Shown: positions 1 through 64,000 of the stretch, one piece after another
Layout: the number at the start of each line of letters is the position of its first letter
Numbering within the stretch: the first letter of the stretch is position 1
NCBI RefSeq assembly: GCF_000384335.2
Contig: NZ_KQ031382.1
Span: forward strand, 682,001-746,000
Direction: 5' to 3'
DNA from: Hyphomicrobium sp. 99
Lineage (GTDB): Bacteria > Pseudomonadota > Alphaproteobacteria > Rhizobiales > Hyphomicrobiaceae
DNA length: 64,000 nucleotides
Made by a program: the position numbers and the translations under genes
The notes under the pieces: generated by a model
Told to the model about the DNA's origin: nothing
Seen by the model: the letters and a program-made list of their open reading frames with translations, nothing else
Database searches by the model: none

Positions 1-189
1 CGTCTTGTCATCCTGCAAAATCCCCAGAGTAACGTTCTGGCCGTCGGCATCGACGCTTGCGTAGCAGATCGCTTTCAACTCGCCGCATTCGGCCCGCGCC
101 AGAAGCTCTTTCAATCCAGCGATAATCCGCTGCTTTTCTTCCAACTCTTTCTTTGCGCGCTCACCACTCAGAAGAACCAGCTTTCCCAT
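1..189 (-). CDS. Partial hypothetical protein (N-terminal 63 residues only)
   Basis: An open frame reads leftward from an ATG at 189 to the window edge, so only the N-terminus is seen. A good ribosome binding site (GGAAGGTGAG) lies just upstream of this ATG. The visible 63 residues begin MGKLVLLSGERAKKELEEKQ. Residues 8-35 are charged and helical, like a short coiled coil, followed by a beta-rich stretch (KAICYASVDADGQNVTLGIL). I do not recognise the family and cannot assign a function. Codon use matches the neighbours. Confidence 0.6.
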   Translation of the reverse strand, partial: MGKLVLLSGERAKKELEEKQRIIAGLKELLARAECGELKAICYASVDADGQNVTLGILQDDKT

Positions 190-612
190 CGGCTCACCTT
201 CCGCATCAGCAACAGAAGTTCAGACGTAGGCCATGCTGGCACGCATCGGGCGTGCCCGTCTTCGTTCCGCGCGAGGTTTCGCCCGATTTTAGAAGCGCCA
301 GACGCTGGTTGCTAAGGCAAGTGTTACACGGCGGACTCGCATGCTCATTCGCTCTGGCCAGCGCATCGCTGTATCGCCCTGCTGGTGGGAGGGTGACAAT
401 TGCGATGCATGTTTGCGCTGGAGGCGTTTGCACCCTCAACGCTCTGCCCAACGGCCGCCATGTCCGCCGCGCAGATTATCGGCGCGATTCGTCTTAAATC
501 GATGTTTCGGCTGTCACATTGGTCCATGTTTCCGAGGATGCATGAGGGACAGGCGTCCAGAGACGTTGCCAGAACGTGCATCTCGCACTATCCATCGGGA
601 AACGGAGGGAAA
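190..612. other. Intergenic region, no gene recognised
   Basis: About 420 bases between the divergent partial gene and the small secreted protein. Several overlapping frames exist, but none has a recognisable product or a good ribosome binding site. It presumably holds the promoters of both flanking genes, but I see no clear promoter boxes. Confidence 0.5.
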
Positions 613-873
613 ATGAAAAAGAGTCTTATGCTTATCGCGGCCGTGACGCTCTTTGCCTCGCCCGTCTATGCGCAAACGCGCCTTCGTTCGCCGACGATGG
701 GAGAGCCCACCGCGCCGCTGATCAGAACCCCTTCGTCGAGCCTTCCTGGGGCGGGCATCACTGGCTCTATTCCATCGCCAACGACCTCGACCTATCCGAA
801 GCCGATCAAGCAGAACTACGACCCGCTGTTCAATGACCCGACGCAGCGCAACCCGAACCTCCGCAACCGCTAG
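613..873 (+). CDS. Small secreted Pro/Thr/Ser-rich protein
   Basis: 86 residues. The start is the ATG at 613, preceded by GGAGGGAA. The frame is open further upstream, but the coding part begins with a classical signal peptide: MKKS, then a hydrophobic core, then a likely cleavage after VYA-Q. The mature part is about 65 residues, rich in Pro, Ser, Thr and Asn and ending NPNLRNR, with no cysteines and no known domain. It is probably periplasmic or exported and intrinsically disordered. No neighbour suggests a role. Its existence is well supported by the signal peptide plus Shine-Dalgarno; its function is unknown. Confidence 0.65.
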   Translation: MKKSLMLIAAVTLFASPVYAQTRLRSPTMGEPTAPLIRTPSSSLPGAGITGSIPSPTTSTYPKPIKQNYDPLFNDPTQRNPNLRNR

Positions 874-1175
874 TTCGACGTTTCAAAGCCATAAGCGCCT
901 CCGTCGGAATTTCTACGTCCGAGCGTGTTACCCTACGGGCGATTTTCCATCGCTGATCGTTGTGACGGCACGCATGCCTCGGCTCGTGCATGCGGAAAAT
1001 TCCCGCCAACAAATTCGTCTGATGATTTCTCGGCATTATGTCGATTGCTCGAAAATGCGAGCAGGTAGCTATGACGGATCTCGTCCTTCCATCCGCGATC
1101 ATTTCTTAACTTCGAACGCGGGCAGCCACCGCGCCGCATGTAGCTCGGGAACGATTCGAGTACCGTGACGTTAAG
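874..1175. other. Intergenic region upstream of the GT4 gene
   Basis: Roughly 300 bases without a convincing gene; overlapping frames here have no recognisable product. It is expected to contain the promoter of the glycosyltransferase. The only clear structure is the hairpin just before that gene, listed separately. Confidence 0.5.
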
Positions 1176-1193
1176 CTTCCCGAGCACGGGAAG
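1176..1193 (+). promoter_or_regulatory. Hairpin overlapping the GT4 ribosome binding site
   Basis: Perfect 7-bp arms CTTCCCG and CGGGAAG with a four-base loop (AGCA). The right arm contains most of the Shine-Dalgarno GGGAAGGA that sits seven bases before the ATG at 1203. In the mRNA the structure would occlude the ribosome binding site. The pairing is seen directly; a control function is inferred. Confidence 0.45.
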
Positions 1194-1202
1194 GACGTAC
1201 GC

Positions 1203-2294
1203 ATGAAGATTGCACAGGTTGCGCCCTTGATTGAGAGCGTTCCGCCCAAACTTTACGGGGGAACAGAGCGAGTCGTTTCTTACGTAACCGAAGAACTAGT
1301 TAGCCAAGGCCACGACGTAACGCTCTTTGCGAGCGGGGACTCCATAACGTCGGCGAAATTGATTCCGTGCTGCGAGCAATCGCTACGATCCAATCCCGCG
1401 GTACGCGACCCGATTCCATACTACATGATGATGGTGGACCAGATCCGCCGCATGGCATCGACCTTCGACGTCATCCATTTTCACATCGATCAGTTTCAGT
1501 TTCCGGTCTTTCGGACAATCGCCCATAAGACGTTGACGACGCTTCATGGCCGTCAGGACCTTCCCGATCTCCAGCTTCTCTATCGCGCGTTCCCCGAGAT
1601 GAACCTCGTGTCGATTTCGGATTCGCAGCGCGAGCCCATCCCCCATGCCAAATTCGCGGGAACGGTCTATCACGGACTGCCGCAAGATTTGCACCGGCCG
1701 ACGTTCAATCCGCGCGGCGGATATCTCGCGTTCCTGGGTCGCATATCGCCTGAAAAGCGGCTCGACCGGGCCATCGAAATCGCACGAGCTGCGGGCTTCC
1801 CACTGAGGATCGCGGCCAAGGTCGATGCCGTCGATGTCGAATATTTCGAAGCAAAAATTAAACCTCTGCTTCATGGCGATGACGTTCATTTCGTCGGCGA
1901 AATCAACGATCGCGAGAAAACGAAATTTCTTGGAGAGGCGTCCGCCCTGCTTTTCCCGATCGACTGGCCGGAACCTTTCGGAATGGTGATGATTGAGGCA
2001 ATGGCGTGCGGAACCCCGGTTCTGGCCTTCGATAACGGTTCCGTCAGAGAGGTTATCGACGAAGGCATAACTGGCTTTATCGTGAATAACGTCGAAAGCG
2101 CCATCGCCGCGCTACCGCGCGTACTGGCCCTCGATCGCGTGCGAATTCGCGAGCAATTCGACGAGAGATTTACCGCTGCTGCAATGGCCAAAGCTTACGT
2201 TGCGCTCTATGCGGGAGCGTTTGCAGCGACCGGGCGCCTACCGGCTCCTCGCAGCGACGAAATCACCTCCGTCCACGAGACTCTCGTCAATTGA
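1203..2294 (+). CDS. Glycosyltransferase family 4 (GT-B fold)
   Basis: 363 residues. A retaining, nucleotide-sugar-dependent glycosyltransferase of the GT4 type, probably cytoplasmic. The N-terminal acceptor domain begins MKIAQVAPLIESVPPKLYGG, with the YGGTERVV motif typical of the family. The C-terminal donor domain starts near residue 175 (FLGRISPEKRLDRAIE). The donor-site signature PEPFGMVMIEAMACGTPV, with the E-x7-E pair, lies near residue 255. The stop overlaps the upstream part of the frame of the following glycogen-debranching-type gene. This pairing with an amylo-glucosidase suggests joint work on an alpha-glucan or compatible-solute polymer, but the substrate cannot be read from sequence. 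A hairpin covers its ribosome binding site. Confidence 0.88.
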   Translation: MKIAQVAPLIESVPPKLYGGTERVVSYVTEELVSQGHDVTLFASGDSITSAKLIPCCEQSLRSNPAVRDPIPYYMMMVDQIRRMASTFDVIHFHIDQFQFPVFRTIAHKTLTTLHGRQDLPDLQLLYRAFPEMNLVSISDSQREPIPHAKFAGTVYHGLPQDLHRPTFNPRGGYLAFLGRISPEKRLDRAIEIARAAGFPLRIAAKVDAVDVEYFEAKIKPLLHGDDVHFVGEINDREKTKFLGEASALLFPIDWPEPFGMVMIEAMACGTPVLAFDNGSVREVIDEGITGFIVNNVESAIAALPRVLALDRVRIREQFDERFTAAAMAKAYVALYAGAFAATGRLPAPRSDEITSVHETLVN

Positions 2295-2368
2295 CGCAGT
2301 GGCCGACGCCACGGAAAGCGTCTATTATTAAGCTTTGGCGCGATCTTTATTTGAACGGAGTTTTTGCG

Positions 2369-4546
2369 ATGGCAGTCGCGCCATCCCGGCAACCTGATCA
2401 CCTCGAGCACGAGCCGGAGCGGATTCACGCTGCGGCCGACAGCTCCCCGCGTGCTCATGAAACGCTGAAGCACGATGATGCATTCGTCGTCGTCGACACG
2501 CATGGCGATATCGGCGCATTCGGGAATCATTCGGACGGCTTCTTCTACAACGATACGCGATACATATCTCGGCTCGAGCTGTTGATCGCGAGACGGCCGC
2601 CATTGCTTCTCGGCTCCACGCTCGATCGAAAGGATCTTCAGCTCTGCTGTGATCTGACGAATACCGACGTCTATTCGAATGGCGGACTTTGGCTGCACAA
2701 GGACGTCGTTCACGTCTTCAGAACCACCTACGTTCGAGATGCGAGCCTCCGGCAGCGCCTCGTTTTCACCAACCATTCGAATATCGATCTCAACTTGCCG
2801 GTCACGATCTTCGTTGATGCCGATTTCTCGGACATCTTCGAAGTGCGCGGCATGCGTCGCGAGAAACGAGGAACGGTTCGCCGCAACGTCGAATCTCCGC
2901 ATTCCGTCCGGTTTGTCTATTCGGGTCTGGACAGCGTTGTCCGTCAAACGACCGTTTATATCGATCCTGAGCCCGTTTCTTTGAGGGAGACGTCGGCGTT
3001 CTTTCGTCTACATATCCCGGCCAAAGGGACACAGCGCGTTTTCGTGACGGCGGTGGCGGAAAGTGATCGGGCAAGAGCCCCATGCTCTTACGCCAAAGGA
3101 TTGCGCGACGCGCAGCGCCACCTCCGCCGAACCGAGCAGCAAGCAACGAGCATCGAGGTTTCGCAACCCGATCTCGACCACGTGCTGAAGCGCTCTTTGG
3201 CGGATTTGAGGTTGCTGATTACAGAGACGCCCGACGGACCCTATCCCTATGCGGGAACGCCTTGGTATTCGACGACTTTCGGCCGCGACGCGCTGATAAC
3301 GGCGCTGCAAGTATTGTGGCTTGATCCGTCCATAGCCCGCGGCGTCCTTCGTCGCCTCGCGCGTTATCAAGCTCAATCGCACGATGCTGCGGCCGACGCG
3401 CAGCCCGGAAAAATTCTCCACGAAATGCGCAACGGAGAGATGGCGGCGCTGCGCGAAATCCCCTTTGGCCTCTATTACGGCAGCGTAGATTCCACTCCGC
3501 TCTTCATCGTCTTGGCTGGAGCCTACATCACAGCCACTGGCGACAAAGATTTCCTTCGCGAAATTTGGCCCGCGATCCTGAAAGCGCTGGAATGGATAAA
3601 TGGTCCTGGTGATCCCGACGGCGACGGGTTTGTCGAATACGCGCGTGAGACGGAAGAAGGTTTGTCGAACCAGGGATGGAAGGACAGTCACGACGCGATT
3701 TTCAATAAGGACGGCAGTCTTGCCGAGGGGCCGCTCGCGCTGGTCGAAGTGCAAGGCTATGTCTACGAGGCAAAGAACGTCGCGGCGCGTATGGCGACCA
3801 TGCTCGGCCAGGATGATCTGGCACGCCGGCTGCAGGATGAAGCCGCCGCGCTACAGAAGAACTTCGAAGAGCAGTTTTGGTCGCCGGAACTTGGCACATA
3901 CGCTGTGGCCCTTGATGGCCGCAAACGACGTGTCGATGTGAGATCGAGCAACGCCGGTCATGCGTTGAGTTCGGGCATCGCCGATTCCGAAAGGGCGATG
4001 CGCGTCATCAAGCAGATGCTGTCGCCGAATTTCTTCTCGGGCTGGGGCATCAGAACGATCGCGACGACGGAAGCTCGGTACAATCCGATGTCGTACCACA
4101 ACGGATCGATCTGGCCGCACGATAACTCGATGATTGGGGCGGGTTTCGCGCGCTACGGACGATCTGATCAGATCGAGGCCGTCTTCAATGGACTGCTCGA
4201 TGCAGCACTCAATATGTCCCAGGGCAGATTGCCGGAACTGTTCTGCGGCTTTCGGCGTCGCGCTGGGCGCGCGCCCATTCTCTATCCGGTGGCGTGCTCG
4301 CCGCAAGCTTGGGCAAGCGGCTCGATGTTGCATCTCTTGAAATCGTTGATGGGCCTTGAAATCGACGGAGCATCCCGGACCATCACGCTGAAGGCTCCGT
4401 ACTTGCCGGAGCGTGTCGGCGAGATGAGAGTTCGAAATATGCGCGCAGGCGCGGGCGTCGCAGACTTTATTCTCCGCCGGAAGAACGGCGCCGTGACGAT
4501 CGACGTTGCGGATTGCCGCGACGGCGCAAAAGTCTTGCTGAGATAA
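2369..4546 (+). CDS. Amylo-alpha-1,6-glucosidase / glycogen debranching-type enzyme
   Basis: 725 residues from the ATG at 2369, chosen because AACGGAG lies eight bases upstream; the frame is open back to 2291, but that extension lacks a good ribosome site and would overlap the previous gene. The N-terminal beta-rich domain (about residues 40-260) matches the GDE N-terminal type (HGDIGAF, FFYNDTRYISRLELL). The C-terminal six-hairpin catalytic domain (about 300-720) has TPWYSTTFGRDALIT, GWKDSHDAIF and YHNGSIWPHDNSMI. It should hydrolyse alpha-1,6 branch points in glycogen-like glucans, or related glycosides, in the cytoplasm. It probably forms an operon with the GT4 gene 75 bases upstream. The exact substrate is uncertain. 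Confidence 0.85.
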   Translation: MAVAPSRQPDHLEHEPERIHAAADSSPRAHETLKHDDAFVVVDTHGDIGAFGNHSDGFFYNDTRYISRLELLIARRPPLLLGSTLDRKDLQLCCDLTNTDVYSNGGLWLHKDVVHVFRTTYVRDASLRQRLVFTNHSNIDLNLPVTIFVDADFSDIFEVRGMRREKRGTVRRNVESPHSVRFVYSGLDSVVRQTTVYIDPEPVSLRETSAFFRLHIPAKGTQRVFVTAVAESDRARAPCSYAKGLRDAQRHLRRTEQQATSIEVSQPDLDHVLKRSLADLRLLITETPDGPYPYAGTPWYSTTFGRDALITALQVLWLDPSIARGVLRRLARYQAQSHDAAADAQPGKILHEMRNGEMAALREIPFGLYYGSVDSTPLFIVLAGAYITATGDKDFLREIWPAILKALEWINGPGDPDGDGFVEYARETEEGLSNQGWKDSHDAIFNKDGSLAEGPLALVEVQGYVYEAKNVAARMATMLGQDDLARRLQDEAAALQKNFEEQFWSPELGTYAVALDGRKRRVDVRSSNAGHALSSGIADSERAMRVIKQMLSPNFFSGWGIRTIATTEARYNPMSYHNGSIWPHDNSMIGAGFARYGRSDQIEAVFNGLLDAALNMSQGRLPELFCGFRRRAGRAPILYPVACSPQAWASGSMLHLLKSLMGLEIDGASRTITLKAPYLPERVGEMRVRNMRAGAGVADFILRRKNGAVTIDVADCRDGAKVLLR

Positions 4547-4580
4547 TTGGTTTCGCCGCGATTGCGCGGCGAAACCAATT
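4545..4580. terminator. Bidirectional terminator between convergent genes
   Basis: A perfect 16-bp inverted repeat, AATTGGTTTCGCCGCG and its complement, around a four-base loop ATTG. It overlaps the stop of the debranching-type enzyme and ends two bases before the stop of the convergent ABC transporter gene, so it can serve both. The A/T ends supply the weak tract on both strands. Confidence 0.85.
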
Positions 4581-4581
4581 C

Positions 4582-6357
4582 CTATGCGGCAGCCGATTTC
4601 AGACGCCGCACTTCAAGATCGACGAGCGATTTATACGCGCCGGCCTTGTTGATCAGGGTTTCGGGAGTGTCGTCTTGCACCACCTCGCCATTTTGAATGA
4701 CGATGATGCGATCGAAGTTGCGAAGCGTCGAGAGCCGGTGCGCAATTGCGATCACCGTTCGCCCGTGCATAAGCGTCGTGAGCGCCTCTCTGATCATCTC
4801 CTCGGAATGGCTATCGAGCGCGGATGTCGCCTCGTCGAGGAGAAGGATGGGCGCGTTCTTCAGAAACGCTCGCGCGATCGCGACCCGCTGCCGTTGACCG
4901 CCCGAGAGCTTGGCGCCTCGGTCGCCGACGATGGTATCAAGCCCGGCGGGCAGCTGCTCGATGAAGCTCAGGCATCGCGCCATTCGGGCCGCTGCCATAA
5001 CTTCGTCGTCGCTGGCGCCGGGGCGGCCATATCGAATGTTCTCGCGGAGCGTCCGATGAAACAGGCTGACGTCCTGAGGCACGACGGCAATCGCCTTTCT
5101 TAAGGAATCGTCGGGCAGAAGCGCGCCAACTTCTCCATCGATGAGGATCGCGCCGGATTGAACGTCATAGAACCGCTGGATGAGTGAAAAGATCGTCGAT
5201 TTTCCAGCGCCCGAGGGACCGACGATACCAACTCGCGTGCCGGGATCGATTTTGAAATTCAATGACGAAAAAACTTGCTTCCCATCCGGATAGGCGAAGC
5301 TGACATCGCGGAATTCTACCGCACCTCGCGCGGCAGCAACCCGCTTCGACGAGGAATTGACAGGCATCGCGTGCGGCGTCAGCAGCGTCCTCAAAGCTTC
5401 GGAAAAGCGCGCCAGATGTTGCGTAACGTCAACGAGTGCCACCGCAAGATCGCGCGTAGCACTCAGAATGGAAATGCCGAGCGTCGAAACGAGGACGACA
5501 TCGCCTGCCGTTGCCTGTCCCCGCTGCCAGAGCACGATCGACCATGCAAGCACGCAGCACGTCAGCACGGCGGTCACAACGGCATGAAAGATCCGAAGAC
5601 GCTCGAGAAAGTACAGGCTCTCCTTGCGGGCGCGCACCTCACGGCTGATGACGCCGCCAAGGCGGCGATGTTCGCTCCGCATCCGCCCAAAGGCTTTGAC
5701 GACCGAAATGTTGGAAATGACGTCGATCATGTCGCCGTCGACGTTCGCTGCTTCGCGAGCGTACCCATGATGAAGCGGCGTGCCGCGAGCTGCCCAGTAA
5801 AACATAAGGACGACCACGACACCGACGATCGCGGTCAGCGTCAAAGCCATCGCGACACTCACTGTTGTCAAATAGATGATTGAAACGGCCGTCGCGATGA
5901 GCGGAGGCATCGCGTTGAACGTCACCATGGTCTCGGTCGTATAAAGCGCATTAGCCGTGGCCGTGATCCGGCTGGTGAGCGCGCCTGGAGCTTGCCCGTG
6001 GAAAAAACTCGGAGCATGGCCCGTCAAATGCCGGAAAAGCTTTCGCCGCACGCGCCCGGAAACGCCCGTAAACGTCGAATGGCCAATCCAAGCTGCTAGC
6101 CGCCAAGAGAGGTTGTCGGCCGCAATGAAACCAATGAGCAGTGCGAAGGCGAACCAAACGGCTCCGTGTCGTGAAGGATCAGAAAGCGCGTCCACCAGCT
6201 TCTTCAAACCGTATTGGGTTGAAACCGAAAAGGTGACGGCAGCTGTCACCGACAGCAGAATCGCAACGTGGCTCCACCGGTAGCCACTCAGTATCGCGAT
6301 GATAAAACGGTATGGGTGCTTTGCAAAAGCCGACAAGTCGCTCGTCAAAATACGCAT
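4582..6357 (-). CDS. ABC exporter half-transporter (fused membrane and ATPase domains)
   Basis: 591 residues. The N-terminal six-helix exporter domain (about residues 20-320) is followed by a nucleotide-binding domain (about 345-585) with Walker A GPSGAGKST, Q-loop region VPQDVSLF, signature LSGGQRQRV, Walker B ILLLDEATSALD and the H-loop AHRLSTL. It should act as a homodimer in the inner membrane, exporting a lipid, drug or peptide-like substrate. No accessory gene lies next to it. It converges on the debranching-type gene and is divergent from the secreted protein at 6620. The substrate is unknown; the family (ABCB/MsbA-like) is secure. Confidence 0.9.
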   Translation of the reverse strand: MRILTSDLSAFAKHPYRFIIAILSGYRWSHVAILLSVTAAVTFSVSTQYGLKKLVDALSDPSRHGAVWFAFALLIGFIAADNLSWRLAAWIGHSTFTGVSGRVRRKLFRHLTGHAPSFFHGQAPGALTSRITATANALYTTETMVTFNAMPPLIATAVSIIYLTTVSVAMALTLTAIVGVVVVLMFYWAARGTPLHHGYAREAANVDGDMIDVISNISVVKAFGRMRSEHRRLGGVISREVRARKESLYFLERLRIFHAVVTAVLTCCVLAWSIVLWQRGQATAGDVVLVSTLGISILSATRDLAVALVDVTQHLARFSEALRTLLTPHAMPVNSSSKRVAAARGAVEFRDVSFAYPDGKQVFSSLNFKIDPGTRVGIVGPSGAGKSTIFSLIQRFYDVQSGAILIDGEVGALLPDDSLRKAIAVVPQDVSLFHRTLRENIRYGRPGASDDEVMAAARMARCLSFIEQLPAGLDTIVGDRGAKLSGGQRQRVAIARAFLKNAPILLLDEATSALDSHSEEMIREALTTLMHGRTVIAIAHRLSTLRNFDRIIVIQNGEVVQDDTPETLINKAGAYKSLVDLEVRRLKSAAA

Positions 6358-6452
6358 CCCTCAAGCAGCACTTCAGTTCGCCGGTCGCACTACAATTTCA
6401 GCAGTCGACGGACGATCTCCATATGTGGATGATCTAAAGATCTTCGATCCGT

Positions 6453-6509
6453 TTAACTCAGTCGATGTGGCGATCAGGCAAGCGCGCGGCTGCGACTGGT
6501 TAACTCAGT
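6453..6509. repeat. Direct repeat TTAACTCAGT in a divergent promoter region
   Basis: Two exact copies of TTAACTCAGT, at 6453-6462 and 6500-6509, 47 bases apart, lie between the ABC exporter start (6357, minus) and the secreted protein start (6620, plus). Two matching 10-mers in 260 bases of intergenic DNA could be a regulator binding pair. No function is known. Confidence 0.3.
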
Positions 6510-6619
6510 GTGAATGACGAACGTGCACTCCCGTTCGAGAGCGTCCCCGCTTGCCGTTCGGAACTGTGATTTCGCTCCTAAGTTCCTACATGATGACGGG
6601 GCAAGTAGGATTGAAGGCC

Positions 6620-7180
6620 ATGACGAAGATTTTGATTGCCCTCTCTACCGCTCTCATTTTCGGCGCCTCTTCGGCTGTTTTAGCGCAGGAGATCGTCAGC
6701 ACGCCGTCGGGAGCGTCGCCGGTTACGACTCCGACAACTAGTCCGCTGACGCCCACGGCGCCGAACAATATCACCACAGTGCAGTCGAGTTCGGCGGTTC
6801 CCGGAGCCGTTAGCCCCACGGCGACGGAGGCCGATAGGGTCGACCCATCCGCACGGAGTTCGTTGCAAGTTTTAATTGATCCGTCGAGTTCGAATGTATC
6901 GATTTTGAGTGGGGACGTACTGTCGTCGCCTCCGCCGGCAGCATCGGGTGTGGCGCTTAACGCGCTGCTTCTGCCGACCGCGACAACTACGCCTTCTGCC
7001 CCCTCTGCCCTGTCACCGAGCCTGTACCCCTCCATCATCGCCGAACCGACCTCCACCGCGACCTTCCTGTCGGCATTTTCCGGTGTAACGTCGACAACCG
7101 GTCTGTCATCTGTCGGAGCTATAAGAGGTTCATCTTCTGCGACGCCCACGCCACGGATCACGAGCAGGAGTGCGCGTTAG
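6620..7180 (+). CDS. Secreted Ser/Thr/Pro/Ala-rich low-complexity protein
   Basis: 186 residues from the ATG at 6620, preceded by AGGA at 6607-6610. A signal peptide (MTKILIALSTALIFGASSAVLAQ, cut near residue 23) leads into a mature chain dominated by Ser, Thr, Pro, Ala and Val, with no cysteine and no recognisable domain. The composition suggests an unstructured exported or surface protein. The frame extends to 6551, but that part would place residues before the signal peptide. Function unknown. Confidence 0.55.
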   Translation: MTKILIALSTALIFGASSAVLAQEIVSTPSGASPVTTPTTSPLTPTAPNNITTVQSSSAVPGAVSPTATEADRVDPSARSSLQVLIDPSSSNVSILSGDVLSSPPPAASGVALNALLLPTATTTPSAPSALSPSLYPSIIAEPTSTATFLSAFSGVTSTTGLSSVGAIRGSSSATPTPRITSRSAR

Positions 7181-7364
7181 GGCCGGTAAGTTTCGAGCCG
7201 CCGGATGCGCTGGTTCGACGCAAGAAAAACTTTGGGCACGGTCTGCCGGAACAATCAAGCTGAAGCGTGGTTCATTAACCGCAAGGGGCAAGGCCTCACA
7301 TTCTTGAGGACGGCTCCCAGCAGAATTTCTCGCAGATATCCAAAATTGAAAGAGGAATTTGTGC

Positions 7365-7559
7365 ATGAAGCTAGGTGAGTTCACGCGGCGCGCACGTGCG
7401 TCCCGGCTAGACAGGAAAGCGAAATTCGAGGCGGCGTTCGAGCGCGCCCGCCGCGATTTGCAAATGTCTGAAGGAACGTCATTGTGGTCGCGGCCGACGA
7501 CTCATCATACGTTTATCAGAGGCAGTTCTGATGGGACCGATGGCACAACGTACAGGTAG
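7365..7559 (+). CDS. Small basic hypothetical protein upstream of DUF763
   Basis: 64 residues from the ATG at 7365 with AGAGGA at 7351-7356. The N-terminal half is highly basic and helical (FTRRARASRLDRKAKFEAAFERARR), which would suit nucleic-acid binding or a short helical hairpin. Its last 29 bases overlap the start of the DUF763 gene, so the two are probably translationally coupled. No known family is recognised. Confidence 0.5.
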   Translation: MKLGEFTRRARASRLDRKAKFEAAFERARRDLQMSEGTSLWSRPTTHHTFIRGSSDGTDGTTYR

Positions 7560-8799
7560 CGCTGATCTTCCGCTTCACAGCGGTCACGTTCCCGCGTGGC
7601 TTTCGGCTCGCATGGCCGCGCTCGGTGCGGTCATATGCCAGGCGATCGTGCAAGAATACGGGCGAGACGAATTGTTGGCGCGTCTCGCCCATCCGTTTTG
7701 GTTCCAATCGTTCGGCTCCGTGATGGGAATGGACTGGCATTCTTCCGGCGTCACGACGAGCGTCATAGGAGCGTTGAAGCGCGGGTTGCGGCCCTCACAA
7801 GACGAACTCGGGGTTTATGTGTGCGGCGGTCGCGGCAAGCAATCGCGTCAGACGCCGCAGGAATTGAACGAAATCGGTGAACGGGTTGGCATCGACGCTG
7901 ACGAATTGATAAGGACGAGCCGTCTCGTCGCCAAGGTCGACAGCGCCGCCATTCAGGATGGCTTCGACCTTTATCTTCACGGCTTCTTCGTTACCCGTGA
8001 AGGCCACTGGACCGTCGTCCAGCAGGGTATGAATACGGATAATCGGCAGGCTCGCCGTTATCATTGGTGTTCGCAGTCGAAGTCGAACTTCATCGATGAG
8101 CCACATACCGCGATCGACGGTCCGGTCCAGGGCGAAATCGTCAACCTCACGGATCGTCGGGCGGAGGCATCACGATCTGCGCAACTCGATCTTCTTTCGA
8201 CGTTAGGTCCCGATAAAATCGTTTCACGGTTGTTGGCGGACTCGGAGCTCGATGCTCCGCAAGAGCAACAGCTCTCCCTGCCGCATCTTTCGCTCCCAGA
8301 TCGCCACGAGGTTCGCTCGAGCGACGTTTTTATCCGCCGCCTTCATGGAACATTGGCCGCGGCCGCCGAGCAGGGTCCGAAAGATTTTCCCGATTTGCTG
8401 CTGACGCCAGGCGTCGGAGCAAGAACGGTTCAATCGCTGGCGATGGTCGCGGAGGTCGTCCACGGTGCCCCCTACCGCTTTCAAGATCCCGCGCGATTTT
8501 CGCTGGCGCACGGTGGCAAGGATCGGCACCCTTACCCGGTGCCGACGAAGGTTTACGACGAGACGATCAGGGTTCTGAAGTCCGCCGTCCAGAAGGCCAA
8601 GCTCGGAAACAGCGAGACGCTCGCCGCGCTTAAGAGATTGGATGAGCAGGCGCGGCTGCTGGAACGCACGGCCGATGGGCCGACCTTTGACGACTACCTC
8701 GCTCAGGAACGAGCAAATTCATCATCCTTTGGCGGCCGCTCGGTTTTTGGATGGGAGAGTTCCCCGCAACCGTTGTCAAAGGCCCGCGGCGCCGCTTAG
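7531..8799 (+). CDS. DUF763 family protein
   Basis: 422 residues. Start 7531 is chosen for CAGAGG eight bases upstream. Family hallmarks are visible in order: RTGSADLPLHSGHVPAWL near the start, FWFQSFGSVMGMDWHSSGVTT around residues 50-75, CGGRGKQSRQTPQEL near 95, the KVDSAAIQDG segment, then VVQQGMN followed by ARRYHW. The region near residue 290 (LLLTPGVGARTVQSLA) resembles a helix-hairpin-helix, hinting at DNA binding; this is inference. DUF763 is known mainly from archaea and scattered bacteria and has no established biochemical role that I know of. The gene ends four bases inside the convergent NUDIX gene. Confidence 0.85.
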   Translation: MGPMAQRTGSADLPLHSGHVPAWLSARMAALGAVICQAIVQEYGRDELLARLAHPFWFQSFGSVMGMDWHSSGVTTSVIGALKRGLRPSQDELGVYVCGGRGKQSRQTPQELNEIGERVGIDADELIRTSRLVAKVDSAAIQDGFDLYLHGFFVTREGHWTVVQQGMNTDNRQARRYHWCSQSKSNFIDEPHTAIDGPVQGEIVNLTDRRAEASRSAQLDLLSTLGPDKIVSRLLADSELDAPQEQQLSLPHLSLPDRHEVRSSDVFIRRLHGTLAAAAEQGPKDFPDLLLTPGVGARTVQSLAMVAEVVHGAPYRFQDPARFSLAHGGKDRHPYPVPTKVYDETIRVLKSAVQKAKLGNSETLAALKRLDEQARLLERTADGPTFDDYLAQERANSSSFGGRSVFGWESSPQPLSKARGAA

Positions 8800-9209
8800 C
8801 GTTTGCGTGGCGTTTCGAGACCGGCGATGAGTGCTTTCAGCCCAGGCTCCCGCACCTTCTTGATGGCCTCGTCCTGAGAAAACCAAACACGCGTTCGTTG
8901 GCCCTGCTCGCGCCAGGTCTTCCGTTCCTTCTTCACCCAAAGAATGTAGCAGGCGACGGTAAGCACGCGCGTTTCATCCGGCATTTGCTTCCGGTAGCGA
9001 TAACTGCCAATCGGCAGACTGGCGATTTTGCCGGTCACCCCGGCTTCCTGTTTCGCCTCTCGCGCTGCCGCTTTAGGATCGCTGAGCCGCTTTGAAGGCC
9101 ATCCTTTCGGGATGACCCATCGTCCCGTTTCTCGAGAGGATACGAGAAGGACCTCCAGTCCCTCGCGCGTTTTCCGAAGGGGCAGGGCACCAACCTGTAG
9201 AATTGTCAT
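8796..9209 (-). CDS. NUDIX hydrolase, degenerate box
   Basis: 137 residues, single NUDIX domain of the short alphaproteobacterial type beginning MTILQVGALPLRKTREGLEVLL. The box reads GWPSKRLSDPKAAAREAKQEAGV: the spacing is right, but the first Glu is Leu and the REUXEE core reads REAKQE, so one of the usual metal-binding glutamates is Gln. It would hydrolyse nucleoside diphosphate derivatives or diphosphoinositol-like compounds if active. It is convergent with, and overlaps by four bases, the DUF763 gene. Confidence 0.8.
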   Translation of the reverse strand: MTILQVGALPLRKTREGLEVLLVSSRETGRWVIPKGWPSKRLSDPKAAAREAKQEAGVTGKIASLPIGSYRYRKQMPDETRVLTVACYILWVKKERKTWREQGQRTRVWFSQDEAIKKVREPGLKALIAGLETPRKR

Positions 9210-9352
9210 AAATTGTCTTCCAGTTCTGCAGGTAAGACCACATCGCTCATTATCATCGATTTGAAGGACGCCACAGAGTTCGGAGGGCTGCCCGGAACCT
9301 TCCTCTCTTGGGGCCCGTTATTTTTCCAATCCCGATAATGGAGGAAGCATAG

Positions 9353-9616
9353 ATGGCAATCTATACCGATCCGCACACCGGTCAGCGCCGGGAGGTCGAT
9401 AACCTTTCACGCTCTCGGATAACTTCGTCGTCAATTGGAATGATCGCACTGCTGATCGGGTTGGCGCTGATAGGCTGGTATTTGTTCGGCCGCGTCATTC
9501 CCACGGTCGATAGAACGAATACTGGCGCTTCGACAGTTACTGAGCCCGTAACCTCGCCGACATCGCCGAACGCAAGCCCGACGCACCCCGCACCTTCGCC
9601 AAACCCTGGCCCGTGA
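9353..9616 (+). CDS. Small single-pass membrane protein with Pro-rich tail
   Basis: 87 residues. GGAGGAAG lies nine bases before the ATG. A polar N-terminus (about 30 residues) precedes one transmembrane helix (SSIGMIALLIGLALIGWYLFG, about residues 31-51). The C-terminal 35 residues are Thr/Pro/Ser-rich and probably periplasmic. It resembles anonymous small alphaproteobacterial membrane proteins. A strong hairpin terminator follows. Function unknown. Confidence 0.6.
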   Translation: MAIYTDPHTGQRREVDNLSRSRITSSSIGMIALLIGLALIGWYLFGRVIPTVDRTNTGASTVTEPVTSPTSPNASPTHPAPSPNPGP

Positions 9617-9638
9617 TACGCCGGCATGAGTAAAAAAT

Positions 9639-9670
9639 TTCGGCCGGATAACCCGCGTTATCCGGCCGAA
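9639..9670. terminator. Intrinsic terminator between convergent small genes
   Basis: A perfect 13-bp stem, TTCGGCCGGATAA with its complement, around the loop CCCGCG. On the minus strand it is followed by a run of T (A-run at 9632-9637 on plus), so it best terminates the minus gene at 9727-9936, but it also lies just after the plus gene ending at 9616. Confidence 0.8.
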
Positions 9671-9726
9671 TTCTGTTATCGTCGTTCCTCGACCGCTGAA
9701 GGGATCCAGGCTAAAGTGAAGCCCCG

Positions 9727-9936
9727 CTATTTTGACTTTATCTGTTCGGACTTCGCCTGTTCTGAGAGTTTCTCAACGAGGCCTTTGTCAATGAGCGGAG
9801 GTCGGCGATCGACGGGCCGCACCGGCTCGTCACGGGTACGATCGACGGCGATCGCATCGCTGCCCGGGAACGTCTCCCGGAGGGCCTCGTCGAGTTCCTT
9901 ATCGACCTGAGCCTTCGGCTTCTCGCTACTGCCCAT
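9727..9936 (-). CDS. Small acidic/basic hypothetical protein (ETFPGSD motif)
   Basis: 69 residues from the ATG at 9936, preceded by TTGGAG; the frame continues to a TTG at 9948, but the Shine-Dalgarno favours 9936. The segment VDKELDEALRETFPGSDAIA is a motif I associate with small uncharacterised proteins of alphaproteobacteria. The rest is charged, helical and Lys-rich at the C-terminus. There is no signal peptide, so it is cytoplasmic. A terminator follows. Confidence 0.6.
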   Translation of the reverse strand: MGSSEKPKAQVDKELDEALRETFPGSDAIAVDRTRDEPVRPVDRRPPLIDKGLVEKLSEQAKSEQIKSK

Positions 9937-10131
9937 CGGGATCTCCAAATCGCCCTCGTGATCGGGCTCTCAAGCTGCGTGCCCGCAACGGCATCAAATC
10001 CAAACGCCCGCGAGTAAAACAAGGTTCCGATATCGCGGACGGACGATTGACAATAGATTTTTGAGCGCGAGCACCGGAAACCCGTTAGATAGCAGCAGCG
10101 GATTTCGCGCGATTGTTGGTCGGAGACCGAA

Positions 10132-10347
10132 ATGGACAAACTGCTCCAAAACAAAGGCTTCAGGATTCACTTGCTGGCTTACGTCCTCGTCAATGCACTT
10201 CTTGCGATAATAAATTTTTTGAACCCGCAGACGATCTGGTTCTACTGGGTGCTCATCGGCTGGGGCATCGGCCTCGCAGCTCATGCCTATTCCGTATGGC
10301 GCGCGCCATCTCGCCCGGTGAGACCCGTGCGGCCCATTCGTAGGTGA
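10132..10347 (+). CDS. Small 2TM-domain membrane protein
   Basis: 71 residues, ATG preceded by CGGAG. It has two hydrophobic helices (about residues 11-31 and 36-56: HLLAYVLVNALLAIINFL and TIWFYWVLIGWGIGLAAHAY) and a basic Pro/Arg tail. The spacing and the HxxxY/WxxxxxWGxGxxxH pattern match the 2TM domain family of small inner-membrane proteins, which often accompany sensor or LytTR genes. No such partner is adjacent. Function unknown. Confidence 0.65.
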   Translation: MDKLLQNKGFRIHLLAYVLVNALLAIINFLNPQTIWFYWVLIGWGIGLAAHAYSVWRAPSRPVRPVRPIRR

Positions 10348-10484
10348 ACGGTTTCATCATTGTCGAGACACAGATTCAACCGCGACCGTATTTGGCGGCC
10401 GGCTGAATCTGCTGGGCGAAATCTCGCAGATTTGTTGAGCACGACGCAGTGGCAATCCCGCGACGGCCGCGCTAGAAGCGGCTC

Positions 10485-12386
10485 ATGCATTCCTCTTCAT
10501 CAAAGACCGCGGGGACGGCCGCTGCGGACCCCTCCCAAGCAAGTTCTGCCGGCTCGGCCAGGCCCACCTCGCCAAGCCTCGCCGAAGGCTTCGTGCTGCT
10601 CGACAACAGCACGAGCCTCGAAGCCGTATCGAAGCTCTTCGAGAAGCCGGTCGAGATCATCCGCGCCGACGCTCCGGAAGACGTTGAGGCTGCGCTCGTA
10701 GCCTTGCAGGCCGGCATTGCCCGGGGCCTGCACGCAGCCGGGTTCTTCTCCTACGAGCTTGGCTATCTGCTCGAGCCGAGGCTGACGCATCTTCTGCCCG
10801 AACGGCGCAAGGTCCCGTTCCTCTGGTTCGGCCTTTACACCGCGCCGCGCGAGATGACGGGCGCCGAGGTGCAGGGTTGGCTGACGGAAGAGGCGATCGG
10901 AAATCCGACTCTGGGCGAGCTGGCCCACAGCTGGGATAGCGTCTCCTATTTGAAGCGCTTCGAAGAAGTTCAAAAGAACATCCGCAGCGGCGACATCTAC
11001 CAGCTCAATCTCACTTTCAAGGCGAAGTTCAATCTCGAGGGCTCTCCGCTTGCCCTCTACCGCGACCTGCGTCTGAAGCAGCGCGTCGCCTATGCAGGCC
11101 TCGTCGATACCGGCGATGTCACCATTGTCTCCGCCTCGCCCGAACTCTTCATCGACCTTCACGATCGCATCATTGAAACCCGCCCGATGAAGGGAACCGC
11201 GCCCCGCGCCGGTACGCCCGAAGGCGAGGCTGAGGTGCGCCAGGGGCTTTCGACCGACATCAAAAATCGCGCCGAAAATCTGATGATCGTCGACCTGATG
11301 CGCAACGACTTGGGGCGCATCGCCGATCTCGGGTCGGTGACCGTGACCGATCTCTTTACGATCGAGACATTCAAGACCCTTCATCAGATGACGTCGGGTG
11401 TCCGCGCCCACCTGAAGGACGGCGTCGGCATTCGAGACATCCTGAAGGCCATCTTCCCGCCGGGCTCCATCACGGGGGCTCCAAAAATCCGGGCAATGGA
11501 ATTGATCCGCGAACTGGAAACAGAACCGCGCGGCGTCTATTGCGGAGCTATCGGAAGTTTCTCTCCGGACGGTTCGGCGCAGTTCAACGTCGTCATCCGC
11601 ACGGCCGTGATCGACCGGAAGGGCGCCGGCGAAATGGGTATCGGATCCGGTATCGTCGCCGACTCCGACGGGCCGAAAGAATATGCCGAGTGCCTGCTCA
11701 AGATGAAGTTCCTGACGGATCCTGTTCGCCGGTTCGAGCTGATCGAAACGATGCTCTACGTGCCGGGCGATGGCGTGTGGCTGAGGGGCTATCATTTGGC
11801 GCGGCTGGCCGCGTCCGCGGCGTACTTCGGATTTGTCTACGACGCCGAGAAGGTGCGCGACGCGATCGATAAGGCTATCGCTGAACAGCCCGGCCAACGG
11901 CTGCGCGTAAGACTGCTTCTTGACGAGGACGGAGCCGTTAGCGCCACAGCAACGCCTCAGCCGGAAGGCGCCGCCGATGCTGTCATCCGCTACGTCATTT
12001 CTGATACGCGCGTGAACAGTGGCGACCTGTTCCTGTATCACAAGACGACCCGACGCGAGCTTTATGACCGGGAGTGGAAACACTATTCCGAGACGCTCGG
12101 CGCCGATGAGGTGGTCTATCTCAATGAGAATGGCGAACTTGCCGAAGGCAGCCGCACGACGATATTTGTCGAACGTGACGGCAAGCTCCTGACGCCACGA
12201 CTCGCGGCCGGCCTGCTACCCGGAACGCTTCGGGCTGCGCTGATTGATGAGGGAAGAGCCGTCGAAGCCAAGCTGACCATCGAAGACGTCAGCACGGCAA
12301 CCGCGATATATCTCGGAAATTCCGTGCGCGGACTTATTCGCGCCGAACCCCTAGTGCCGCGCCTCTCTGGCGACAACCGGCACTAG
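10485..12386 (+). CDS. pabB-pabC: Fused aminodeoxychorismate synthase component I / 4-amino-4-deoxychorismate lyase
   Basis: 633 residues. The N-terminal PabB domain (about residues 20-420) carries SGDIYQLNLTF, ETRPMKGTAPR, NRAENLMIVDLMRNDLGRIA and the chorismate-site GSITGAPK. The C-terminal PabC aminotransferase-IV domain (about 425-630) carries ETMLYVPGDG, the candidate PLP lysine in YHKTTRRELYD, the SRTTIFV strand and LGNSVRGLI. PabB aminates chorismate and PabC releases pyruvate to give p-aminobenzoate for folate. The fusion is common in alphaproteobacteria. The glutamine amidotransferase (PabA) is not in the window. The start at 10485 is likely but its ribosome site is weak. Confidence 0.9.
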   Translation: MHSSSSKTAGTAAADPSQASSAGSARPTSPSLAEGFVLLDNSTSLEAVSKLFEKPVEIIRADAPEDVEAALVALQAGIARGLHAAGFFSYELGYLLEPRLTHLLPERRKVPFLWFGLYTAPREMTGAEVQGWLTEEAIGNPTLGELAHSWDSVSYLKRFEEVQKNIRSGDIYQLNLTFKAKFNLEGSPLALYRDLRLKQRVAYAGLVDTGDVTIVSASPELFIDLHDRIIETRPMKGTAPRAGTPEGEAEVRQGLSTDIKNRAENLMIVDLMRNDLGRIADLGSVTVTDLFTIETFKTLHQMTSGVRAHLKDGVGIRDILKAIFPPGSITGAPKIRAMELIRELETEPRGVYCGAIGSFSPDGSAQFNVVIRTAVIDRKGAGEMGIGSGIVADSDGPKEYAECLLKMKFLTDPVRRFELIETMLYVPGDGVWLRGYHLARLAASAAYFGFVYDAEKVRDAIDKAIAEQPGQRLRVRLLLDEDGAVSATATPQPEGAADAVIRYVISDTRVNSGDLFLYHKTTRRELYDREWKHYSETLGADEVVYLNENGELAEGSRTTIFVERDGKLLTPRLAAGLLPGTLRAALIDEGRAVEAKLTIEDVSTATAIYLGNSVRGLIRAEPLVPRLSGDNRH

Positions 12387-12572
12387 AAGCGATTCGCTTT
12401 CAACCGTTACTTGCGTAACGGGACTGATCGTCTTGACCGAAGTCTTCGTCTCTCGATGAGAGGCGACGGCGATCGCCGCAAGTGCCGCAAGCGTCAACGC
12501 AACCGCTGTTATTATGGCTTTCGATGAAAGCCGTGCGCGGCGTGCAAAGACTTGAGGAATTTCTTTCGGCAT
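12351..12572 (-). CDS. Possible small single-pass membrane protein
   Basis: 73 residues if the start is the ATG at 12572; a 24-base extension to another ATG at 12596 is possible. A basic N-terminus (QVFARRARLSSK) is followed by one hydrophobic helix (AIITAVALTLAALAAIAVA) and a polar Val/Ser/Thr tail. Its 3' end overlaps the convergent pabB-pabC by 36 bases. The ribosome site is poor for either start. The membrane-helix pattern favours a real gene, but confidence is modest. Confidence 0.4.
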   Translation of the reverse strand: MPKEIPQVFARRARLSSKAIITAVALTLAALAAIAVASHRETKTSVKTISPVTQVTVESESLLVPVVAREARH

Positions 12573-12716
12573 GCCTTCTCGGATACTCAGCAGCATGACG
12601 ATGCTCTAGTCCGCTCGATGCCGCGCGTCACCTGCGCACATCGTAAGCAGGCGGTCTTACGAAAACTAAAAATTGCAACGAACTCCACTGAACATTGATC
12701 GATTTTCAGTGTCGCC

Positions 12717-12893
12717 TCACATGCCTCGAACCATGCAGCCGAGCATAAGGATCGTATACGCGGCAAGCATTGCCCAAGATTCATTTCCCGTTAGCCAAGG
12801 GATCTCCGCGCCGAAGAATTTCGACATCAGAACGATCACTGTCAGGACCACTGACAGCATAAAAGTAACAATGCCTGGCGCCTTCAAACCCAT
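12717..12893 (-). CDS. Small two-helix membrane protein
   Basis: 58 residues from the ATG at 12893, which has a strong GGAGGGAG eight bases upstream; a longer frame to 13004 exists, but its N-terminus is unlike a protein. Two hydrophobic segments are seen (about residues 6-25, PGIVTFMLSVVLTVIVLMSK, and 37-55, SWAMLAAYTILMLGCMVRG) separated by GAEIPWLTGN. Inner-membrane protein of unknown function. Confidence 0.6.
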   Translation of the reverse strand: MGLKAPGIVTFMLSVVLTVIVLMSKFFGAEIPWLTGNESWAMLAAYTILMLGCMVRGM

Positions 12894-13062
12894 GTCGTGC
12901 ACTCCCTCCTCGGCTCTCAATCGAACGCGCATGTCATCCCCCCTTGGTCTCATGGGTTCACGATCGCGAATCCTTATAGCAGGCAGCAAAGCGCCTTGAG
13001 ACAAAGCGTGGCCGATTGCATGTGGAAAGCTTCGGGCGGTGCCGATTTGCCCAAGCGGCTAT

Positions 13063-14874
13063 CTAGGCACGGCTCGCGGGCGCACCGGATACGCGCCTCG
13101 GACGAAAGAGGCGAGCAAGCCACGCCAGCAAAATCAAGCCGATAAGACCGGCTCCCGCGACCGCTTGCGGATGCTTGTCCCACAGTAACAGCGGGGCCAC
13201 CCGGCCATCCCAGACGAGCTTGAGGTCGTCTCCCAGGACCTTGGTCGAATAGCCCGCCGCCGGCGCCAGCATCATGTCGGCCGCGGCGCCCTGATCGCTG
13301 CTCGCGATGATGCGCTCGCGAACCCGGCGCGAGGCGAGAATTTGCATTTTGGCGGGATCGGCCGAGACGGCGCGCAGAACCTTCTCCCGCGGCCCGGGCT
13401 TCAATCCCGAAAGATAACCGGCGAGCTCCCGAAGCTCGTCCTCCGAAAGCGATCTGAGAAGGCTGTCGAGATCGCCCGAGCTGAGCGTGAACAGCATCTC
13501 TCGTGCATCCGGCGGGACGCTCGCAATCCGTATGATCGCAATCCGGTCATTGAGAGCCAGAATACGGTCGAGCGACGCGCGGGTGAGGTCCTTCGGCGAA
13601 ATGCGTTTATGCAACTCGTAGTCAGTCACCTTTCCGAGTTGATCGCCCGCAAGCGCGGTCCAATCGAGCCCGGCTCCGATGGACTTCAGGTCGCGAGCGA
13701 TTTCGAGGCCCTTGTCCGGCATCAGGTGCACGGCGCTGTTCAGCGATCCGTCCTTCAGGCGGCTGAGAATGGCAGGCTCGCCTTCCGAGGCGACCAGAAT
13801 CGACACCACCTCATCAAGCCGAGGCAAGGCATCGGGCTTCACACCATCCAGGAATTTCCGGAACTCGCCGTTCTCGTCCGCGACCCTCAGAACGAGCGCG
13901 TGCGCCCGCCGGAACGTCTGCCAAACGTTGATGACGTTATCGGCCGCGGCGTTCGCGATCTCCGCAACGTGTTCGTTCATCTGCTCACGAAGAGTATTGG
14001 CTAGCTCTTCGCGAACCTTATCCTTAGTCGCCGGAGCCTTCATTTCGGTGGCGATGATCGGCAGCACGCCGTTGCGGAAGTCCCAGAGGTCCTTTGCGAT
14101 GAGGACAAGGCCGACGCCGCCCGCCACGACCGATACAAGTCGTGAAAGCACGCTGCCGACGATGCGCTGGCCGACGCGCTCCGCCAGATTGGCAAGCTGG
14201 CGCCGCACGATGAGGATCGTCGCTCCAGCGAGGCCCCCGCTCGATTCTTTCAGTACCGAACCTGCCGACACGCCGCTCGACCCTTTGCTGGGATCAACGA
14301 CGACGCCCTTGCTCGCGTCGCTGGCTAGGGCATCGGCGACGGCGCTTCCATAGCGAGGCCCGACGTAGGCCTTCAGGCAGTCGAGGAGAGGTCCCGTCGC
14401 GTCAGAGCTCGCGAATTCGATCGATTTGCCGACCTCCGTCGCAACGCCCGATGCCAGATCCTCGATCGCGGTCTTCACGGCATCCGAGCGGTAAACCCGT
14501 TCGGCGACTGCGGTGGCGAGCTGTTGCGACTTTTCGCTGTCGGCAAGCGACTGAAGCCGGTCCGACCAGCTCGTCTCGCTTGTTATCTCGGCAACCGCGA
14601 TATCGACGCGGTTATCGATGATCTGGTCGAGATTGCGTTGCCGCCACTGGTCGGCGACTAAGGCCTTGTAGTCGATAGATTTTGTGCCATTCGTGATCGC
14701 GTCTGTCGCGATGGTGACGACGGCGGCCCTGAGCGCAGCGTCATCCTTGGCCTGGCAAGCCTCATAATCCGCCCTGCTGATGGGCTCGGCAACGGCAGTC
14801 CGCAGCGGAAGCTGGCACAACACCATTGCCGCAGCGGTCAGCAGCGATACGGGCAGACGCAAGGAAACGGTCAC
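13063..14874 (-). CDS. Exported 603-residue membrane-anchored orphan protein
   Basis: 603 residues. A signal peptide (residues 1-29, ending AVA-E) is followed by a helical domain containing YEACQAKDDAALRAAV, a Gly/Ser linker near residue 200, a hydrophobic stretch near 240-260 (VSVVAGGVGLVLIAKDLWDF), a long helical region (270-540) rich in Asp, Arg and Leu (LSSGDLDSLLRSLSEDELRELAGYL), and a C-terminal transmembrane helix near residue 575 (AVAGAGLIGLILLAWLARLF) followed by basic residues. The pattern suggests a large periplasmic helical protein anchored at its C-terminus. I do not recognise the family. It stands alone, with a long empty region upstream. Confidence 0.7.
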   Translation of the reverse strand: MTVSLRLPVSLLTAAAMVLCQLPLRTAVAEPISRADYEACQAKDDAALRAAVVTIATDAITNGTKSIDYKALVADQWRQRNLDQIIDNRVDIAVAEITSETSWSDRLQSLADSEKSQQLATAVAERVYRSDAVKTAIEDLASGVATEVGKSIEFASSDATGPLLDCLKAYVGPRYGSAVADALASDASKGVVVDPSKGSSGVSAGSVLKESSGGLAGATILIVRRQLANLAERVGQRIVGSVLSRLVSVVAGGVGLVLIAKDLWDFRNGVLPIIATEMKAPATKDKVREELANTLREQMNEHVAEIANAAADNVINVWQTFRRAHALVLRVADENGEFRKFLDGVKPDALPRLDEVVSILVASEGEPAILSRLKDGSLNSAVHLMPDKGLEIARDLKSIGAGLDWTALAGDQLGKVTDYELHKRISPKDLTRASLDRILALNDRIAIIRIASVPPDAREMLFTLSSGDLDSLLRSLSEDELRELAGYLSGLKPGPREKVLRAVSADPAKMQILASRRVRERIIASSDQGAAADMMLAPAAGYSTKVLGDDLKLVWDGRVAPLLLWDKHPQAVAGAGLIGLILLAWLARLFRPRRVSGAPASRA

Positions 14875-15360
14875 TTCAGCTCAGTCCCCGGCAGATCCTA
14901 CCGGTGTGTTTCCGCGGGAACGCGGCCGGTAACGCCAGTTTAAGTATAAAGCATCGATTACGCGGGAACAGTGTCTAGAAGCTAGCGGTTGCTGGATAAT
15001 CGTCTTGGCCAGATTCGATTTCGCCACCAGTTCAAAAAAGAAACTTCATCTCGAAGGAGCTCTCAATCCTGAAGAACCAAAGTTTCCCCCAGGAAGGCGT
15101 AGCCATGTGCCGCAATGCAGCAACATTTAGCGGCAAACTGCGGCGCGGCATGAAGTCCGCCTTAACCAATCGTAAGTAACCTGACGTCAAAACATATGGT
15201 GTTTTCAGCTACTTCGTCATACCTTCACAAACTGAATCTGAACTGCGAGTATCTGCAAAAAAGCTCAAATCCGCGGCGACGCGACAAAGTTGCGTTGGCA
15301 TCCGAAGCGCCCACGTCGTAATTAGCGTCCCACAGGGTAATAACGAGTTCAACGTAGGTA
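14875..15360. other. Intergenic region with regulatory potential
   Basis: A 486-base region between the divergent orphan protein and the alpha/beta hydrolase. Apart from the tiny frame at 15105-15179, listed separately, there is no gene. The part from 15180 to 15330 is less GC-rich and probably carries the hydrolase promoter. No clear operator is seen. Confidence 0.5.
15105..15179 (+). CDS. Possible 24-residue micro-ORF
   Basis: ATG at 15105 with AGGAAGG seven bases upstream, a textbook Shine-Dalgarno; it encodes a 24-residue basic peptide (MCRNAATFSGKLRRGMKSAL, then TNRK). It lies about 180 bases before the hydrolase, so it could be a leader peptide. Only the ribosome site supports it, and conservation is unknown. 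Confidence 0.3.
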   Translation: MCRNAATFSGKLRRGMKSALTNRK

Positions 15361-16251
15361 ATGAAAAACCAAGAAAAATTTCAGCCTCCTCGCGGAAGCG
15401 TTTACATCCCCGGCGGGAAATCGGGCGTTTTGCTGGTTCACTCCTTGGGCGGATCGCCGCTTGAGATGAAAGCAGTCGCGCATGCCCTCTCCCGCAAGGG
15501 ATTGACGGTGTATTGCCCCGTGGTTCCGGGCCTCACCTTCGGTACCGACGTCTCTGGCCTTTCGACGTGGCAGGACTGGTACAAGTCGGTTTCGGACGCA
15601 TTCGATCATTTGCGCAGCGTTTGCGACAACGTCATCATCGGTGGCGCTTCAGCCGGCTCTATCCTGGCTTTGAGGCTCGCAGCCTACCGTCAAGACCAAG
15701 CCTGTGGCGTGATGCTTTACGCGCCGACGCTTGCAGTCAACGGCTGGGCCATTCCGAAGGCCATCAAGCTGTTCCATCTTGTCACCGACAAGTGGACCGC
15801 CCGCCTTTTCAAGTTTCGTACCCCGGCTCCCTACGGCATCAAGGATGAGCGCGTACGTAAATTCGCGCTCGATTCGATGCGCGGCACCGATAACATGCCG
15901 GCCGACATTACCGAGCGCGGCGGCGGCACCGTCTATGAATTCTTCTGCCTCGTGCGCAACGTCCGGCCGATGCTGCCGCTCGTGAAGCTTCACACGCTGA
16001 TCTTCCATCCCCGCCACGACGACCAGAGCGACATCAAGAATACGATGGCACTCCAGCGTCAGCTCGGCGGCATGGTCGAAGTTTCCGTTCTCGACGACAG
16101 CTACCACTTGGTCACGCTCGATCGTCAGCGCGGCTATGTCGTTGACCGGACAATGGAATTTGTTGACCGCGTGCTGGCCCGTCAGGCCGACAAGGTCGCA
16201 GTTCAAAAGCCTGCGTCGACCGGCACCAAGCAGCTAGGCGCGGCTGAGTAG
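15361..16251 (+). CDS. Alpha/beta hydrolase, carboxylesterase (Est30-like)
   Basis: 296 residues, cytoplasmic by lack of a signal. The oxyanion-hole region is LLVHSLGGSPLEM (near residue 25). The nucleophile elbow GGASAGS (near 100) gives the catalytic Ser. The acid is the Asp in the HPRHDDQSDI segment and the His lies in DDSYHLVTLDRQR, a C-terminal pattern typical of Est30-type carboxylesterases and monoacylglycerol lipases. The substrate is probably a short acyl ester, but the exact one is unknown. It is followed by a terminator and is therefore probably monocistronic. Confidence 0.82.
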   Translation: MKNQEKFQPPRGSVYIPGGKSGVLLVHSLGGSPLEMKAVAHALSRKGLTVYCPVVPGLTFGTDVSGLSTWQDWYKSVSDAFDHLRSVCDNVIIGGASAGSILALRLAAYRQDQACGVMLYAPTLAVNGWAIPKAIKLFHLVTDKWTARLFKFRTPAPYGIKDERVRKFALDSMRGTDNMPADITERGGGTVYEFFCLVRNVRPMLPLVKLHTLIFHPRHDDQSDIKNTMALQRQLGGMVEVSVLDDSYHLVTLDRQRGYVVDRTMEFVDRVLARQADKVAVQKPASTGTKQLGAAE

Positions 16252-16295
16252 CCGCCGCCTTTCTCGACATCGATTTCGTATATGGCACTATCGTG

Positions 16296-16331
16296 AAAAG
16301 GCGGCTCCAACAGATGTTGGCGCCGCCTTTT
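16296..16331. terminator. Terminator after the alpha/beta hydrolase
   Basis: AAAAGGCGGC pairs with GCCGCCTTTT; an inner CCAAC/GTTGG continues the stem across one mismatch to a four-base loop. The T-rich continuation (TGTGTTT) fits plus-strand termination, and the symmetric A-tract lets it also serve the convergent DUF2147 gene. Confidence 0.8.
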
Positions 16332-16354
16332 GTGTTTCAGAAATGGGTCTTCGA

Positions 16355-17080
16355 TCAGTTCGAGGCAACCGGCGGCTGGGCCTTCGGCTGAGGCTGTGTC
16401 GCCACTGCCTTCTCGGGCGGCTTTTTCTTCTTATGCGTCGCGGCCGCGACGTCGGTGGCTCCCGCTTTAGAGGCGCCGGAAGCAGAGGTGCCGGAAGCGG
16501 TCTTGCTCGGCTTCTTCGTTGCGCCGGTCGCCTGCTTCTGCTTCTTCGCGTCGCCCGGATGGACAGCCTCCGGCGCCGAGGCCGCATCGGGAGCGCAGGA
16601 CGGCAAATCGGCAGGAGCGCGCGTCCAGATGAACGACTTGCCCAAAAAGCGCATGCCCTTGTAGCCGGTCACCTTGAGCGTATCGGGACCGACGAGATCA
16701 AGCGCAACGCTATAGGATTTGCCTTCCTTCGGATCGTAAACCCAGCCGTTGTCGAAACCGCCGCCGGAGAGCTGCTCGAGATCACCCAACACCGGCAGGC
16801 CGCAAATCGGACGCGTACGCTGCGAAGCATCGGGATTGTATCTGTCGACCTTGGGTTGGCCGTCGCCAGCCATCGGCTCTTGCAGCCAATAGATCTTTCC
16901 GCACAGCGTCGTCGGCGTGCAGATCTCGATTTTGACGGCGCCTTTCCCCGTGTCGTCATACCAGACGCCGACCTCTTGTGGATCGGCCGCAGCTGGGGCA
17001 GGGCGGATGGTGGTACCGAGTAAGCAGGTTGCGGCTACGAGTGCAGCGGCTGAACAATTCGCAATATTGAAGCTACGCAT
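16355..17080 (-). CDS. DUF2147 periplasmic protein with Lys/Ala/Pro-rich tail
   Basis: 241 residues from the ATG at 17080, chosen because a signal peptide follows at once (RSFNIANCSAAALVAATCLLG, cut near APA-A); an upstream extension to 17143 has no support. The DUF2147 domain (about residues 35-155) shows VGVWYDDTGKGAVKIEIC, LCGKIYWL and GFDNGWVYDPKEGKSYS, then a conserved lipocalin-like strand pattern. The last 85 residues are an unusual Lys/Ala/Thr/Pro-rich tail with runs of lysine. Family role unknown. Confidence 0.8.
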   Translation of the reverse strand: MRSFNIANCSAAALVAATCLLGTTIRPAPAAADPQEVGVWYDDTGKGAVKIEICTPTTLCGKIYWLQEPMAGDGQPKVDRYNPDASQRTRPICGLPVLGDLEQLSGGGFDNGWVYDPKEGKSYSVALDLVGPDTLKVTGYKGMRFLGKSFIWTRAPADLPSCAPDAASAPEAVHPGDAKKQKQATGATKKPSKTASGTSASGASKAGATDVAAATHKKKKPPEKAVATQPQPKAQPPVASN

Positions 17081-17385
17081 GACAATAAACCGCAGATGAA
17101 AGTTCAACTTGATTACTCCTATGCCCCGAAAGCGGCAAAACATTGGAACTTATTTGTTAAACGGTTGCTAAGGCTTTCGGAGAAATCGTCACGATGCCGA
17201 CGATTAACCTCTGTCAGGGTGCGAAAGCGGAACGTGACGCGGCGAGTTTTGGAGTTTGGCTGTGGTGGCAGCGAGACAATAGAGCTATATGACCCTGCGT
17301 GAGGCGCGCCGGTATTAATGCGGAGTTCGCGCCCTTTGTAGGCCCTAAGGCCAATTAGAAACACTCTGAGAGATCCGGCAGATAC
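17081..17385. other. Divergent promoter region with an inverted repeat at 17184-17205
   Basis: 305 bases between the DUF2147 gene (minus) and the DevCAB-like operon (plus). It contains AATCGTC, eight bases, GACGATT, a perfect 7-bp inverted repeat of the size of a dimeric repressor site. No gene is seen in it. Confidence 0.4.
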
Positions 17386-18516
17386 ATGGTTTTTACTCTC
17401 GCGCTTCGTAACTTGTTGCACGATCGCGTTCGCTTGGCGGTTACGCTTATTGGTATTCTTTTCTCCATCGTCCTTGTGGCTGTGCAACTCGGTTTATACC
17501 TCGGGTCGAGCCGGATGATCACGGCCAATATTGCCCGCTCGAACGCAGACCTCATCGTGACGACCTTCGGCGCTAAAAGCTTCGAAGACGGCGGTCTCCT
17601 GTTGGGCGATCGCGAGCGTCACCAGGCGCTGGCGACCCCCGGCGTCGAAAGCGTCGTGCCTTTGGTCGTCGCCTTCGCAGAATGGCGCAAGCCCGAAGGC
17701 GGTTCCTCGCGTGTGGTTCTTATCGGCGCCGATGCTGACGATCAGGGCCTCGTTCCTTGGGGCCTGACGCAAGGAACGGTTGAAGACATCAAGGCGCCCG
17801 ACGCCATCGCCGTTGATCGCACGTACCTGAGCGAGCTCGGCGTCAACGGCGTCGGCGACACGGCCCAGGCCGCGAACGGCCGCGTCAAGATCCGGGCACT
17901 GACGGAAGGCATCCGCTCCTTCACGCAATCGCCTTATGCATACACGACGCTCAGCCGTGCTCGGCAGTTGCTCGGCGTCGATGACGATAAGACAACTTTC
18001 CTGCTCGTGAAGCTTGCTCCCGGAGCGAACATCACCAACGTTCAAAAAGATCTCGCGCATCGCCTCGATTCAGCTGACGTGCTGACCAAGGACGAATTCG
18101 AAAGCCGCAGCCTCAAGCAATGGCTCTTCCGCACGGGCGCGGGCTTGGCGCTTATCGGCGGCGCGATCCTCGGCAGCCTCGTGGGAACCGTCATCGTCGC
18201 TCAGACGCTGTACTCGAGCACGAAGGATCACATTCACGAATTTGCAACGCTCCGCGCTCTCGGATCGTCTAGAGGCTACATCTACAAAGTTATTTTGGCT
18301 CAGGCCGGCTTGAGCGCGATCATGGGTTACGTGCTCGGCATGGTAATTGCCTTATTGATACTCTACTTGAGTAGGAATTCGTCGTTGCCGTTGGTGATGA
18401 CGCCGGGCTTGGCATTCTGGCTTTTCGCACTGACGCTATTCATGTGCGCGATCTCGGCGCTTTCGGCCATCGTCAAAGTAACGAAGATAGATCCGGCTAC
18501 GGTGTTTGCGAGATGA
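17386..18516 (+). CDS. FtsX-like ABC transporter permease (DevC family)
   Basis: 376 residues. N-terminal helix (LIGILFSIVLVAVQLGLYLG, about 22-42), a large periplasmic domain (about 45-245), then three C-terminal helices in the FtsX/MacB arrangement (AGLALIGGAILGSLVGTVIVAQTLYSS; AGLSAIMGYVLGMVIALLILY; AFWLFALTLFMCAISALSAI). It is the membrane subunit of a tripartite exporter together with the next two genes. The stop overlaps the ATPase start as ATGA, so translation is coupled. The DevC family exports glycolipids in cyanobacterial heterocysts; the substrate here is unknown. Confidence 0.85.
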   Translation: MVFTLALRNLLHDRVRLAVTLIGILFSIVLVAVQLGLYLGSSRMITANIARSNADLIVTTFGAKSFEDGGLLLGDRERHQALATPGVESVVPLVVAFAEWRKPEGGSSRVVLIGADADDQGLVPWGLTQGTVEDIKAPDAIAVDRTYLSELGVNGVGDTAQAANGRVKIRALTEGIRSFTQSPYAYTTLSRARQLLGVDDDKTTFLLVKLAPGANITNVQKDLAHRLDSADVLTKDEFESRSLKQWLFRTGAGLALIGGAILGSLVGTVIVAQTLYSSTKDHIHEFATLRALGSSRGYIYKVILAQAGLSAIMGYVLGMVIALLILYLSRNSSLPLVMTPGLAFWLFALTLFMCAISALSAIVKVTKIDPATVFAR

Positions 18517-19265
18517 CAACGACCCCCGTCATGCAAGCGGATAATATCGTCAAGGAGCTTGGCTCCGGCGCTGGCTTGGTGGTCGCCGTCAAAGGCGTCT
18601 CACTGGAGCTGGTCCCCGGGGAGCTGACGCTTCTGATGGGGCCTTCGGGCTCTGGCAAAACCACGCTTCTCTCGATCCTCGGCTGCATCATGAAGCCGAC
18701 ATCGGGAAGCATCCGCATCGCCGGTAAGCTCATCGACGGCTTGTCCGCTGAAGAACTGGCCAAGGTGCGTAGGGAACACCTCGGTTTCATTTTCCAATCC
18801 TACAACCTGTTCCCGACGTTGAATGCGATCGAGAACGTTCGCATCGCTCTCGACGTCAGGGGCGTCAAAGGTTTCGCTGCTACGAGCCGCTCGGAAGAGG
18901 TTCTGCGTGAAGTGGGTCTCGGCCACCGCCTGACCAACTATCCGCGCAACCTGTCGGGCGGCGAACAGCAGCGGGTCGCGGTCGCTCGCGCGATCGCAAG
19001 TTCACCCTCGATCGTGCTCGCTGACGAACCGACCGCCGCGCTCGACAGCGAGAACGGACACGCGGTGATGGCGCTACTGTCGCGCATTGCCAAGGAACAG
19101 CATCGCAGCGTGCTTGCTGTAACGCACGACCCGCGAACCTTGGGTTACGCCGATCGCGTCGTACGCATCGAAGACGGAAGAATCGTCGGCGAAGAGCGCC
19201 GGCCGGAAGGCATCGATGCCCCCGAAATCACGGATTTGACGAAGAGGCGAAAGCTGCATGCTTAA
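18513..19265 (+). CDS. ABC transporter ATPase (DevA/LolD/MacB family)
   Basis: 250 residues from the ATG at 18513, chosen over the longer frame because it forms an ATGA overlap with the permease stop. Walker A GPSGSGKTT, Q-loop FQSYNLFPTL, signature NLSGGEQQRVAVARAIA, Walker B IVLADEPTAALD and H-loop VTHDPRT are all present. The FQSYNLFPTLNAIEN region places it in the LolD/MacB/DevA branch that works with FtsX-like permeases. It powers export by the permease and adaptor encoded on either side. Confidence 0.92.
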   Translation: MTTTPVMQADNIVKELGSGAGLVVAVKGVSLELVPGELTLLMGPSGSGKTTLLSILGCIMKPTSGSIRIAGKLIDGLSAEELAKVRREHLGFIFQSYNLFPTLNAIENVRIALDVRGVKGFAATSRSEEVLREVGLGHRLTNYPRNLSGGEQQRVAVARAIASSPSIVLADEPTAALDSENGHAVMALLSRIAKEQHRSVLAVTHDPRTLGYADRVVRIEDGRIVGEERRPEGIDAPEITDLTKRRKLHA

Positions 19266-20361
19266 GAAGATTGATCCCAACGTCTCGGCCATTCTGGCCG
19301 CTGGCGCCCTGGCGTTGCTGGGTGGTTTTGCTTTTAACTCCCTGACGCACAGCGAGACGATGTTCTCGGGTGTGACAGGCTCGGCGCACGCCGATACCAC
19401 GGCGCCTGCCGCGCAATGGGCGGCATCCGCCACCGCGAGAGTTGAGCCGAAGGACGGTGAAGTTCGCATCGCCAGCGAAGTCGGCGGCAAGATTGCCGAG
19501 GTCCTGGCTAACACCAACGATCAAGTGAAAGCCGGCGATCTCCTGATCCGCCTCGACGACGCCGATTATTACAACAAGATCGCAGCGGCCTCCGCCGAAG
19601 CCAGCGTTCGCGAGCGTGAGCGCAGCGAAGAAGCGGCAACGGGTCCGGCTCTCGATCGCCGCAACGCCGAAGACGCGGTCGCCAAAGCGCAGCGTGACGT
19701 TTTCGCCGCCCACGAGGCTTTCGACTCAGCTTACCGCGCTCAGAAAACCGAAAAAGGCGATGCCGACGCGGTCGAAAAGGCTCGCAAGAATCTCGCTGAT
19801 AAGGTCGACGCTTTGGCCGCCGCAAAGAAGAAGCTTGCGCAGGTCAATGCTCAGCCGAACATGCCCCTGCAGCAGCGTTTGGAATCGTCACTGGCTCTCG
19901 CCCGTTCGGATCTGACCTCGGCTGAACTCGCCCTCGAGCGTACGCGTATTCGCGCACCGGCTGACGGCACCGTTCTGAATGTTTTGGCCCGCGTCGGTGA
20001 AACCGCGGTTCCCTCGCCCGAAAGCTCCGTCGTGGTCTTCGGCGACATGTCGAGTCTTCGCCTTCGCGCAGAAGTCGAAGAGCGAGACGCTGCAAGAGTT
20101 CACGTCGGTCAGCGCGTCGTCGTGAAGGCGGACGCCTTCCCGGATAAGACCTTCGAAGGCACCGTCACATCGATCTCGCAGTCGTTGGCAGCTCCGCGAA
20201 TTGCAACCCGCGGTCCGCGCCGTCCGAACGATGTCGAGGTTGTCGAAGTCATGGTCTCGCTCGATGATCACCCGCCGCTTTTCACCGGCATGCGCGTCGA
20301 CACCTTCTTCAAGCTCGACAATCAGGCCGCGAACGCATCGAGCGGCACGAAAACGAACTAA
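19258..20361 (+). CDS. Membrane fusion (HlyD/DevB-type) adaptor
   Basis: 367 residues. N-terminal membrane anchor (SAILAAGALALLGGFAFNSL). Lipoyl half-motifs flank a long alpha-helical hairpin: first half near residue 75 (GGKIAEVLANTNDQVKAGDLLIRLDD), coiled coil about 100-220 (Ala/Lys/Glu-rich), second half near 230 (TRIRAPADGTVLNVLARVGE), then a beta-barrel domain. It links the inner-membrane ABC complex to an outer-membrane channel, not encoded here. Its start overlaps the ATPase gene by eight bases, with GAGG upstream. A strong terminator ends the three-gene operon. Confidence 0.88.
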   Translation: MLKKIDPNVSAILAAGALALLGGFAFNSLTHSETMFSGVTGSAHADTTAPAAQWAASATARVEPKDGEVRIASEVGGKIAEVLANTNDQVKAGDLLIRLDDADYYNKIAAASAEASVRERERSEEAATGPALDRRNAEDAVAKAQRDVFAAHEAFDSAYRAQKTEKGDADAVEKARKNLADKVDALAAAKKKLAQVNAQPNMPLQQRLESSLALARSDLTSAELALERTRIRAPADGTVLNVLARVGETAVPSPESSVVVFGDMSSLRLRAEVEERDAARVHVGQRVVVKADAFPDKTFEGTVTSISQSLAAPRIATRGPRRPNDVEVVEVMVSLDDHPPLFTGMRVDTFFKLDNQAANASSGTKTN

Positions 20362-20380
20362 TCAGTTTAGCCTGACAGCA

Positions 20381-20413
20381 AAAAGGGCGTCCGCGATCAG
20401 CGGGCGCCCTTTT
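20381..20413 (+). terminator. Terminator of the DevCAB-like operon
   Basis: AAAAGGGCG pairs with CGCCCTTTT, and CCGC with GCGG, joined by one G-U wobble around the loop GATCA, giving about 14 bp followed by TTTTCTT. It is placed 20 bases after the adaptor stop and just before the convergent TerB-like gene. Confidence 0.85.
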
Positions 20414-20436
20414 CTTATTCGTTCGAGACGGCAGCT

Positions 20437-21591
20437 TCAGGCTGCCGCCCGCGCCGTCGCATCGATCTGCGCAGTCAGCCGCGGATCGAGTCTAAGGGCA
20501 CTCGCGAGTGCTGATAAAAACTGCGCTTCCGCTGGAGAATTGTCGGAAATGGCGATGCGAGCTGCCGTGTAAAGTTGGCAGGCTTCCTGTGGCGTCGCGC
20601 ATGACGCCGCCAGTTCTTCAACAGATTTCGGATTGTTGAGTTCATTCGCGAGGAACTCTTCCGACTGACGGTCGAGACCAGCCTGGCTTAGACCGGAAAT
20701 GATCTTCTCGTGCTCGCTGGCGTCTATCCGCCCGTCGGCTGCCGCCGCCGCGATCATCGCTTGCACGTAGTTGACCGCCGCGTCGTTCGTCACGGCTGCG
20801 GGCTCGAAGCCTGAGCCCGTCGGCGGCACCTCGGTCGCGGATGGCGTAGCGCCTGTAATGAGGGGTTTTCCTGCCTGGTAGTTTTGCAAGGCCTTGTAGG
20901 CGAGGCCACCGATCATCGCGATTGCGCCGAGCTTCGCAGCGCCTGCCGCAACCGATCGGCCCGAACTCGTTCCGAGCAGCAGACCGCCGAGTCCGCCCGC
21001 AGCTGCACCCGCGGAGTAAGGATTGTTTTGAATGAAGTCTTTCAACTTTCCGAGGATCTGTGCCGCTTGCGGATCAGATGCCAGGCGCCCGAGAGCATCG
21101 CTCGCGCCGGTCTCGTTGCCGATGCGCGCCGAACCTTCTCGAACGCCCTGCGTCGCCTGTGTAAGGACATTGCTCAGAATATCCCCGATGCTGCCGCCGC
21201 TGCCTGTAACCGAACCGCCTGCTTGGCCGAGCTTGTTCTTGATCTCCTCGAAGATGCTCTGCAAATCCGAACCGGAAGTTCCACCCATCTGCCCGGGCTG
21301 AGTCTGACCAGATGGCGGCGACGTTTGCGTTGCACCGGGTGCTTGAGCCTGCGCTTGGGAAAGGCTTCGGCCGATCTGGTTCAGAATATCTCCAAAACCG
21401 CCGCCGCTGCCGGCGCCCGTTTGCGCACTTGCACCACTTCCGCCCCCGGCGTTCCGGAGAATGTCATTCAAAATATCTCCAATGCTGCCGCCGTTCGGCT
21501 GGCCGCTGCCATTCGGTTGTGTTGGTGTTGAAGAGTTCGCAGGCGCTGCTCCGCGAACAATATTTTCGAGCATGGATTTGGCGTCGAACAT
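20437..21591 (-). CDS. DUF533/TerB-domain protein with Gly-rich GDIL repeats
   Basis: 384 residues. The N-terminal 160 residues are Gly/Ser/Gln-rich and contain repeated short helical motifs (GGSIGDILNDIL near 35, GGGFGDILNQIG near 65, GGSIGDILSNVL near 130). A hydrophobic Gly/Ala segment follows (AGAAAGGLGGLLLGTSSGRS, near 195). The C-terminal third is a TerB-like helical domain with MIAAAAADGRIDASEHEKI and the ARIAISDNSPAEAQFLSALA segment, the acidic metal-binding pattern of this family. Homologues are often annotated as tellurite-resistance TerB or DUF533; actual tellurite resistance is unproven. Probably inner-membrane associated. Confidence 0.75.
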   Translation of the reverse strand: MFDAKSMLENIVRGAAPANSSTPTQPNGSGQPNGGSIGDILNDILRNAGGGSGASAQTGAGSGGGFGDILNQIGRSLSQAQAQAPGATQTSPPSGQTQPGQMGGTSGSDLQSIFEEIKNKLGQAGGSVTGSGGSIGDILSNVLTQATQGVREGSARIGNETGASDALGRLASDPQAAQILGKLKDFIQNNPYSAGAAAGGLGGLLLGTSSGRSVAAGAAKLGAIAMIGGLAYKALQNYQAGKPLITGATPSATEVPPTGSGFEPAAVTNDAAVNYVQAMIAAAAADGRIDASEHEKIISGLSQAGLDRQSEEFLANELNNPKSVEELAASCATPQEACQLYTAARIAISDNSPAEAQFLSALASALRLDPRLTAQIDATARAAA

Positions 21592-21682
21592 GGCGGGGGT
21601 CCTTCTGTTGCAGCCGCTCGGGCTGGAACGTAGGCACGCGCTCCCTCATGCACAATCAGCCCTCGCAACATTCCTTTCGGAT

Positions 21683-24600
21683 TTATTCCGCGGCGAGCGG
21701 CAACGGACGATGGCTCTGGGCGTTGGGCGACTTGGCCGGTGTCGTCTGGGCTTCGTCAGGCGGCTCGTCCCGCGGACCGATGAAGCGCCCGAAAACGCGC
21801 TGCATCAGATTGCCGAGGTCGTCCATCACGGTAAAGAACGACGGCACGAAAACCAGTGACAGCATCGTCGAAACCAACAAGCCGCCAATCACCGCAATCG
21901 CCATCGGCGCGCGGAATTCGCCGCCGTCGCCGAGTGCAAAAGCGCTGGGGAGCATGCCCGCCGCCATCGCCAGCGTCGTCATGATGATGGGTCGCGCGCG
22001 CTTGCGGCCAGCATCAATGATCGCAGTGCGGCGATCCACGCCTGCAGCAATCTCCTCGATCGCAAAGTCGACGAGCATGATCGCGTTCTTCGTCACAATG
22101 CCCATGAGCATCAGGAGGCCGATGTAAACCGGCATGCTGATCGGATTGTTGGTGACGAGCAAACTCAACGCAACGCCGCCGAACGACAGTGGCAACGACA
22201 AGAGGATCGTGATCGGCTGAAACACGCTACCGAAGAGCAGGAGCAACAGGCCAAGCACGATCAAAACGCCGGTGCCCATCGCTGTGATGAATCCATCCGC
22301 GACCTCGTCCTGAACCTCCGCATCGCCGGACGGCTGCAACGTCACCGTTTCAGGCAGCTTCAAACCCTGAACGACATTGAGAAACTCTTCGCGCGCCGTA
22401 CTCAAAGCTACGCCGCGATCGAGATCGACCCCGACGACCGCGCGCCGCAACCGATCGAAGCGCTCAACGGACGCCGGACCGCGTCCGAATTCGACTGTCG
22501 CAACCGCCGTCAATGGAATTGCTTTTCCGGCGGAGTTGGTCAGGCGCAATTGCTCGATCTGTTTGAGGTCCGACCGCATGCTCTCCTCGAGCTGCACGCG
22601 GATCGGAATTTGCCGGTCGCCGATCGTGAACTTCGCAAGGTTGAATCCCGTGTCGCCGATCGTTGCGACACGAATGGCCTCCGCGATCTGATCGGGAGCG
22701 ATGCCGAGGCGAGCCGCAACATCGAGGCGCGGCACGATGCGAATTTCGGGCCGCTCCGTCGAGCCGGACGCGGCGACGTTGCGGAATCCCGGAACGCTGC
22801 GCAATGCCGTCTCGACCTTGCCGATAGCATCGTTCAAATCATCGCCGTTGCGCGACAGCATCGAGAACGAAAGCTCTCGCTCGCCGCGCTCGTTGACGTA
22901 CCAGGCGCGCGTATCGGGAACGTCGGAAATCTTTGCAGCGATGATCGACTTGAGCTGCTTCTGCGTAAGCTTGCGCTGTGTCTTGGGAACGAGCTTCACG
23001 AAAAGCGACGCGCGGCGAACTTCAAGCTGACCCGTCGGGCTCGTGCCACCAAGCACGAACACCTGAGTGACCTCGGGAATGGTCCGAAGCGACTTGACGA
23101 GTTCATCGGTCGTAGCGCGCGTCTCGTCGAGCTGCGTTCCCGGCGGTAATTCAACCGACACGACGATGCGAGATGTGTCTTCATCGGGAAGGAAGCCGGT
23201 CGGCAACAGCGTCGTCGCATAGATGGACGCGGAGAAAAGCGCGACGCCCGAGATCAATGTCAAATAGCGATGGCGCAGCGTCGCCCCAAGAAACCGGGTG
23301 TAGGAGCGCATGATCGCGCCGTCCACGTGCGGCTCTTCCGGAATGGGGCGCAACAGATAGGCAGCCATCATCGGCGTTATCAGACGCGCCACTAAGAGTG
23401 ACACGAGCACCGCCACCGCGACGGTCATGCCGAACTGCTTGAAGTACTGGCCCGCGATGCCGCCCATGAACGACACGGGCGCGAAGATCGCGACGATCGT
23501 CAGCGTGATGGCGATGACGGCGAGGCCGATTTCGTCGGCGGCCTCGATTGCCGCGCGATAGGGGGATTTCCCCATGTGCATATGGCGCACGATATTCTCG
23601 ATCTCGACGATCGCGTCGTCGACGAGAATGCCGGTTGCGAGCGTGATGCCGAGCAGGCTGACGAGATTGAGCGAAAATCCGAGCGCGCTCATCGCCCAGA
23701 ATGTCGGTATGGCCGCGAGCGGCAGCGCAATAGCGGAAATGAGCGTCGCGCGCCAGTTGCGAAGGAAGACGAACACGACGAGCACCGCCAGCACGGCGCC
23801 CTCGACCAGCGTTTCCATCGCCGCAACGTAGTTGCCGCGCGTATAGGCGACCGCGTCGTCGATCTTCGTCAGTTTGACGTCGGGATATTCGGCTTCGAGA
23901 CTTTTGAGCGATGCGTTGACGGCATCCGCCACCGAAAGATCGCTCGTGCCCTTGGTGCGAAAAACCGAGAACGAGACGACAGGCTGGCCGTTGAGACGTC
24001 CGAAAGATCGCTGCTCGCTGGCATCGTCGATGACACGGCCCAGGTCCTTGAGGCGAACTTCGCGTCCACCCGCGAGGATAATTTTGGCATCTGACAACGC
24101 CTCGACCTGGCGCGCGCCGGCAAGCGTGCGGATCGCTTGCTCCTGGCTGCCGACTTCCCCGCGGCCCGACCCGAGATCGACGTTTGTCGCACGGACTTGG
24201 GCGTTCACCTGCGCCGCGGTGATGCCGTAAGCGAGAAGCTTATCGGGATCGAGATTGATGCGAATTTCTCGATCGACGCCGCCGTAGCGCTCGACGCGGC
24301 CGACGCCCTTCGTCGCCTGCAGCTTGCGCTTGATGACGTCGTCGACATGCCACGAAAGCTCTTCGAGCGTCATTCCGGGCGACGTCGCCGCAAACGACAG
24401 GATCGCTTGGCCTTCGACGTCGACGCGTTCGATGACCGGCTCGTCGATTGTACGCGGAAGATCGGCGCGAATTTTCGCAACGGCGTCTCTGACGTCGTTC
24501 AACGCCCGGTCGGTATTCGTCTCGAGCCTGAATTCCAGCACGGTTGCCGATAGGCCGTCGGTCAGTGTCGAAGTGATGTGCTTGACGCCGGTGATATTGG

Positions 24601-24820
24601 CGACGACGTCTTCGATGACTTTCGTCACCTGTGTCTCGAGTTCCGCAGGCGCGGCGCCTGATTGCGTGACCTTCACCGAAATGATCGGAACGTCGATGTT
24701 GGGAAAGCGCGTGACGGGCAGCGATTTAAAGCTCAGCGCGCCGAGCAGCATCAGCACGGCGAAGAGCACGATAGACGGAACCGGTCGGCGTATCGACCAG
24801 GCGGAAATATTGATGCGCAT
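21683..24820 (-). CDS. RND efflux transporter, HAE-1 family
   Basis: 1045 residues, the normal length for AcrB-type pumps. TM1 is at residues 12-30 after MRINISAWSIRRPVPS; porter-domain repeats lie at about 45-330 and 565-860; the TM4 motif GILVDDAIVEIENI lies near 400 with the acidic pair of the proton relay; the second half has GLLMLMGIVTKNAIMLVDFA, typical of HAE-1 proteins with a single TM10 lysine region. It should expel hydrophobic compounds using the proton gradient. The start overlaps the adaptor stop as TAATG. No outer-membrane factor gene follows, so a TolC-like protein must come from elsewhere. Confidence 0.92.
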   Translation of the reverse strand: MRINISAWSIRRPVPSIVLFAVLMLLGALSFKSLPVTRFPNIDVPIISVKVTQSGAAPAELETQVTKVIEDVVANITGVKHITSTLTDGLSATVLEFRLETNTDRALNDVRDAVAKIRADLPRTIDEPVIERVDVEGQAILSFAATSPGMTLEELSWHVDDVIKRKLQATKGVGRVERYGGVDREIRINLDPDKLLAYGITAAQVNAQVRATNVDLGSGRGEVGSQEQAIRTLAGARQVEALSDAKIILAGGREVRLKDLGRVIDDASEQRSFGRLNGQPVVSFSVFRTKGTSDLSVADAVNASLKSLEAEYPDVKLTKIDDAVAYTRGNYVAAMETLVEGAVLAVLVVFVFLRNWRATLISAIALPLAAIPTFWAMSALGFSLNLVSLLGITLATGILVDDAIVEIENIVRHMHMGKSPYRAAIEAADEIGLAVIAITLTIVAIFAPVSFMGGIAGQYFKQFGMTVAVAVLVSLLVARLITPMMAAYLLRPIPEEPHVDGAIMRSYTRFLGATLRHRYLTLISGVALFSASIYATTLLPTGFLPDEDTSRIVVSVELPPGTQLDETRATTDELVKSLRTIPEVTQVFVLGGTSPTGQLEVRRASLFVKLVPKTQRKLTQKQLKSIIAAKISDVPDTRAWYVNERGERELSFSMLSRNGDDLNDAIGKVETALRSVPGFRNVAASGSTERPEIRIVPRLDVAARLGIAPDQIAEAIRVATIGDTGFNLAKFTIGDRQIPIRVQLEESMRSDLKQIEQLRLTNSAGKAIPLTAVATVEFGRGPASVERFDRLRRAVVGVDLDRGVALSTAREEFLNVVQGLKLPETVTLQPSGDAEVQDEVADGFITAMGTGVLIVLGLLLLLFGSVFQPITILLSLPLSFGGVALSLLVTNNPISMPVYIGLLMLMGIVTKNAIMLVDFAIEEIAAGVDRRTAIIDAGRKRARPIIMTTLAMAAGMLPSAFALGDGGEFRAPMAIAVIGGLLVSTMLSLVFVPSFFTVMDDLGNLMQRVFGRFIGPRDEPPDEAQTTPAKSPNAQSHRPLPLAAE

Positions 24821-26034
24821 TACTTCGCCTCGCTCACCCGCGCCTCGGGCAAGACCGGGCGCACGACGTCACCGTCGCGTAAAAAGGTCCCCGAACGCGT
24901 GACAACCAGATCGCCATCTTTGACGCCGTCTTTGATCTCGACGAGATCGCCGGAAACCAAGCCCACCGAAACCTGATGTTTTTGAACCGTATCGTCCCTG
25001 ACGACCTGTACGGATGTGGAACCTTGATTGAAGGTGACGGCCGAAGCCGGAACAGCAAGGCCGCGGCTCGAATCCGTCTCGATGCGGCCGCGTGCGTACG
25101 AACCGATCCTGAGCGCCGGATTGACGCCGAGGAAGATCTTCACGCGGCCAAGCCGGGTCGTCTTGTCGACTTCGGGCGAGACGAGGCGAACCGTTCCTTC
25201 GAAGTCGCCGTTCTGGGGCACGGTGACGACCGCCTTTTGCCCGACCTTGACCTTCTTCAACTCGGTTTCGACGATCTCGGCATCGAGTTCAATTTCACCG
25301 TTTTCAATGATGCGGAACATCGGTTCCCCGACCGTTGATGCCATCGCGCCGATGCGTCCCATGCGCCGGCTGATGACGCCGTCTGCAGGCGCGGTCACTT
25401 GGGTATTGTTCCGGCGCCACAAGAGTTCTCGGCGTTGCGCCTCGACTTGCGCTTTCTCTGCTTTCGCGGCCGTAAGCCCGTCGCGCGCCGCGATGAGCTG
25501 CGCCGCAGTCGTGTGTGCCGCACTCTCGCGCTGATCGTAGGTCGAGCCTGAGAGATATCCGGATTGCTTCAAGGGCACGGCGCGTTCGAATTGCGCGGTC
25601 GCTTCTTTCGACTGCGCTTCCGATTGCACGATCTGGCTCTCAGCCTGCGCGATGGCAGCATCGGCCCGCGCAATATTTGCATCGTTTTGCGCAAGCTGCG
25701 CATCGAGCTGCTCCGCGACGAGGCGCGCGAGAACCTGACCCTTTTTGACTTTGTCGCCTTCGTCCGCGAGAAGCTCGAGAACGCGCAGACCATCGACCTC
25801 GGGCGATACGAGAATTTCCTCGCGCGGCACGAGCGAACCTGAAACGGCGGCGGTCTCGACGAAATTTTCGATCGCGACCTTCGAAACGGTGACGGAGGGA
25901 GCAGCAACGGGCTTTGCGGCTTCGAGCCTCTCGGCTTGCACTTCTGCCGTATGTTTCTTCTCGACGTAAACGTAGGCGCCCCCAGCCGCTGCACCCGCAG
26001 CCAGAAGACCGAAGAAAAATTTTCTAAGACTCAT
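24820..26034 (-). CDS. RND-type membrane fusion adaptor
   Basis: 404 residues. N-terminal anchor (FFFGLLAAGAAAGGAYVYV), then a lipoyl half (LRVLELLADEGDKVKKGQVLARL, near 90), an alpha-hairpin (ANIARADAAIAQAESQIVQSEAQ, 115-190), the second lipoyl half (VTAPADGVISRRMGRIGAM, near 215), a beta-barrel and a membrane-proximal domain near 330-390. It bridges the RND pump and an outer-membrane channel. Its ATG overlaps the tetR stop as ATGA, so regulator, adaptor and pump form one coupled operon. Confidence 0.9.
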   Translation of the reverse strand: MSLRKFFFGLLAAGAAAGGAYVYVEKKHTAEVQAERLEAAKPVAAPSVTVSKVAIENFVETAAVSGSLVPREEILVSPEVDGLRVLELLADEGDKVKKGQVLARLVAEQLDAQLAQNDANIARADAAIAQAESQIVQSEAQSKEATAQFERAVPLKQSGYLSGSTYDQRESAAHTTAAQLIAARDGLTAAKAEKAQVEAQRRELLWRRNNTQVTAPADGVISRRMGRIGAMASTVGEPMFRIIENGEIELDAEIVETELKKVKVGQKAVVTVPQNGDFEGTVRLVSPEVDKTTRLGRVKIFLGVNPALRIGSYARGRIETDSSRGLAVPASAVTFNQGSTSVQVVRDDTVQKHQVSVGLVSGDLVEIKDGVKDGDLVVTRSGTFLRDGDVVRPVLPEARVSEAK

Positions 26035-26687
26035 CGACGCCCCTCACGTGCGGAAACCTTCGAGCGGGAAACCTTCTGTTCCACCGGTTCCCGCTTAACT
26101 GGATTGAGCAGACTGCCGATGAGGTCGACGACCACAGGCAGCATGGCGGCCATGTCGGCATCCGGATAAATGGCGCGGCGCCAGAACATTCCGTCGCCGA
26201 CGACATTGAAGACGCTCACGAGCGTCTGGATGTCCGCGCGCGGAGCAATGCGCCCTTCCTCCTGGAGACGCCGAAACAACGCTTCGAAGTTGTCCGAGCA
26301 GAATTTGTCGACGCTCATGAAAATTTCGGCGATGCGCGGATTGCGTGTCGCCTCGATGCCCATCTCGACGACGAAACGCTGCTTCTCGGGTCCCTCATTG
26401 ATGAAGTAGTGCTGGCCGATCGCGCTCAGCGCCTCGAGAAAATCGGGCGCGGCCGCAAGCGCGGCGAACCGCTCGGCAAATTCCGCCCGGTCGCGTTCGC
26501 AGAGGCCAGCGATGAGCGCTTCCTTGCTATCGAAATAAACGTAGAGAGCGCCGGGACTGACGGCCGCTTCCCGACAGATCGTCTGCATCGTGGTGGCGTG
26601 GAACCCACCGCGAGAAAAGCATCGGAGCGCCGCGTCGAGAATGTGTTCTCGCCGGGCGCGCTGAGTGTCTGGCTTGAGCTTCGGCAT
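26031..26687 (-). CDS. TetR/AcrR-family transcriptional regulator
   Basis: 218 residues. The N-terminal helix-turn-helix domain (about 10-60) reads REHILDAALRCFSRGGFHATTMQTIC, then SPGALYVYFDSKEALIAGL, a clear TetR signature. The C-terminal ligand domain (70-205) matches the AcrR/BetI-like C-terminal type. It is the first gene of the operon with adaptor and pump, so it is most likely an autoregulated repressor of them, released by a pump substrate. Two similar palindromic boxes lie 37-90 bases upstream of its start. Confidence 0.9.
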   Translation of the reverse strand: MPKLKPDTQRARREHILDAALRCFSRGGFHATTMQTICREAAVSPGALYVYFDSKEALIAGLCERDRAEFAERFAALAAAPDFLEALSAIGQHYFINEGPEKQRFVVEMGIEATRNPRIAEIFMSVDKFCSDNFEALFRRLQEEGRIAPRADIQTLVSVFNVVGDGMFWRRAIYPDADMAAMLPVVVDLIGSLLNPVKREPVEQKVSRSKVSAREGRR

Positions 26688-26722
26688 CGCCGTGATCGTC
26701 CGTGTGCAAGCGAGAATAAAAA

Positions 26723-26783
26723 CGAATAGTCATTCTGTTTGGTTCACGATTGCGGAGAGGTCAAGGCGAATAGGTGTTCGTTT
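26723..26783. promoter_or_regulatory. Pair of candidate TetR operators upstream of the efflux operon
   Basis: Box 1 at 26723-26740 (CGAATAGTCATTCTGTTT) contains the palindrome GAAT-AGTC-ATTC. Box 2 at 26767-26783 (CGAATAGGTGTTCGTTT) is a near repeat with arms CGAA and TTCG. They begin 44 bases apart. GAAT/ATTC-type palindromes are common AcrR/TetR sites. The binding role is inferred from sequence and position. Confidence 0.45.
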
Positions 26784-26787
26784 TGTA

Positions 26788-27298
26788 GAAATTTTCGGGG
26801 TGTGGTCGGAAGGCTGATGCAACTCAAGCGCCGCGGGAAAGCTCTGTCGGGATGGCCCGCGGGGCGGGCAAGGGGGCGCAAAAAAGAGGAGCAGTAGGTC
26901 CCGCAGCCCACCGCTCCTCTCTCAACCGCCCGAGCCTGTGGCCGGGCGGATTCCATCAATCTTCGAAATCGAGATGCGCCGCGCAGGTCCTGCCAAACGG
27001 CCGCCGCGCGCGTTGGAAGATTGATTTATGTTCTCGAAGGAGTAATTCGCCTCATATCGGGCGCGCCTCTAAAAGCAAATCTGAAACAACGCAACAACAA
27101 TGAATGCATAATTCTTGAGTAATTCGTCCGGTCATTAAGAATGCGATCCCTCCTAATCGGCCATACGAGCGGGACGCCTCCGTCCCTGTCTTATAGCGCA
27201 CTTTCAGGAAGTCGAATTCTCAAATCGCCGAAATGTTTCCTGATCAGCGCAATGGAATGCGATCCGTCGCGAGGTGAGATTGAAATGCCTCACGCCGA
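26788..27298. other. Region without protein genes; holds the candidate small RNA
   Basis: About 510 bases between the tetR promoter and the small secreted gene. Frames here have no recognisable product. The part 26880-27030 is structured and is listed separately; the rest (27031-27298) shows nothing I can name. Confidence 0.5.
26880..27030 (-). ncRNA. Candidate structured small RNA ending in an intrinsic terminator
   Basis: Read on the minus strand there are three ordered structures. First is a 10-bp long-range stem, ATCAATCTTC (27016-27025) with GAAGATTGAT (26955-26964), perfectly complementary. Second is a hairpin at 26926-26949, arms CCGCCCG/CGGGCGG extended by GCC/GGC with a three-base loop. 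Third is a hairpin at 26885-26920 (AGAGGAGC with GCTCCTCT plus further pairs) followed by six T residues. No gene lies within about 270 bases upstream. It may be an independent sRNA or the structured 3' end of the small secreted-protein transcript. No known RNA family was recognised. Confidence 0.45.
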
Positions 27299-27604
27299 TC
27301 AGGGTGTGCAGGGCGTGCCCGTGAAGATGCAAACACTTCCGGCCGGCCCAGTAAGGCAGCGTTCTTCAGTATCTTGCGCTCGCGCCCAATTTGAGAAGTT
27401 CGGCCCAAGTCCAGAAATGGCTCGAACTTTTGCGCGCCAATTCGCTCTTGCCTTTGTTTTCGCAAGCCAGACGTAGCGAGCTTCTTCGCCGCGGGCGACG
27501 ACCGGAGCAGACGCGCAATTATTCGCAAGCACCTGCATTGGAAAGGTCGCGAGGAAAAGCATTGTGAGCGCGAGAGCCGAAGTCTTCACAAACGCCATCC
27601 TCAT
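27299..27604 (-). CDS. Small secreted cysteine-containing protein
   Basis: 101 residues. TTGGAGGGAA lies about eight bases before the ATG at 27604. The first 27 residues form a signal peptide (FVKTSALALTMLFLATFPMQVLA, then NNC). The mature part has four cysteines (NNC, ERC, SVC, TPC) that could form two disulfides, and ends TGPAGSVCIFTGTPCTP. The segment KARANWRAKVRAISGLGPNF followed by SNW resembles a family of small periplasmic proteins widespread in Hyphomicrobiales, role unknown. It lies 58 bases after the BcsS-like gene and probably shares its transcript. A much longer frame to 28066 in this phase overlaps the BcsS-like gene and is a shadow. Confidence 0.65.
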   Translation of the reverse strand: MRMAFVKTSALALTMLFLATFPMQVLANNCASAPVVARGEEARYVWLAKTKARANWRAKVRAISGLGPNFSNWARAQDTEERCLTGPAGSVCIFTGTPCTP

Positions 27605-27662
27605 TATCGATTTCCCTCCAAGCACCGCACCGTCGGCAGAAAATGAATATTCGCGATCGCGC

Positions 27663-28529
27663 TCAATATTGGAAGAGCACGTTGATGTTTCCGTAGGCTG
27701 AAGGGACGGCAGGCGACCAATCGTCGACCCTCCACAGTCCACCTCCAGCCAGCGATATCTCGCCGCCGCTCCATTCGTAACGCGTGAAGAGACCGGCCCG
27801 ACCGTTCCAAGCGTTGTCCCCCGTCTCGATGTTTTTGTCATAGCGAAGCTCCGGACCGATCGACAGCTTTGGCGAAAAGCGCCAGCCCGAACGCCACCGA
27901 GCGGAGGATTCATTGCGCGCCGTCGAGTAGCTGAGGTCCAGCGATGTCCAGGAATCCGCGTTGAGCGTAAGCCACAATTCCAGCGCGCCCTTGACGCCGA
28001 ACGTGGTGCCATCATCACCTTTGTTGGGATCGCGCTTGAGATGTTGTTCGGACGACATCGATGCACCGGCGAACGCCTTCGCGGTCAAGCGGCCGAGCTG
28101 AAGATAATATCCGAGCAGAACCTCGGCGTAGGAATGCGCCACCTGGAAATGTTGCGCGGCCCGTCCGTCTTCGCTGCAAATGTCGTTTTGGTTGGCAACC
28201 CCGCAGTTTGTATGGGGTGGGGCGCTGTCGTAACTGTATCGGCCATACCCGCCGCCAATGCGAAGTCGCCAGCCGTCGCTGTAGATATCCGCGCTCCGAA
28301 GCGCGAACGTCATTCCGGAATAGGCGAGCCACTGATCGCGCGCGACGTCAAAGCCGCCGTAAGCTTCGCGCCATCCATATTTCTCTCGGACCCAGTTGGT
28401 CGGGGGATCGCTCGTTTGTGCCTTCGCCGACGTGGGTAGAAATACCAGCGAGACCGCGATGACCGAGCCGGTCACAACGGAGAGCAGCCCCCACCACCGG
28501 CATCCCCCGAGACGCAACATCAAACGCAA
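27663..28529 (-). CDS. BcsS-like outer-membrane beta-barrel protein
   Basis: 288 residues. A signal peptide (residues 1-37, ending AKA-Q) is followed by alternating amphipathic strands rich in Tyr, Gly and Arg (GWRLRIGGGYGRYSYDS, YAEVLLGYYLQLGRLTAKAFAGA, GGGLWRVDDW) and ends in an aromatic residue (NVLFQY), the usual ending of outer-membrane barrels. The pattern recalls the cellulose biosynthesis BcsS family, but no bcs genes are nearby, so cellulose involvement is only a guess. It probably forms a two-gene unit with the downstream small secreted protein. Confidence 0.6.
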   Translation of the reverse strand: MRLMLRLGGCRWWGLLSVVTGSVIAVSLVFLPTSAKAQTSDPPTNWVREKYGWREAYGGFDVARDQWLAYSGMTFALRSADIYSDGWRLRIGGGYGRYSYDSAPPHTNCGVANQNDICSEDGRAAQHFQVAHSYAEVLLGYYLQLGRLTAKAFAGASMSSEQHLKRDPNKGDDGTTFGVKGALELWLTLNADSWTSLDLSYSTARNESSARWRSGWRFSPKLSIGPELRYDKNIETGDNAWNGRAGLFTRYEWSGGEISLAGGGLWRVDDWSPAVPSAYGNINVLFQY

Positions 28530-28950
28530 AACGCTTTATCTAAACGCGTATTAACCAACTTGAACATAAGGCGAGATGAAATGAACGGCGTCAAGAAGAA
28601 CGCAAGATGAACGAAGAACAGTTTTCAACCCAATCGGAAATAAGCAGAATTTACTATTGTGTAACTATGGTTGTGTAGCGTTGTCTTTTCGGGGTGCCTG
28701 CATTTTTTCATCACCGCGTAATTTGACGTGAGTCATCGAACTGCAGTGAAGGCGGCGTACCTTCCGTAGGCGGATCGCACGTATGCCGCCGCTTCGAATT
28801 GATTACCGGAGCACGCATCTGTGAACTGCAGCCCGAGGACTGCCGTGTTACTGACCCACAATTAGCCCAAGTCAGACTTACGAGCTCAGAAGCATTGAAA
28901 AACCGGCCTTCAAAGGCCGCAGCATATTTTGTGTCTGGGAGGACGCAGCA
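28530..28950. promoter_or_regulatory. Divergent promoter region with repeated GAACTGCAG
   Basis: 421 bases, AT-richer than its surroundings, between the BcsS-like gene and the phasin. GAACTGCAG occurs exactly twice, at 28738-28746 and 28823-28831. CTGCAG-type sequences recall the TGC/GCA-rich sites of the polyhydroxyalkanoate repressor PhaR, so they may be phasin operators; this is inference. No gene is seen. Confidence 0.35.
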
Positions 28951-29373
28951 ATGGCATATCAAGAGGGTGCGCGTACGGCGAATACTTCGCTATACTACCA
29001 ATTCTACCAACAAGCCTTTGAGATGGTTGATACAACGTCAATATTTTGGCAGCCATTTCTGAAAGCTGCTGGCCGTACCCAGCTCGAAGTCGCAAGTCTG
29101 CAAGCGCGCCAAGCCCAGGCATTCGTGTATTGGGCTCATCGAATGATGCAGCCGGCAACACCGGCGGATGTTTACTCCGCTCATGCTGAACTTTGGACGA
29201 CGATCGCCGGCCAATACATGGAGACAGTTCCGCGCGTCGCTGCGGTGGTGGAGAAGGCGGCCGGGGCCGTCGCGCCAACCGTGCAGCCTCTTCCGACCAA
29301 ACAGAAGAGGGACGGTCTGATCCTGCTCGACCGGCAAAGCCAGGGCGAATTGGCTGAGCGCAAGGTTGCCTGA
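28951..29373 (+). CDS. Phasin family protein
   Basis: 140 residues, ATG with GGGAGGA upstream. Mostly amphipathic helix. The N-terminal part (YYQFYQQAFEMVDTTSIFW) leads to a phasin core (QLEVASLQARQAQAFVYWAHRM, residues 45-68; HAELWTTIAGQYMETVPRVA, 77-96) and a disordered tail with Pro, Lys and Gln. Phasins coat polyhydroxyalkanoate granules and affect their size and number; some relatives bind other partners. The gene is monocistronic, with its own terminator. Confidence 0.8.
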   Translation: MAYQEGARTANTSLYYQFYQQAFEMVDTTSIFWQPFLKAAGRTQLEVASLQARQAQAFVYWAHRMMQPATPADVYSAHAELWTTIAGQYMETVPRVAAVVEKAAGAVAPTVQPLPTKQKRDGLILLDRQSQGELAERKVA

Positions 29374-29406
29374 CGTTCAAGCGCGTCAGCTGAAGCTTTC
29401 CAATTT

Positions 29407-29431
29407 GGCCGATTGGCGTCGCCAATCGGCC
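29407..29431. terminator. Terminator between phasin and the IalB-type gene
   Basis: A perfect 11-bp stem GGCCGATTGGC / GCCAATCGGCC with loop GTC, followed by TTTATC on plus. It lies in the 62-base space between the convergent stops, so it can end the phasin mRNA and perhaps the opposite one. Confidence 0.85.
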
Positions 29432-29435
29432 TTTA

Positions 29436-29981
29436 TCATTTCAGTTCGCTCAGAGCGTCGCCAAAGCCTTTGAGCGATATCGGAATGCCGATGCCCGCTT
29501 CTTCGGTCTGAAAGATAATGAAGATGGCTGTCTTTCCAGTCTTCAACTGCTCGATGAGCGTATCTTCGACGACGACTTGCGCGTAGCACGCAAAGCTATG
29601 ACACCGCAGGAACGGTGCATGGCCGACATCCTTGTCATCGATCTTGAGGCCCAGCCCTGGCGGCAATAACACGCCGAGGGGCGCAAAAACCCTGAGCACG
29701 CGCGTGCCGTTCGAGAATTTCTGGAAATAAACCGTAAGGCCAATGTTGTTCTTGTCCTCGGCTGTCACGCTTTGGACGAGCGCGCAGACTGGACTTTTGG
29801 AGCCGGCCGGCGGGTCTTTGCAGACGACCTGCCAGTCCCCGTGCTGCGACTTGACCGTGCCCTCGGGCGCATCGACGGCGAACGCTTCGTTCGGGAACGC
29901 CAGCATTGCCGCCATTTGTGCACATGCGAGAAGAGCGGCGAGCGGCCCCGCGGTCCGCCTCCTATTCGAGTTGGGGATCAT
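29436..29981 (-). CDS. Invasion-associated locus B (IalB) family protein
   Basis: 181 residues from the ATG at 29981. A signal peptide (about residues 1-35: AALLACAQMAAMLAFPNEAFA) precedes the IalB domain: HGDWQVVCKDPPAG, then SPVCALVQSV, FAPLGVLLPPGLGLKID and FLRCHSFACYAQVVVED, with four cysteines at the typical positions. In Bartonella the family was linked to erythrocyte invasion; in free-living alphaproteobacteria it is a periplasmic protein of unclear role. The frame is open for 96 more codons upstream, but that part has no homology signal and would bury the signal peptide. The ribosome site at 29981 is poor. Confidence 0.8.
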   Translation of the reverse strand: MIPNSNRRRTAGPLAALLACAQMAAMLAFPNEAFAVDAPEGTVKSQHGDWQVVCKDPPAGSKSPVCALVQSVTAEDKNNIGLTVYFQKFSNGTRVLRVFAPLGVLLPPGLGLKIDDKDVGHAPFLRCHSFACYAQVVVEDTLIEQLKTGKTAIFIIFQTEEAGIGIPISLKGFGDALSELK

Positions 29982-30427
29982 TTTGTGCAAATGCGTGAGT
30001 GGACGGCATCGGCTCCAGAAGCCCGTTTTTTCCGGTGACAAAAGATGGTCCTTGCTTTCGCGGGCCGAGCCCAATGATAAAGCGGCTAAGGAAGAGCGCG
30101 CTTCGTCGTCCAGGAATCCGGCCGAATTCTGTCGCGAAAGGTGCCACCGCTCGTTGATGAGGAGTATTGATTCGCCGATCCGGTACAGCGATTTCGCGAA
30201 GAAATGACGCAGAAAGCTTGACTTGAGAGGCACGAACAGATTGTGCTCTTTATCAACCCGCCTTAACAAATCGATGAGGCATTCGTCCGCAGCGACGGCG
30301 GGCTCTCCCGGCGTGAAAGCTGGGCAACAAACAATCGCAATGACACGCCGGCCCGGGGTGTCAGGAAAATGGATCTGGGAGGCTGTCGGTCCAGGGGGAT
30401 CTGAACCGACGTATTGGGAGCGAAGGA
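29982..30427. other. Intergenic region upstream of coxB
   Basis: 446 bases between the IalB-type gene (minus) and coxB (plus). Spurious frames cross it on both strands, none with recognisable content. It must hold the promoter of the oxidase cluster; no defined boxes could be assigned by eye. Confidence 0.5.
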
Positions 30428-31408
30428 ATGTCGAATAGGATGTTTGGCGCGGTTGCCGTTCTGGCAGCCGCGTGTTTGGCGATTGCCCTCGGTGGGCTGT
30501 CTCCAGCCATGGCCGGCCTCGGGCAGCCTACGAGTGGCGAGCTGGGTCTGCAGGTTCCTGCAACCCCGATCATGGGGCAGATCTTCGACCTCTTTCATGT
30601 CGTAAATACGATCCTCACCGTGATCGTTTTGTTCGTTCTCGTTTTGCTGGTCTACGTGATGTACCGCTTCAACGAGAAGCGGAACCCAACCCCGTCCAGA
30701 ACCTCGCACAACACGATGCTTGAGGTTGCTTGGACCATCGTCCCGATCCTCATCCTCGTCGGCATTTCGATCCCCTCCTTCCACCTCCTCTTCAATCAGT
30801 ACAACTTCCCCAAGCCCGATCTGACGATCAAGGCCACCGGCAACGCTTGGTTCTGGGAACATGAGTACGTTGACGACAAGGTGACGATCACCTCGAACAT
30901 GGTCAACGACGAGGACGTTGTCAGGGCGAAGATCGGCGACGAAGCTTTCGACAAGCAGTTTGGTTCACTTCAGGGCGCCGCGCTCCACAACGCTCTCTAT
31001 GAGGCTTCGATTCCTCTCTGGAACGAGGACAAGAAGCTTCGCCGTCTGACGGTCGATCAGGAGATTGCTGTTCCCGTTAACAAGGTTGTTGACGTCCTGG
31101 TGACGTCCAACGACGTCATCCACTCGTGGACGATCCCGTCTTTCGGCGTAAAGATGCAGGCCGTTCCGGGTCGCGTCGCGGCGGTTTGGTTCAAGGCCAC
31201 GAAGATCGGTTCCTATCACGGCCAGTGCGCAGTGCTATGCGGCAAGCTCCATTCAGCCATGCCGATAACCGTTCGGGTTGTCGATCAGCCGGTCTATGAT
31301 GCATGGATTGCGGCAGTGAAGGCCAAGGACAAGAAGAAGGCCCAGCAGATCCTCGATGCGGATACTGCGAGCAAGGTTGATTTTCAGTCGGTGGCTCAGG
31401 CGCAGTAA
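30428..31408 (+). CDS. coxB: Cytochrome c oxidase subunit II
   Basis: 326 residues. A signal peptide (to about residue 29, PAMA-G) is followed by two transmembrane helices (about 58-80 and 97-118: TMLEVAWTIVPILILVGIS) and a periplasmic cupredoxin domain. CuA ligands are seen as His232 (VIHSW), Cys267, Cys271, His275 and Met278. Trp-rich GNAWFWEHEY is the usual electron-entry region. The loop normally reading CSELCG reads CAVLCG: Val269 replaces the Glu that helps bind the Mg/Mn ion, and Gln244 replaces the Asp in KxDAVPGR. It accepts electrons from cytochrome c and passes them to heme a. Clustered with coxA. Confidence 0.95.
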   Translation: MSNRMFGAVAVLAAACLAIALGGLSPAMAGLGQPTSGELGLQVPATPIMGQIFDLFHVVNTILTVIVLFVLVLLVYVMYRFNEKRNPTPSRTSHNTMLEVAWTIVPILILVGISIPSFHLLFNQYNFPKPDLTIKATGNAWFWEHEYVDDKVTITSNMVNDEDVVRAKIGDEAFDKQFGSLQGAALHNALYEASIPLWNEDKKLRRLTVDQEIAVPVNKVVDVLVTSNDVIHSWTIPSFGVKMQAVPGRVAAVWFKATKIGSYHGQCAVLCGKLHSAMPITVRVVDQPVYDAWIAAVKAKDKKKAQQILDADTASKVDFQSVAQAQ

Positions 31409-31501
31409 CGGCAGTGAATGATGGCCGGGCGCTAGCTCGACATATCTGACGCTCAACAAAAAAAAGTTCAGACAAAACTTCCGGGACAAGGGCTCTACGA
31501 A

Positions 31502-33127
31502 ATGGGAAGCACTGCACACGCAATAGGCGAAGGGCACGATCACGCCCCGCCATTTTTCAAACGGTGGTTCTGTTCGACGAACCACAAGGACATCGGCACC
31601 CTCTATTTGCTGTTCGCGATCTTCGCGGGCTGCATAGGCCTGTTCCTTTCGGTGGTGATGCGACTAGAGCTCCAGGAGCCGGGTCTGCAGTACTTCGCAA
31701 ACGAAGGCATCTATAACGTCTTCGTCACGGGCCACGGCTTGATCATGGTGTTCTTCATGGTCATGCCCGCCATGATCGGCGGCTTCGGCAACTGGTTTGT
31801 GCCGTTGATGATCGGCGCGCCGGATATGGCGTTCCCGCGCATGAACAACATCTCGTTCTGGCTGCTGCCGGCAGCGTTCGCGCTGTTGCTCATCTCGTTG
31901 TTCGTGCCTGGCACGGCCGACGCTGATGGCGTAGGCGCGGGCTGGATCCTCGTCGCCCCGTTGTCCGAACGTATTGGCCATCCGGGACCGGCGGTCGATT
32001 TCGGCATCTTGGCGCTGCATCTTGCGGGCGCTTCGTCGATCCTCGGCGCCATCAACTTCATCACGACGATCTTCAACATGCGCGCTCCGGGCATGACGCT
32101 GCACAAGATGCCGCTCTTTGCCTGGTCGGTGCTCGTCACCGCGTTCCTGCTGCTTCTGTCGCTGCCGGTTCTCGCGGGCGCGATCACGATGCTGCTCACG
32201 GACCGCAACTTCGGAACCACCTTCTATGATCCGGCAGGTGGCGGCGATCCGCTGCTTTACGCGCATCTCTTCTGGTTCTTCGGTCACCCCGAAGTTTACA
32301 TTCTCATCCTGCCGGGCTTCGGCATGATCAGCCACATCGTGTCCACGTTCTCGCGGAAGCCGATCTTCGGTTACCTCGGCATGGCCTACGCAATGGTGGC
32401 GATCGGTCTCGTCGGCTTCATCGTCTGGGCCCACCACATGTATACGGCGGGTCTGAGCGTCGACACGCAGGCCTACTTCATGTTCGCGACGATGGTCATC
32501 GCGGTGCCAACAGGCATCAAGGTGTTCTCGTGGATCGCAACGATGTGGGGTGGTTCGCTTCAGTTCCGCGTGCCCATGCTCTGGGCGCTGGGATTCATCT
32601 TCCTCTTCACGGTCGGTGGCGTGACGGGCGTGATGTGCGCAAACGCGGGCATCGATCGTTCGCTGCACAACACCTATTACGTCGTGGCGCACTTCCACTA
32701 CGTGCTGTCGCTCGGCGCAGTGTTCTCGATCTTCGCGGGCTGGTACTACTGGTTCCCGAAAATGTCGGGCTACATGTACAATGAAACGCTCGGCAAGCTT
32801 CACTTCTGGCTGACGTTCATCGGCGCCAACGTGCTGTTCTTCCCGCAACACTTCCTTGGACTGTCGGGCATGCAGCGCCACTACGCCGACTATCCGGAAG
32901 CGTTCACCTACTGGAACCGCGTGTCGTCCATCGGCTCGTACATCACGACGGCTGGCGTAGTCGTCTTCCTGTTCGGCATGTTCTACGCCTACTTCATCCG
33001 CAAGGAGAGAGCGGCGGGTAATCCGTGGGGTCCCGGAGCGACAACGCTCGAATGGACGCTGTCGTCACCGCCTCCGTTCCACTCTTACGAAACGCTGCCG
33101 CGGATCGCCGCGACGGACCACCACTGA
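31502..33127 (+). CDS. coxA: Cytochrome c oxidase subunit I (aa3 type)
   Basis: 541 residues, 12 transmembrane helices. Low-spin heme ligand His78 (VTGHG), CuB/heme a3 ligands in GHPEVY and VAHFHY, the crosslinked Tyr in HPEVY, D-channel residues ([15 protein letters not shown], the Glu of HPE) and the K-channel Lys in PTGIK are all present, so this is an A-type proton-pumping oxidase. Two unusual positions: HNT at residues 389-391, where HDT is normal (Asp is an Mg/Mn ligand), and Arg459-His460, where Arg-Arg contacts heme propionates. It reduces oxygen to water in the inner membrane. The spacing of 93 bases to coxB fits one operon. Confidence 0.96.
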
Positions 33128-33133
33128 TCTAGA

Positions 33134-33174
33134 ATGGGTGAGCGGCGGGGCGAGGCATTTGCCCCGCCGCCCAT
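33134..33174 (+). promoter_or_regulatory. Intercistronic GC-rich hairpin after coxA
   Basis: GCGGCGGGGC (33142-33151) pairs perfectly with GCCCCGCCGC (33161-33170), with outer ATGG/CCAT pairs, six bases after the coxA stop. No T-tract follows, so it is unlikely to be a strong intrinsic terminator. It may protect the coxBA transcript end or lower downstream expression. The hairpin is seen; the role is inferred. Confidence 0.5.
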
Positions 33175-33214
33175 CCGATTTACTGAAACTGAATTTTTTG
33201 ACGGCGCCCGCGAT

Positions 33215-34138
33215 ATGAGCATTCAAAGTGAAGTTGGCCAAGCCGACCTGACGCTGGAGCCCAGCGTGAGCGATTTCATCCAGCTGATGAAACCGCGGGT
33301 AATGACGCTTGTCGTCTTCACGGCGCTTGCCGCTATGGTCGCGGCTCCCGGACCGATCAATCCAATCCTCGGCTTCATTGCGATCATCTCCATCGCCATC
33401 GGAGCGGGCGCCTCGGGCGCTCTCAATATGTGGTACGACGCCGACATCGACGCGCGCATGGCGCGCACGGCCGCTCGTCCTTTGCCTCGTGGCCGCGTCA
33501 CGGGCGACGAAGCACTGAACTTCGGCGGCGTCTTGAGCGTCTGCTCTGTTCTGACGCTTGGCGTGCTGGTCAACTGGACCGCCGGAGCGCTGCTCGCTGT
33601 TACGATCGGCTTCTATCTCTTCGTCTACACGATGTGGCTGAAGCGGCGTACGCCCTACAACATCGTCATCGGCGGCGCGGCGGGTGCATTCCCGCCAATG
33701 GTCGGCTGGGCCGCCGTCACGGGCAGCATCAGCCTCGATAGCATTCTGCTGTTCCTCATCATCTTCATGTGGACGCCCCCGCACTTCTGGGCGCTGTCTC
33801 TCTACCGTTGCCGCGATTACGAGCGCGTCGGTGTGCCGATGCTGCCGGTCGTTAGGGGCCTTCCCGAAACACGCAAACAGATCCTGCTCTACTCCATCGC
33901 TCTCGTGCCTCTGGCCGTTGTGCCCTTCTTCACCGGTCTCGGCGGGATAACGTATCTCGTCTGCTCGGTGGCGCTCGGCGCGGTCTTCCTCGGTCTTGCC
34001 GTTCGCGTTTACTTCACGACCGAAGGCCGTGAAGCCGATACGGCGGCGCGTCAGCTTTTCTGGTTTTCGATCCTATATTTGTACGTGCTGTTTGCCGTTC
34101 TTTTCGGTGAAGCGATATTTAATCGTTTTTTTGCGTGA
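33215..34138 (+). CDS. ctaB: Heme o synthase (protoheme IX farnesyltransferase)
   Basis: 307 residues from the ATG at 33215; the frame is open back to 33134, but that would start inside the hairpin after coxA. A UbiA-type integral membrane prenyltransferase with two Asp-rich motifs: [23 protein letters not shown] (near 75-95) and [19 protein letters not shown] (near 200). It transfers farnesyl from farnesyl diphosphate to heme b, giving heme o, the precursor of the heme a in the oxidase encoded beside it. About nine transmembrane helices. Confidence 0.93.
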
Positions 34139-34145
34139 GGCTCCT

Positions 34146-34310
34146 TTGACCGACGATCCAAAATTCCCCCAACGTCTCGATCCGGCCGCCGAGAAAATTC
34201 GTCGACGCCGTTCGATCGCGATCGCGTTGGCGCTCGGCTTTATGGTTATAGCGTTCTACGTCGCGACCTTCGTCCAACTCGGCGGGAACGTCGCCAAAGG
34301 AACGATGTAA
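34146..34310 (+). CDS. coxF: CoxF-like small oxidase-cluster membrane protein
   Basis: 54 residues from a TTG at 34146 with GTGAGG at 34134-34139, overlapping the end of ctaB; the frame has no ATG at a sensible place. An N-terminal basic polar part (AAEKIRRRRS) leads to one transmembrane helix (IAIALALGFMVIAFYVATFV) and a short tail. Size, position between ctaB and ctaG, and layout match the small CoxF protein of alphaproteobacterial oxidase clusters. It ends three bases before ctaG. Confidence 0.75.
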   Translation: MTDDPKFPQRLDPAAEKIRRRRSIAIALALGFMVIAFYVATFVQLGGNVAKGTM

Positions 34311-34313
34311 GGC

Positions 34314-34937
34314 ATGAAAGAGGACCACACCGTGCATCGGGATGACGACGGCGCTGCGAAGGCCGTCCGCCAAAACCGGCGGGCTGTATTCGGCTGCCTC
34401 GCCGCGCTCGCGGTCATGGGCTCGATCACCGCCGCTTCGCCGACGCTTTACTCCATGTTCTGCAAGGCGACCGGTTACGCCGGCACCGTTCAGCGCGCGG
34501 AGAATAATAACGCCGGGAAGGTGCTCGACCGCACGCTGACGGTCCGCTTCGATTCCAACGTTGCTCCGGGCCTCCCATGGACATTCGAGCCCGACGTTTC
34601 GAAGATGGAAGTGAAGATCGGCGAGACGACGATGGCCTTCTTCCGCGCCACGAACAATTCCGACAAGCCGGTCAAAGGTCAGGCGATATTCAACGTCACG
34701 CCCGAGGCCTTCGGCTCGTACTTCAACAAGATCGAATGCTTCTGCTTCAAGGAGCAGACGCTGCAGCCGCACCAGACTGTTGAAATGCCGGTGACCTTCT
34801 TCCTCGACCCGAAACTGGTCGAAGACAGCTCCACCGCATTACAGCCCGAGGTCACGCTGTCATATTCTTTCTTCCCGGCCGTACCTAAGGCGGCGACGGC
34901 AGAGGTTACGCCTCCGCAGCCGAAGGCGGGGGGCTGA
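34314..34937 (+). CDS. ctaG: Cytochrome c oxidase assembly protein CtaG (Cox11)
   Basis: 207 residues. One N-terminal transmembrane helix (VFGCLAALAVMGSITAASPTLYSMF, about 24-48) followed by a periplasmic immunoglobulin-like domain. The hallmarks FCKATGYAGT (near 50) and the copper-binding CFCF in NKIECFCFKEQ (near 142) are present, as is PVTFFLDP near 160. It delivers copper to the CuB site of subunit I. It starts three bases after coxF and continues the assembly module. Confidence 0.94.
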   Translation: MKEDHTVHRDDDGAAKAVRQNRRAVFGCLAALAVMGSITAASPTLYSMFCKATGYAGTVQRAENNNAGKVLDRTLTVRFDSNVAPGLPWTFEPDVSKMEVKIGETTMAFFRATNNSDKPVKGQAIFNVTPEAFGSYFNKIECFCFKEQTLQPHQTVEMPVTFFLDPKLVEDSSTALQPEVTLSYSFFPAVPKAATAEVTPPQPKAGG

Positions 34938-35061
34938 AACGAGTGCATTCTGAAGAAAGCAAGAAAGTGGATCTGAGAGTTAGATGGGGCGCTAGAACCG
35001 CCGTGTCGAATTCTCTATCCAAGCAAGAACGGGCCAGAGCCTGAAGGGGACGGAGACGGAA

Positions 35062-36000
35062 ATGGCTGATACCCACGCAAAACATCATGATTATCATCTC
35101 GTAAATCCGAGCCCTTGGCCGCTGTTGGCCTCCCTTTCGGCGCTCGTCATGGCGATCGGCGCCATTGCGTGGATGCGCACGCATGTCGATGGCGAAGGCA
35201 TCCTCGGCGTCAAGGGCCCGTGGCTCTTTGCGATCGGTGGAGCAGCCGTTCTCGCGTCCGCATGGGCATGGTGGATCGACGTCATCCGCGAAGCCAATCA
35301 GGGTTTCCAAACGCCCGTCGTTCAGCTGCACCTGCGCTACGGAATGATCCTGTTCATCGCTTCGGAAGTGATGTTCTTCGTCGCTTGGTTCTGGGCGTAT
35401 TTCGACGCGGCGCTCTTCCCCGCCGGCGTTCACGAGCTGATGAACAACCCCGGCCAGATCGTCGGTATGGTCACGCGCGATGAAGTCTTTGGTGGCCACT
35501 GGCCGCCGGCAGCCGTCGATCCGACAGCAGCCACAGTTCCGGGCTTCTTCAAGCACACGTTCAACCCCTGGGGTCTGCCGCTCGTCAACACGCTCATCCT
35601 GTTGACTTCGGGCTGCACGGTGACCTGGGCTCACCACGCGCTGCTGAAGAACGACCGTCGTGGCCTCGTCATCGGCCTCATCCTGACAGTCCTGCTTGGC
35701 ATGACCTTCACGGCGCTCCAGGCGCTTGAATACAGCCACGCTGCCTTCAGCTTCGCCGGCCACAGCTATGGCTCGACGTTTTTCATGGCGACGGGCTTCC
35801 ACGGCGCGCACGTGATCATCGGCACGATCTTCTTGGCCGTTTGCTTGGTCCGTTCCCTGCGCGGTGCATTCACTCCGCAACAGCATTTCGGCTTCGAGGC
35901 GGCTGCCTGGTACTGGCACTTCGTCGACGTCGTCTGGCTGTTCCTCTTCGCCTGCATCTACGTGTGGGGCGCAGGCCCGATCGTGCCGGGCGCCGAATAA
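35062..36000 (+). CDS. coxC: Cytochrome c oxidase subunit III
   Basis: 312 residues, seven transmembrane helices. An N-terminal HDYHLVNPSPWPLLAS is followed by the subunit III core: RYGMILFIASEVMFFVAWFW with the conserved membrane Glu (near 100), HTFNPWGLPLVNTLILLTSG (near 170), FTALQALEYSHAAF and TGFHGAHVIIGT with its conserved His pair, then AWYWHFVDVVWLFLF. Subunit III stabilises proton uptake and turnover of subunit I. A loop insertion near residues 115-165 is longer than in mitochondrial homologues but usual in alphaproteobacteria. A terminator-like hairpin follows. Confidence 0.95.
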   Translation: MADTHAKHHDYHLVNPSPWPLLASLSALVMAIGAIAWMRTHVDGEGILGVKGPWLFAIGGAAVLASAWAWWIDVIREANQGFQTPVVQLHLRYGMILFIASEVMFFVAWFWAYFDAALFPAGVHELMNNPGQIVGMVTRDEVFGGHWPPAAVDPTAATVPGFFKHTFNPWGLPLVNTLILLTSGCTVTWAHHALLKNDRRGLVIGLILTVLLGMTFTALQALEYSHAAFSFAGHSYGSTFFMATGFHGAHVIIGTIFLAVCLVRSLRGAFTPQQHFGFEAAAWYWHFVDVVWLFLFACIYVWGAGPIVPGAE

Positions 36001-36034
36001 CGCTCGCTCATCGGAAGCCAACGGAACTTTGCAG

Positions 36035-36056
36035 GAGGCGGCCCAAAAGCCGCCTC
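36035..36056 (+). terminator. Terminator-like hairpin after coxC
   Basis: GAGGCGGC (36035-36042) pairs with GCCGCCTC (36049-36056) around CCAAAA, then TTGTCTTT. Eight GC-rich pairs and a mixed T tract make a moderate terminator 34 bases after the coxC stop; readthrough into DUF983/SURF1 is likely. Confidence 0.6.
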
Positions 36057-36150
36057 TTGTCTTTGAGGCGCGGCACTATTCAGAGTTGCGTCGCGGGTCC
36101 TGCCGGGCCAGGATTCGCTGCAAATAGAACCATCAGAAATCGAGATCGCC

Positions 36151-36525
36151 GTGGTCCATGACGCTAGGCCCATTCCGCCACTCGTAACCGCATTGACCTG
36201 CCAGTGCCCGAGCTGCGGCAAAGGCAAACTCTTCGTCAATGTCCTGAACCTGCGCGATCACTGCGATGTTTGCGGATTGGATTACAAGTTCATCGACACC
36301 GGCGACGGTCCTGCCGTGTTCGCGATCTTCATCCTCGGATTTCTTTGCGTCGGCGGCGCGCTCGTCGCCGAATTCAAGTTCGGCGTACCATGGTGGATGC
36401 ACGTGCTGCTCTGGGGTATTCTCACCCCGCTCATCGCGGTTTTTCTGCTGCGCTTCCTCAAGGCGGGATTGATCGCGTTACAATTCAAAAATAAGGCCGA
36501 GGAAGGCCGTCTCACCAAGGAGTGA
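36151..36525 (+). CDS. DUF983 membrane protein (oxidase cluster)
   Basis: 124 residues from a GTG at 36151; no in-frame ATG fits. An N-terminal zinc-ribbon-like pair of CxxC motifs (CQCPSCGKGKLF and CDVCGLDY) is followed by two transmembrane helices (AVFAIFILGFLCVGGALVAEF and HVLLWGILTPLIAVFLLRFL). DUF983 proteins are found almost exclusively beside coxC and SURF1 in alphaproteobacteria and are thought to help oxidase assembly; the mechanism is unknown. The stop lies just before, and shares its ribosome site with, the SURF1 gene. Confidence 0.88.
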   Translation: MVHDARPIPPLVTALTCQCPSCGKGKLFVNVLNLRDHCDVCGLDYKFIDTGDGPAVFAIFILGFLCVGGALVAEFKFGVPWWMHVLLWGILTPLIAVFLLRFLKAGLIALQFKNKAEEGRLTKE

Positions 36526-36527
36526 CG

Positions 36528-37322
36528 ATGTTCGCGCGTTGGCGCGCCGCAGGTCTGGTCGTCCCAACCATTCTGACGCTGATCATGCTGCCGATCCTTG
36601 TGGGACTCGGCAACTGGCAATGGCATCGGATGATTTGGAAGGATTCGCTGATCTCAAAGATCGACGAGAGGCGGACGGCTGAGCCCGAGTCTTATCCGGC
36701 TGTGCTGTCGGAATACGTCAAATCCGGCGACGTCGAATACAAGCACATGCGCATCACCGGCACATTCGACTACGGCCGCGAGCGCCACCTCTACGCCCCG
36801 ACGACCGCTTCGCAGGGCTGGCATATCTACACCTTGCTCATCCCGGAAGGCGGCCTGCCGCCCATTTTCGTCAATCGCGGATGGGTTCCGAGCGAACTGA
36901 AGGACCCTTCGAAGCGTGCCGAAGGTCAAGTGACGGGCCCGGTGACGATCACCGGACTGGTCCGCCTCGCCCATCCCAAGGCATGGTTCGCCCCCGATAA
37001 TGATTACGCCGGAAACCGCTGGTATTGGCGCGACCTCGACGCCATGCAGTGGGGACCGCAAGGCCCGCCCTCGGTCCTGCAGTTCAATGCTGAAAAGAGC
37101 CAAGCTTACGCGCCGTTCTCGCTGGACGCGGACGCGTCTGTCGAAAATCCCGGCGGCTGGCCAAAGGGCGGCACGACGGAGATCAATATCCCGAACAACC
37201 ATCTCCAGTACGTCGTTACATGGTATGGGCTCGCGGCGACGCTTCTCGTTGTTTTCGCGATCTTTGCTCGACAGCGACTTGAGAGCGTAAACGGCAAAAA
37301 GTTACAACCTAAGGAAGAATGA
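36528..37322 (+). CDS. SURF1 family oxidase assembly protein
   Basis: 264 residues from the ATG at 36528 with AAGGAG five bases before it. Transmembrane helices lie at each end (AAGLVVPTILTLIMLPILVGLGNWQWHRM, about 5-30, and YVVTWYGLAATLLVVFAIFARQR, about 230-255), with a periplasmic domain between. The hallmarks GNWQWHRMIWKD, IFVNRGWVP and NNHLQYVVTWYGLA are all present. Shy1/SURF1 proteins bind heme a and aid insertion into subunit I. Two bases separate it from the DUF983 stop. Confidence 0.93.
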   Translation: MFARWRAAGLVVPTILTLIMLPILVGLGNWQWHRMIWKDSLISKIDERRTAEPESYPAVLSEYVKSGDVEYKHMRITGTFDYGRERHLYAPTTASQGWHIYTLLIPEGGLPPIFVNRGWVPSELKDPSKRAEGQVTGPVTITGLVRLAHPKAWFAPDNDYAGNRWYWRDLDAMQWGPQGPPSVLQFNAEKSQAYAPFSLDADASVENPGGWPKGGTTEINIPNNHLQYVVTWYGLAATLLVVFAIFARQRLESVNGKKLQPKEE

Positions 37323-37406
37323 TTCGGCCCGGCGGAATTGGGGCTCGGTTGTTCGCTGGCACCGGTCCAATTAGGCTTGTGGCAGGATTAGTCAAAGAGA
37401 GCAGAT

Positions 37407-38801
37407 TTGAAATACATCTCAACGCGCGGGGAAGCTGAACGGCTTGGTTTCGAGGACATTCTTCTCGCTGGTCTCGCGCGAGACGGCGGCCTTTATCTCC
37501 CCGAAAGCTGGCCGACGCTTTCGTCCGAAACCATCGCCTCGTTCCCGAAAAAGTCGTTCGCGGAAATCGCGGTCGAAGTGATCGCGCCCTTTACCGGCGA
37601 TGACATCACGCGCGCCGAGCTGGCCCGCATGGCCGAAGAAGCCTACGCGACGTTCAACAGCACCGAGGTCACGCCGCTCCACACGTTGAAGCCCGGCCTG
37701 ACGGTCCTCGAACTCTTTCATGGGCCGACGCTGGCGTTCAAGGACGTCGCGATGCAGCTGCTGGCGCGGCTCATGGATCACGTTCTCGCCAAGCGCGGCG
37801 CTCGAGCAACGATCGTTGGCGCGACGTCCGGCGACACGGGCGGCGCCGCCATCGAGGCGTTCAGGACGTCAAAGCGCGTCGATGTCGTGATCCTCTTTCC
37901 CGAGGGCCGCGTCTCCGATGTCCAGCGGCGCATGATGACGACGCCGAAGGAAAAGAACGTCCATGCGATCGCCGTTCGCGGCACGTTCGACGACTGCCAG
38001 GCGCTCGTCAAAGGAATGTTCAACGACCACGCTTTCCGAGATCGGGTCGAGCTGTCCGGCGTCAACTCCATCAACTGGGCTCGCATCGTCGCCCAAGTCA
38101 CGTATTACTTCTACGCCGCGTCGCGTTTGACGGGCGTCAAGGGCCCGCTGTCCTTCGCGGTGCCGACCGGGAATTTCGGCGATATTTTCGCAGGCTACGT
38201 CGCCAAGAAGATGGGCTTGCCCATCGACAAGCTGATCATCGCGTCGAACGAAAACGACATCCTTCCGCGCGCTGTCGAAACTGGCGTTTACGCGATGAAA
38301 GGCGTCGTACCGACGACGTCTCCCTCGATGGATATCCAGGTTTCTTCGAACTTTGAACGCTATCTGTTCGAAGCCTCGGGGCGCGACGCCGCGCTCGTCC
38401 GAAGCCTGATGACCTCTTTGGCCTCCAACGGCCGGTTCGAACTCGGAACCCTGTGGCCGACACTGAAAGCCGACTTCGCCGCCGTCTCGGCCTCCGAGAA
38501 CGACGTCGCCCGCTGCATTCGCGCGACCGCCGCGGAAACCGGATATGTGGCCGACCCCCACACGGCCTGCGCCCTTGTTGCGGCCGAAAGAGTGCCTCAA
38601 GGCGAAACCGTCGTGCTTGCGACGGCCCACCCGGCGAAATTTCCCGATGCCATTGAAGCGATCACCGGCAAGAACCCGGCGCTGCCGAAAGGCTTCGAAC
38701 ACCTGATGACCGATGAGGAACGTTTCGAAGTCTTGCCGAACAGTTTGGACGCGATCGAGGAATTCGTATTGCGCCACAGCCGCGTCGCGTCGGGGGTGTA
38801 G
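37407..38801 (+). CDS. thrC: Threonine synthase
   Basis: 464 residues from a TTG at 37407 with AGAGAG upstream; MKYISTRGEA is the standard start of this family. A fold-type II PLP enzyme: the FHGPTLAFKDVAMQ segment carries the PLP lysine (near 110), TSGDTGGAA is the phosphate loop, and SINWARIVAQVTYYF and VPTGNFGDIFAGYVAKKMG follow. It converts O-phosphohomoserine to threonine. It is the long, bacterial/fungal-type enzyme. thrB lies about 8.5 kb away on the other strand. It is placed directly after the oxidase assembly genes, as is often seen in Hyphomicrobiales. Confidence 0.95.
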   Translation: MKYISTRGEAERLGFEDILLAGLARDGGLYLPESWPTLSSETIASFPKKSFAEIAVEVIAPFTGDDITRAELARMAEEAYATFNSTEVTPLHTLKPGLTVLELFHGPTLAFKDVAMQLLARLMDHVLAKRGARATIVGATSGDTGGAAIEAFRTSKRVDVVILFPEGRVSDVQRRMMTTPKEKNVHAIAVRGTFDDCQALVKGMFNDHAFRDRVELSGVNSINWARIVAQVTYYFYAASRLTGVKGPLSFAVPTGNFGDIFAGYVAKKMGLPIDKLIIASNENDILPRAVETGVYAMKGVVPTTSPSMDIQVSSNFERYLFEASGRDAALVRSLMTSLASNGRFELGTLWPTLKADFAAVSASENDVARCIRATAAETGYVADPHTACALVAAERVPQGETVVLATAHPAKFPDAIEAITGKNPALPKGFEHLMTDEERFEVLPNSLDAIEEFVLRHSRVASGV

Positions 38802-38803
38802 CG

Positions 38804-40105
38804 ATGGCGACCGAACTCACGACGCTTCCGAGCGGCCTGCGCATCGTCACCCACCGGATGCCGTCTCTCGAGACAGTCTCGCTCGGCGTCTGGGTTGCTG
38901 TCGGTGCACGCCACGAGCGCGAGGACCAACATGGCCTCGCGCATTTTCTCGAGCACATGGCATTCAAGGGCACGAAAACGCGTTCCGCCCGCCAGATCGC
39001 CGATGAGATCGAAAGCGTGGGCGGCGACCTCAACGCGTCAACCGGCCTCGATACGACGGCCTACTTTGCGCGCGTTCTGAAGGGCGACGAGCCCGTAGCG
39101 CTGGGCCTCATTGCCGATATTCTGCTCAATTCGAAATTCGCGCCCGACGACCTCGACCGCGAACGCGTGGTCATCCAGCAGGAAATTGCGGCCTCCGACG
39201 ATAACCCCGATGACATGGCCTTCGACCTGATGCAGGGGGTCGCGTTTCCGGGCCAATCGATCGGCAGACCGATCCTCGGCACCAAGGCGAGCGTCGGCCG
39301 ATTTACGGCGGCCGATCTGAGATCGTATCTGGATGAGCACTATATCCCTGACACGATTGTCGTTTCTGCTGCCGGCGCAGTCCAGCACAAAGACATCGTC
39401 CGCCACGTTGAGGCCCTATTCGGCGGGCTCACTCGGAGGACACGGGGGCTCGAGCGAGCCGCGCATTATCGGGGCGGCTTTGCGGCGTCGAGTAAGCCCT
39501 TCGAGCAGAGTCACGTTCTCATCGGTTTGCCGTCGCCCTCGTATCTGGACCCGGCTTTCTACACGGCGCAGGTGTTCTCGGGATTGTTCGGCGGTGGAAT
39601 GTCGTCGCGGTTGTTTCAGGAAATTCGAGAGGATCGAGGCCTTTGCTACTCGATCGACTCTTCGATTTGGGGACTGAGGGATACCGGAATGCTGTCCGTG
39701 CACGCAGCGACTGGACCGGAGATGGTTGGCGAACTCGCCGACGTCGTGGTCCAGCAGCTGGAAGAGATCGCGGAAACCGGTCCGACGGACGCGGAGCTGC
39801 AGCGTTCGAAGGCACAGCTGAAGGCCGGTTTGCTGATGGCGCTCGAGAGTTCCGCCGTCAACGCCGAACAGATGGCGCGGCAGCTGCTTTCGCAGGGACG
39901 TCTCATCCCCGTCGCGGAACTGATCCAGGAAGTCGATGCTGTGGATCGCCAACGCATCAAGGCTTTCGCGCAAACCTTGACGGAAGAGGCGCCCTCCGTC
40001 GCCGTTATCGGCTCGGGCCGCAAATCCAACGGCCAGGCCTCGCGTATCGCGGGACGGTTTACGCCGCGCGATCAGCGAATGCCCGCCGCCGAAGGAACGA
40101 GGTGA
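38804..40105 (+). CDS. M16 family zinc peptidase (processing-peptidase-like)
   Basis: 433 residues, starting three bases after thrC. The inverse zinc motif HFLEH (within LAHFLEHMAFKGT, near residue 45) with a downstream Glu (about 75 residues later) marks an active M16B peptidase. The N-terminal TTLPSGLRIVTHRMPSLETVSLGVWVAVGAR and the C-terminal DRGLCYSIDSS are typical of the bacterial homologues of mitochondrial processing peptidase beta. The enzyme is cytoplasmic, since there is no signal. Its natural substrates are unknown. It is probably cotranscribed with thrC and the GNAT gene. Confidence 0.92.
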   Translation: MATELTTLPSGLRIVTHRMPSLETVSLGVWVAVGARHEREDQHGLAHFLEHMAFKGTKTRSARQIADEIESVGGDLNASTGLDTTAYFARVLKGDEPVALGLIADILLNSKFAPDDLDRERVVIQQEIAASDDNPDDMAFDLMQGVAFPGQSIGRPILGTKASVGRFTAADLRSYLDEHYIPDTIVVSAAGAVQHKDIVRHVEALFGGLTRRTRGLERAAHYRGGFAASSKPFEQSHVLIGLPSPSYLDPAFYTAQVFSGLFGGGMSSRLFQEIREDRGLCYSIDSSIWGLRDTGMLSVHAATGPEMVGELADVVVQQLEEIAETGPTDAELQRSKAQLKAGLLMALESSAVNAEQMARQLLSQGRLIPVAELIQEVDAVDRQRIKAFAQTLTEEAPSVAVIGSGRKSNGQASRIAGRFTPRDQRMPAAEGTR

Positions 40106-40111
40106 GACAGA

Positions 40112-40720
40112 GTGGCTTTTCTCCGGTCCATCCGTCCCGATGAAGATTTCGAAGTCGTCCAAGGCGCGGCGCTGACACTGCGGCAGCCCGTTGCGGCGGA
40201 TTACGCCGAATGGGCGGAACTCAGGGCCGCCAGCCGCGGGCACCTCACACCGTGGGAGCCGACTTGGTCGCAGGATGATCTATCTCGCACCATGTTTCGC
40301 CGCCGCCTGCGCGCCTACGCCAAGGACGTCCACAACGACGTCTCCTATCCGTATTTCATCTTCGAAAATGCAACGGGCGCCCTGATCGGCGGCATAACGC
40401 TTTCGAATGTCCGGCGCGGGTCCGCGCAGACGGCTTCGCTCGGTTATTGGATGGGCGCCAACTTCGCGGGCCGCGGCCACATGCGTGTGGCCGTGAGCAT
40501 GATCCTGCCCATGGCCTTCAACACGCTGCGGCTCCATCGCATTGAAGCCGCGATCATGCTGTCGAACTTCGCGTCGATGCGCGTCCTCGAATTTGCCGGT
40601 TTTCAGCGTGAGGGGCTTGCCCGCGCCTATCTCAAGATCAACGGGCGGTGGGAAGATCATTTGCTTTATGCGCGGCTTGCCGATGGGCCGGTTCCCGGCG
40701 GATCGGAGCGGGGGCGCTGA
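40112..40720 (+). CDS. RimJ-type GNAT N-acetyltransferase
   Basis: 202 residues from a GTG at 40112 with GAGGTGAGA upstream. GNAT fold of the RimJ/RimL group: LRQPVAADYAEWAELR, then IGGITLSNVRRG and SLGYWMGANFAGRGHMRVAV (the acetyl-CoA loop), then LRLHRIEAAIMLSNFASMRVLE and FQREGLARAYLKINGRWEDHLLYA. Members acetylate the N-terminal residue of ribosomal or other proteins. It lies six bases after the M16 gene, and its TGA stop overlaps the ATG of the next gene, so the set is coupled. Confidence 0.88.
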   Translation: MAFLRSIRPDEDFEVVQGAALTLRQPVAADYAEWAELRAASRGHLTPWEPTWSQDDLSRTMFRRRLRAYAKDVHNDVSYPYFIFENATGALIGGITLSNVRRGSAQTASLGYWMGANFAGRGHMRVAVSMILPMAFNTLRLHRIEAAIMLSNFASMRVLEFAGFQREGLARAYLKINGRWEDHLLYARLADGPVPGGSERGR

Positions 40721-43700
40721 TGGGAGCAGGGGGGATGAACCGGGGGAGACACGGCAGATCCTGGCTTTCCGCGCTGGGCATCCTGGCGTTGTGCCTTGTG
40801 GCGCTTACAGGTCGTGCCGAAGCCCTGACGCCCATTCCCGTGCAGAGCGATCAGGATCGTCTCGAGATCACCACGCTCGGCGAGGCCTACGAAGGCCGCG
40901 GCGATAGTCTTCAGGTCGAGACTGCTGCGGGTTCCGATGGCGTTTCTGGCCGCATGACGGTCCGCGCCTCGGTGCCGGGCACCAGTCCGAACTGGATGGT
41001 GTTCGCGCTGACCAACAAGACCGATAAATCGCTCGAACGTTTGCTCACCGCCGACCGCTACACGATCGTCGGCTCGGGAACCATTTGGCCCGATCTCGAC
41101 GCACGCCGCATTGAAAGCGTCACGCCCTCCGTTGGCTTTGTTCCCGAACGCATCAAGAGCGATAAGGCCGACGTATTCCGCATCACGCTGGAACCGGGTC
41201 AGACGATTACCTACGTGGCCGAACTCGCCGGCGAGCGCTACGCACGCATGTATCTCTGGCAACCGATCGATTACGAAATCAAAAGCCGCGACCGTCAGCT
41301 ATTCAACGGCGCGATGCTGGGCCTGACAGGCCTGCTCGCAATCTTTCTGACGTCGATATTCGCGGCCAATCATAAATTGATCTTCCCGGCCGCCGCCCTC
41401 GTCGCCTGGACGGTGCTCACCTACCTCTGCGTCGATTTCGGTTTCTTTCACAAGCTGTTCAACTTGCGGCCCGAGGACAACGCCGTTTATCGCGCGGCGG
41501 GCGAAGCCGCGATGGCATCGAGTTTCGTCATCTTCCTCACGACATTCCTGCGCCTCGCGCTATGGCACGGGCTCGTTCGGATGATGATCGGCGTCTGGAT
41601 GGTGGCGCAGCTGACGCTCATCGCCGTCGCAGTCATCGATCCTCGTCTTGCCGCGACCTTCGCGCGGCTCTCGTTCCTCGCGATCGGCGGCGTCGGGGGA
41701 CTCTTCACCGTTTTCCTGGCGATGAAAGGCCAGGACCGCGCGCTCTCGCTCGTTCCGACGTGGCTACTTTTCCTCGTCTGGATCTTCGCGACGGGAATGA
41801 CGCTGAGCGGACGGATGTCGGGAGATGTCGTCGTCGCAAGCCTCGTTGCAGGCCTCGTCCTCGTCGTCATCCTCATGGGCTTCACCGTTACGCAGTTCGC
41901 GTTCCGCTCGGCCGATACGTCGTACGCCGGCGCGCCAACGGAACTGCAGGCACGATCGCTGGCGCTTGCCGCATCCGGATCGACCGTTTGGGAATGGAAC
42001 ATCCGCCGCGACGAGATCAAGGTCGGCCCCGAAGTCGAAGTCGCACTGTCGTTGATGCCGGGCGAGCTGTCGACCAAGGTCGACGAGTTCCTGAAGCACG
42101 TCCATCCAACCGACAAGGAACGCTTCCGCGTCACGCTGATGTCGGCCCAGGAGCGCTCTGGCATCAGGATCAAAAGCGATTTCCGTCTACGCCACGCGGA
42201 CAACAGCTGGCGCTGGTTCGAGCTTGAGGCGGCGAGCGTGCCGAACTCCGACGGCCGGACGTTGCGATGCGTCGGCCTCCTGCGCGACGTGTCGGACACC
42301 AAGCGGGCGCACGAGCGCTTGCTGCACGACGCCGTACACTGCAGCCTGACCGGCCTCCCGAACCGCGAGCTATTTCTCGATCGCCTGAAAGCGGTCATGA
42401 TCCGCGCCAAGACCGACAACACCGTGAAGCCCGCGGTGATCTACATCGACCTCGACAAGTTCAAGAGTGCGAACGCGTCCCTCGGCCTCGTGCGCGGCGA
42501 CAGCTTGCTGCTGACGGTCGCGCGCCGTCTGCAACGCCATCTCGGACCGCAGGATACGGTCGCGCGCGTCGGCGGCGACCAGTTCGCTATGTTGTTCATC
42601 GGCGAGCGCGAAGCGCGCAACCTTCCGGCGCTTGCCGAACGCGTGCGCCGCTCGCTCCGTGCGCCGATACCGCTCGCAAATCAGGAAGTCGTGCTGACGG
42701 GCTCGATTGGCATTGCCCTCTGGGACGGAACGCAGGGCGCCGACGGCGATCTGCTGAAAGATGCCCAGCTCGCGATGTACCGCGCAAAGCAAGCGGGATC
42801 CGATCGCATTGAGGTCTTCGAACCCGGAATGCGCCGCGAACGTCAGCTCGACGACGAGGTCGAAGCCGATCTCGCGCGGGCGATCGAAAAAGGCCAGCTC
42901 AGGGTTCTCTACCAACCGATCGTCTACCTCCCGACGAAAGAGCTGGCGGGCTTCGAAGCTCAACTCCGCTGGGAACATCCAAAACTCGGCCTCGTAAATC
43001 CTCTCGCGGCGATCTCGGACACCGAAGACACGGAGCTTCTGATCAAGCTCACGTCTCATCTCCTGCTGCGCGCGGCAAAGGATGTGGCGCGCTGGGTATT
43101 GGAGCTGCCGCGTTCCGAGCGACCGATTTTCGTGACCGTAAACGTTTCAGGGCGCCAGCTCTTCCGGCCCGAGTCGGTGCAGGAAATCCGTCACGTTCTC
43201 GGCCGCAACATCGCGCCCGTCGGAACGATGCGGCTCGAGATTTCCGAAAGCCTGCTCATGGATAACCCCGAGCAGGCGGTAGAGGTTCTGAAGCTATTGA
43301 GCGGTTCGGGCGTCGAGCTGACGCTTGACGATTTCGGCACGGGCTTTTCCTCGCTCGCGTACCTCCATCGCTTCCCGTTCGACACGATCAAAATCTGCGG
43401 CGAGCTTATCCGCGGTGGCAGCACGGGCGAGGGCGCAGCGATTGTCCGGTCGATGGTCGCATTGGCGCACGAGCTTTCAAAAACGATTGCTGCGGAAGGC
43501 GTCGAACGAGCCGATGAAGCAGGGTTCCTGCGTTCGATCGGCTGCGAATACGCGCAAGGCTATCATTTCGGCGAGCCAATCCCGGACCGTGCCGTCTCGC
43601 AGCTTTTGAAAATGGTTCGCCGCTCCGAGCGGAAGATGCAGCCGCGTGGCTTCTTCCGGCCGAAGACAAAAACTCCGAGCAAAGAAATTGCTGCGCAGAA

Positions 43701-44592
43701 GCCGACGCGAGCACTCGCATCTCCGGCGAAATCGCCATCACCTGACGACAAGACAGCGCCTCCTGCACAGACGAAGCAGGCCGCCCTGCCGCCGGGATCC
43801 GTGGTGCGCCATCGGCAGAAAGCGGCACCCGCGCCCGCAGCAAGCGCAAAGCCGCCAGTGAACGGTGCAGTGACCCTCGCAGCACCTCAGAACGGTGCGC
43901 CAGCGGCGCCGATGAATGGTGCGCGCAATGGTGCACATAATGGCGCGCACAACGGTGCGGCGAACGCGCCTTCAGATATCCGTCAGCGGATTAATGATGC
44001 CCCTGCGGCCCCGCTTCCGCTCTCGGCTCCATTCCCGCCGCAGATGCGGCCACAACCCCAGGGCCAGCCGCAACAACAGCCACCGAGGCCGCCGTCTCAG
44101 CCACGGCCGCTCGCAGCGAAGGTGCCCGATGCGGCGCCAATGCCGCAGCACGCGCCGCCGCCTCCCGCGAACCTGCAGAATGGAAGTCCGCTTCCGTCGA
44201 TCATGCAGCCCGCGAAGGATCGACCGCCTGAGACATCACAGCCGAATATCGTTTCGCCGCTCGCAGAAGCCTTGGCTCGGGCAAGCGCAACGCCGCCACC
44301 ACCACCGGCCCCGCCGGCTCCCTCTGTCGCTCCAGCTTCGCTGAGAAGTGACAGCCCAACCGGAATTCCGCCCGCGGCGCCGCCACCGCCACTGCCTGCG
44401 AACGGCGCCGGTTTCTCCTCTGTGCCTTCAACCCAGCCGGACTTCTCGACCCTGCCGCCATCGATTGCCGCAAGTCTCGCGAGGCTCGCGGGAACGCCCC
44501 TTCCTACCGGAAGAACGAGTGGCGGCCCCGCAACGCCCGGCGCGACAGGCGACGAGACGAAAGCCCCGAAGGTCAGCTCGGGCAGCGCTTAA
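40720..44592 (+). CDS. Large membrane PAS-GGDEF-EAL protein with degenerate GGDEF and disordered tail
   Basis: 1290 residues if it starts at the ATG overlapping the previous stop; an ATG five codons later is possible. The order is: signal peptide (to about 36), periplasmic domain (about 40-190), a multi-helix membrane domain like 7TMR-DISM sensors (about 195-410), PAS (about 420-530), GGDEF (540-710), EAL (725-975), then a 300-residue Pro/Ala/Gln-rich tail. The cyclase motif reads GGDQF (618-622), so diguanylate cyclase activity is doubtful. The EAL motif reads EAQ (746-748), but the catalytic Glu, the NVS Asn, the ESE pair, DDFGTG, the Lys in IKI, the AAEGVE Glu and the QGYHF Gln remain, so c-di-GMP hydrolysis is possible. 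Confidence 0.88.
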   Translation: MGAGGMNRGRHGRSWLSALGILALCLVALTGRAEALTPIPVQSDQDRLEITTLGEAYEGRGDSLQVETAAGSDGVSGRMTVRASVPGTSPNWMVFALTNKTDKSLERLLTADRYTIVGSGTIWPDLDARRIESVTPSVGFVPERIKSDKADVFRITLEPGQTITYVAELAGERYARMYLWQPIDYEIKSRDRQLFNGAMLGLTGLLAIFLTSIFAANHKLIFPAAALVAWTVLTYLCVDFGFFHKLFNLRPEDNAVYRAAGEAAMASSFVIFLTTFLRLALWHGLVRMMIGVWMVAQLTLIAVAVIDPRLAATFARLSFLAIGGVGGLFTVFLAMKGQDRALSLVPTWLLFLVWIFATGMTLSGRMSGDVVVASLVAGLVLVVILMGFTVTQFAFRSADTSYAGAPTELQARSLALAASGSTVWEWNIRRDEIKVGPEVEVALSLMPGELSTKVDEFLKHVHPTDKERFRVTLMSAQERSGIRIKSDFRLRHADNSWRWFELEAASVPNSDGRTLRCVGLLRDVSDTKRAHERLLHDAVHCSLTGLPNRELFLDRLKAVMIRAKTDNTVKPAVIYIDLDKFKSANASLGLVRGDSLLLTVARRLQRHLGPQDTVARVGGDQFAMLFIGEREARNLPALAERVRRSLRAPIPLANQEVVLTGSIGIALWDGTQGADGDLLKDAQLAMYRAKQAGSDRIEVFEPGMRRERQLDDEVEADLARAIEKGQLRVLYQPIVYLPTKELAGFEAQLRWEHPKLGLVNPLAAISDTEDTELLIKLTSHLLLRAAKDVARWVLELPRSERPIFVTVNVSGRQLFRPESVQEIRHVLGRNIAPVGTMRLEISESLLMDNPEQAVEVLKLLSGSGVELTLDDFGTGFSSLAYLHRFPFDTIKICGELIRGGSTGEGAAIVRSMVALAHELSKTIAAEGVERADEAGFLRSIGCEYAQGYHFGEPIPDRAVSQLLKMVRRSERKMQPRGFFRPKTKTPSKEIAAQKPTRALASPAKSPSPDDKTAPPAQTKQAALPPGSVVRHRQKAAPAPAASAKPPVNGAVTLAAPQNGAPAAPMNGARNGAHNGAHNGAANAPSDIRQRINDAPAAPLPLSAPFPPQMRPQPQGQPQQQPPRPPSQPRPLAAKVPDAAPMPQHAPPPPANLQNGSPLPSIMQPAKDRPPETSQPNIVSPLAEALARASATPPPPPAPPAPSVAPASLRSDSPTGIPPAAPPPPLPANGAGFSSVPSTQPDFSTLPPSIAASLARLAGTPLPTGRTSGGPATPGATGDETKAPKVSSGSA
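43915..43962 (+). repeat. 12-bp tandem repeat coding NGA(R/H)
   Basis: Four consecutive 12-base units of the form AA(T/C)GG(T/C)GC followed by four variable bases, encoding NGAR NGAH NGAH NGAA within the disordered tail of the large EAL protein. Short in-frame repeats like this vary easily in copy number by slippage. Confidence 0.75.
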
Positions 44593-44624
44593 GAGAGAGA
44601 AGCTTAGAACGGAACGCTGCTTGC

Positions 44625-45242
44625 TCAGGCGTGTCCGGCGTCGCTGACGAGATGTGAGAGATCGATGCCCATTTTCGCCAGCGCGCGGGAATACTTGCTC
44701 TCGAGATCCTCGTCGAAAATCAGCTCCGGATCCGCCGGACAATGCAGCCAGCCGTTGGCCAGCAACTCGGTTTCGAGCTGTCCCGGCGACCAGCCGGCGT
44801 AGCCGAGCGCCAAGAGCGCCCGGGCCGGGCCGCGACCCTGCGCGATGGCTTTCAAAATATCGATCGTTGCCGTCAGACAAACGCCCTGCTCGATCGCGAG
44901 CGTCGAGTCCTCGGAAAAATAATCGGAGCTGTGCAGCACGAACCCGCGGCCCGTCTCGACCGGACCCCCGACTTGAATGGAAAGCGATAGAACTTCGCTC
45001 GTGATCTCGTCATCGGGATTGCGCGCCGAAATGCCGAGCCGTTCAAGCAAGTCCGGCGCCGTAATGTGATTGGCGCGCTGATTGATGATGAGGCCCATGG
45101 CCCCTTCGGAAGAATGCGCGCACATGTAAATGACCGAGCGCTGAAACCTTCGGTCTGTCATCGCTGGCATGGCGATGAGCAGCTGCCCCTCGAGCTTTAT
45201 TTCGGGGCCCGCTGTCTGGGCCGCCGGTCGGTTTGCTTTCAT
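44625..45242 (-). CDS. YqgE/AlgH family protein (UPF0301)
   Basis: 205 residues from the ATG at 45242; the frame continues to a TTG at 45287. Family signature [39 protein letters not shown] (split across residues 15-55), then [15 protein letters not shown] and [19 protein letters not shown]. AlgH was named for effects on alginate and virulence genes in Pseudomonas; its molecular role is unknown. Cytoplasmic, monocistronic, divergent from the DsbD-like gene. Confidence 0.92.
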
Positions 45243-45399
45243 ATTGTTCAGACTAACCCCATAGAACGGCGACGTGAAGACGTCCAAAGGTGCAATAAGG
45301 ACGTCGCGATAACGTCAGGTTTCGCTGCAACGTATAATTGGACAGGAACGTGCTGGCGGCGCGAGCGATCCATCAACGAGTATCGAAAGGCGAAACGTT

Positions 45400-46224
45400 G
45401 TGATCAGACTGGCTATAGCATTTTTGGTTCTGGGCACCGCCGTTGCCTGGAGCGATCCTGGCCCCGTTGCGTCCGATTGGTACCAAGGCTTCAACAACAA
45501 GGCGCGGCTTCTGGCCGGGACCGCAACGAGAAACGGAGACCCTGGACTTTACGCTGGCGTCGAGGTGACGATGCCGGAAGGTTGGAAGACCTACTGGCGC
45601 TCGCCAGGTGACGCGGGCGGCGTGCCCCCCGAATTCGACTGGCAGGGATCGGATAACCTCGCATCCGCGACCGTCCTCTTCACCGCGCCTCACCGGATGC
45701 ACGACAAAGCCGGAGACGTCGTCGGATATAAGAATGGCGTGGTCTTTCCGGTGGCGGTGAAGCCCGTTGATCCGAGCAAGCCCGTCATGCTTCATGGTAA
45801 GATCGCTTACGGCGTCTGTAAGGATATCTGCATCCCCGCGGAAGCCGAGCTGCAACTCGTGATCCCGCCAGACGTTGGGACTTCCGAAGAACTGACGAAC
45901 GTCCTCGCCCGCGTTCCCGTCGCGCTGCCACGACCGCGAATTGATCCCACTCTGGCCGGATGGCGCCTCGATCAAAACAATGGAAAGCCGAAGCTCGTGC
46001 TGAACGTTGAAACCGCCGAACTCGCGACTGCCGATACGTTCGTCGAAGCTCCTGGGGGCGTTTTCGTACCGTTGCCGAAACGCGTAACGGACGCGTCGGG
46101 GAAGGCCGTATTCGAAGTCGATCTGACCGATGGGGTCGACATCAAAGATTTGAAGGGCAAGCCATTGACGGTCACGATGATCGACGGCAAAGGCCAGTCC
46201 GAGACGACGATTACTCTTGAGTAG
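45400..46224 (+). CDS. Periplasmic DsbD N-terminal-domain protein
   Basis: 274 residues from a GTG at 45400 with AAAGG upstream. A signal peptide (about residues 1-18) is followed by a domain with YAGVEVTMPEGWKTYWRSPGDAGG, typical of the DsbD/ScsB alpha domain, and a Cys pair in GVCKDICIPAEAEL (near 145), which could shuttle reducing equivalents. It lacks the membrane part of DsbD, so it must accept electrons from another carrier. A peroxiredoxin gene starts 52 bases downstream, which suggests a shared redox theme. Confidence 0.8.
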   Translation: MIRLAIAFLVLGTAVAWSDPGPVASDWYQGFNNKARLLAGTATRNGDPGLYAGVEVTMPEGWKTYWRSPGDAGGVPPEFDWQGSDNLASATVLFTAPHRMHDKAGDVVGYKNGVVFPVAVKPVDPSKPVMLHGKIAYGVCKDICIPAEAELQLVIPPDVGTSEELTNVLARVPVALPRPRIDPTLAGWRLDQNNGKPKLVLNVETAELATADTFVEAPGGVFVPLPKRVTDASGKAVFEVDLTDGVDIKDLKGKPLTVTMIDGKGQSETTITLE

Positions 46225-46275
46225 CATTTCGCAGCCGCTACATAGCAACCGCCAGCACGAACTCAGAGGGATACC

Positions 46276-46773
46276 ATGACGATCAAAGTCGGAGATCAAC
46301 TGCCGGACGGCAAGTTCACAATCATGGGTGCTGACGGTCCGGAGCCCAAGTCGGTAAGCGAAATCTTCGCTGGAAAGAAAGTGGCGATCTTCGCCGTTCC
46401 GGGCGCCTACACGCCGACCTGCAGCAAGAGCCATATGCCGGGCTTCGTCGAACGTGTTGACGAGCTGAAGGGCAAGGGCATCGACACCATCGCCTGCACG
46501 GCCGTGAACGACATTTTCGTTTTGACGAACTGGGCGAAAGACACCGGCGCGACGGGCAAGATCGAAATGCTGGCGGATGGCTCCGGCGATTTCGCCAAGG
46601 CCGTCGGGCTTGAGATCGACCTTTCGAACTTCGGCCTTGGGCTTCGATCGAAGCGCTACGCGATGCTGGTCGATAACGGTGTGGTCAAAGTCCTGAACGT
46701 CGAGGACAGCCCGCCCATCGCGGAAAAGTCGAGCGCCGCAAACCTCTGCTCGATGATCGACCGCTCACTTTAG
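46276..46773 (+). CDS. Peroxiredoxin, Prx5 type
   Basis: 165 residues. The peroxidatic Cys lies in [16 protein letters not shown] (near residue 49), and a second Cys near the C-terminus (NLCSMID) sits where atypical 2-Cys Prx5 enzymes keep their resolving residue. [21 protein letters not shown] is typical. It reduces hydrogen peroxide and organic peroxides in the cytoplasm with glutathione/glutaredoxin or thioredoxin. Its last nine bases overlap the convergent rnhA. Confidence 0.92.
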
Positions 46774-47250
46774 AGTGTTGGCCGGGTGCACAGCCCGGCC
46801 GCCCGCCTTGAACGGGGCCATCGCGATACGCGCCAGTTCATCGGCGCGTTCGTTTTCCGGATGACCGGCATGGCCCTTCAGCCAATGCCACTTGACGTGA
46901 TGCTTGTTGCGCAACGCGTCGAGTTCCTGCCAGAGCTCGGCGTTTTTCACCGGCTTTTTATCGGCGGTCCGCCAGCCGTTTTTCTTCCAGCCGTGAATCC
47001 ACGACATGATCCCGTTACGGACGTAGACGCTGTCCGTCCAGAGTTCGACATCGCTTGGCTTTTTGAGCGCTTCGAGCGCCGAGATCGCCGCCTTCAGCTC
47101 CATGCGATTGTTCGTCGTCAGCTTCTCGCCGCCGTTGATCTCTTTGCGGTGATCGCCGGAAATCAGGATCGCGCCCCAGCCGCCTGGCCCGGGATTTCCC
47201 GAGCAGGCGCCGTCGCTGTAGATCAGAACTTTTGGACGTTCATCGGTCAT
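46765..47250 (-). CDS. rnhA: Ribonuclease HI
   Basis: 161 residues. Catalytic residues are seen in [19 protein letters not shown] (Asp), [13 protein letters not shown] (Glu), [13 protein letters not shown] (Asp) and [19 protein letters not shown] (His and Asp), the complete RNase HI set. It removes RNA from RNA-DNA hybrids during replication. Its ATG overlaps the thrB stop as ATGA, making it the last gene of an ispH-thrB-rnhA operon, an arrangement common in alphaproteobacteria. Confidence 0.96.
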
Positions 47251-48218
47251 GAGGTCAGCTGTGCAGTGTAATCGGCGATATCGCCGACCGATTGGTGAAA
47301 TTCAAGCCGCTGAACATAGTCGGCGGGATCCTTGCGCGCGACGAGCGCATCTTTCGGCGTGTTGAGCCAGTCGTAGCTCCGTGTCAGCAGAAAGCGCATC
47401 GCCGCCCCGCGAGCAAGAACCGGCATGGCCGCACGCTCCGCTTGGCTGAGCTGACGAACGCTATTGTAGCCCTCGAGAAGCGCGCCGCCCTTCGCAGGAT
47501 CGTATTGTGAATTCGCGTCGAAGCACCACGCATTGAGGCAGATCGCGACGTCGTAGGCGAGAGCGTCGTTGCACGCGAAGTAGAAGTCGATGATGCCGGA
47601 AAGCTTGTGGTCGATGAAGAAGACATTGTCCGGAAAGAGATCGGCGTGGATGATCCCTTGGGCAAGATCCTGTGGCCATGAGCGTTCGAGGTAACGAAGC
47701 TCATCCGCGATCAGATCGTGCAGGCCGCCGCAAATCTCTTCTGTCCGCGACGAGAATTTATCGAACAGTGGTCGCCATCCGGCGAGGCCCAAAGCATTGG
47801 CGCGCTTCAACGCAAAGCCTTCGCCCGCGATATGCATTCGCGCGAGCGCTTTCCCGAGCTCGAGGGTATGGAAAACCTTGGGCTGCTTCGGCCAGACACC
47901 TTCGAGGAAGGTGATAAGCGCGGCCTGTCGCCCTGCAAGCTGGTTCAGAACCCGCCCGTTCTTGTCATGTACGGGAAGCGGGCACGTCACGCCGCCTCCG
48001 GAAAGATGTTCCATCAATCCGAGAAAGAACGGCAGATCGGCGGGATCGACGCGCTTTTCGTAGAGCGTCAGAATGAACGTGCCGGTCGTCGTATGCACCA
48101 GATAGTTGGTGTTCTCGACGCCCTCGGCAATTCCCTTGAATGAAAGCAGCTGCCCGAGCGCATATCCATCGATAAAGCGCGCAAGCTCATCGTCGCTGAC
48201 TTCTGTATAGACGGCCAT
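47247..48218 (-). CDS. thrB: Homoserine kinase (ThrB2 type, APH fold)
   Basis: 323 residues. This is the aminoglycoside-phosphotransferase-fold homoserine kinase, not the GHMP type: [19 protein letters not shown], then [13 protein letters not shown], the catalytic loop [13 protein letters not shown] and the metal motif [11 protein letters not shown]. It makes O-phosphohomoserine for threonine synthase (thrC at 37407, elsewhere in this window). It starts 21 bases after ispH. Confidence 0.95.
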
Positions 48219-48239
48219 GTTCCCGCGCGCTGAATGGAG

Positions 48240-49244
48240 CTAGTGCTGTTGCTCGATGGGAGCGCGCGCGACCCGGACTTCCCGCGGCACATTGAAGATC
48301 ACGCGCTCCTCGAGCGTCGTGACGACCTCGATCGTCACATCATAGCGGCCGCGAAACGCTTCCACCACTTCTTCGACGATGACCTCGGGCGCCGACGCAC
48401 CAGCTGTGATGCCGATGGTTTCCGCGCCGTCGAGCTTCTCCCACGGAATGTCCGCTGCGCGTTCGACGAGGAAGGAAAACCGGCAGCCCGCGCGTTCCGC
48501 GACTTCGACCAGGCGGAGAGAATTCGAGCTCTTCGGACCGCCGACCACGATCAGTCCGTCGATACGCGAAGCCAATGCCTTGACCGCATTCTGACGATTG
48601 GTCGTCGCGTAGCAGATGTCCTCTTTGACGGGGCCGCCGATCCCGGGAAAGCGCTCTTTCAGAACCGCAACGATCTCCGCGGTATCGTCGAGCGAGAGCG
48701 TCGTCTGCGTGACGTAAGCGAGATTTCCTGCGTCCTTAGGTGTGAATGCCCGCACATCCTCAACGGATTCGACCAGCGTGATCGCGCCTTCGGGCAATTG
48801 CCCGAGCGTTCCGACAACCTCGGGATGGCCACGGTGGCCGACGAGGATGATTTCGCGGCCCTGCTCGTGGTGACGAGCCGTTTCCATATGAACTTTTGAG
48901 ACAAGTGGACAGGTCGCGTCGACGACGAACATGTTTCGGCCGCGCGCCACTTCGGGGATCGCCTTGCTCACACCATGTGCCGAAAAAATCACGGGCTGCG
49001 AAGTATCTGGAATCTCATCCAGCTCCTTCACAAAAACGGCACCTTTGGCTCTCAGTGAGTCAACGACGTAACGGTTGTGCACGATTTCATGTCGGACGTA
49101 GACGGGGGCGCCGAATTTCGTCAAAGCCTGTTCTACGATTTGAATGGCACGATCGACGCCGGCACAGAAACCGCGCGGGGCAGCGAGTAGGATTTTGAGA
49201 GGCGGCTTTTGCACGGTCGCTTCGGTTTGGTTAAGGCCCGACAT
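48240..49244 (-). CDS. ispH: 4-hydroxy-3-methylbut-2-enyl diphosphate reductase
   Basis: 334 residues. Three iron-sulfur-ligating cysteines are seen in [13 protein letters not shown] (near 27), [11 protein letters not shown] (near 113) and [11 protein letters not shown] (near 210). [11 protein letters not shown] and [14 protein letters not shown] hold the conserved His residues of the active site. It performs the last step of the MEP isoprenoid pathway, giving isopentenyl and dimethylallyl diphosphate. First gene of the ispH-thrB-rnhA operon. Divergent from the lipoprotein at 49411. Confidence 0.96.
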
Positions 49245-49410
49245 GGAAGAAAGACGTCCTTTATACTCGTTCGGCGCGCATGAAAATGCATTTGGGGGCC
49301 GAAGCTATCGGATGCTACGGTGCTTTTTAGACAAAACAAGGGGCCGACATTTTGAACCTTGGGGGACAACGTTGCTCAATTCGGGTTTTCGGCATCCTTA
49401 TAGCAGGGAT

Positions 49411-50070
49411 GTGACGGCGGTGCGCCGTTGTCTTTCGCCGGCCCGGATAGGCGCGACCGCTTCGCTTGCAGTCGCGCTGACGGCTCTCGGCGGCTGCGGA
49501 ATGTCGTCTTTGACGTCCGGCCTGGGCGGCGGCATGTTCGGCAGCTCGTCTGACAATCCACAGATTTCATCGGTGTCCGAGACCCAATTGCTCGACGCCG
49601 CCAAATCGGGCGACCCGACCACGGGCAGCACCTTCGTCGGTGAGGTCGACGCCGGCTGTCCGCGGCTCATCATCGCGCCGCATGATAATTACATCACGTT
49701 CTATCAGGTCGGCCACGTGGGCGATGCTCTCGCCGTCGCGCAGCGCGGCGAAATCACGAAAACGGCTCGCGAATGTCAGATTGAGCCGGGGCGCGTAACC
49801 GTGAAATACGGCTTCTCCGGCCGTCTTCTTCTGGGGCCAAAAGGACAGCCAGGCAACGTGACGTTGCCGATTACGGTCGCCGTCAACGATTCCAAGCGCA
49901 CCAAAGTTACGAGCGACAGTGTGAAGGTTGATGTCAACGTCGGCCTCGATAAGCCGATCAGCTATTTCTCGGCGGTGCGAACGGTGACTTTCCCGATCGC
50001 CGAAGGCTCACGGCCCGGCGAATATGAACTCATCGTCGGCTTCGATAGCCGGGCTCCAAGCTCCGGCTGA
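49411..50070 (+). CDS. Putative lipoprotein
   Basis: 219 residues from the GTG at 49411, which has AGCAGGG just upstream and gives a basic N-terminus before the hydrophobic core; a TTG at 49372 with GGGGGA is an alternative. The signal ends in the lipobox LGGC near residue 30, so it is likely lipidated. A Gly/Ser linker (SGLGGGMFGSSSDN) precedes a beta-rich domain (CPRLIIAPHDNYITFYQ; VTVKYGFSGRLLLGPKGQPG). The pattern resembles envelope lipoproteins of Hyphomicrobiales with no assigned role. It has its own terminator. Confidence 0.7.
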   Translation: MTAVRRCLSPARIGATASLAVALTALGGCGMSSLTSGLGGGMFGSSSDNPQISSVSETQLLDAAKSGDPTTGSTFVGEVDAGCPRLIIAPHDNYITFYQVGHVGDALAVAQRGEITKTARECQIEPGRVTVKYGFSGRLLLGPKGQPGNVTLPITVAVNDSKRTKVTSDSVKVDVNVGLDKPISYFSAVRTVTFPIAEGSRPGEYELIVGFDSRAPSSG

Positions 50071-50123
50071 GGCGAAGCCCGGCCGCAGCGGCAATCTTCG
50101 AAACTCTTCAAACTCGCATAACA

Positions 50124-50154
50124 AAAAAGGCCAAGCGTGAAGCTTGGCCTTTTT
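50124..50154. terminator. Terminator between the lipoprotein and atpF
   Basis: AAAAAGGCCAAGC pairs perfectly with GCTTGGCCTTTTT around GTGAA; five T residues end it on plus and an A-run gives the same on minus. It lies between the convergent lipoprotein and the ATP synthase Fo operon and probably ends both. Confidence 0.88.
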
Positions 50155-50179
50155 GATTCTGGATTGTCGGAAAGCTCGT

Positions 50180-50671
50180 TTAGTTGAGCTTGCCCTTGAG
50201 GTCGTTGATCGAGCTCGACACCAGCGTTTCGCCTGTCGCGCCGCCAGCACGCGTCTTCAAGATCTCATGAGCGGCCGCGATCGCGGTTTCCACTGCCGTC
50301 GAACGAACTTCGCTCAAAGCCTGAGCTTCGGCGCGCGCGATCTTTTCCTCGGCGATCTTGGAACGTCTCTCGAGGCTCTCGACGAGTGCCTTACGCGAGT
50401 CGGTCGCAAGAGCCTCAGCTTCGCGCTTGGCCTGCTCGATGATCGACTTAGCTTCGTTCTCCGCTTCGCGAGCCTTACGCTGGTAATCGGCAAGAAGCGC
50501 CTGAGCCTCTTCGCGCAATTTGCGCGCCTCGTCGAGTTCCCGGCGGATAGCGTCCGCGCGATCGTCGAGCGACTTCGTAACGATGGACGGCACGCGATAG
50601 TAAATCACGATCGCCACGAAAATGACGAAGGAGACGAGGACCCAGAAAAGTGGATCGTTTGGATCGAACAT
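50180..50671 (-). CDS. atpF: ATP synthase Fo subunit b
   Basis: 163 residues. One N-terminal transmembrane helix (LFWVLVSFVIFVAIVIYYRVP, about 8-28), then a long charged right-handed coiled coil (IRRELDEARKLREEAQALLADY onward) typical of the peripheral stalk. Last gene of the Fo operon, 10 bases after the b' gene. Pairs with b' to hold the F1 head. Confidence 0.93.
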   Translation of the reverse strand: MFDPNDPLFWVLVSFVIFVAIVIYYRVPSIVTKSLDDRADAIRRELDEARKLREEAQALLADYQRKAREAENEAKSIIEQAKREAEALATDSRKALVESLERRSKIAEEKIARAEAQALSEVRSTAVETAIAAAHEILKTRAGGATGETLVSSSINDLKGKLN

Positions 50672-50681
50672 CTCTAAATCC

Positions 50682-51236
50682 TCACTCGCCCGCCACTGGG
50701 CGGAGCACCTTCTTCACGTCATCAGGCGTAACGCTCTGCCCGATGAGCTTCTCGACGACAGCTCTTGCTGTATCCGATGCGATCTCGCCGATTGCCGAAC
50801 TCGCCTTGGACTTAGTGACGGCGATACGCTTATCGGCTTCACGAAGCTTCGCAGCGATTTGATCGTCGACGCGATGACGCTCCGTCTCCGTTTCAGAAGC
50901 AAGCTTTTCGCGCGTTTCCTTGGCAATGCCCGAGGCATTGGAACGAGCGTCGGCAAGCGCCTTTTCGTAGTCGGCGAGCGCTTTGTCGGTTTCAGCCTTC
51001 AGGCGTGACGCGGCGTCAATATCGCGCTTGATGCGGTCGCGACGCTCTTCGAGAACTTCGCCGACGCGCGGAAGCGCAATCTTCGACATTACGAAAAGCA
51101 GAGTCGCGAACGTCACCGCCAGCCAGAAAAGCTGCGGCAGGAAGTGATGCGCGTTGAGCTGCGGCAAGCCTACCGATTCGGGCGGCAATGCACCCGATTC
51201 GGCAACTGCTAGCAGCATAGTCGTGCCGGCAAACAT
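50682..51236 (-). CDS. atpF': ATP synthase Fo subunit b'
   Basis: 184 residues. An N-terminal extension (LPPESVGLPQLNAHHF) is followed by a transmembrane helix (LFWLAVTFATLLFVMSKIALPRVGEVLEERR, about 36-60) and a coiled coil. The ALPRVGEVLEERRDRIKRD motif is typical of the b' subunit found in alphaproteobacteria and cyanobacteria, which form a b-b' heterodimer. It lies between the c and b genes. Confidence 0.93.
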   Translation of the reverse strand: MFAGTTMLLAVAESGALPPESVGLPQLNAHHFLPQLFWLAVTFATLLFVMSKIALPRVGEVLEERRDRIKRDIDAASRLKAETDKALADYEKALADARSNASGIAKETREKLASETETERHRVDDQIAAKLREADKRIAVTKSKASSAIGEIASDTARAVVEKLIGQSVTPDDVKKVLRPVAGE

Positions 51237-51283
51237 ACGAGCCTCCGGTTGCTTGGGCGTGTCTTAGTGGTACCGGCCCAGTC

Positions 51284-51508
51284 TCAACCGTAGAGAATGA
51301 TGAGAGCGATCAGAAGACCGAAGAGGCCCGTTGCTTCGGCAAGAGCGAAGCCGATCAGCAGGTTCGTGAACTGGCCGGGTGCAGCCGACGGATTGCGCAT
51401 TGCGCCCGAGAGGTAGTTACCGAAGATGTTGCCGATGCCGACGCCGGCGCCGATCAGAGCCGAGCAGGCAAGGCCCGCACCGATCATCTTTGCTGCTGCG
51501 AGTTCCAT
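51284..51508 (-). CDS. atpE: ATP synthase Fo subunit c
   Basis: 74 residues forming a two-helix hairpin. Helix 1 is Gly/Ala-rich (MIGAGLACSALIGAGVGIGNIFGNY). The polar loop is RNP. Helix 2 has the proton-carrying Glu in LIGFALAEATGLFGLL. The Glu with no extra polar partner indicates a proton-coupled rather than sodium-coupled ring, as expected. The rotor ring subunit. Confidence 0.96.
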   Translation of the reverse strand: MELAAAKMIGAGLACSALIGAGVGIGNIFGNYLSGAMRNPSAAPGQFTNLLIGFALAEATGLFGLLIALIILYG

Positions 51509-51570
51509 TTCAAAGTCTCCCTTTGCTTCGCTTTTTGCGTTGGAATTTCGAGGTCCTGCGAGAAGACCTA

Positions 51571-52320
51571 TCAGTGGTGCATGTTCACAGCATCGTTGAG
51601 ATAGATGCAGGTGAGCACGGTGAAGATGAGCGCCTGAAGGAACGCCACGAGAAGTTCAAGGCCTGTAAAGGCGACCATGAAGCCCGTCGGCGCGATCTTG
51701 CCCCACCAGGGAAGCATGACGGCGAAGCCAGCGAACACTTCGAGCATCGTGTGGCCCGCCATCATGTTGGCGAAGAGACGCACCGAGTGGCTGATTGGAC
51801 GGATGAAGTAGGAAATGAGCTCGATCGGCACGATGACGGGCATCAGCCAGATCGGCACGCCCGAGGGCACGAACAGCTTCAGATAGCCGAAGCCGTGCTT
51901 CCAGAAACCGATCAACGTCGACACGATCCAGACCATTGCGGCAAGCGCGAAGGTCACGATGATGTGGCTGGTAACGGTGAAGTTGCCTGGGAGAAGACCG
52001 ATAAGGTTCAAGACCAGGATGAAGATGAAGATCGAGAACACCCACGGGAAGAACTTCATCCCGTCTTCGCCGAGGTTCTCTTTGACCATACCGGCGACGT
52101 ATTCATAAACGATCTCAGCCATCGACTGAATGCGCGAGGGAACGAGCGAACGCTTGTTCATCGCGTAAATCATGAAGGTGGAAATGAGAACAAGCGCCAC
52201 GATCATCATCAGCGACGAGTTCGTGAACGATATGTCATGACCTAGAAGATCGAGATCGAAAAGCTTTCGGATCTCGAACTGTTCCATCGGACCGTGATGT
52301 CCGGCACCTTCAGCGGCCAA
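51571..52320 (-). CDS. atpB: ATP synthase Fo subunit a
   Basis: 249 residues from a TTG at 52320, preceded by AGGGGG; an ATG at 52287 is less well placed. Membrane protein with the essential Arg in the ISHSVRLFANMMAGHTML helix (near 175), and PIELISYFIRP just before it. It forms the proton half-channels against the c ring. It follows atpI with a 17-base gap. Confidence 0.95.
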   Translation of the reverse strand: MAAEGAGHHGPMEQFEIRKLFDLDLLGHDISFTNSSLMMIVALVLISTFMIYAMNKRSLVPSRIQSMAEIVYEYVAGMVKENLGEDGMKFFPWVFSIFIFILVLNLIGLLPGNFTVTSHIIVTFALAAMVWIVSTLIGFWKHGFGYLKLFVPSGVPIWLMPVIVPIELISYFIRPISHSVRLFANMMAGHTMLEVFAGFAVMLPWWGKIAPTGFMVAFTGLELLVAFLQALIFTVLTCIYLNDAVNMHH

Positions 52321-52337
52321 GGTAACCCCCTAGTGTC

Positions 52338-52751
52338 TCATTCCCCGTCGTCATCTTTGACGGACGGTGCCGCTCTTTGTAGCGGCTCGTTTTCTGCCTG
52401 CGCCTTTTGAGCAGCGCGGACAACATTTAGAAGACCCGCCGCAAAGCCCATGATCACGAGAAGGATCATCAACCACGGCGCCGTGCCGAATTGCCTGTCG
52501 AGTGCCCATCCGAGCCCACCGCCGACGACAACACCGACAACGAGCTCAGCAGCAAACTTGAAGGCCGTTCCATAGGCGGATTGCTGAGATCCGCCCGTCG
52601 CCGACCGACCGGCCCTCGCCCGTTCCGCTTTCTGCGATTGAAGCGCATCGAGCTTTTGGCCGATTTCTGCCGACCGCTTGCGAATTGCTTCGCGGTCTTC
52701 CGGGCTAATTTCTCCGTTTTCCGGACGCTGACCCTTGCCATCGGCTGACAT
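52338..52751 (-). CDS. atpI: ATP synthase accessory protein AtpI/AtpZ
   Basis: 137 residues. The charged N-terminal part (about 60 residues) is followed by two transmembrane helices (FAAELVVGVVVGGGLGWALD and APWLMILLVIMGFAAGLLNVV), the AtpI/AtpZ layout with a DRQFGTAPW loop. It is thought to help c-ring assembly or Mg handling. First gene of atpI-B-E-F'-F; the F1 genes are elsewhere. Confidence 0.88.
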   Translation of the reverse strand: MSADGKGQRPENGEISPEDREAIRKRSAEIGQKLDALQSQKAERARAGRSATGGSQQSAYGTAFKFAAELVVGVVVGGGLGWALDRQFGTAPWLMILLVIMGFAAGLLNVVRAAQKAQAENEPLQRAAPSVKDDDGE

Positions 52752-52922
52752 GGTTCAATCCATCCAGATCACGAGGAAAACCGGCCTCTCAGGGAGATCG
52801 ACGGCGCGGACCATAGATTTGGGGTCTAGGGGTGTCAAGGAATTGGGCATTATCATATCCACCGCCAGGGTACGGCTAAACCGCGCAGGGTTTGTCGCGC
52901 CTTTTGCGTGTGCGATGCAAAA

Positions 52923-52955
52923 GAAAAAAGCCTCCCCGGAAATGGGAAGGCTTTG
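52923..52955 (-). terminator. Terminator after the small proline-rich membrane protein gene
   Basis: AAAGCC and GGCTTT arms with further CCC/GGG pairs and one bulged A, followed on the minus strand by TTTTTTCTT. Correctly placed about 30 bases past the stop of the minus gene at 52984. Confidence 0.75.
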
Positions 52956-52983
52956 AGTGACGATGCATATTTTTTTATAAATT

Positions 52984-53307
52984 CTAAGGAGTGGAGGGCG
53001 TCTGTTGGCCCGCCGGATTCGGTGAGCCAGGCGCGGCCTCAGGCGCAGCAGCTGGAGGGGCTGTGGGTTGGGCGGCAGGCGCGCTTTGCGGCGTCGGGCC
53101 CTGCTCTCGGAGCTTGCCGCCGGACGAGTAGTCCATCTCCGGTGGCGTCGCATGCCAATAACCTGCGACCAAAACGACACCGACCGCTACCGCGAGGGCC
53201 ATAGACGCTAGCAGTACCCGAAAGTTTCCTTTCCGGGGCGAGGCCTGCCGAGCTTCCGTCGGGTCGAGGGAAGTGCGTCGTGCGCGAGGATCATTCGGTG
53301 GTTGCAT
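52984..53307 (-). CDS. Single-pass membrane protein with Pro/Ala-rich tail
   Basis: 107 residues from the ATG at 53307 with AGGAGA six to seven bases upstream; the frame continues to 53349 without support. A basic N-terminus (RARRTSLDPTEARQASPRKG) is followed by one helix (VLLASMALAVAVGVVLVAGYW, about 32-52) and a periplasmic Pro/Ala/Gln-rich tail. Function unknown. Located between the Fo operon and smc. Confidence 0.65.
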   Translation of the reverse strand: MQPPNDPRARRTSLDPTEARQASPRKGNFRVLLASMALAVAVGVVLVAGYWHATPPEMDYSSGGKLREQGPTPQSAPAAQPTAPPAAAPEAAPGSPNPAGQQTPSTP

Positions 53308-53417
53308 TGGGCGGTCTCCTGTCTCCAGGAAAACGAAACGTGCGCCCATGTCCGTGGTTCCCGAGAGGTTAACCTCCCTGTCCGCATAAATCGCGCAATC
53401 GAAGATATTTCGGCGGT

Positions 53418-56400
53418 TTAGCTCGCTTCTCGGAAGCTTTGTGCAGTCTGCAGATCGACCGACACGAGCTGCGAAACGCCCTTTTCGGCCATCGTGACAC
53501 CGAACAGCCGGTTCATCCGCGCCATCGTCATCGGATGGTGCGTAATGACGAGGAAGCGCGTCGCCGTCTCGGTCGACATCTGCTCCATGAGCCGGCAGAA
53601 GCGGTCGACGTTGGCATCGTCGAGTGGCGCGTCGACTTCGTCCAGAACACAGATCGGCGAGGGGTTTGTCAGAAACACCGCGAAGATCAGCGACAAGGCG
53701 GTCAGCGTCTGCTCGCCGCCCGATAGCAAAGAGAGCGTCGCAGGCTTTTTGCCGGGTGGCTTCGCGATGATTTCAAGGCCGCCCTCGAGCGGATCCTCCG
53801 GGCTCTCGATCATTTCGAGCCGTGCCTCGCCGCCGCCGAACAGATGCGTGAACAGCCGCTCGAAATGCGCGTTCACCGTCGCGAACGCCTCGTCGAGCCG
53901 CGACTTCCCCTCGCGATTGAGCTGCTGAATGGCGCCCCGAAGCTTCGCAATAGCTTGCTCGAGATCGTCGCGTTCGGCGATCAGACTTTCGAGCTGCTTG
54001 GAAACCTCGACAAGGTCCTCGTCCGCTTGCAGGTTGACGCCGCCCAGACGCTCCCGGTCGGCCTTGAGCCGCGTCAAATGCCTCTCCACATCGGCAAGTG
54101 CTGGAATGGCCGAGGCCTCGGGAAGTCCCGCGAGCGTGAGGCAAGCTTCCGGCGCGACGTCGAATGTCTCCCGGATATGCCGGGCCGCTTCCTGCCGCCG
54201 CTGCCGCGCATTCTCAAGACGCGTTTCGATGCGCGCATTCGCTTCCCGCGCAGCAGAAACTTCGGCTTGAATGGCTCGGAGAGACTCGGTCGCAACGCGG
54301 ATCGCGTTCTCCGCGGAAGCGAGCTTATCCGCGGCCTCGCGCCGTTCGTCGTCGGCACGGGAGAGAGCCGACAGCAGCGTTTCGCGTTGAGCCGCGATGC
54401 GCTCTGGCAAATCAGCTGTCGCCGCCATTTCATCGCGCGCCTCTTTGAGGCGAGCATCAAGAGCCTGAACTTGCGCTTCGGCGCTTTGCTGACGGGCATG
54501 CCAACGCGCGATTTCTGCGGTTGCGTGACGGATGCGCTCGGCTCGGATCTGCTTGTCCCGTTCGAGACTGCCGAGACGCGCCCGCGATTCCGCGACCTCG
54601 CGGCGGGCTTCTTCGGCTTCCGTTTGAGCGGTTTTGAGCTGCGGTTCGAGATCTTCGCCAACGCTCATCGTCACGATGTGCGCTTCAATTTCGACGTGGC
54701 GTGCCTGCGCGTTGGTCAACTCTTCGTCGGCGCGCGCACGTTGCGCCGTCGCCGCGGCAAGCCGCGTTTCGCTCTCGCGCTGAAGCTTCTCGAGACCCGT
54801 CAGCTGCTGGCGGACTTGTGCAAGTTCGTTCTGCTTTTCGCGCCAAAGCTGGCGAAGCCTGCGTTCCTCGGCCTCCGCATGCTGTTGAGCCGCAGCCGCT
54901 TTGCGCTCACCGTCGATCGTGTCCTTGGCTTCGTTGAGAACGGCCTGCGCACTGCGATCGAGTTCCGCCAAGCGGTTCTTGTGGGCGAGCCGCTGAGCAG
55001 CAGGCGTAACGCCCCCGGCAGCAGCGACAAATCCATCCCAACGCCAGAGATCGCCTTCTCGCGAAACGAGACGCTGCCCCGTTTTCAAATGCGGCTGCAG
55101 ACGTGCGCCTTCCGAACGTTTGACGACACCGATCTGACGAAGCCGGCGCGTCAGCTCCTGCGGCGCTTCCACGTGCATGACGAGCGGTTCGGCATCGGCC
55201 GGCAGCGGGTGGTCTTCAGGCGGAAGATCGAGACGTCGCCAGTGTACGGCAGCTTCCGGAGCAATCGGCGCTTCGAGATCATCGCCCAAAGCAGCGCCAA
55301 GCGCCGTCTCATAGCCCGGAGAAACGCGGATATTATCGACCGCCGGCGGATAAGCGCCTTCATCGGAACGCGCAAGCAGCTTTGCGATCGTCTCACGCTC
55401 GGTCGAGAACGCATTGGCCGCGAGACGAACGCGCTGCGCCTCGTCGCGCCGGGCCTTCGCCTCAGCTTGAGCCGCCTTGACGGTCTCTTCAGCCGTCAGC
55501 GTATCGGCTTCGATCTTGCTGATTTCCTGAGCGAGCGCCTGGCCGCGATGAGCCATGTCGGAAACCCGCTCGCCGTCCGGCGCTTTCGACTTCAGATCTT
55601 CGATCTGCGTATCGAACGCCGCGATCTGACGGGCGATCTTCGCAACAAGATCTTTGCGCTCGGCGAGAGCGGCTTCGAGGCTTCGAAGCTTAGCGCGGGC
55701 ATCCGCAGCGCGATGCGTGATATCGGCGAAATGTGCGTCGGTCCGAACCCGATGCGCTTCCGCCGTCTCGAGTTTGCTCTTCTCCTTCGCCGCTTCCTCG
55801 ATCGCCTTGTGATCGGCCTCTTTGATTGCCGCGAGATCGGCATCGAGGTGCAGCAACGTTTCCTTGGCTTCGTGAATGAAGCCCGTTTCGCGAGCGAGAT
55901 CGGCTTCGAGTTGCTTTCCGCGGGATTCGAGTTCGCGTGCGCGTTCGGCAGCCCGGCTCGCCTCGCGCTCGAGGTTCTCCTGCTCGATCTTGAAGCGCGC
56001 GAGCGCCGCTGCCTTCACGGCCTCCGCTTCGCGAAGGGGCGGCAACTCTTCGGCAAGGCTTAGCTCTTGCTTGAATGCCTTCGCTTCTGCTTCCGTCGCC
56101 ACGCCGAGACGCATCATCGTTTCGGTAAGCTGGGCTTCCTCGTGTTCAACGCTCTGATGCGCATCCTGCCACGTCAGATGCAAGGCAAGCGCCTCTTGCT
56201 GACGAATGTCCGTCGACAGCTCTTTGTAGCGCCGCGCCTGCCGCGCTTGCCGCTTCAGCGATTCCGTTTGCGATTGCAGCTGGCCGACGACATCGTTCAA
56301 GCGCTCGATGTTGGCTTCCGCGGCCCTGAGCTTCAGTTCGGCTTCGTGCCGCCGTGTGTGCAAGCCCGCGATGCCCGCCGCGTCTTCGAGAATGCGCCGG

Positions 56401-56879
56401 CGTTGCTCGGGCTTCGAGTTGACGATTTCGCCGATCTGACCCTGACGCACCAGCGCCGGCGACCGCGCGCCCGTCGCCGCATCTTCGAACAACACCTTGA
56501 CGTCGCGCGCCCGCACTTCGCGTCCGTTGATGCGGTAGGCGGAACCGGCTTCCCGCTCGATGCGCCGCGTGATCTCGATGATGTCGCCGTCGTTGAATTC
56601 GGCAGGCGCTTTTCGCGCGCTGTTGTCGAGGAACATCGTGACTTCGGCGCTCGACCGTTCCGGCCGTCCGCCGCTGCCCGAGAAAATAACGTCGTCCATC
56701 GCGGCGGCGCGCATCGACTTGTGCGAGCTCTCACCCATCACCCAGCGAAGCGCTTCGAGAAGGTTCGATTTTCCGCAGCCGTTGGGGCCGACCACGCCAG
56801 TCAGGCCGGGCTCGATGACAAGCTCCGTCGCATCGACGAAGGACTTGAACCCCAGAAGCCTGAGCCGCGTAATTTTCAT
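53418..56879 (-). CDS. smc: Chromosome segregation protein SMC
   Basis: 1153 residues. The N-terminal ATPase half has Walker A VGPNGCGKSNLLEALRW. Long coiled coils (about 170-500 and 670-1000) flank a hinge near 510-650. The C-terminal half has the signature LLSGGEQTLTALSL, Walker B CVLDEVDAPLDD and the D-loop. It organises and helps segregate the chromosome, together with ScpA and ScpB (not in this window). The coiled-coil region produces long antisense frames, which are shadows. Confidence 0.96.
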   Translation of the reverse strand: MKITRLRLLGFKSFVDATELVIEPGLTGVVGPNGCGKSNLLEALRWVMGESSHKSMRAAAMDDVIFSGSGGRPERSSAEVTMFLDNSARKAPAEFNDGDIIEITRRIEREAGSAYRINGREVRARDVKVLFEDAATGARSPALVRQGQIGEIVNSKPEQRRRILEDAAGIAGLHTRRHEAELKLRAAEANIERLNDVVGQLQSQTESLKRQARQARRYKELSTDIRQQEALALHLTWQDAHQSVEHEEAQLTETMMRLGVATEAEAKAFKQELSLAEELPPLREAEAVKAAALARFKIEQENLEREASRAAERARELESRGKQLEADLARETGFIHEAKETLLHLDADLAAIKEADHKAIEEAAKEKSKLETAEAHRVRTDAHFADITHRAADARAKLRSLEAALAERKDLVAKIARQIAAFDTQIEDLKSKAPDGERVSDMAHRGQALAQEISKIEADTLTAEETVKAAQAEAKARRDEAQRVRLAANAFSTERETIAKLLARSDEGAYPPAVDNIRVSPGYETALGAALGDDLEAPIAPEAAVHWRRLDLPPEDHPLPADAEPLVMHVEAPQELTRRLRQIGVVKRSEGARLQPHLKTGQRLVSREGDLWRWDGFVAAAGGVTPAAQRLAHKNRLAELDRSAQAVLNEAKDTIDGERKAAAAQQHAEAEERRLRQLWREKQNELAQVRQQLTGLEKLQRESETRLAAATAQRARADEELTNAQARHVEIEAHIVTMSVGEDLEPQLKTAQTEAEEARREVAESRARLGSLERDKQIRAERIRHATAEIARWHARQQSAEAQVQALDARLKEARDEMAATADLPERIAAQRETLLSALSRADDERREAADKLASAENAIRVATESLRAIQAEVSAAREANARIETRLENARQRRQEAARHIRETFDVAPEACLTLAGLPEASAIPALADVERHLTRLKADRERLGGVNLQADEDLVEVSKQLESLIAERDDLEQAIAKLRGAIQQLNREGKSRLDEAFATVNAHFERLFTHLFGGGEARLEMIESPEDPLEGGLEIIAKPPGKKPATLSLLSGGEQTLTALSLIFAVFLTNPSPICVLDEVDAPLDDANVDRFCRLMEQMSTETATRFLVITHHPMTMARMNRLFGVTMAEKGVSQLVSVDLQTAQSFREAS

Positions 56880-56937
56880 TCTACTCGTCAGTCCTCGATG
56901 CCGTGTCGTCGTGGCTCAGGACCGTTGCAAACTGCCC

Positions 56938-57750
56938 CTAGGGATTTGCAGCTGCTGTTGGCGTGCCGTTTCGACTGGCTTGCTCGACGTAGTCAGCGAT
57001 CTCGGTGAACGTCAGCTCTTTCTTGATAAGTTTAGTGCCGATGAAGAAGTTCGGCGTGCCGACGATTCCGAGCTTGCGACCGCGATCCTTTACCCACTTC
57101 AAGTTTTCGATCATGCCTTGATTCTGCAGGCACGCGTCAAACTGAGGGCGAGTCATCCCCACCTGTCGTGCAACAGCGTAGATGGCGTCAAGTCGCACTT
57201 CCTGCGAGACCCAGGACGCCTGCTGGTCCATGAATTTCCCGTAGAGTTCCAAGTACTTGTCGGGTGGTGCGCAACGCAGCGCGATCGTCGCGTTGCCCGA
57301 GGTCTTCCCGATCGGGAACTCGCGCAGGATGTACCGCACCCTGCCGGTGTCGATTAACCGGCGCTTCAATTCAGGAAACGTCGTCTGGTGGAAGTTGCGG
57401 CAATGCGGGCAGGTAAGTGACGCATACTGCACGATTGTCACCGGGGCATCGGGCCGGCCCCAGCTCATCTCGGGCAAGGGGCTCGGCGCCATGATGTCGG
57501 CGACCGTTGGGTTCTGGATGACCTCGCGGCCGCCGGCGCCAGATGCCGTAGCATTTGGATCGCCGAACGGCGTCGGCATGCCATCGGGCTTTTCAGATCC
57601 GGTCGTCGGATAGGCAGCGCCGGAAGCGCTTCCGTCTGCCGAAATGCTCGCCGTTGCGTCTGGAGAAAGCGGCGGGAACGATGCCCCGCAGCCCGACAGC
57701 CAACCAGCGACGAGTAGGGTGGCGGCAAGACCCAGCGAACGGACGAGCAT
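56938..57750 (-). CDS. DsbA-family thiol-disulfide protein, probable lipoprotein
   Basis: 270 residues from the ATG at 57750. The signal ends in the lipobox LSGC near residue 21, so it is likely lipid-anchored. After a low-complexity linker (about 25-85), the thioredoxin-fold domain carries the CPHC active site in YASLTCPHCRNFHQ (near 115) and the cis-Pro loop GTPNFFIG near 240. It has the alpha-helical insertion of DsbA-like DSBA/thioredoxin_4 proteins. It should catalyse disulfide formation or isomerisation in the periplasm. It is adjacent to a paralogue with the same motif. Confidence 0.88.
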   Translation of the reverse strand: MLVRSLGLAATLLVAGWLSGCGASFPPLSPDATASISADGSASGAAYPTTGSEKPDGMPTPFGDPNATASGAGGREVIQNPTVADIMAPSPLPEMSWGRPDAPVTIVQYASLTCPHCRNFHQTTFPELKRRLIDTGRVRYILREFPIGKTSGNATIALRCAPPDKYLELYGKFMDQQASWVSQEVRLDAIYAVARQVGMTRPQFDACLQNQGMIENLKWVKDRGRKLGIVGTPNFFIGTKLIKKELTFTEIADYVEQASRNGTPTAAANP

Positions 57751-57763
57751 CAAGGATTCCCAA

Positions 57764-58462
57764 TTACTTCGCGGCTAAGAGCGGCTCCAGCACCTTATCA
57801 AAAGCTTCGACCGAAGGAGCCTCCTGCAACCGCTTCCCGTTGATAAAGAAAGTCGGTGTGGCATTGACGCCGAAGGTGTCGCTCGCGCGCGAGCGCTGGG
57901 CTGTGATCTGGTCCAGAAGTTTCTGATCCGTCAGGCACTTATCGAAGCTTTCCTGGGTGAAGCCAGCCTGCTTCGCAATGTCGAAAAGCTTCGGCACCGG
58001 GCTTCCGTTGGCGAAGGCCCAGTCCGCCTGCTTCTCGTAGAACGTCTCGATCAGCGGAAAGACTTTGTCGTCGCCCGCGCAGCGCGCCAGCATCGAAACG
58101 GCAGCGGCGAGGTTGTCGAGCGGGAATTCGCGGAAAATGAAGCGGACCTTGCCCGTATCGATGTACTTTTTCTTGATGGGTTCGAAGACCTCGGTAGAGA
58201 AGTGCGCGCAGTGCGGGCAGGTCATCGATGCGTATTCAACGATGGTCACCTTCGCGTCCTTGGGCCCAATGGCGAGGTCGGCAAGATCCGTCGGCTTCAT
58301 CAATTCGTCGACGGAAACCTCAGCGGGACCCTTCTTGCTCTGAGCAAGGGTCGGATTGGCGCTTGCGAAGGCCAAGCCCGCGACTGCTGCCAAAGCCAAC
58401 AAACCGAAGCGAACGCCTCGCTGAGAGGACAGGCCCGGCATAAAATTTCTGAATTCGATCAA
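57764..58462 (-). CDS. DsbA-family thiol-disulfide protein, secreted
   Basis: 232 residues from a TTG at 58462, chosen because AGGAG lies seven bases before it; an ATG at 58441 has no Shine-Dalgarno. A signal peptide (ALAAVAGLAFASANPTLAQ) is followed by the DsbA domain with CPHC in YASMTCPHCAHFSTE and the cis-Pro loop NATPTFFING. It is similar to the next gene downstream (YAS-TCPHC, FREFP), so they are probably duplicates with different anchoring. The 13-base gap suggests one operon. Confidence 0.88.
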   Translation of the reverse strand: MIEFRNFMPGLSSQRGVRFGLLALAAVAGLAFASANPTLAQSKKGPAEVSVDELMKPTDLADLAIGPKDAKVTIVEYASMTCPHCAHFSTEVFEPIKKKYIDTGKVRFIFREFPLDNLAAAVSMLARCAGDDKVFPLIETFYEKQADWAFANGSPVPKLFDIAKQAGFTQESFDKCLTDQKLLDQITAQRSRASDTFGVNATPTFFINGKRLQEAPSVEAFDKVLEPLLAAK

Positions 58463-58608
58463 GGTCCAACTCCTCATCGCGATGCATGCCGTGGGGGAAC
58501 GGCGTTCGATGACGCCGCCTAGCACGGATCTGGCGCCGGAATAAGCCGAAACCGCAGGTGATGGCAACTAAAGGCCCAGTAATATCCCAGCAATATCCGC
58601 GTATGCCG

Positions 58609-59163
58609 TCAGCGGGTCGAGGAGGCGGCAACGCTTCTGCCGAGCGCTTCGAGGGCGGCGGCAATATCTCCCGGGGGAACGGCGGCGGTCTGGGCCTCAG
58701 CTTTGGGTCCAGCCGGCTTTGGGAAGCCTTTCTGCGGTGAAGCCGCGTTTTCGACGCGGGGCACCTGATGGACCTTGAGCTGGCTGACGGCCCGGTATCC
58801 GAAATACCGATTGATCCGGTCGATGATTTCCTTGTGCCGGTAGGAGACCTCAAGGGCGAAAGCCGGGTCACAGGCGACGATCAGCGTCGCCCCGGCACTG
58901 CGTCCGGCTTCGTCCGCATCGACGGGCGCACGCGCCCCGCGGGGCCATTTGATCGTCTCCGGCCGGGTAAGCCTCGCAAGGTCTGCGCCGACAATCGTTT
59001 CCCACGACGACATGATCTCGGCGCTGTGAAAGCCGTACTTTTCGAACACGGCCGCCGTCACTTTGGGCACAAACGCCCCGACAGCCTTCGCAAATTGGCC
59101 CTTTACAGTCCGCACGTCCGGAGGCAACGGGCGCATCTGAGCTGTGGGTTCTTTAGTGCTCAA
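58609..59163 (-). CDS. DciA family (DUF721) replication protein
   Basis: 184 residues from a TTG at 59163. The DUF721 core is seen as SSWETIVGADLARLTRPETIKWPRG, then TLIVACDPAFALEVSY and the RINRYFGYRAVSQLKVHQ segment. DciA is the ancestral loader of the DnaB replicative helicase in bacteria that lack DnaC/DnaI. The C-terminal part is a disordered Pro/Lys-rich extension. Divergent from mutY; lies upstream of the dsbA pair, with a likely shared transcript. Confidence 0.85.
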   Translation of the reverse strand: MSTKEPTAQMRPLPPDVRTVKGQFAKAVGAFVPKVTAAVFEKYGFHSAEIMSSWETIVGADLARLTRPETIKWPRGARAPVDADEAGRSAGATLIVACDPAFALEVSYRHKEIIDRINRYFGYRAVSQLKVHQVPRVENAASPQKGFPKPAGPKAEAQTAAVPPGDIAAALEALGRSVAASSTR

Positions 59164-59260
59164 GGGCGTCTCTCATCACGGTAGGCTTGTGGCGACGGAA
59201 AGGAGGTCTAGCATTGTCGATGCGATTCGAGGTTTCCGCGCAACCGGAGATAAAGGGCGC

Positions 59261-60391
59261 ATGGGCGCGGTCCAGGAAAATGCAGCTCTTCGCAGGCGAC
59301 AGCAGCAGCTGCCGTTGCGTCCGGCTGGGCCGATGACGGTCAAGGCGCTGCTTGCCTGGTATGAAGCCGAGCGTCGCGACCTCCCTTGGCGGTATGGTCC
59401 GCGCAAAAAAGCTGATCCCTACCGCGTCTGGCTGTCCGAAATAATGCTGCAGCAGACGACCGTGAAGGCCGTCGTTCCATACTTTCAGAAATTTGTCGCC
59501 CGTTGGCCGACGGTCACCGCGCTCAGCCAAGCGCAGCTGGAAGAGGTCCTGCAGCAATGGGCTGGCCTCGGGTATTATTCACGCGCACGCAATCTCAAGG
59601 CCTGTGCTGACGCGGTCGCACGCGATTACGGCGGTGAATTCCCGAAGAGCGAAAGCGAGCTTCTGAAGCTGCCGGGCATCGGCCCGTACACGGCCGCGGC
59701 GATTTCTGCGATCGCGTTCGGCGAAAAGGCGACGCCCGTCGATGGCAATATCGAGCGTGTCGTGTCGCGGCTGTTTGCGGTGAGGCAACCTCTGCCCGCC
59801 GCCAAGCCCGAAATTCGCAGACTCGCCGCAACGCTCACGCCGCAGCGACGCGCGGGCGACTTCGCGCAAGCGATGATGGACCTCGGCGCCGAGATCTGCA
59901 CGCCGAGAAAGCCGTCGTGTCTCGTCTGTCCCTTGCAACAGGATTGCTCGGCAAGCGCTCAAAACCTCGCCGAACTCCTGCCTATGCGCGGCGTGAAGAC
60001 CGCGCGCCCGTCACGATACGGAGTGGCTTTCCTCGTGCAGCGGGAAGATGGCGCGGTCCTTTTGCGTCAACGTCCCGAAGCCGGGCTGCTCGGTGGAATG
60101 CTCGAGGTGCCGTCGACGCCGTGGGTTGACGCATTGCCCGCGAAAAAGGAGGCCCTGCGCGGCGCTCCCGTTACGACGTCGTGGCTACCGGTGCCGGGCG
60201 CCGTCGTCCACGTCTTCACCCACTTTCGGCTCGAGTTGATCGTCTACCGCGCGCTCGTCCCAATCGATACGAGCTTCACGCTCTGGGCCGAGCAGGAGCG
60301 CTGCCGATGGGTTCATCGCCGCGACCTTCACGCGCAAGCCTTGCCGAGCGTGATGAAGAAAGTCATCGCGCACGGCCTAGCTGACAACTGA
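59261..60391 (+). CDS. mutY: A/G-specific adenine glycosylase
   Basis: 376 residues from the ATG at 59261 (GGAG upstream); the open frame reaches 59144. The helix-hairpin-helix glycosylase domain has WLSEIMLQQTTVKAVVPYF (catalytic Glu), LPGIGPYTAAAISAIAFG (HhH-GPD with the Asp further on in VDGNIERV) and the [4Fe-4S] loop CTPRKPSCLVCPLQQDC. The C-terminal NUDIX-like domain (about 235-370) recognises 8-oxoguanine. It removes A mispaired with 8-oxoG. Confidence 0.95.
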   Translation: MGAVQENAALRRRQQQLPLRPAGPMTVKALLAWYEAERRDLPWRYGPRKKADPYRVWLSEIMLQQTTVKAVVPYFQKFVARWPTVTALSQAQLEEVLQQWAGLGYYSRARNLKACADAVARDYGGEFPKSESELLKLPGIGPYTAAAISAIAFGEKATPVDGNIERVVSRLFAVRQPLPAAKPEIRRLAATLTPQRRAGDFAQAMMDLGAEICTPRKPSCLVCPLQQDCSASAQNLAELLPMRGVKTARPSRYGVAFLVQREDGAVLLRQRPEAGLLGGMLEVPSTPWVDALPAKKEALRGAPVTTSWLPVPGAVVHVFTHFRLELIVYRALVPIDTSFTLWAEQERCRWVHRRDLHAQALPSVMKKVIAHGLADN

Positions 60392-60414
60392 GCCTGATAA
60401 TCGAGAGACGAACT

Positions 60415-61542
<1,128 letters not shown>

Positions 61543-61663
61543 CTACGCTACGAATTACAAATCGCTCGCGCCTGATACTCACAGCGCGGGCCGGAGAGCT
61601 TTGTACATGATCGGAAGCGCTCGTGAATACTCGTTCGACACACGCAAGCGATTTATATTTTTC

Positions 61664-61668
61664 GATTC
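61664..61668. promoter_or_regulatory. GANTC methylation site upstream of ccrM
   Basis: The only GANTC in the 164-base ccrM-rnhB intergenic region (61531-61694). In Caulobacter the ccrM promoter is methylation-sensitive, so this site could feed back on ccrM. Single sites are common by chance, so this is weak evidence. Confidence 0.3.
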
Positions 61669-61694
61669 GATGTGCAACTTGAGCCGCTTGCGGA

Positions 61695-62345
61695 CTAAGC
61701 GTCGGCAAACCCAAGTCCGAGGCCGAGTGCAAGCTGCACGGGTTTGAACGATCTCCGGTGCGCCGCGGAGACGCCGAGCTTGTCGATCGCCGCCTGATGT
61801 TCAGGCGTGCCGTACCCCTTGTGGCGTTCGAAGCCGTAGCCGGGAAAATCGCGCGCCATCTCCATCATCAGACGGTCGCGCGTGACCTTCGCCACAATCG
61901 AGGCTGCTGCAATCGAAAGGCATTTGGTATCGCCTTTGACGATCGTTCGCGTCGCCATCGAAACTCTCGGCGCCTTATTGCCGTCGACGAGCACCAGCTT
62001 CGGAGCCTCGGCAAGCTGGCCGATGGCCTGAGCCATCGCCCACAGAGTGGCGCCGAGAATGTTCTCGCGATCGATCCGCTCGACATCGGCCACGCCGACC
62101 GCGACGACCGCGACCTTCATGATGCGCCGGTAGAGATAAGCGCGAGAGTCTTCGTCGAGCGTTTTGCTGTCGTCGATATTCGCCGGGATCTTATCTGGAT
62201 TGAGGATGACGGCTGCCGCAACGACAGGTCCGGCCCACGGTCCTCGTCCCGCCTCATCCACGCCGGCGATCGGCCGGAAGCCGAGCAGATGCTCTGCGGC
62301 CTCGAGTTCGAACGTCGGCTTTATGCGCGAATCGGCGATTCTCAT
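61695..62345 (-). CDS. rnhB: Ribonuclease HII
   Basis: 216 residues. Catalytic residues are seen in IAGVDEAGRGPWAGPV (Asp-Glu near 30), LVLVDGNKAPR (Asp near 118) and AASIVAKVTRDRLM (Asp near 155), with the substrate-linked GYGFERHKGYGTPEH. It cleaves at single ribonucleotides in DNA and RNA-DNA hybrids. It lies 32 bases after the upstream radical SAM gene and precedes ccrM on the same strand. Confidence 0.96.
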   Translation of the reverse strand: MRIADSRIKPTFELEAAEHLLGFRPIAGVDEAGRGPWAGPVVAAAVILNPDKIPANIDDSKTLDEDSRAYLYRRIMKVAVVAVGVADVERIDRENILGATLWAMAQAIGQLAEAPKLVLVDGNKAPRVSMATRTIVKGDTKCLSIAAASIVAKVTRDRLMMEMARDFPGYGFERHKGYGTPEHQAAIDKLGVSAAHRRSFKPVQLALGLGLGFADA

Positions 62346-62377
62346 TCGCCAGTTTGGTCATCGCGCTTGACCGCCTG

Positions 62378-63490
62378 TCAAAGAAGACTGAGTTGTTGTC
62401 CACCGTTTCCAGGCTTGATGAAGAGATCTTTTCGAAGCGAAACGCGCTCCTCGCCGATACCGAGCCGCTTCTTTGCGAGCCGGAAACGTAGGCCGATCTG
62501 TGTCGCGTAAGGCCCTTGGCCACGCTGGCGGACTCCGAAATCCGCCGTGTAATCGCGGCCGCCGTGCATCGAACGGAGCAGCGAGATGACCTTATCGGCA
62601 CGGTCCGGAAATTCTTCTCGAAGCCACTCGCGAAAGAGATCTTTGATCTCGAGAGGCAAGCGCAACAGCACGTAGCCCGCTTCCCGCGCACCGGCGTCTC
62701 GCGCAGCTTCCAGTATCGGCTCGATTTCATGATCGGTCAGCCCTGGAATGATCGGCGCGACCATGACGGTCACGGGAATTCCGGCATCGGCGAGCCGCCG
62801 CACGGTTTCGAGCCGCTTCGATGGCGTCGCGGCGCGCGGCTCCATTGCGCGCGCAACGTGACGATCGAGTGTCGTGATCGAAACCGCAACGCGTGCCAGA
62901 TTCTTCGCGGCCATCGGCCCGAGGATGTCGATGTCGCGGGCGACAAGCGCCGACTTCGTGATGATGCCGAGCGGATGATTGGCCGTTGCCATGACTTCCA
63001 GGATCGATCGCGTAATCCTGCGCTCCCGTTCGATCGGCTGATAGGGATCGGTATTGCCGCCGATCACGATTGTCTCGGGCTTGTAGCCCGGCCTTTTGAG
63101 TTCCCGCTCCAGGAGCGCAGCCGCATTGGGCTTCGCATAGAGTTTCGTCTCGAAATCAAGACCCGCTGAATGTCCGAGATAGCAATGCGTCGGCCGCGCG
63201 TAGCAATAAATGCAGCCGTGTTCGCAGCCCTTGTAGGGATTTATCGAACTGTCGAATGAAATGTCGGGACTGTCGTTGTGCGAGATGATCGTCTTGCTGG
63301 TGTCCTCGAAGACCTCGGTCTTGAAAGCTTCGAGATCACCGAGCGTCTCCCATCCATCGTCGAATTCTTCGTGCGCTTGGCTCTCGAAGCGTCCAGTCTT
63401 GTTCGAGCGCGCGCCCCGGCCGCGGCGGCGCTCGGAATCGACGACGTCCGGCATCGCCGGAAAATCAGAAAGGTCTCTGTTTGAAGCCAT
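62378..63490 (-). CDS. PA0069-family radical SAM protein
   Basis: 370 residues. The radical SAM cysteine motif is CEHGCIYCYARPTH (Cys-x3-Cys-x2-Cys, near residue 90), followed by VIGGNTDPYQPIERE and VTVMVAPIIPGLTDHE. This is the PA0069/SplB-like group of uncharacterised radical SAM enzymes. A disordered basic N-terminus (about 60 residues) precedes the domain. It binds a [4Fe-4S] cluster and S-adenosylmethionine; the substrate is unknown. Divergent from the glycosyltransferase at 63642. Confidence 0.9.
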   Translation of the reverse strand: MASNRDLSDFPAMPDVVDSERRRGRGARSNKTGRFESQAHEEFDDGWETLGDLEAFKTEVFEDTSKTIISHNDSPDISFDSSINPYKGCEHGCIYCYARPTHCYLGHSAGLDFETKLYAKPNAAALLERELKRPGYKPETIVIGGNTDPYQPIERERRITRSILEVMATANHPLGIITKSALVARDIDILGPMAAKNLARVAVSITTLDRHVARAMEPRAATPSKRLETVRRLADAGIPVTVMVAPIIPGLTDHEIEPILEAARDAGAREAGYVLLRLPLEIKDLFREWLREEFPDRADKVISLLRSMHGGRDYTADFGVRQRGQGPYATQIGLRFRLAKKRLGIGEERVSLRKDLFIKPGNGGQQLSLL

Positions 63491-63641
63491 ATTCGGAACG
63501 CGTTCTCAGAAGCTCCACCGTTGCCTACCAGCATTCTTGGAACAAATAAAGAACAAAACCCAGCTGACGCGGCCGTCTTTAGCTAAGCCCCGCGACTTGG
63601 CGCGCCTTGCCGCAGGTTCCCGGCCGTGCCAGGAAATGGAA

Positions 63642-64000
63642 ATGATCTCGGTAATCATCCCTGCACGCAATGATGAGCAAACGCTGGCGGTGACGCTATC
63701 TGCGTTGGTTCCCTCAGCCGTGGACGGCATCGTCAAGCAGGTCATCGTGGTCGATGGTGGGTCGACAGACAGTACCGCTGAGGTCGCGGATCAGGCAGGC
63801 GCAGACGTCGTCGTCAGTGCTCCGGGGCGCGGCGGACAGCTCGCCCAAGGCGCCGCAATGGCACGCTTCCCATGGCTTCTGTTTCTCAACGCCGACACCG
63901 TTCTCGAAGATGGATGGGAACGTAGCGCAACGGCTTTCATGCGCCGCGTCGACCGCGGTGAACGTCCGATGGCCGCGGGCGCTTTCACGTTCCGTCTCGA
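63642..64000 (+). CDS. TIGR04283-like family 2 glycosyltransferase (partial)
   Basis: The frame runs off the right edge; about 119 residues are visible. The ATG at 63642 is preferred, since AGGA lies seven bases before it; an ATG at 63636 is too close. It starts MISVIIPARNDEQTLAVTLS, a classical GT2 N-terminus, followed by VIVVDGGSTDSTAEVADQAG (the nucleotide-binding Asp pair) and WLLFLNADTVLEDGW, an LNADT variant of the DXD region. APGRGGQLAQGAAMA is typical of TIGR04283-type transferases, which are often linked with rSAM and arsenosugar genes. The C-terminus is unknown. Confidence 0.8.
   Translation, partial: MISVIIPARNDEQTLAVTLSALVPSAVDGIVKQVIVVDGGSTDSTAEVADQAGADVVVSAPGRGGQLAQGAAMARFPWLLFLNADTVLEDGWERSATAFMRRVDRGERPMAAGAFTFRL

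Follow-up and report, generated by a model that had tools for sequence, protein, structure and literature searches.

The window, a 64,000-nt stretch of contig NZ_KQ031382.1 of Hyphomicrobium sp. 99, contains a cox operon whose genes lie in the order coxB, coxA, ctaB, cox11, coxC and surf1-like and were assigned as follows.

30428-31408, + strand: coxB, cytochrome c oxidase subunit II (326 aa, CAVLCGKLHSAM; Glu254 replaced by Val269); TIGR02866 (NCBIfam) at 184.3 bits, cut-off 147.7; Pfam COX2 and COX2_TM; aligned to 1m56_B
31502-33127, + strand: coxA, cytochrome c oxidase subunit I (541 aa), with Asn390 in place of Asp412; TIGR02891 (NCBIfam) at 707.6 bits, cut-off 670.75; aligned to 1m56_A
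33134-34138, + strand: ctaB, heme o synthase; TIGR01473 (NCBIfam) at 328 bits, cut-off 210.3
34314-34937, + strand: ctaG/cox11, oxidase assembly protein; NF003465 (NCBIfam) at 211.7 bits, cut-off 162
35062-36000, + strand: coxC, subunit III, by homology and operon position; top NCBIfam match NF050119 (actinobacterial aa3 subunit III), under that model's cut-off
36522-37322, + strand: surf1-like assembly gene, by homology and operon position; NF050123 (NCBIfam), under cut-off

Four matches to heme-copper oxidase subunit I were found in this genome. Besides CoxA, these were a bo3-like subunit I with an HNSLF motif (L002), a subunit I that is cbb3-like by eye from its translation (L003), and the subunit I of a B-type-like, CuA-bearing oxidase (L004, C3:2548401-2549753) that carries HNTSF in subunit I and CHEYCG in subunit II and adjoins a gene for a cytochrome c that has two CxxCH motifs. 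The window oxidase is therefore the sole A1 cytochrome c oxidase among the four.

Residues were aligned with the chains of R. sphaeroides 1m56, whose structures are solved, and R. sphaeroides numbers are used below unless the window or bovine residue is named. The positions of interest are these.

31232-31234, + strand: CoxB V269 (GTG), R. sphaeroides E254, bovine E198; Mg ligand lost (1m56_B alignment)
32669-32671, + strand: CoxA N390 (AAC), R. sphaeroides D412, bovine D369; Mg ligand lost (1m56_A alignment)
32879-32881, + strand: CoxA H460 (CAC), R. sphaeroides R482, bovine R439; propionate-binding Arg changed to His (GMPRRY to GMQRHY)
31157-31159, + strand: CoxB Q244 (CAG), R. sphaeroides D229, bovine D173 (KQDAVPGR to KMQAVPGR)
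31952-31954, + strand: CoxA V151 (GTC), R. sphaeroides Y175, bovine Y129; water-cluster Tyr lost (LYPPLS to LVAPLS)
32261-32263, + strand: CoxA A254 (GCG), R. sphaeroides Q276, bovine Q232; water-cluster Gln lost (alignment)
32654-32668, + strand: CoxA D385 (R. sphaeroides D407) to H389 (R. sphaeroides H411); kept residues (alignment)

A sequence-only reading of this DNA had proposed that Val269 and Asn390 stand in place of Glu254 and Asp412, two acids that ligate the Mg/Mn ion, and both substitutions were upheld by alignments that are free of gaps nearby and that put V269 on E254 and N390 on D412. Its list of two residues was nonetheless incomplete, having missed R482H, D229Q, Y175V and Q276A. 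The third protein ligand is kept, with CoxA H389 aligning with H411, and Asp407 and Arg481 are retained alongside it. The further statement that the CuA, heme, CuB, D-channel and K-channel residues are intact proved correct for every residue checked, namely the CuA ligands H232, C267, C271, H275 and M278 of CoxB, the CuB ligands H311/H312 and heme ligands H397/H399 of CoxA, the D-channel residues D108 and E264 of CoxA, and the K-channel residues K340 and Y266 of CoxA and E99 of CoxB; the channel residues correspond to Asp132 and Glu286 (D-channel) and Lys362, Tyr288 and CoxB Glu101 (K-channel) of R. sphaeroides. Residues 482, 229, 175 and 276 are among the water-cluster residues holding Mg in the excerpted Table 1B of PMC12901375.

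Matches to CoxA were assembled from 302 loci, of which 290 were analysed; L001 (of L085) and L223 (of L210) were dropped as duplicates, L107-L110 as paralogues or mispairs, and L002, L071, L112, L114, L228 and L301 as lacking CoxB. Within the window's own genus, CoxB reads xVLCG in 22/22 genomes and CoxA reads HNTYY, with Asn, in 21/21 readable genomes, the 22nd locus being too short to reach the site. For the family, 72 genomes outside the genus gave a CoxB match, and 48 loci from them were read: Val occupies 254 in 8/48 (CoxA readable in six, all Asn) and Glu in 40/48 (CoxA readable in 38, all Asp). Because sampling followed matches to the window protein, the wider frequencies are biased: 53 Asp/Glu among 59 analysed of the 60 loci in the order sample; 63 Asp/Glu, 13 Asn/Gln and 3 other among 79 analysed of the 80 loci in the class sample, which was drawn from 153 genomes with a match; and, beyond the class in the same phylum, Asp412, Glu254, Arg482, Tyr175, Gln276 and Asp229 kept in 20/20 (20 of 31 matching genomes). 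His411 was replaced by Gln in 5/20 of that last set. Named plasmid-borne CoxA proteins have Asp412 and Arg482 in 6/6, with Glu254 in 4/4 for which CoxB was read; plasmid-borne ctaD with no annotated coxB within 2 kb was seen at L365 (Microvirga sp. VF16) and L368 (Bradyrhizobium sp. 195).

On a FastTree tree the rows with Val254 group together in a single clade (29 rows, five genera; support 98), whose sister rows are Asp/Glu and for which the next two nodes are supported at 81 and 99. This clade, defined by Val (29/29), has Asn412 in 27/27 readable rows. Position 482 is Arg in 222/222 readable Asp/Glu rows and His in 21/21 readable rows of the clade; 229 is Asp in 223/223 and Gln in 29/29; 175 is Tyr in 223/223 and, among the 29, Val in 21 and Leu in 8; and 276 is Gln in 223/223 and, among 27 readable rows, Ala in 21 and Gln in 6. 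Asp407 is kept in 28/28 readable rows of the clade and His411 in 49/49 Asn412 rows; taken by group, the Asn412 lineages retain His411 and Arg481 wherever these can be read and Asp407 with a single exception, which among the tabulated Mg-less groups is a row with Thr in the CNQ group described below. Of the 223 Asp/Glu rows, seven have Gln and one has Thr at position 411, yet that position is always His with Asn412. In CoxB, a segment of some 40 residues (~165-205, window 30920-31042) gave an unsplit match only in genera g1, g5, g12, g17, g21, g22, g24 and g25, the match being broken there in the remaining listed genera of the family; it was rejected as a cause of the Mg-site change, as Asp/Glu members of g5 and g25 also match unsplit.

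The expected co-occurrence of Asn390 and Val269 held in a broader form, in that Asn412 was found in 49 of 286 readable CoxA-CoxB pairs and in none of them with Glu254, its partner at 254 being Val in 27, Gln in 18 and Arg in 4. The corresponding two-by-two table (Asn412 with Glu254 lost, Asn412 with Glu254, Glu254 lost without Asn412, neither) reads 49/0/8/229; its rows are related, so that a Fisher p value would ignore relatedness and was not used. The changes at 412 and 254 are far from chance, being fixed in the genus and coupled across readable CoxA-CoxB pairs. Single changes do occur: 412 is altered with Glu254 kept in six rows (two G/E, one A/E and three E/E, the last with Gln at 411), and Glu254 is altered with Asp412 kept in seven (five D/Q, one D/N and one D/K).

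Recurrence was assessed on a maximum-likelihood tree of 137 rows from which the tested columns had been excluded; this tree requires 8 changes to Asn412, 14 losses of Glu254 and 5 changes to His482. Across the tests only 5-9 supported independent pairs were available, and median p ranged from 0.03 to 0.5. Six such pairs differed at Asn412; loss of Glu254 went in the same direction in 4-6 of them and in the opposite direction in 0 (median p 0.03), with 6/6 in 159 of 200 random pairings, five in 38 and four in 3. For His482 against Glu254 loss there were five pairs, with a mean of 4.2 in the same direction and 0 opposite (median p 0.125), and every occurrence of His482 (28 rows plus 34 targeted loci) lacked Glu254. 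Loss of Q276 or D229 against Asn412 gave too few pairs and was not significant. When all changes at 412 and 411 were pooled against Glu254 loss, the 14 supported pairs had a mean of 4.8 in the same direction and 1.1 opposite, which was not significant (median p 0.22); strict coupling is therefore stated for Asn only. The tree indicates that relatives have made the linked change several times independently.

Broken columns were also mapped. Near-invariant columns were those conserved at 99% or more in the 223 Asp412/Glu254 rows, with the two defining columns left out; there were 203, of which 10 lie in the water cluster as listed in the excerpted Table 1B of PMC12901375. The window clade breaks 5/203 (Y175, Q276, R482, D229 and window C379), and by that list four of the five lie in the Mg water cluster (p = 1.5e-5, with columns treated as independent). 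As a control, five canonical clades break 0 columns at 99%. Other groups at this threshold have 2/2 broken columns in the cluster (CNQ), 2/2 (f50), 1/1 (L007), 1/1 (f43) and 3/6 (f118, L295). At 95%, where the same list places 14 of 285 columns in the cluster, the window clade has 5/7 of its broken columns there (p 2.6e-6), CNQ 3/4, f50 2/4, L007 1/5 (p 0.22), f118 3/8 and f43 2/2, the cluster share dropping for some single loci relative to 99%.

Other lineages carry versions of the site that differ in detail. The CNQ group comprises 16 rows (15 CNQ, 1 CQQ), with named members in Rhodospirillales, Acetobacterales and SAR116, and has lost Asp229 in 16/16, with Tyr or His in its place. Family f118 has Asn/Gln/His at 412/254/482 in 30/30 loci read (30 of 40 matches listed) and Thr at 229 in 29/30, one f118 genus keeping Asp229. 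Family f43 has Asp/Gln/His in 4/4 with Asp229 kept; Gln254, His482 and a retained Asp412 are the common states of its loci L203 and L339-L342, and the CoxB of L203, the one locus in which this loop was read for an insertion, has five additional residues within the CuA loop (CSQICGAGEGYAGHSFM). In f50, three species have Arg254 and a fourth has Gln254, each together with Asn412 and His482; a fifth species has Gln411-Asp412 with Glu254 at L227, and Ser412 with Arg482 at L228, a locus without CoxB. L007 and three of the four f50 rows keep Asp229 while Glu254 is changed to Arg and Arg482 to His. Since f50, L007, f43 and one f118 genus keep Asp229, an altered 229 is not the only solution. The 411-412 pair reads Gln-Glu in place of His-Asp at L041 (Nitrobacter winogradskyi), L195 and L235, with Glu254 kept, which is a reshuffling of ligands and not a loss. 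Among named relatives, Plastoroseomonas hellenica (L047) has the Asn/Gln state.

The window enzyme has thus lost two of the three protein ligands of Mg, as well as Arg482, Asp229, Tyr175 and Gln276. We consider it probable, from the sequence pattern, that this A1 oxidase functions with no structural Mg/Mn ion between subunits I and II and that protein fills the site. One divalent cation and two carboxylates would depart together, leaving the net charge unchanged, and such a charge-neutral joint loss would account for the absence of Glu254 from every pair with Asn412. Protein would occupy the space left behind; by analogy with ba3, the probable plug here is CoxB Gln244, whose side chain exceeds that of the ancestral Asp by one methylene and matches that of ba3 Glu126 in length. 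In the bovine enzyme Arg439 is salt-bridged to the heme propionates, according to the excerpted text of PMC3656056, so the change of Arg482 to His should retune the hemes through their propionates. Related lineages may have reached a metal-free site by other routes, namely Gln254 with Tyr229; Arg254 with His482, whereby a guanidinium would be shifted from subunit I to subunit II; and Glu412 with Lys254, read at one locus (L006, from one metagenome-assembled genome), where a salt bridge replacing the metal is possible. On this reading O2 is still reduced by the window enzyme, which very probably also pumps protons.

Sequencing error, a pseudogene or misalignment as the source of these substitutions has a negligible probability, and no point in its support was found; the frames are open, family cut-offs are passed, no gap lies near the sites against the solved structures, and agreement among the genomes of 22 species refutes it by genus-wide fixation. 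It is also quite improbable that a dispensable metal site is simply drifting under relaxed selection, with no compensated alternative state. Such drift would accord with the variation of 254 within a single genus, where L224-226 have Arg and L210 has Gln, and with the existence of single losses (G/E, A/E, D/Q), but the window clade is fixed for Asn412 (27/27 readable), His482 (21/21 readable) and Gln229 (29/29), the same positions have moved to the same residues (Asn412, His482) in separate lineages, and few other invariant columns are broken.

A remodelled site that still binds a divalent ion, though more weakly, with His411, the Asn412 amide oxygen, backbone and waters as ligands is unlikely, albeit the least so of these alternatives. 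Amide oxygens are able to bind Mg, His411 is kept in all 49 Asn412 rows and Asp407 in the 28 readable rows of the clade, and His411, Asn412 and waters might hold a weak ion. Both carboxylate ligands are lost, however, adjacent Arg482 and Asp229 are altered too, no single metal geometry fits the Arg, Gln or Val found at 254 in relatives, and ba3, with Asn and Gln at both positions, has no Mg in the excerpted text of PMC12901375. An A1 oxidase that functions with protein in place of the ion therefore remains the preferred reading, and the proposal that the oxidase is co-evolved and working, with its Mg/Mn site missing or remodelled, appears sound, except that strict coupling fails for changes other than Asn at 412. 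It is favoured by fixation in 22 species with catalytic residues kept, by recurrence of the pair of D412N and Glu254 loss in several lineages, and by the clustering of the remaining broken invariant columns within the Mg water cluster as published in the excerpted Table 1B.

A broader proposal, which we hold only tentatively and at somewhat under even confidence, is that A-type oxidases can do without the Mg/Mn ion, and that side chains have taken its place independently in several alphaproteobacterial lineages, whose enzymes, free of the metal and of Glu198, keep full A-type pumping efficiency. The recurring linked set would then consist of Glu254 loss, Asn412, His482 and a change at Asp229; Pro176Ala was rejected as a member, as Ala is already present in 72/214 canonical rows. 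Mutant studies of the Mg site exist. Natural A-type oxidases without the Mg elements and with channels and redox centres intact would allow the metal and pumping questions to be separated without damaging mutations, and independent repeats of the linked change would serve as a natural test of the metal's role. Recurrence also shows which residues are prone to change jointly and offers a template for mutants of R. sphaeroides or P. denitrificans. An optional Mg with full pumping, if true, would exclude models that need Mg or a Glu198 switch for proton storage or release.

These proposals bear on published views of the site. In the excerpted text of PMC5495810, every aa3-type oxidase is said to contain an Mg ion, whose presence may bear on the difference in pumping efficiency from Mg-less ba3. 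The excerpted text of PMC10598403 gives Glu198 and the Mg water cluster the task of storing pumped protons and releasing them in time, and that of PMC7435947 names Paracoccus His403 (R. sphaeroides His411) and a propionate as candidates for the proton-loading site. Among the literature matches listed, which leave most subscription papers outside their scope and so carry little weight, no report of A-type oxidases without the Mg acids was found; PMC10715153, on deranged respiratory enzymes, makes no mention of magnesium, Mg2+, CuA or COX2, the excerpt of PMC6431628 does not discuss these residues, and PMC4321873 contains none of the terms sought.

Compared with known systems, the window enzyme resembles the aa3 (A1) oxidases of R. 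sphaeroides and P. denitrificans in its full-length subunits I and II, its CuA, heme and CuB ligands, its D- and K-channel residues, its His411, Asp407 and Arg481, and an operon with ctaB, cox11, coxC and a surf1-like gene, and differs from them in D412N, E254V, R482H, D229Q, Y175V and Q276A. As the His among the Mg ligands is kept while Asp is changed to Asn and Glu to Val, it was filed as an A1 variant and not as a canonical Mg-containing aa3. Structures of Thermus thermophilus ba3, as given in the excerpts of PMC12901375 and PMC5495810, have no Mg and place Asn377, Gln151 and Glu126 at these positions; Glu126 of subunit II is the counterpart of Asp173/229 (excerpted Table 1B of PMC12901375), and its carboxyl occupies the would-be metal position (PMC5495810, in excerpt). 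The window enzyme is like ba3, as excerpted from PMC12901375, in having Asn for Asp369, no acid at Glu198 and, in place of D173, a longer residue. It differs in being an A1 oxidase with a D-channel, in its His at R439, where ba3 has Arg450, in Gln rather than Glu at 173, and in Val rather than Gln at 198, so that only the Asn of the Asn/Gln ligand pattern of ba3 is present. B-type oxidases have no active D-channel in the same excerpt, whereas Asp108 and Glu264 are present in the window CoxA. Closer in type are the CNQ-type aa3 oxidases, which are likewise A1, with Asn412, no Glu254 and Asp229 lost; theirs, however, have Gln254 and Tyr or His at 229, keep Arg482 and Tyr175, and are separated by the tree from the window clade.
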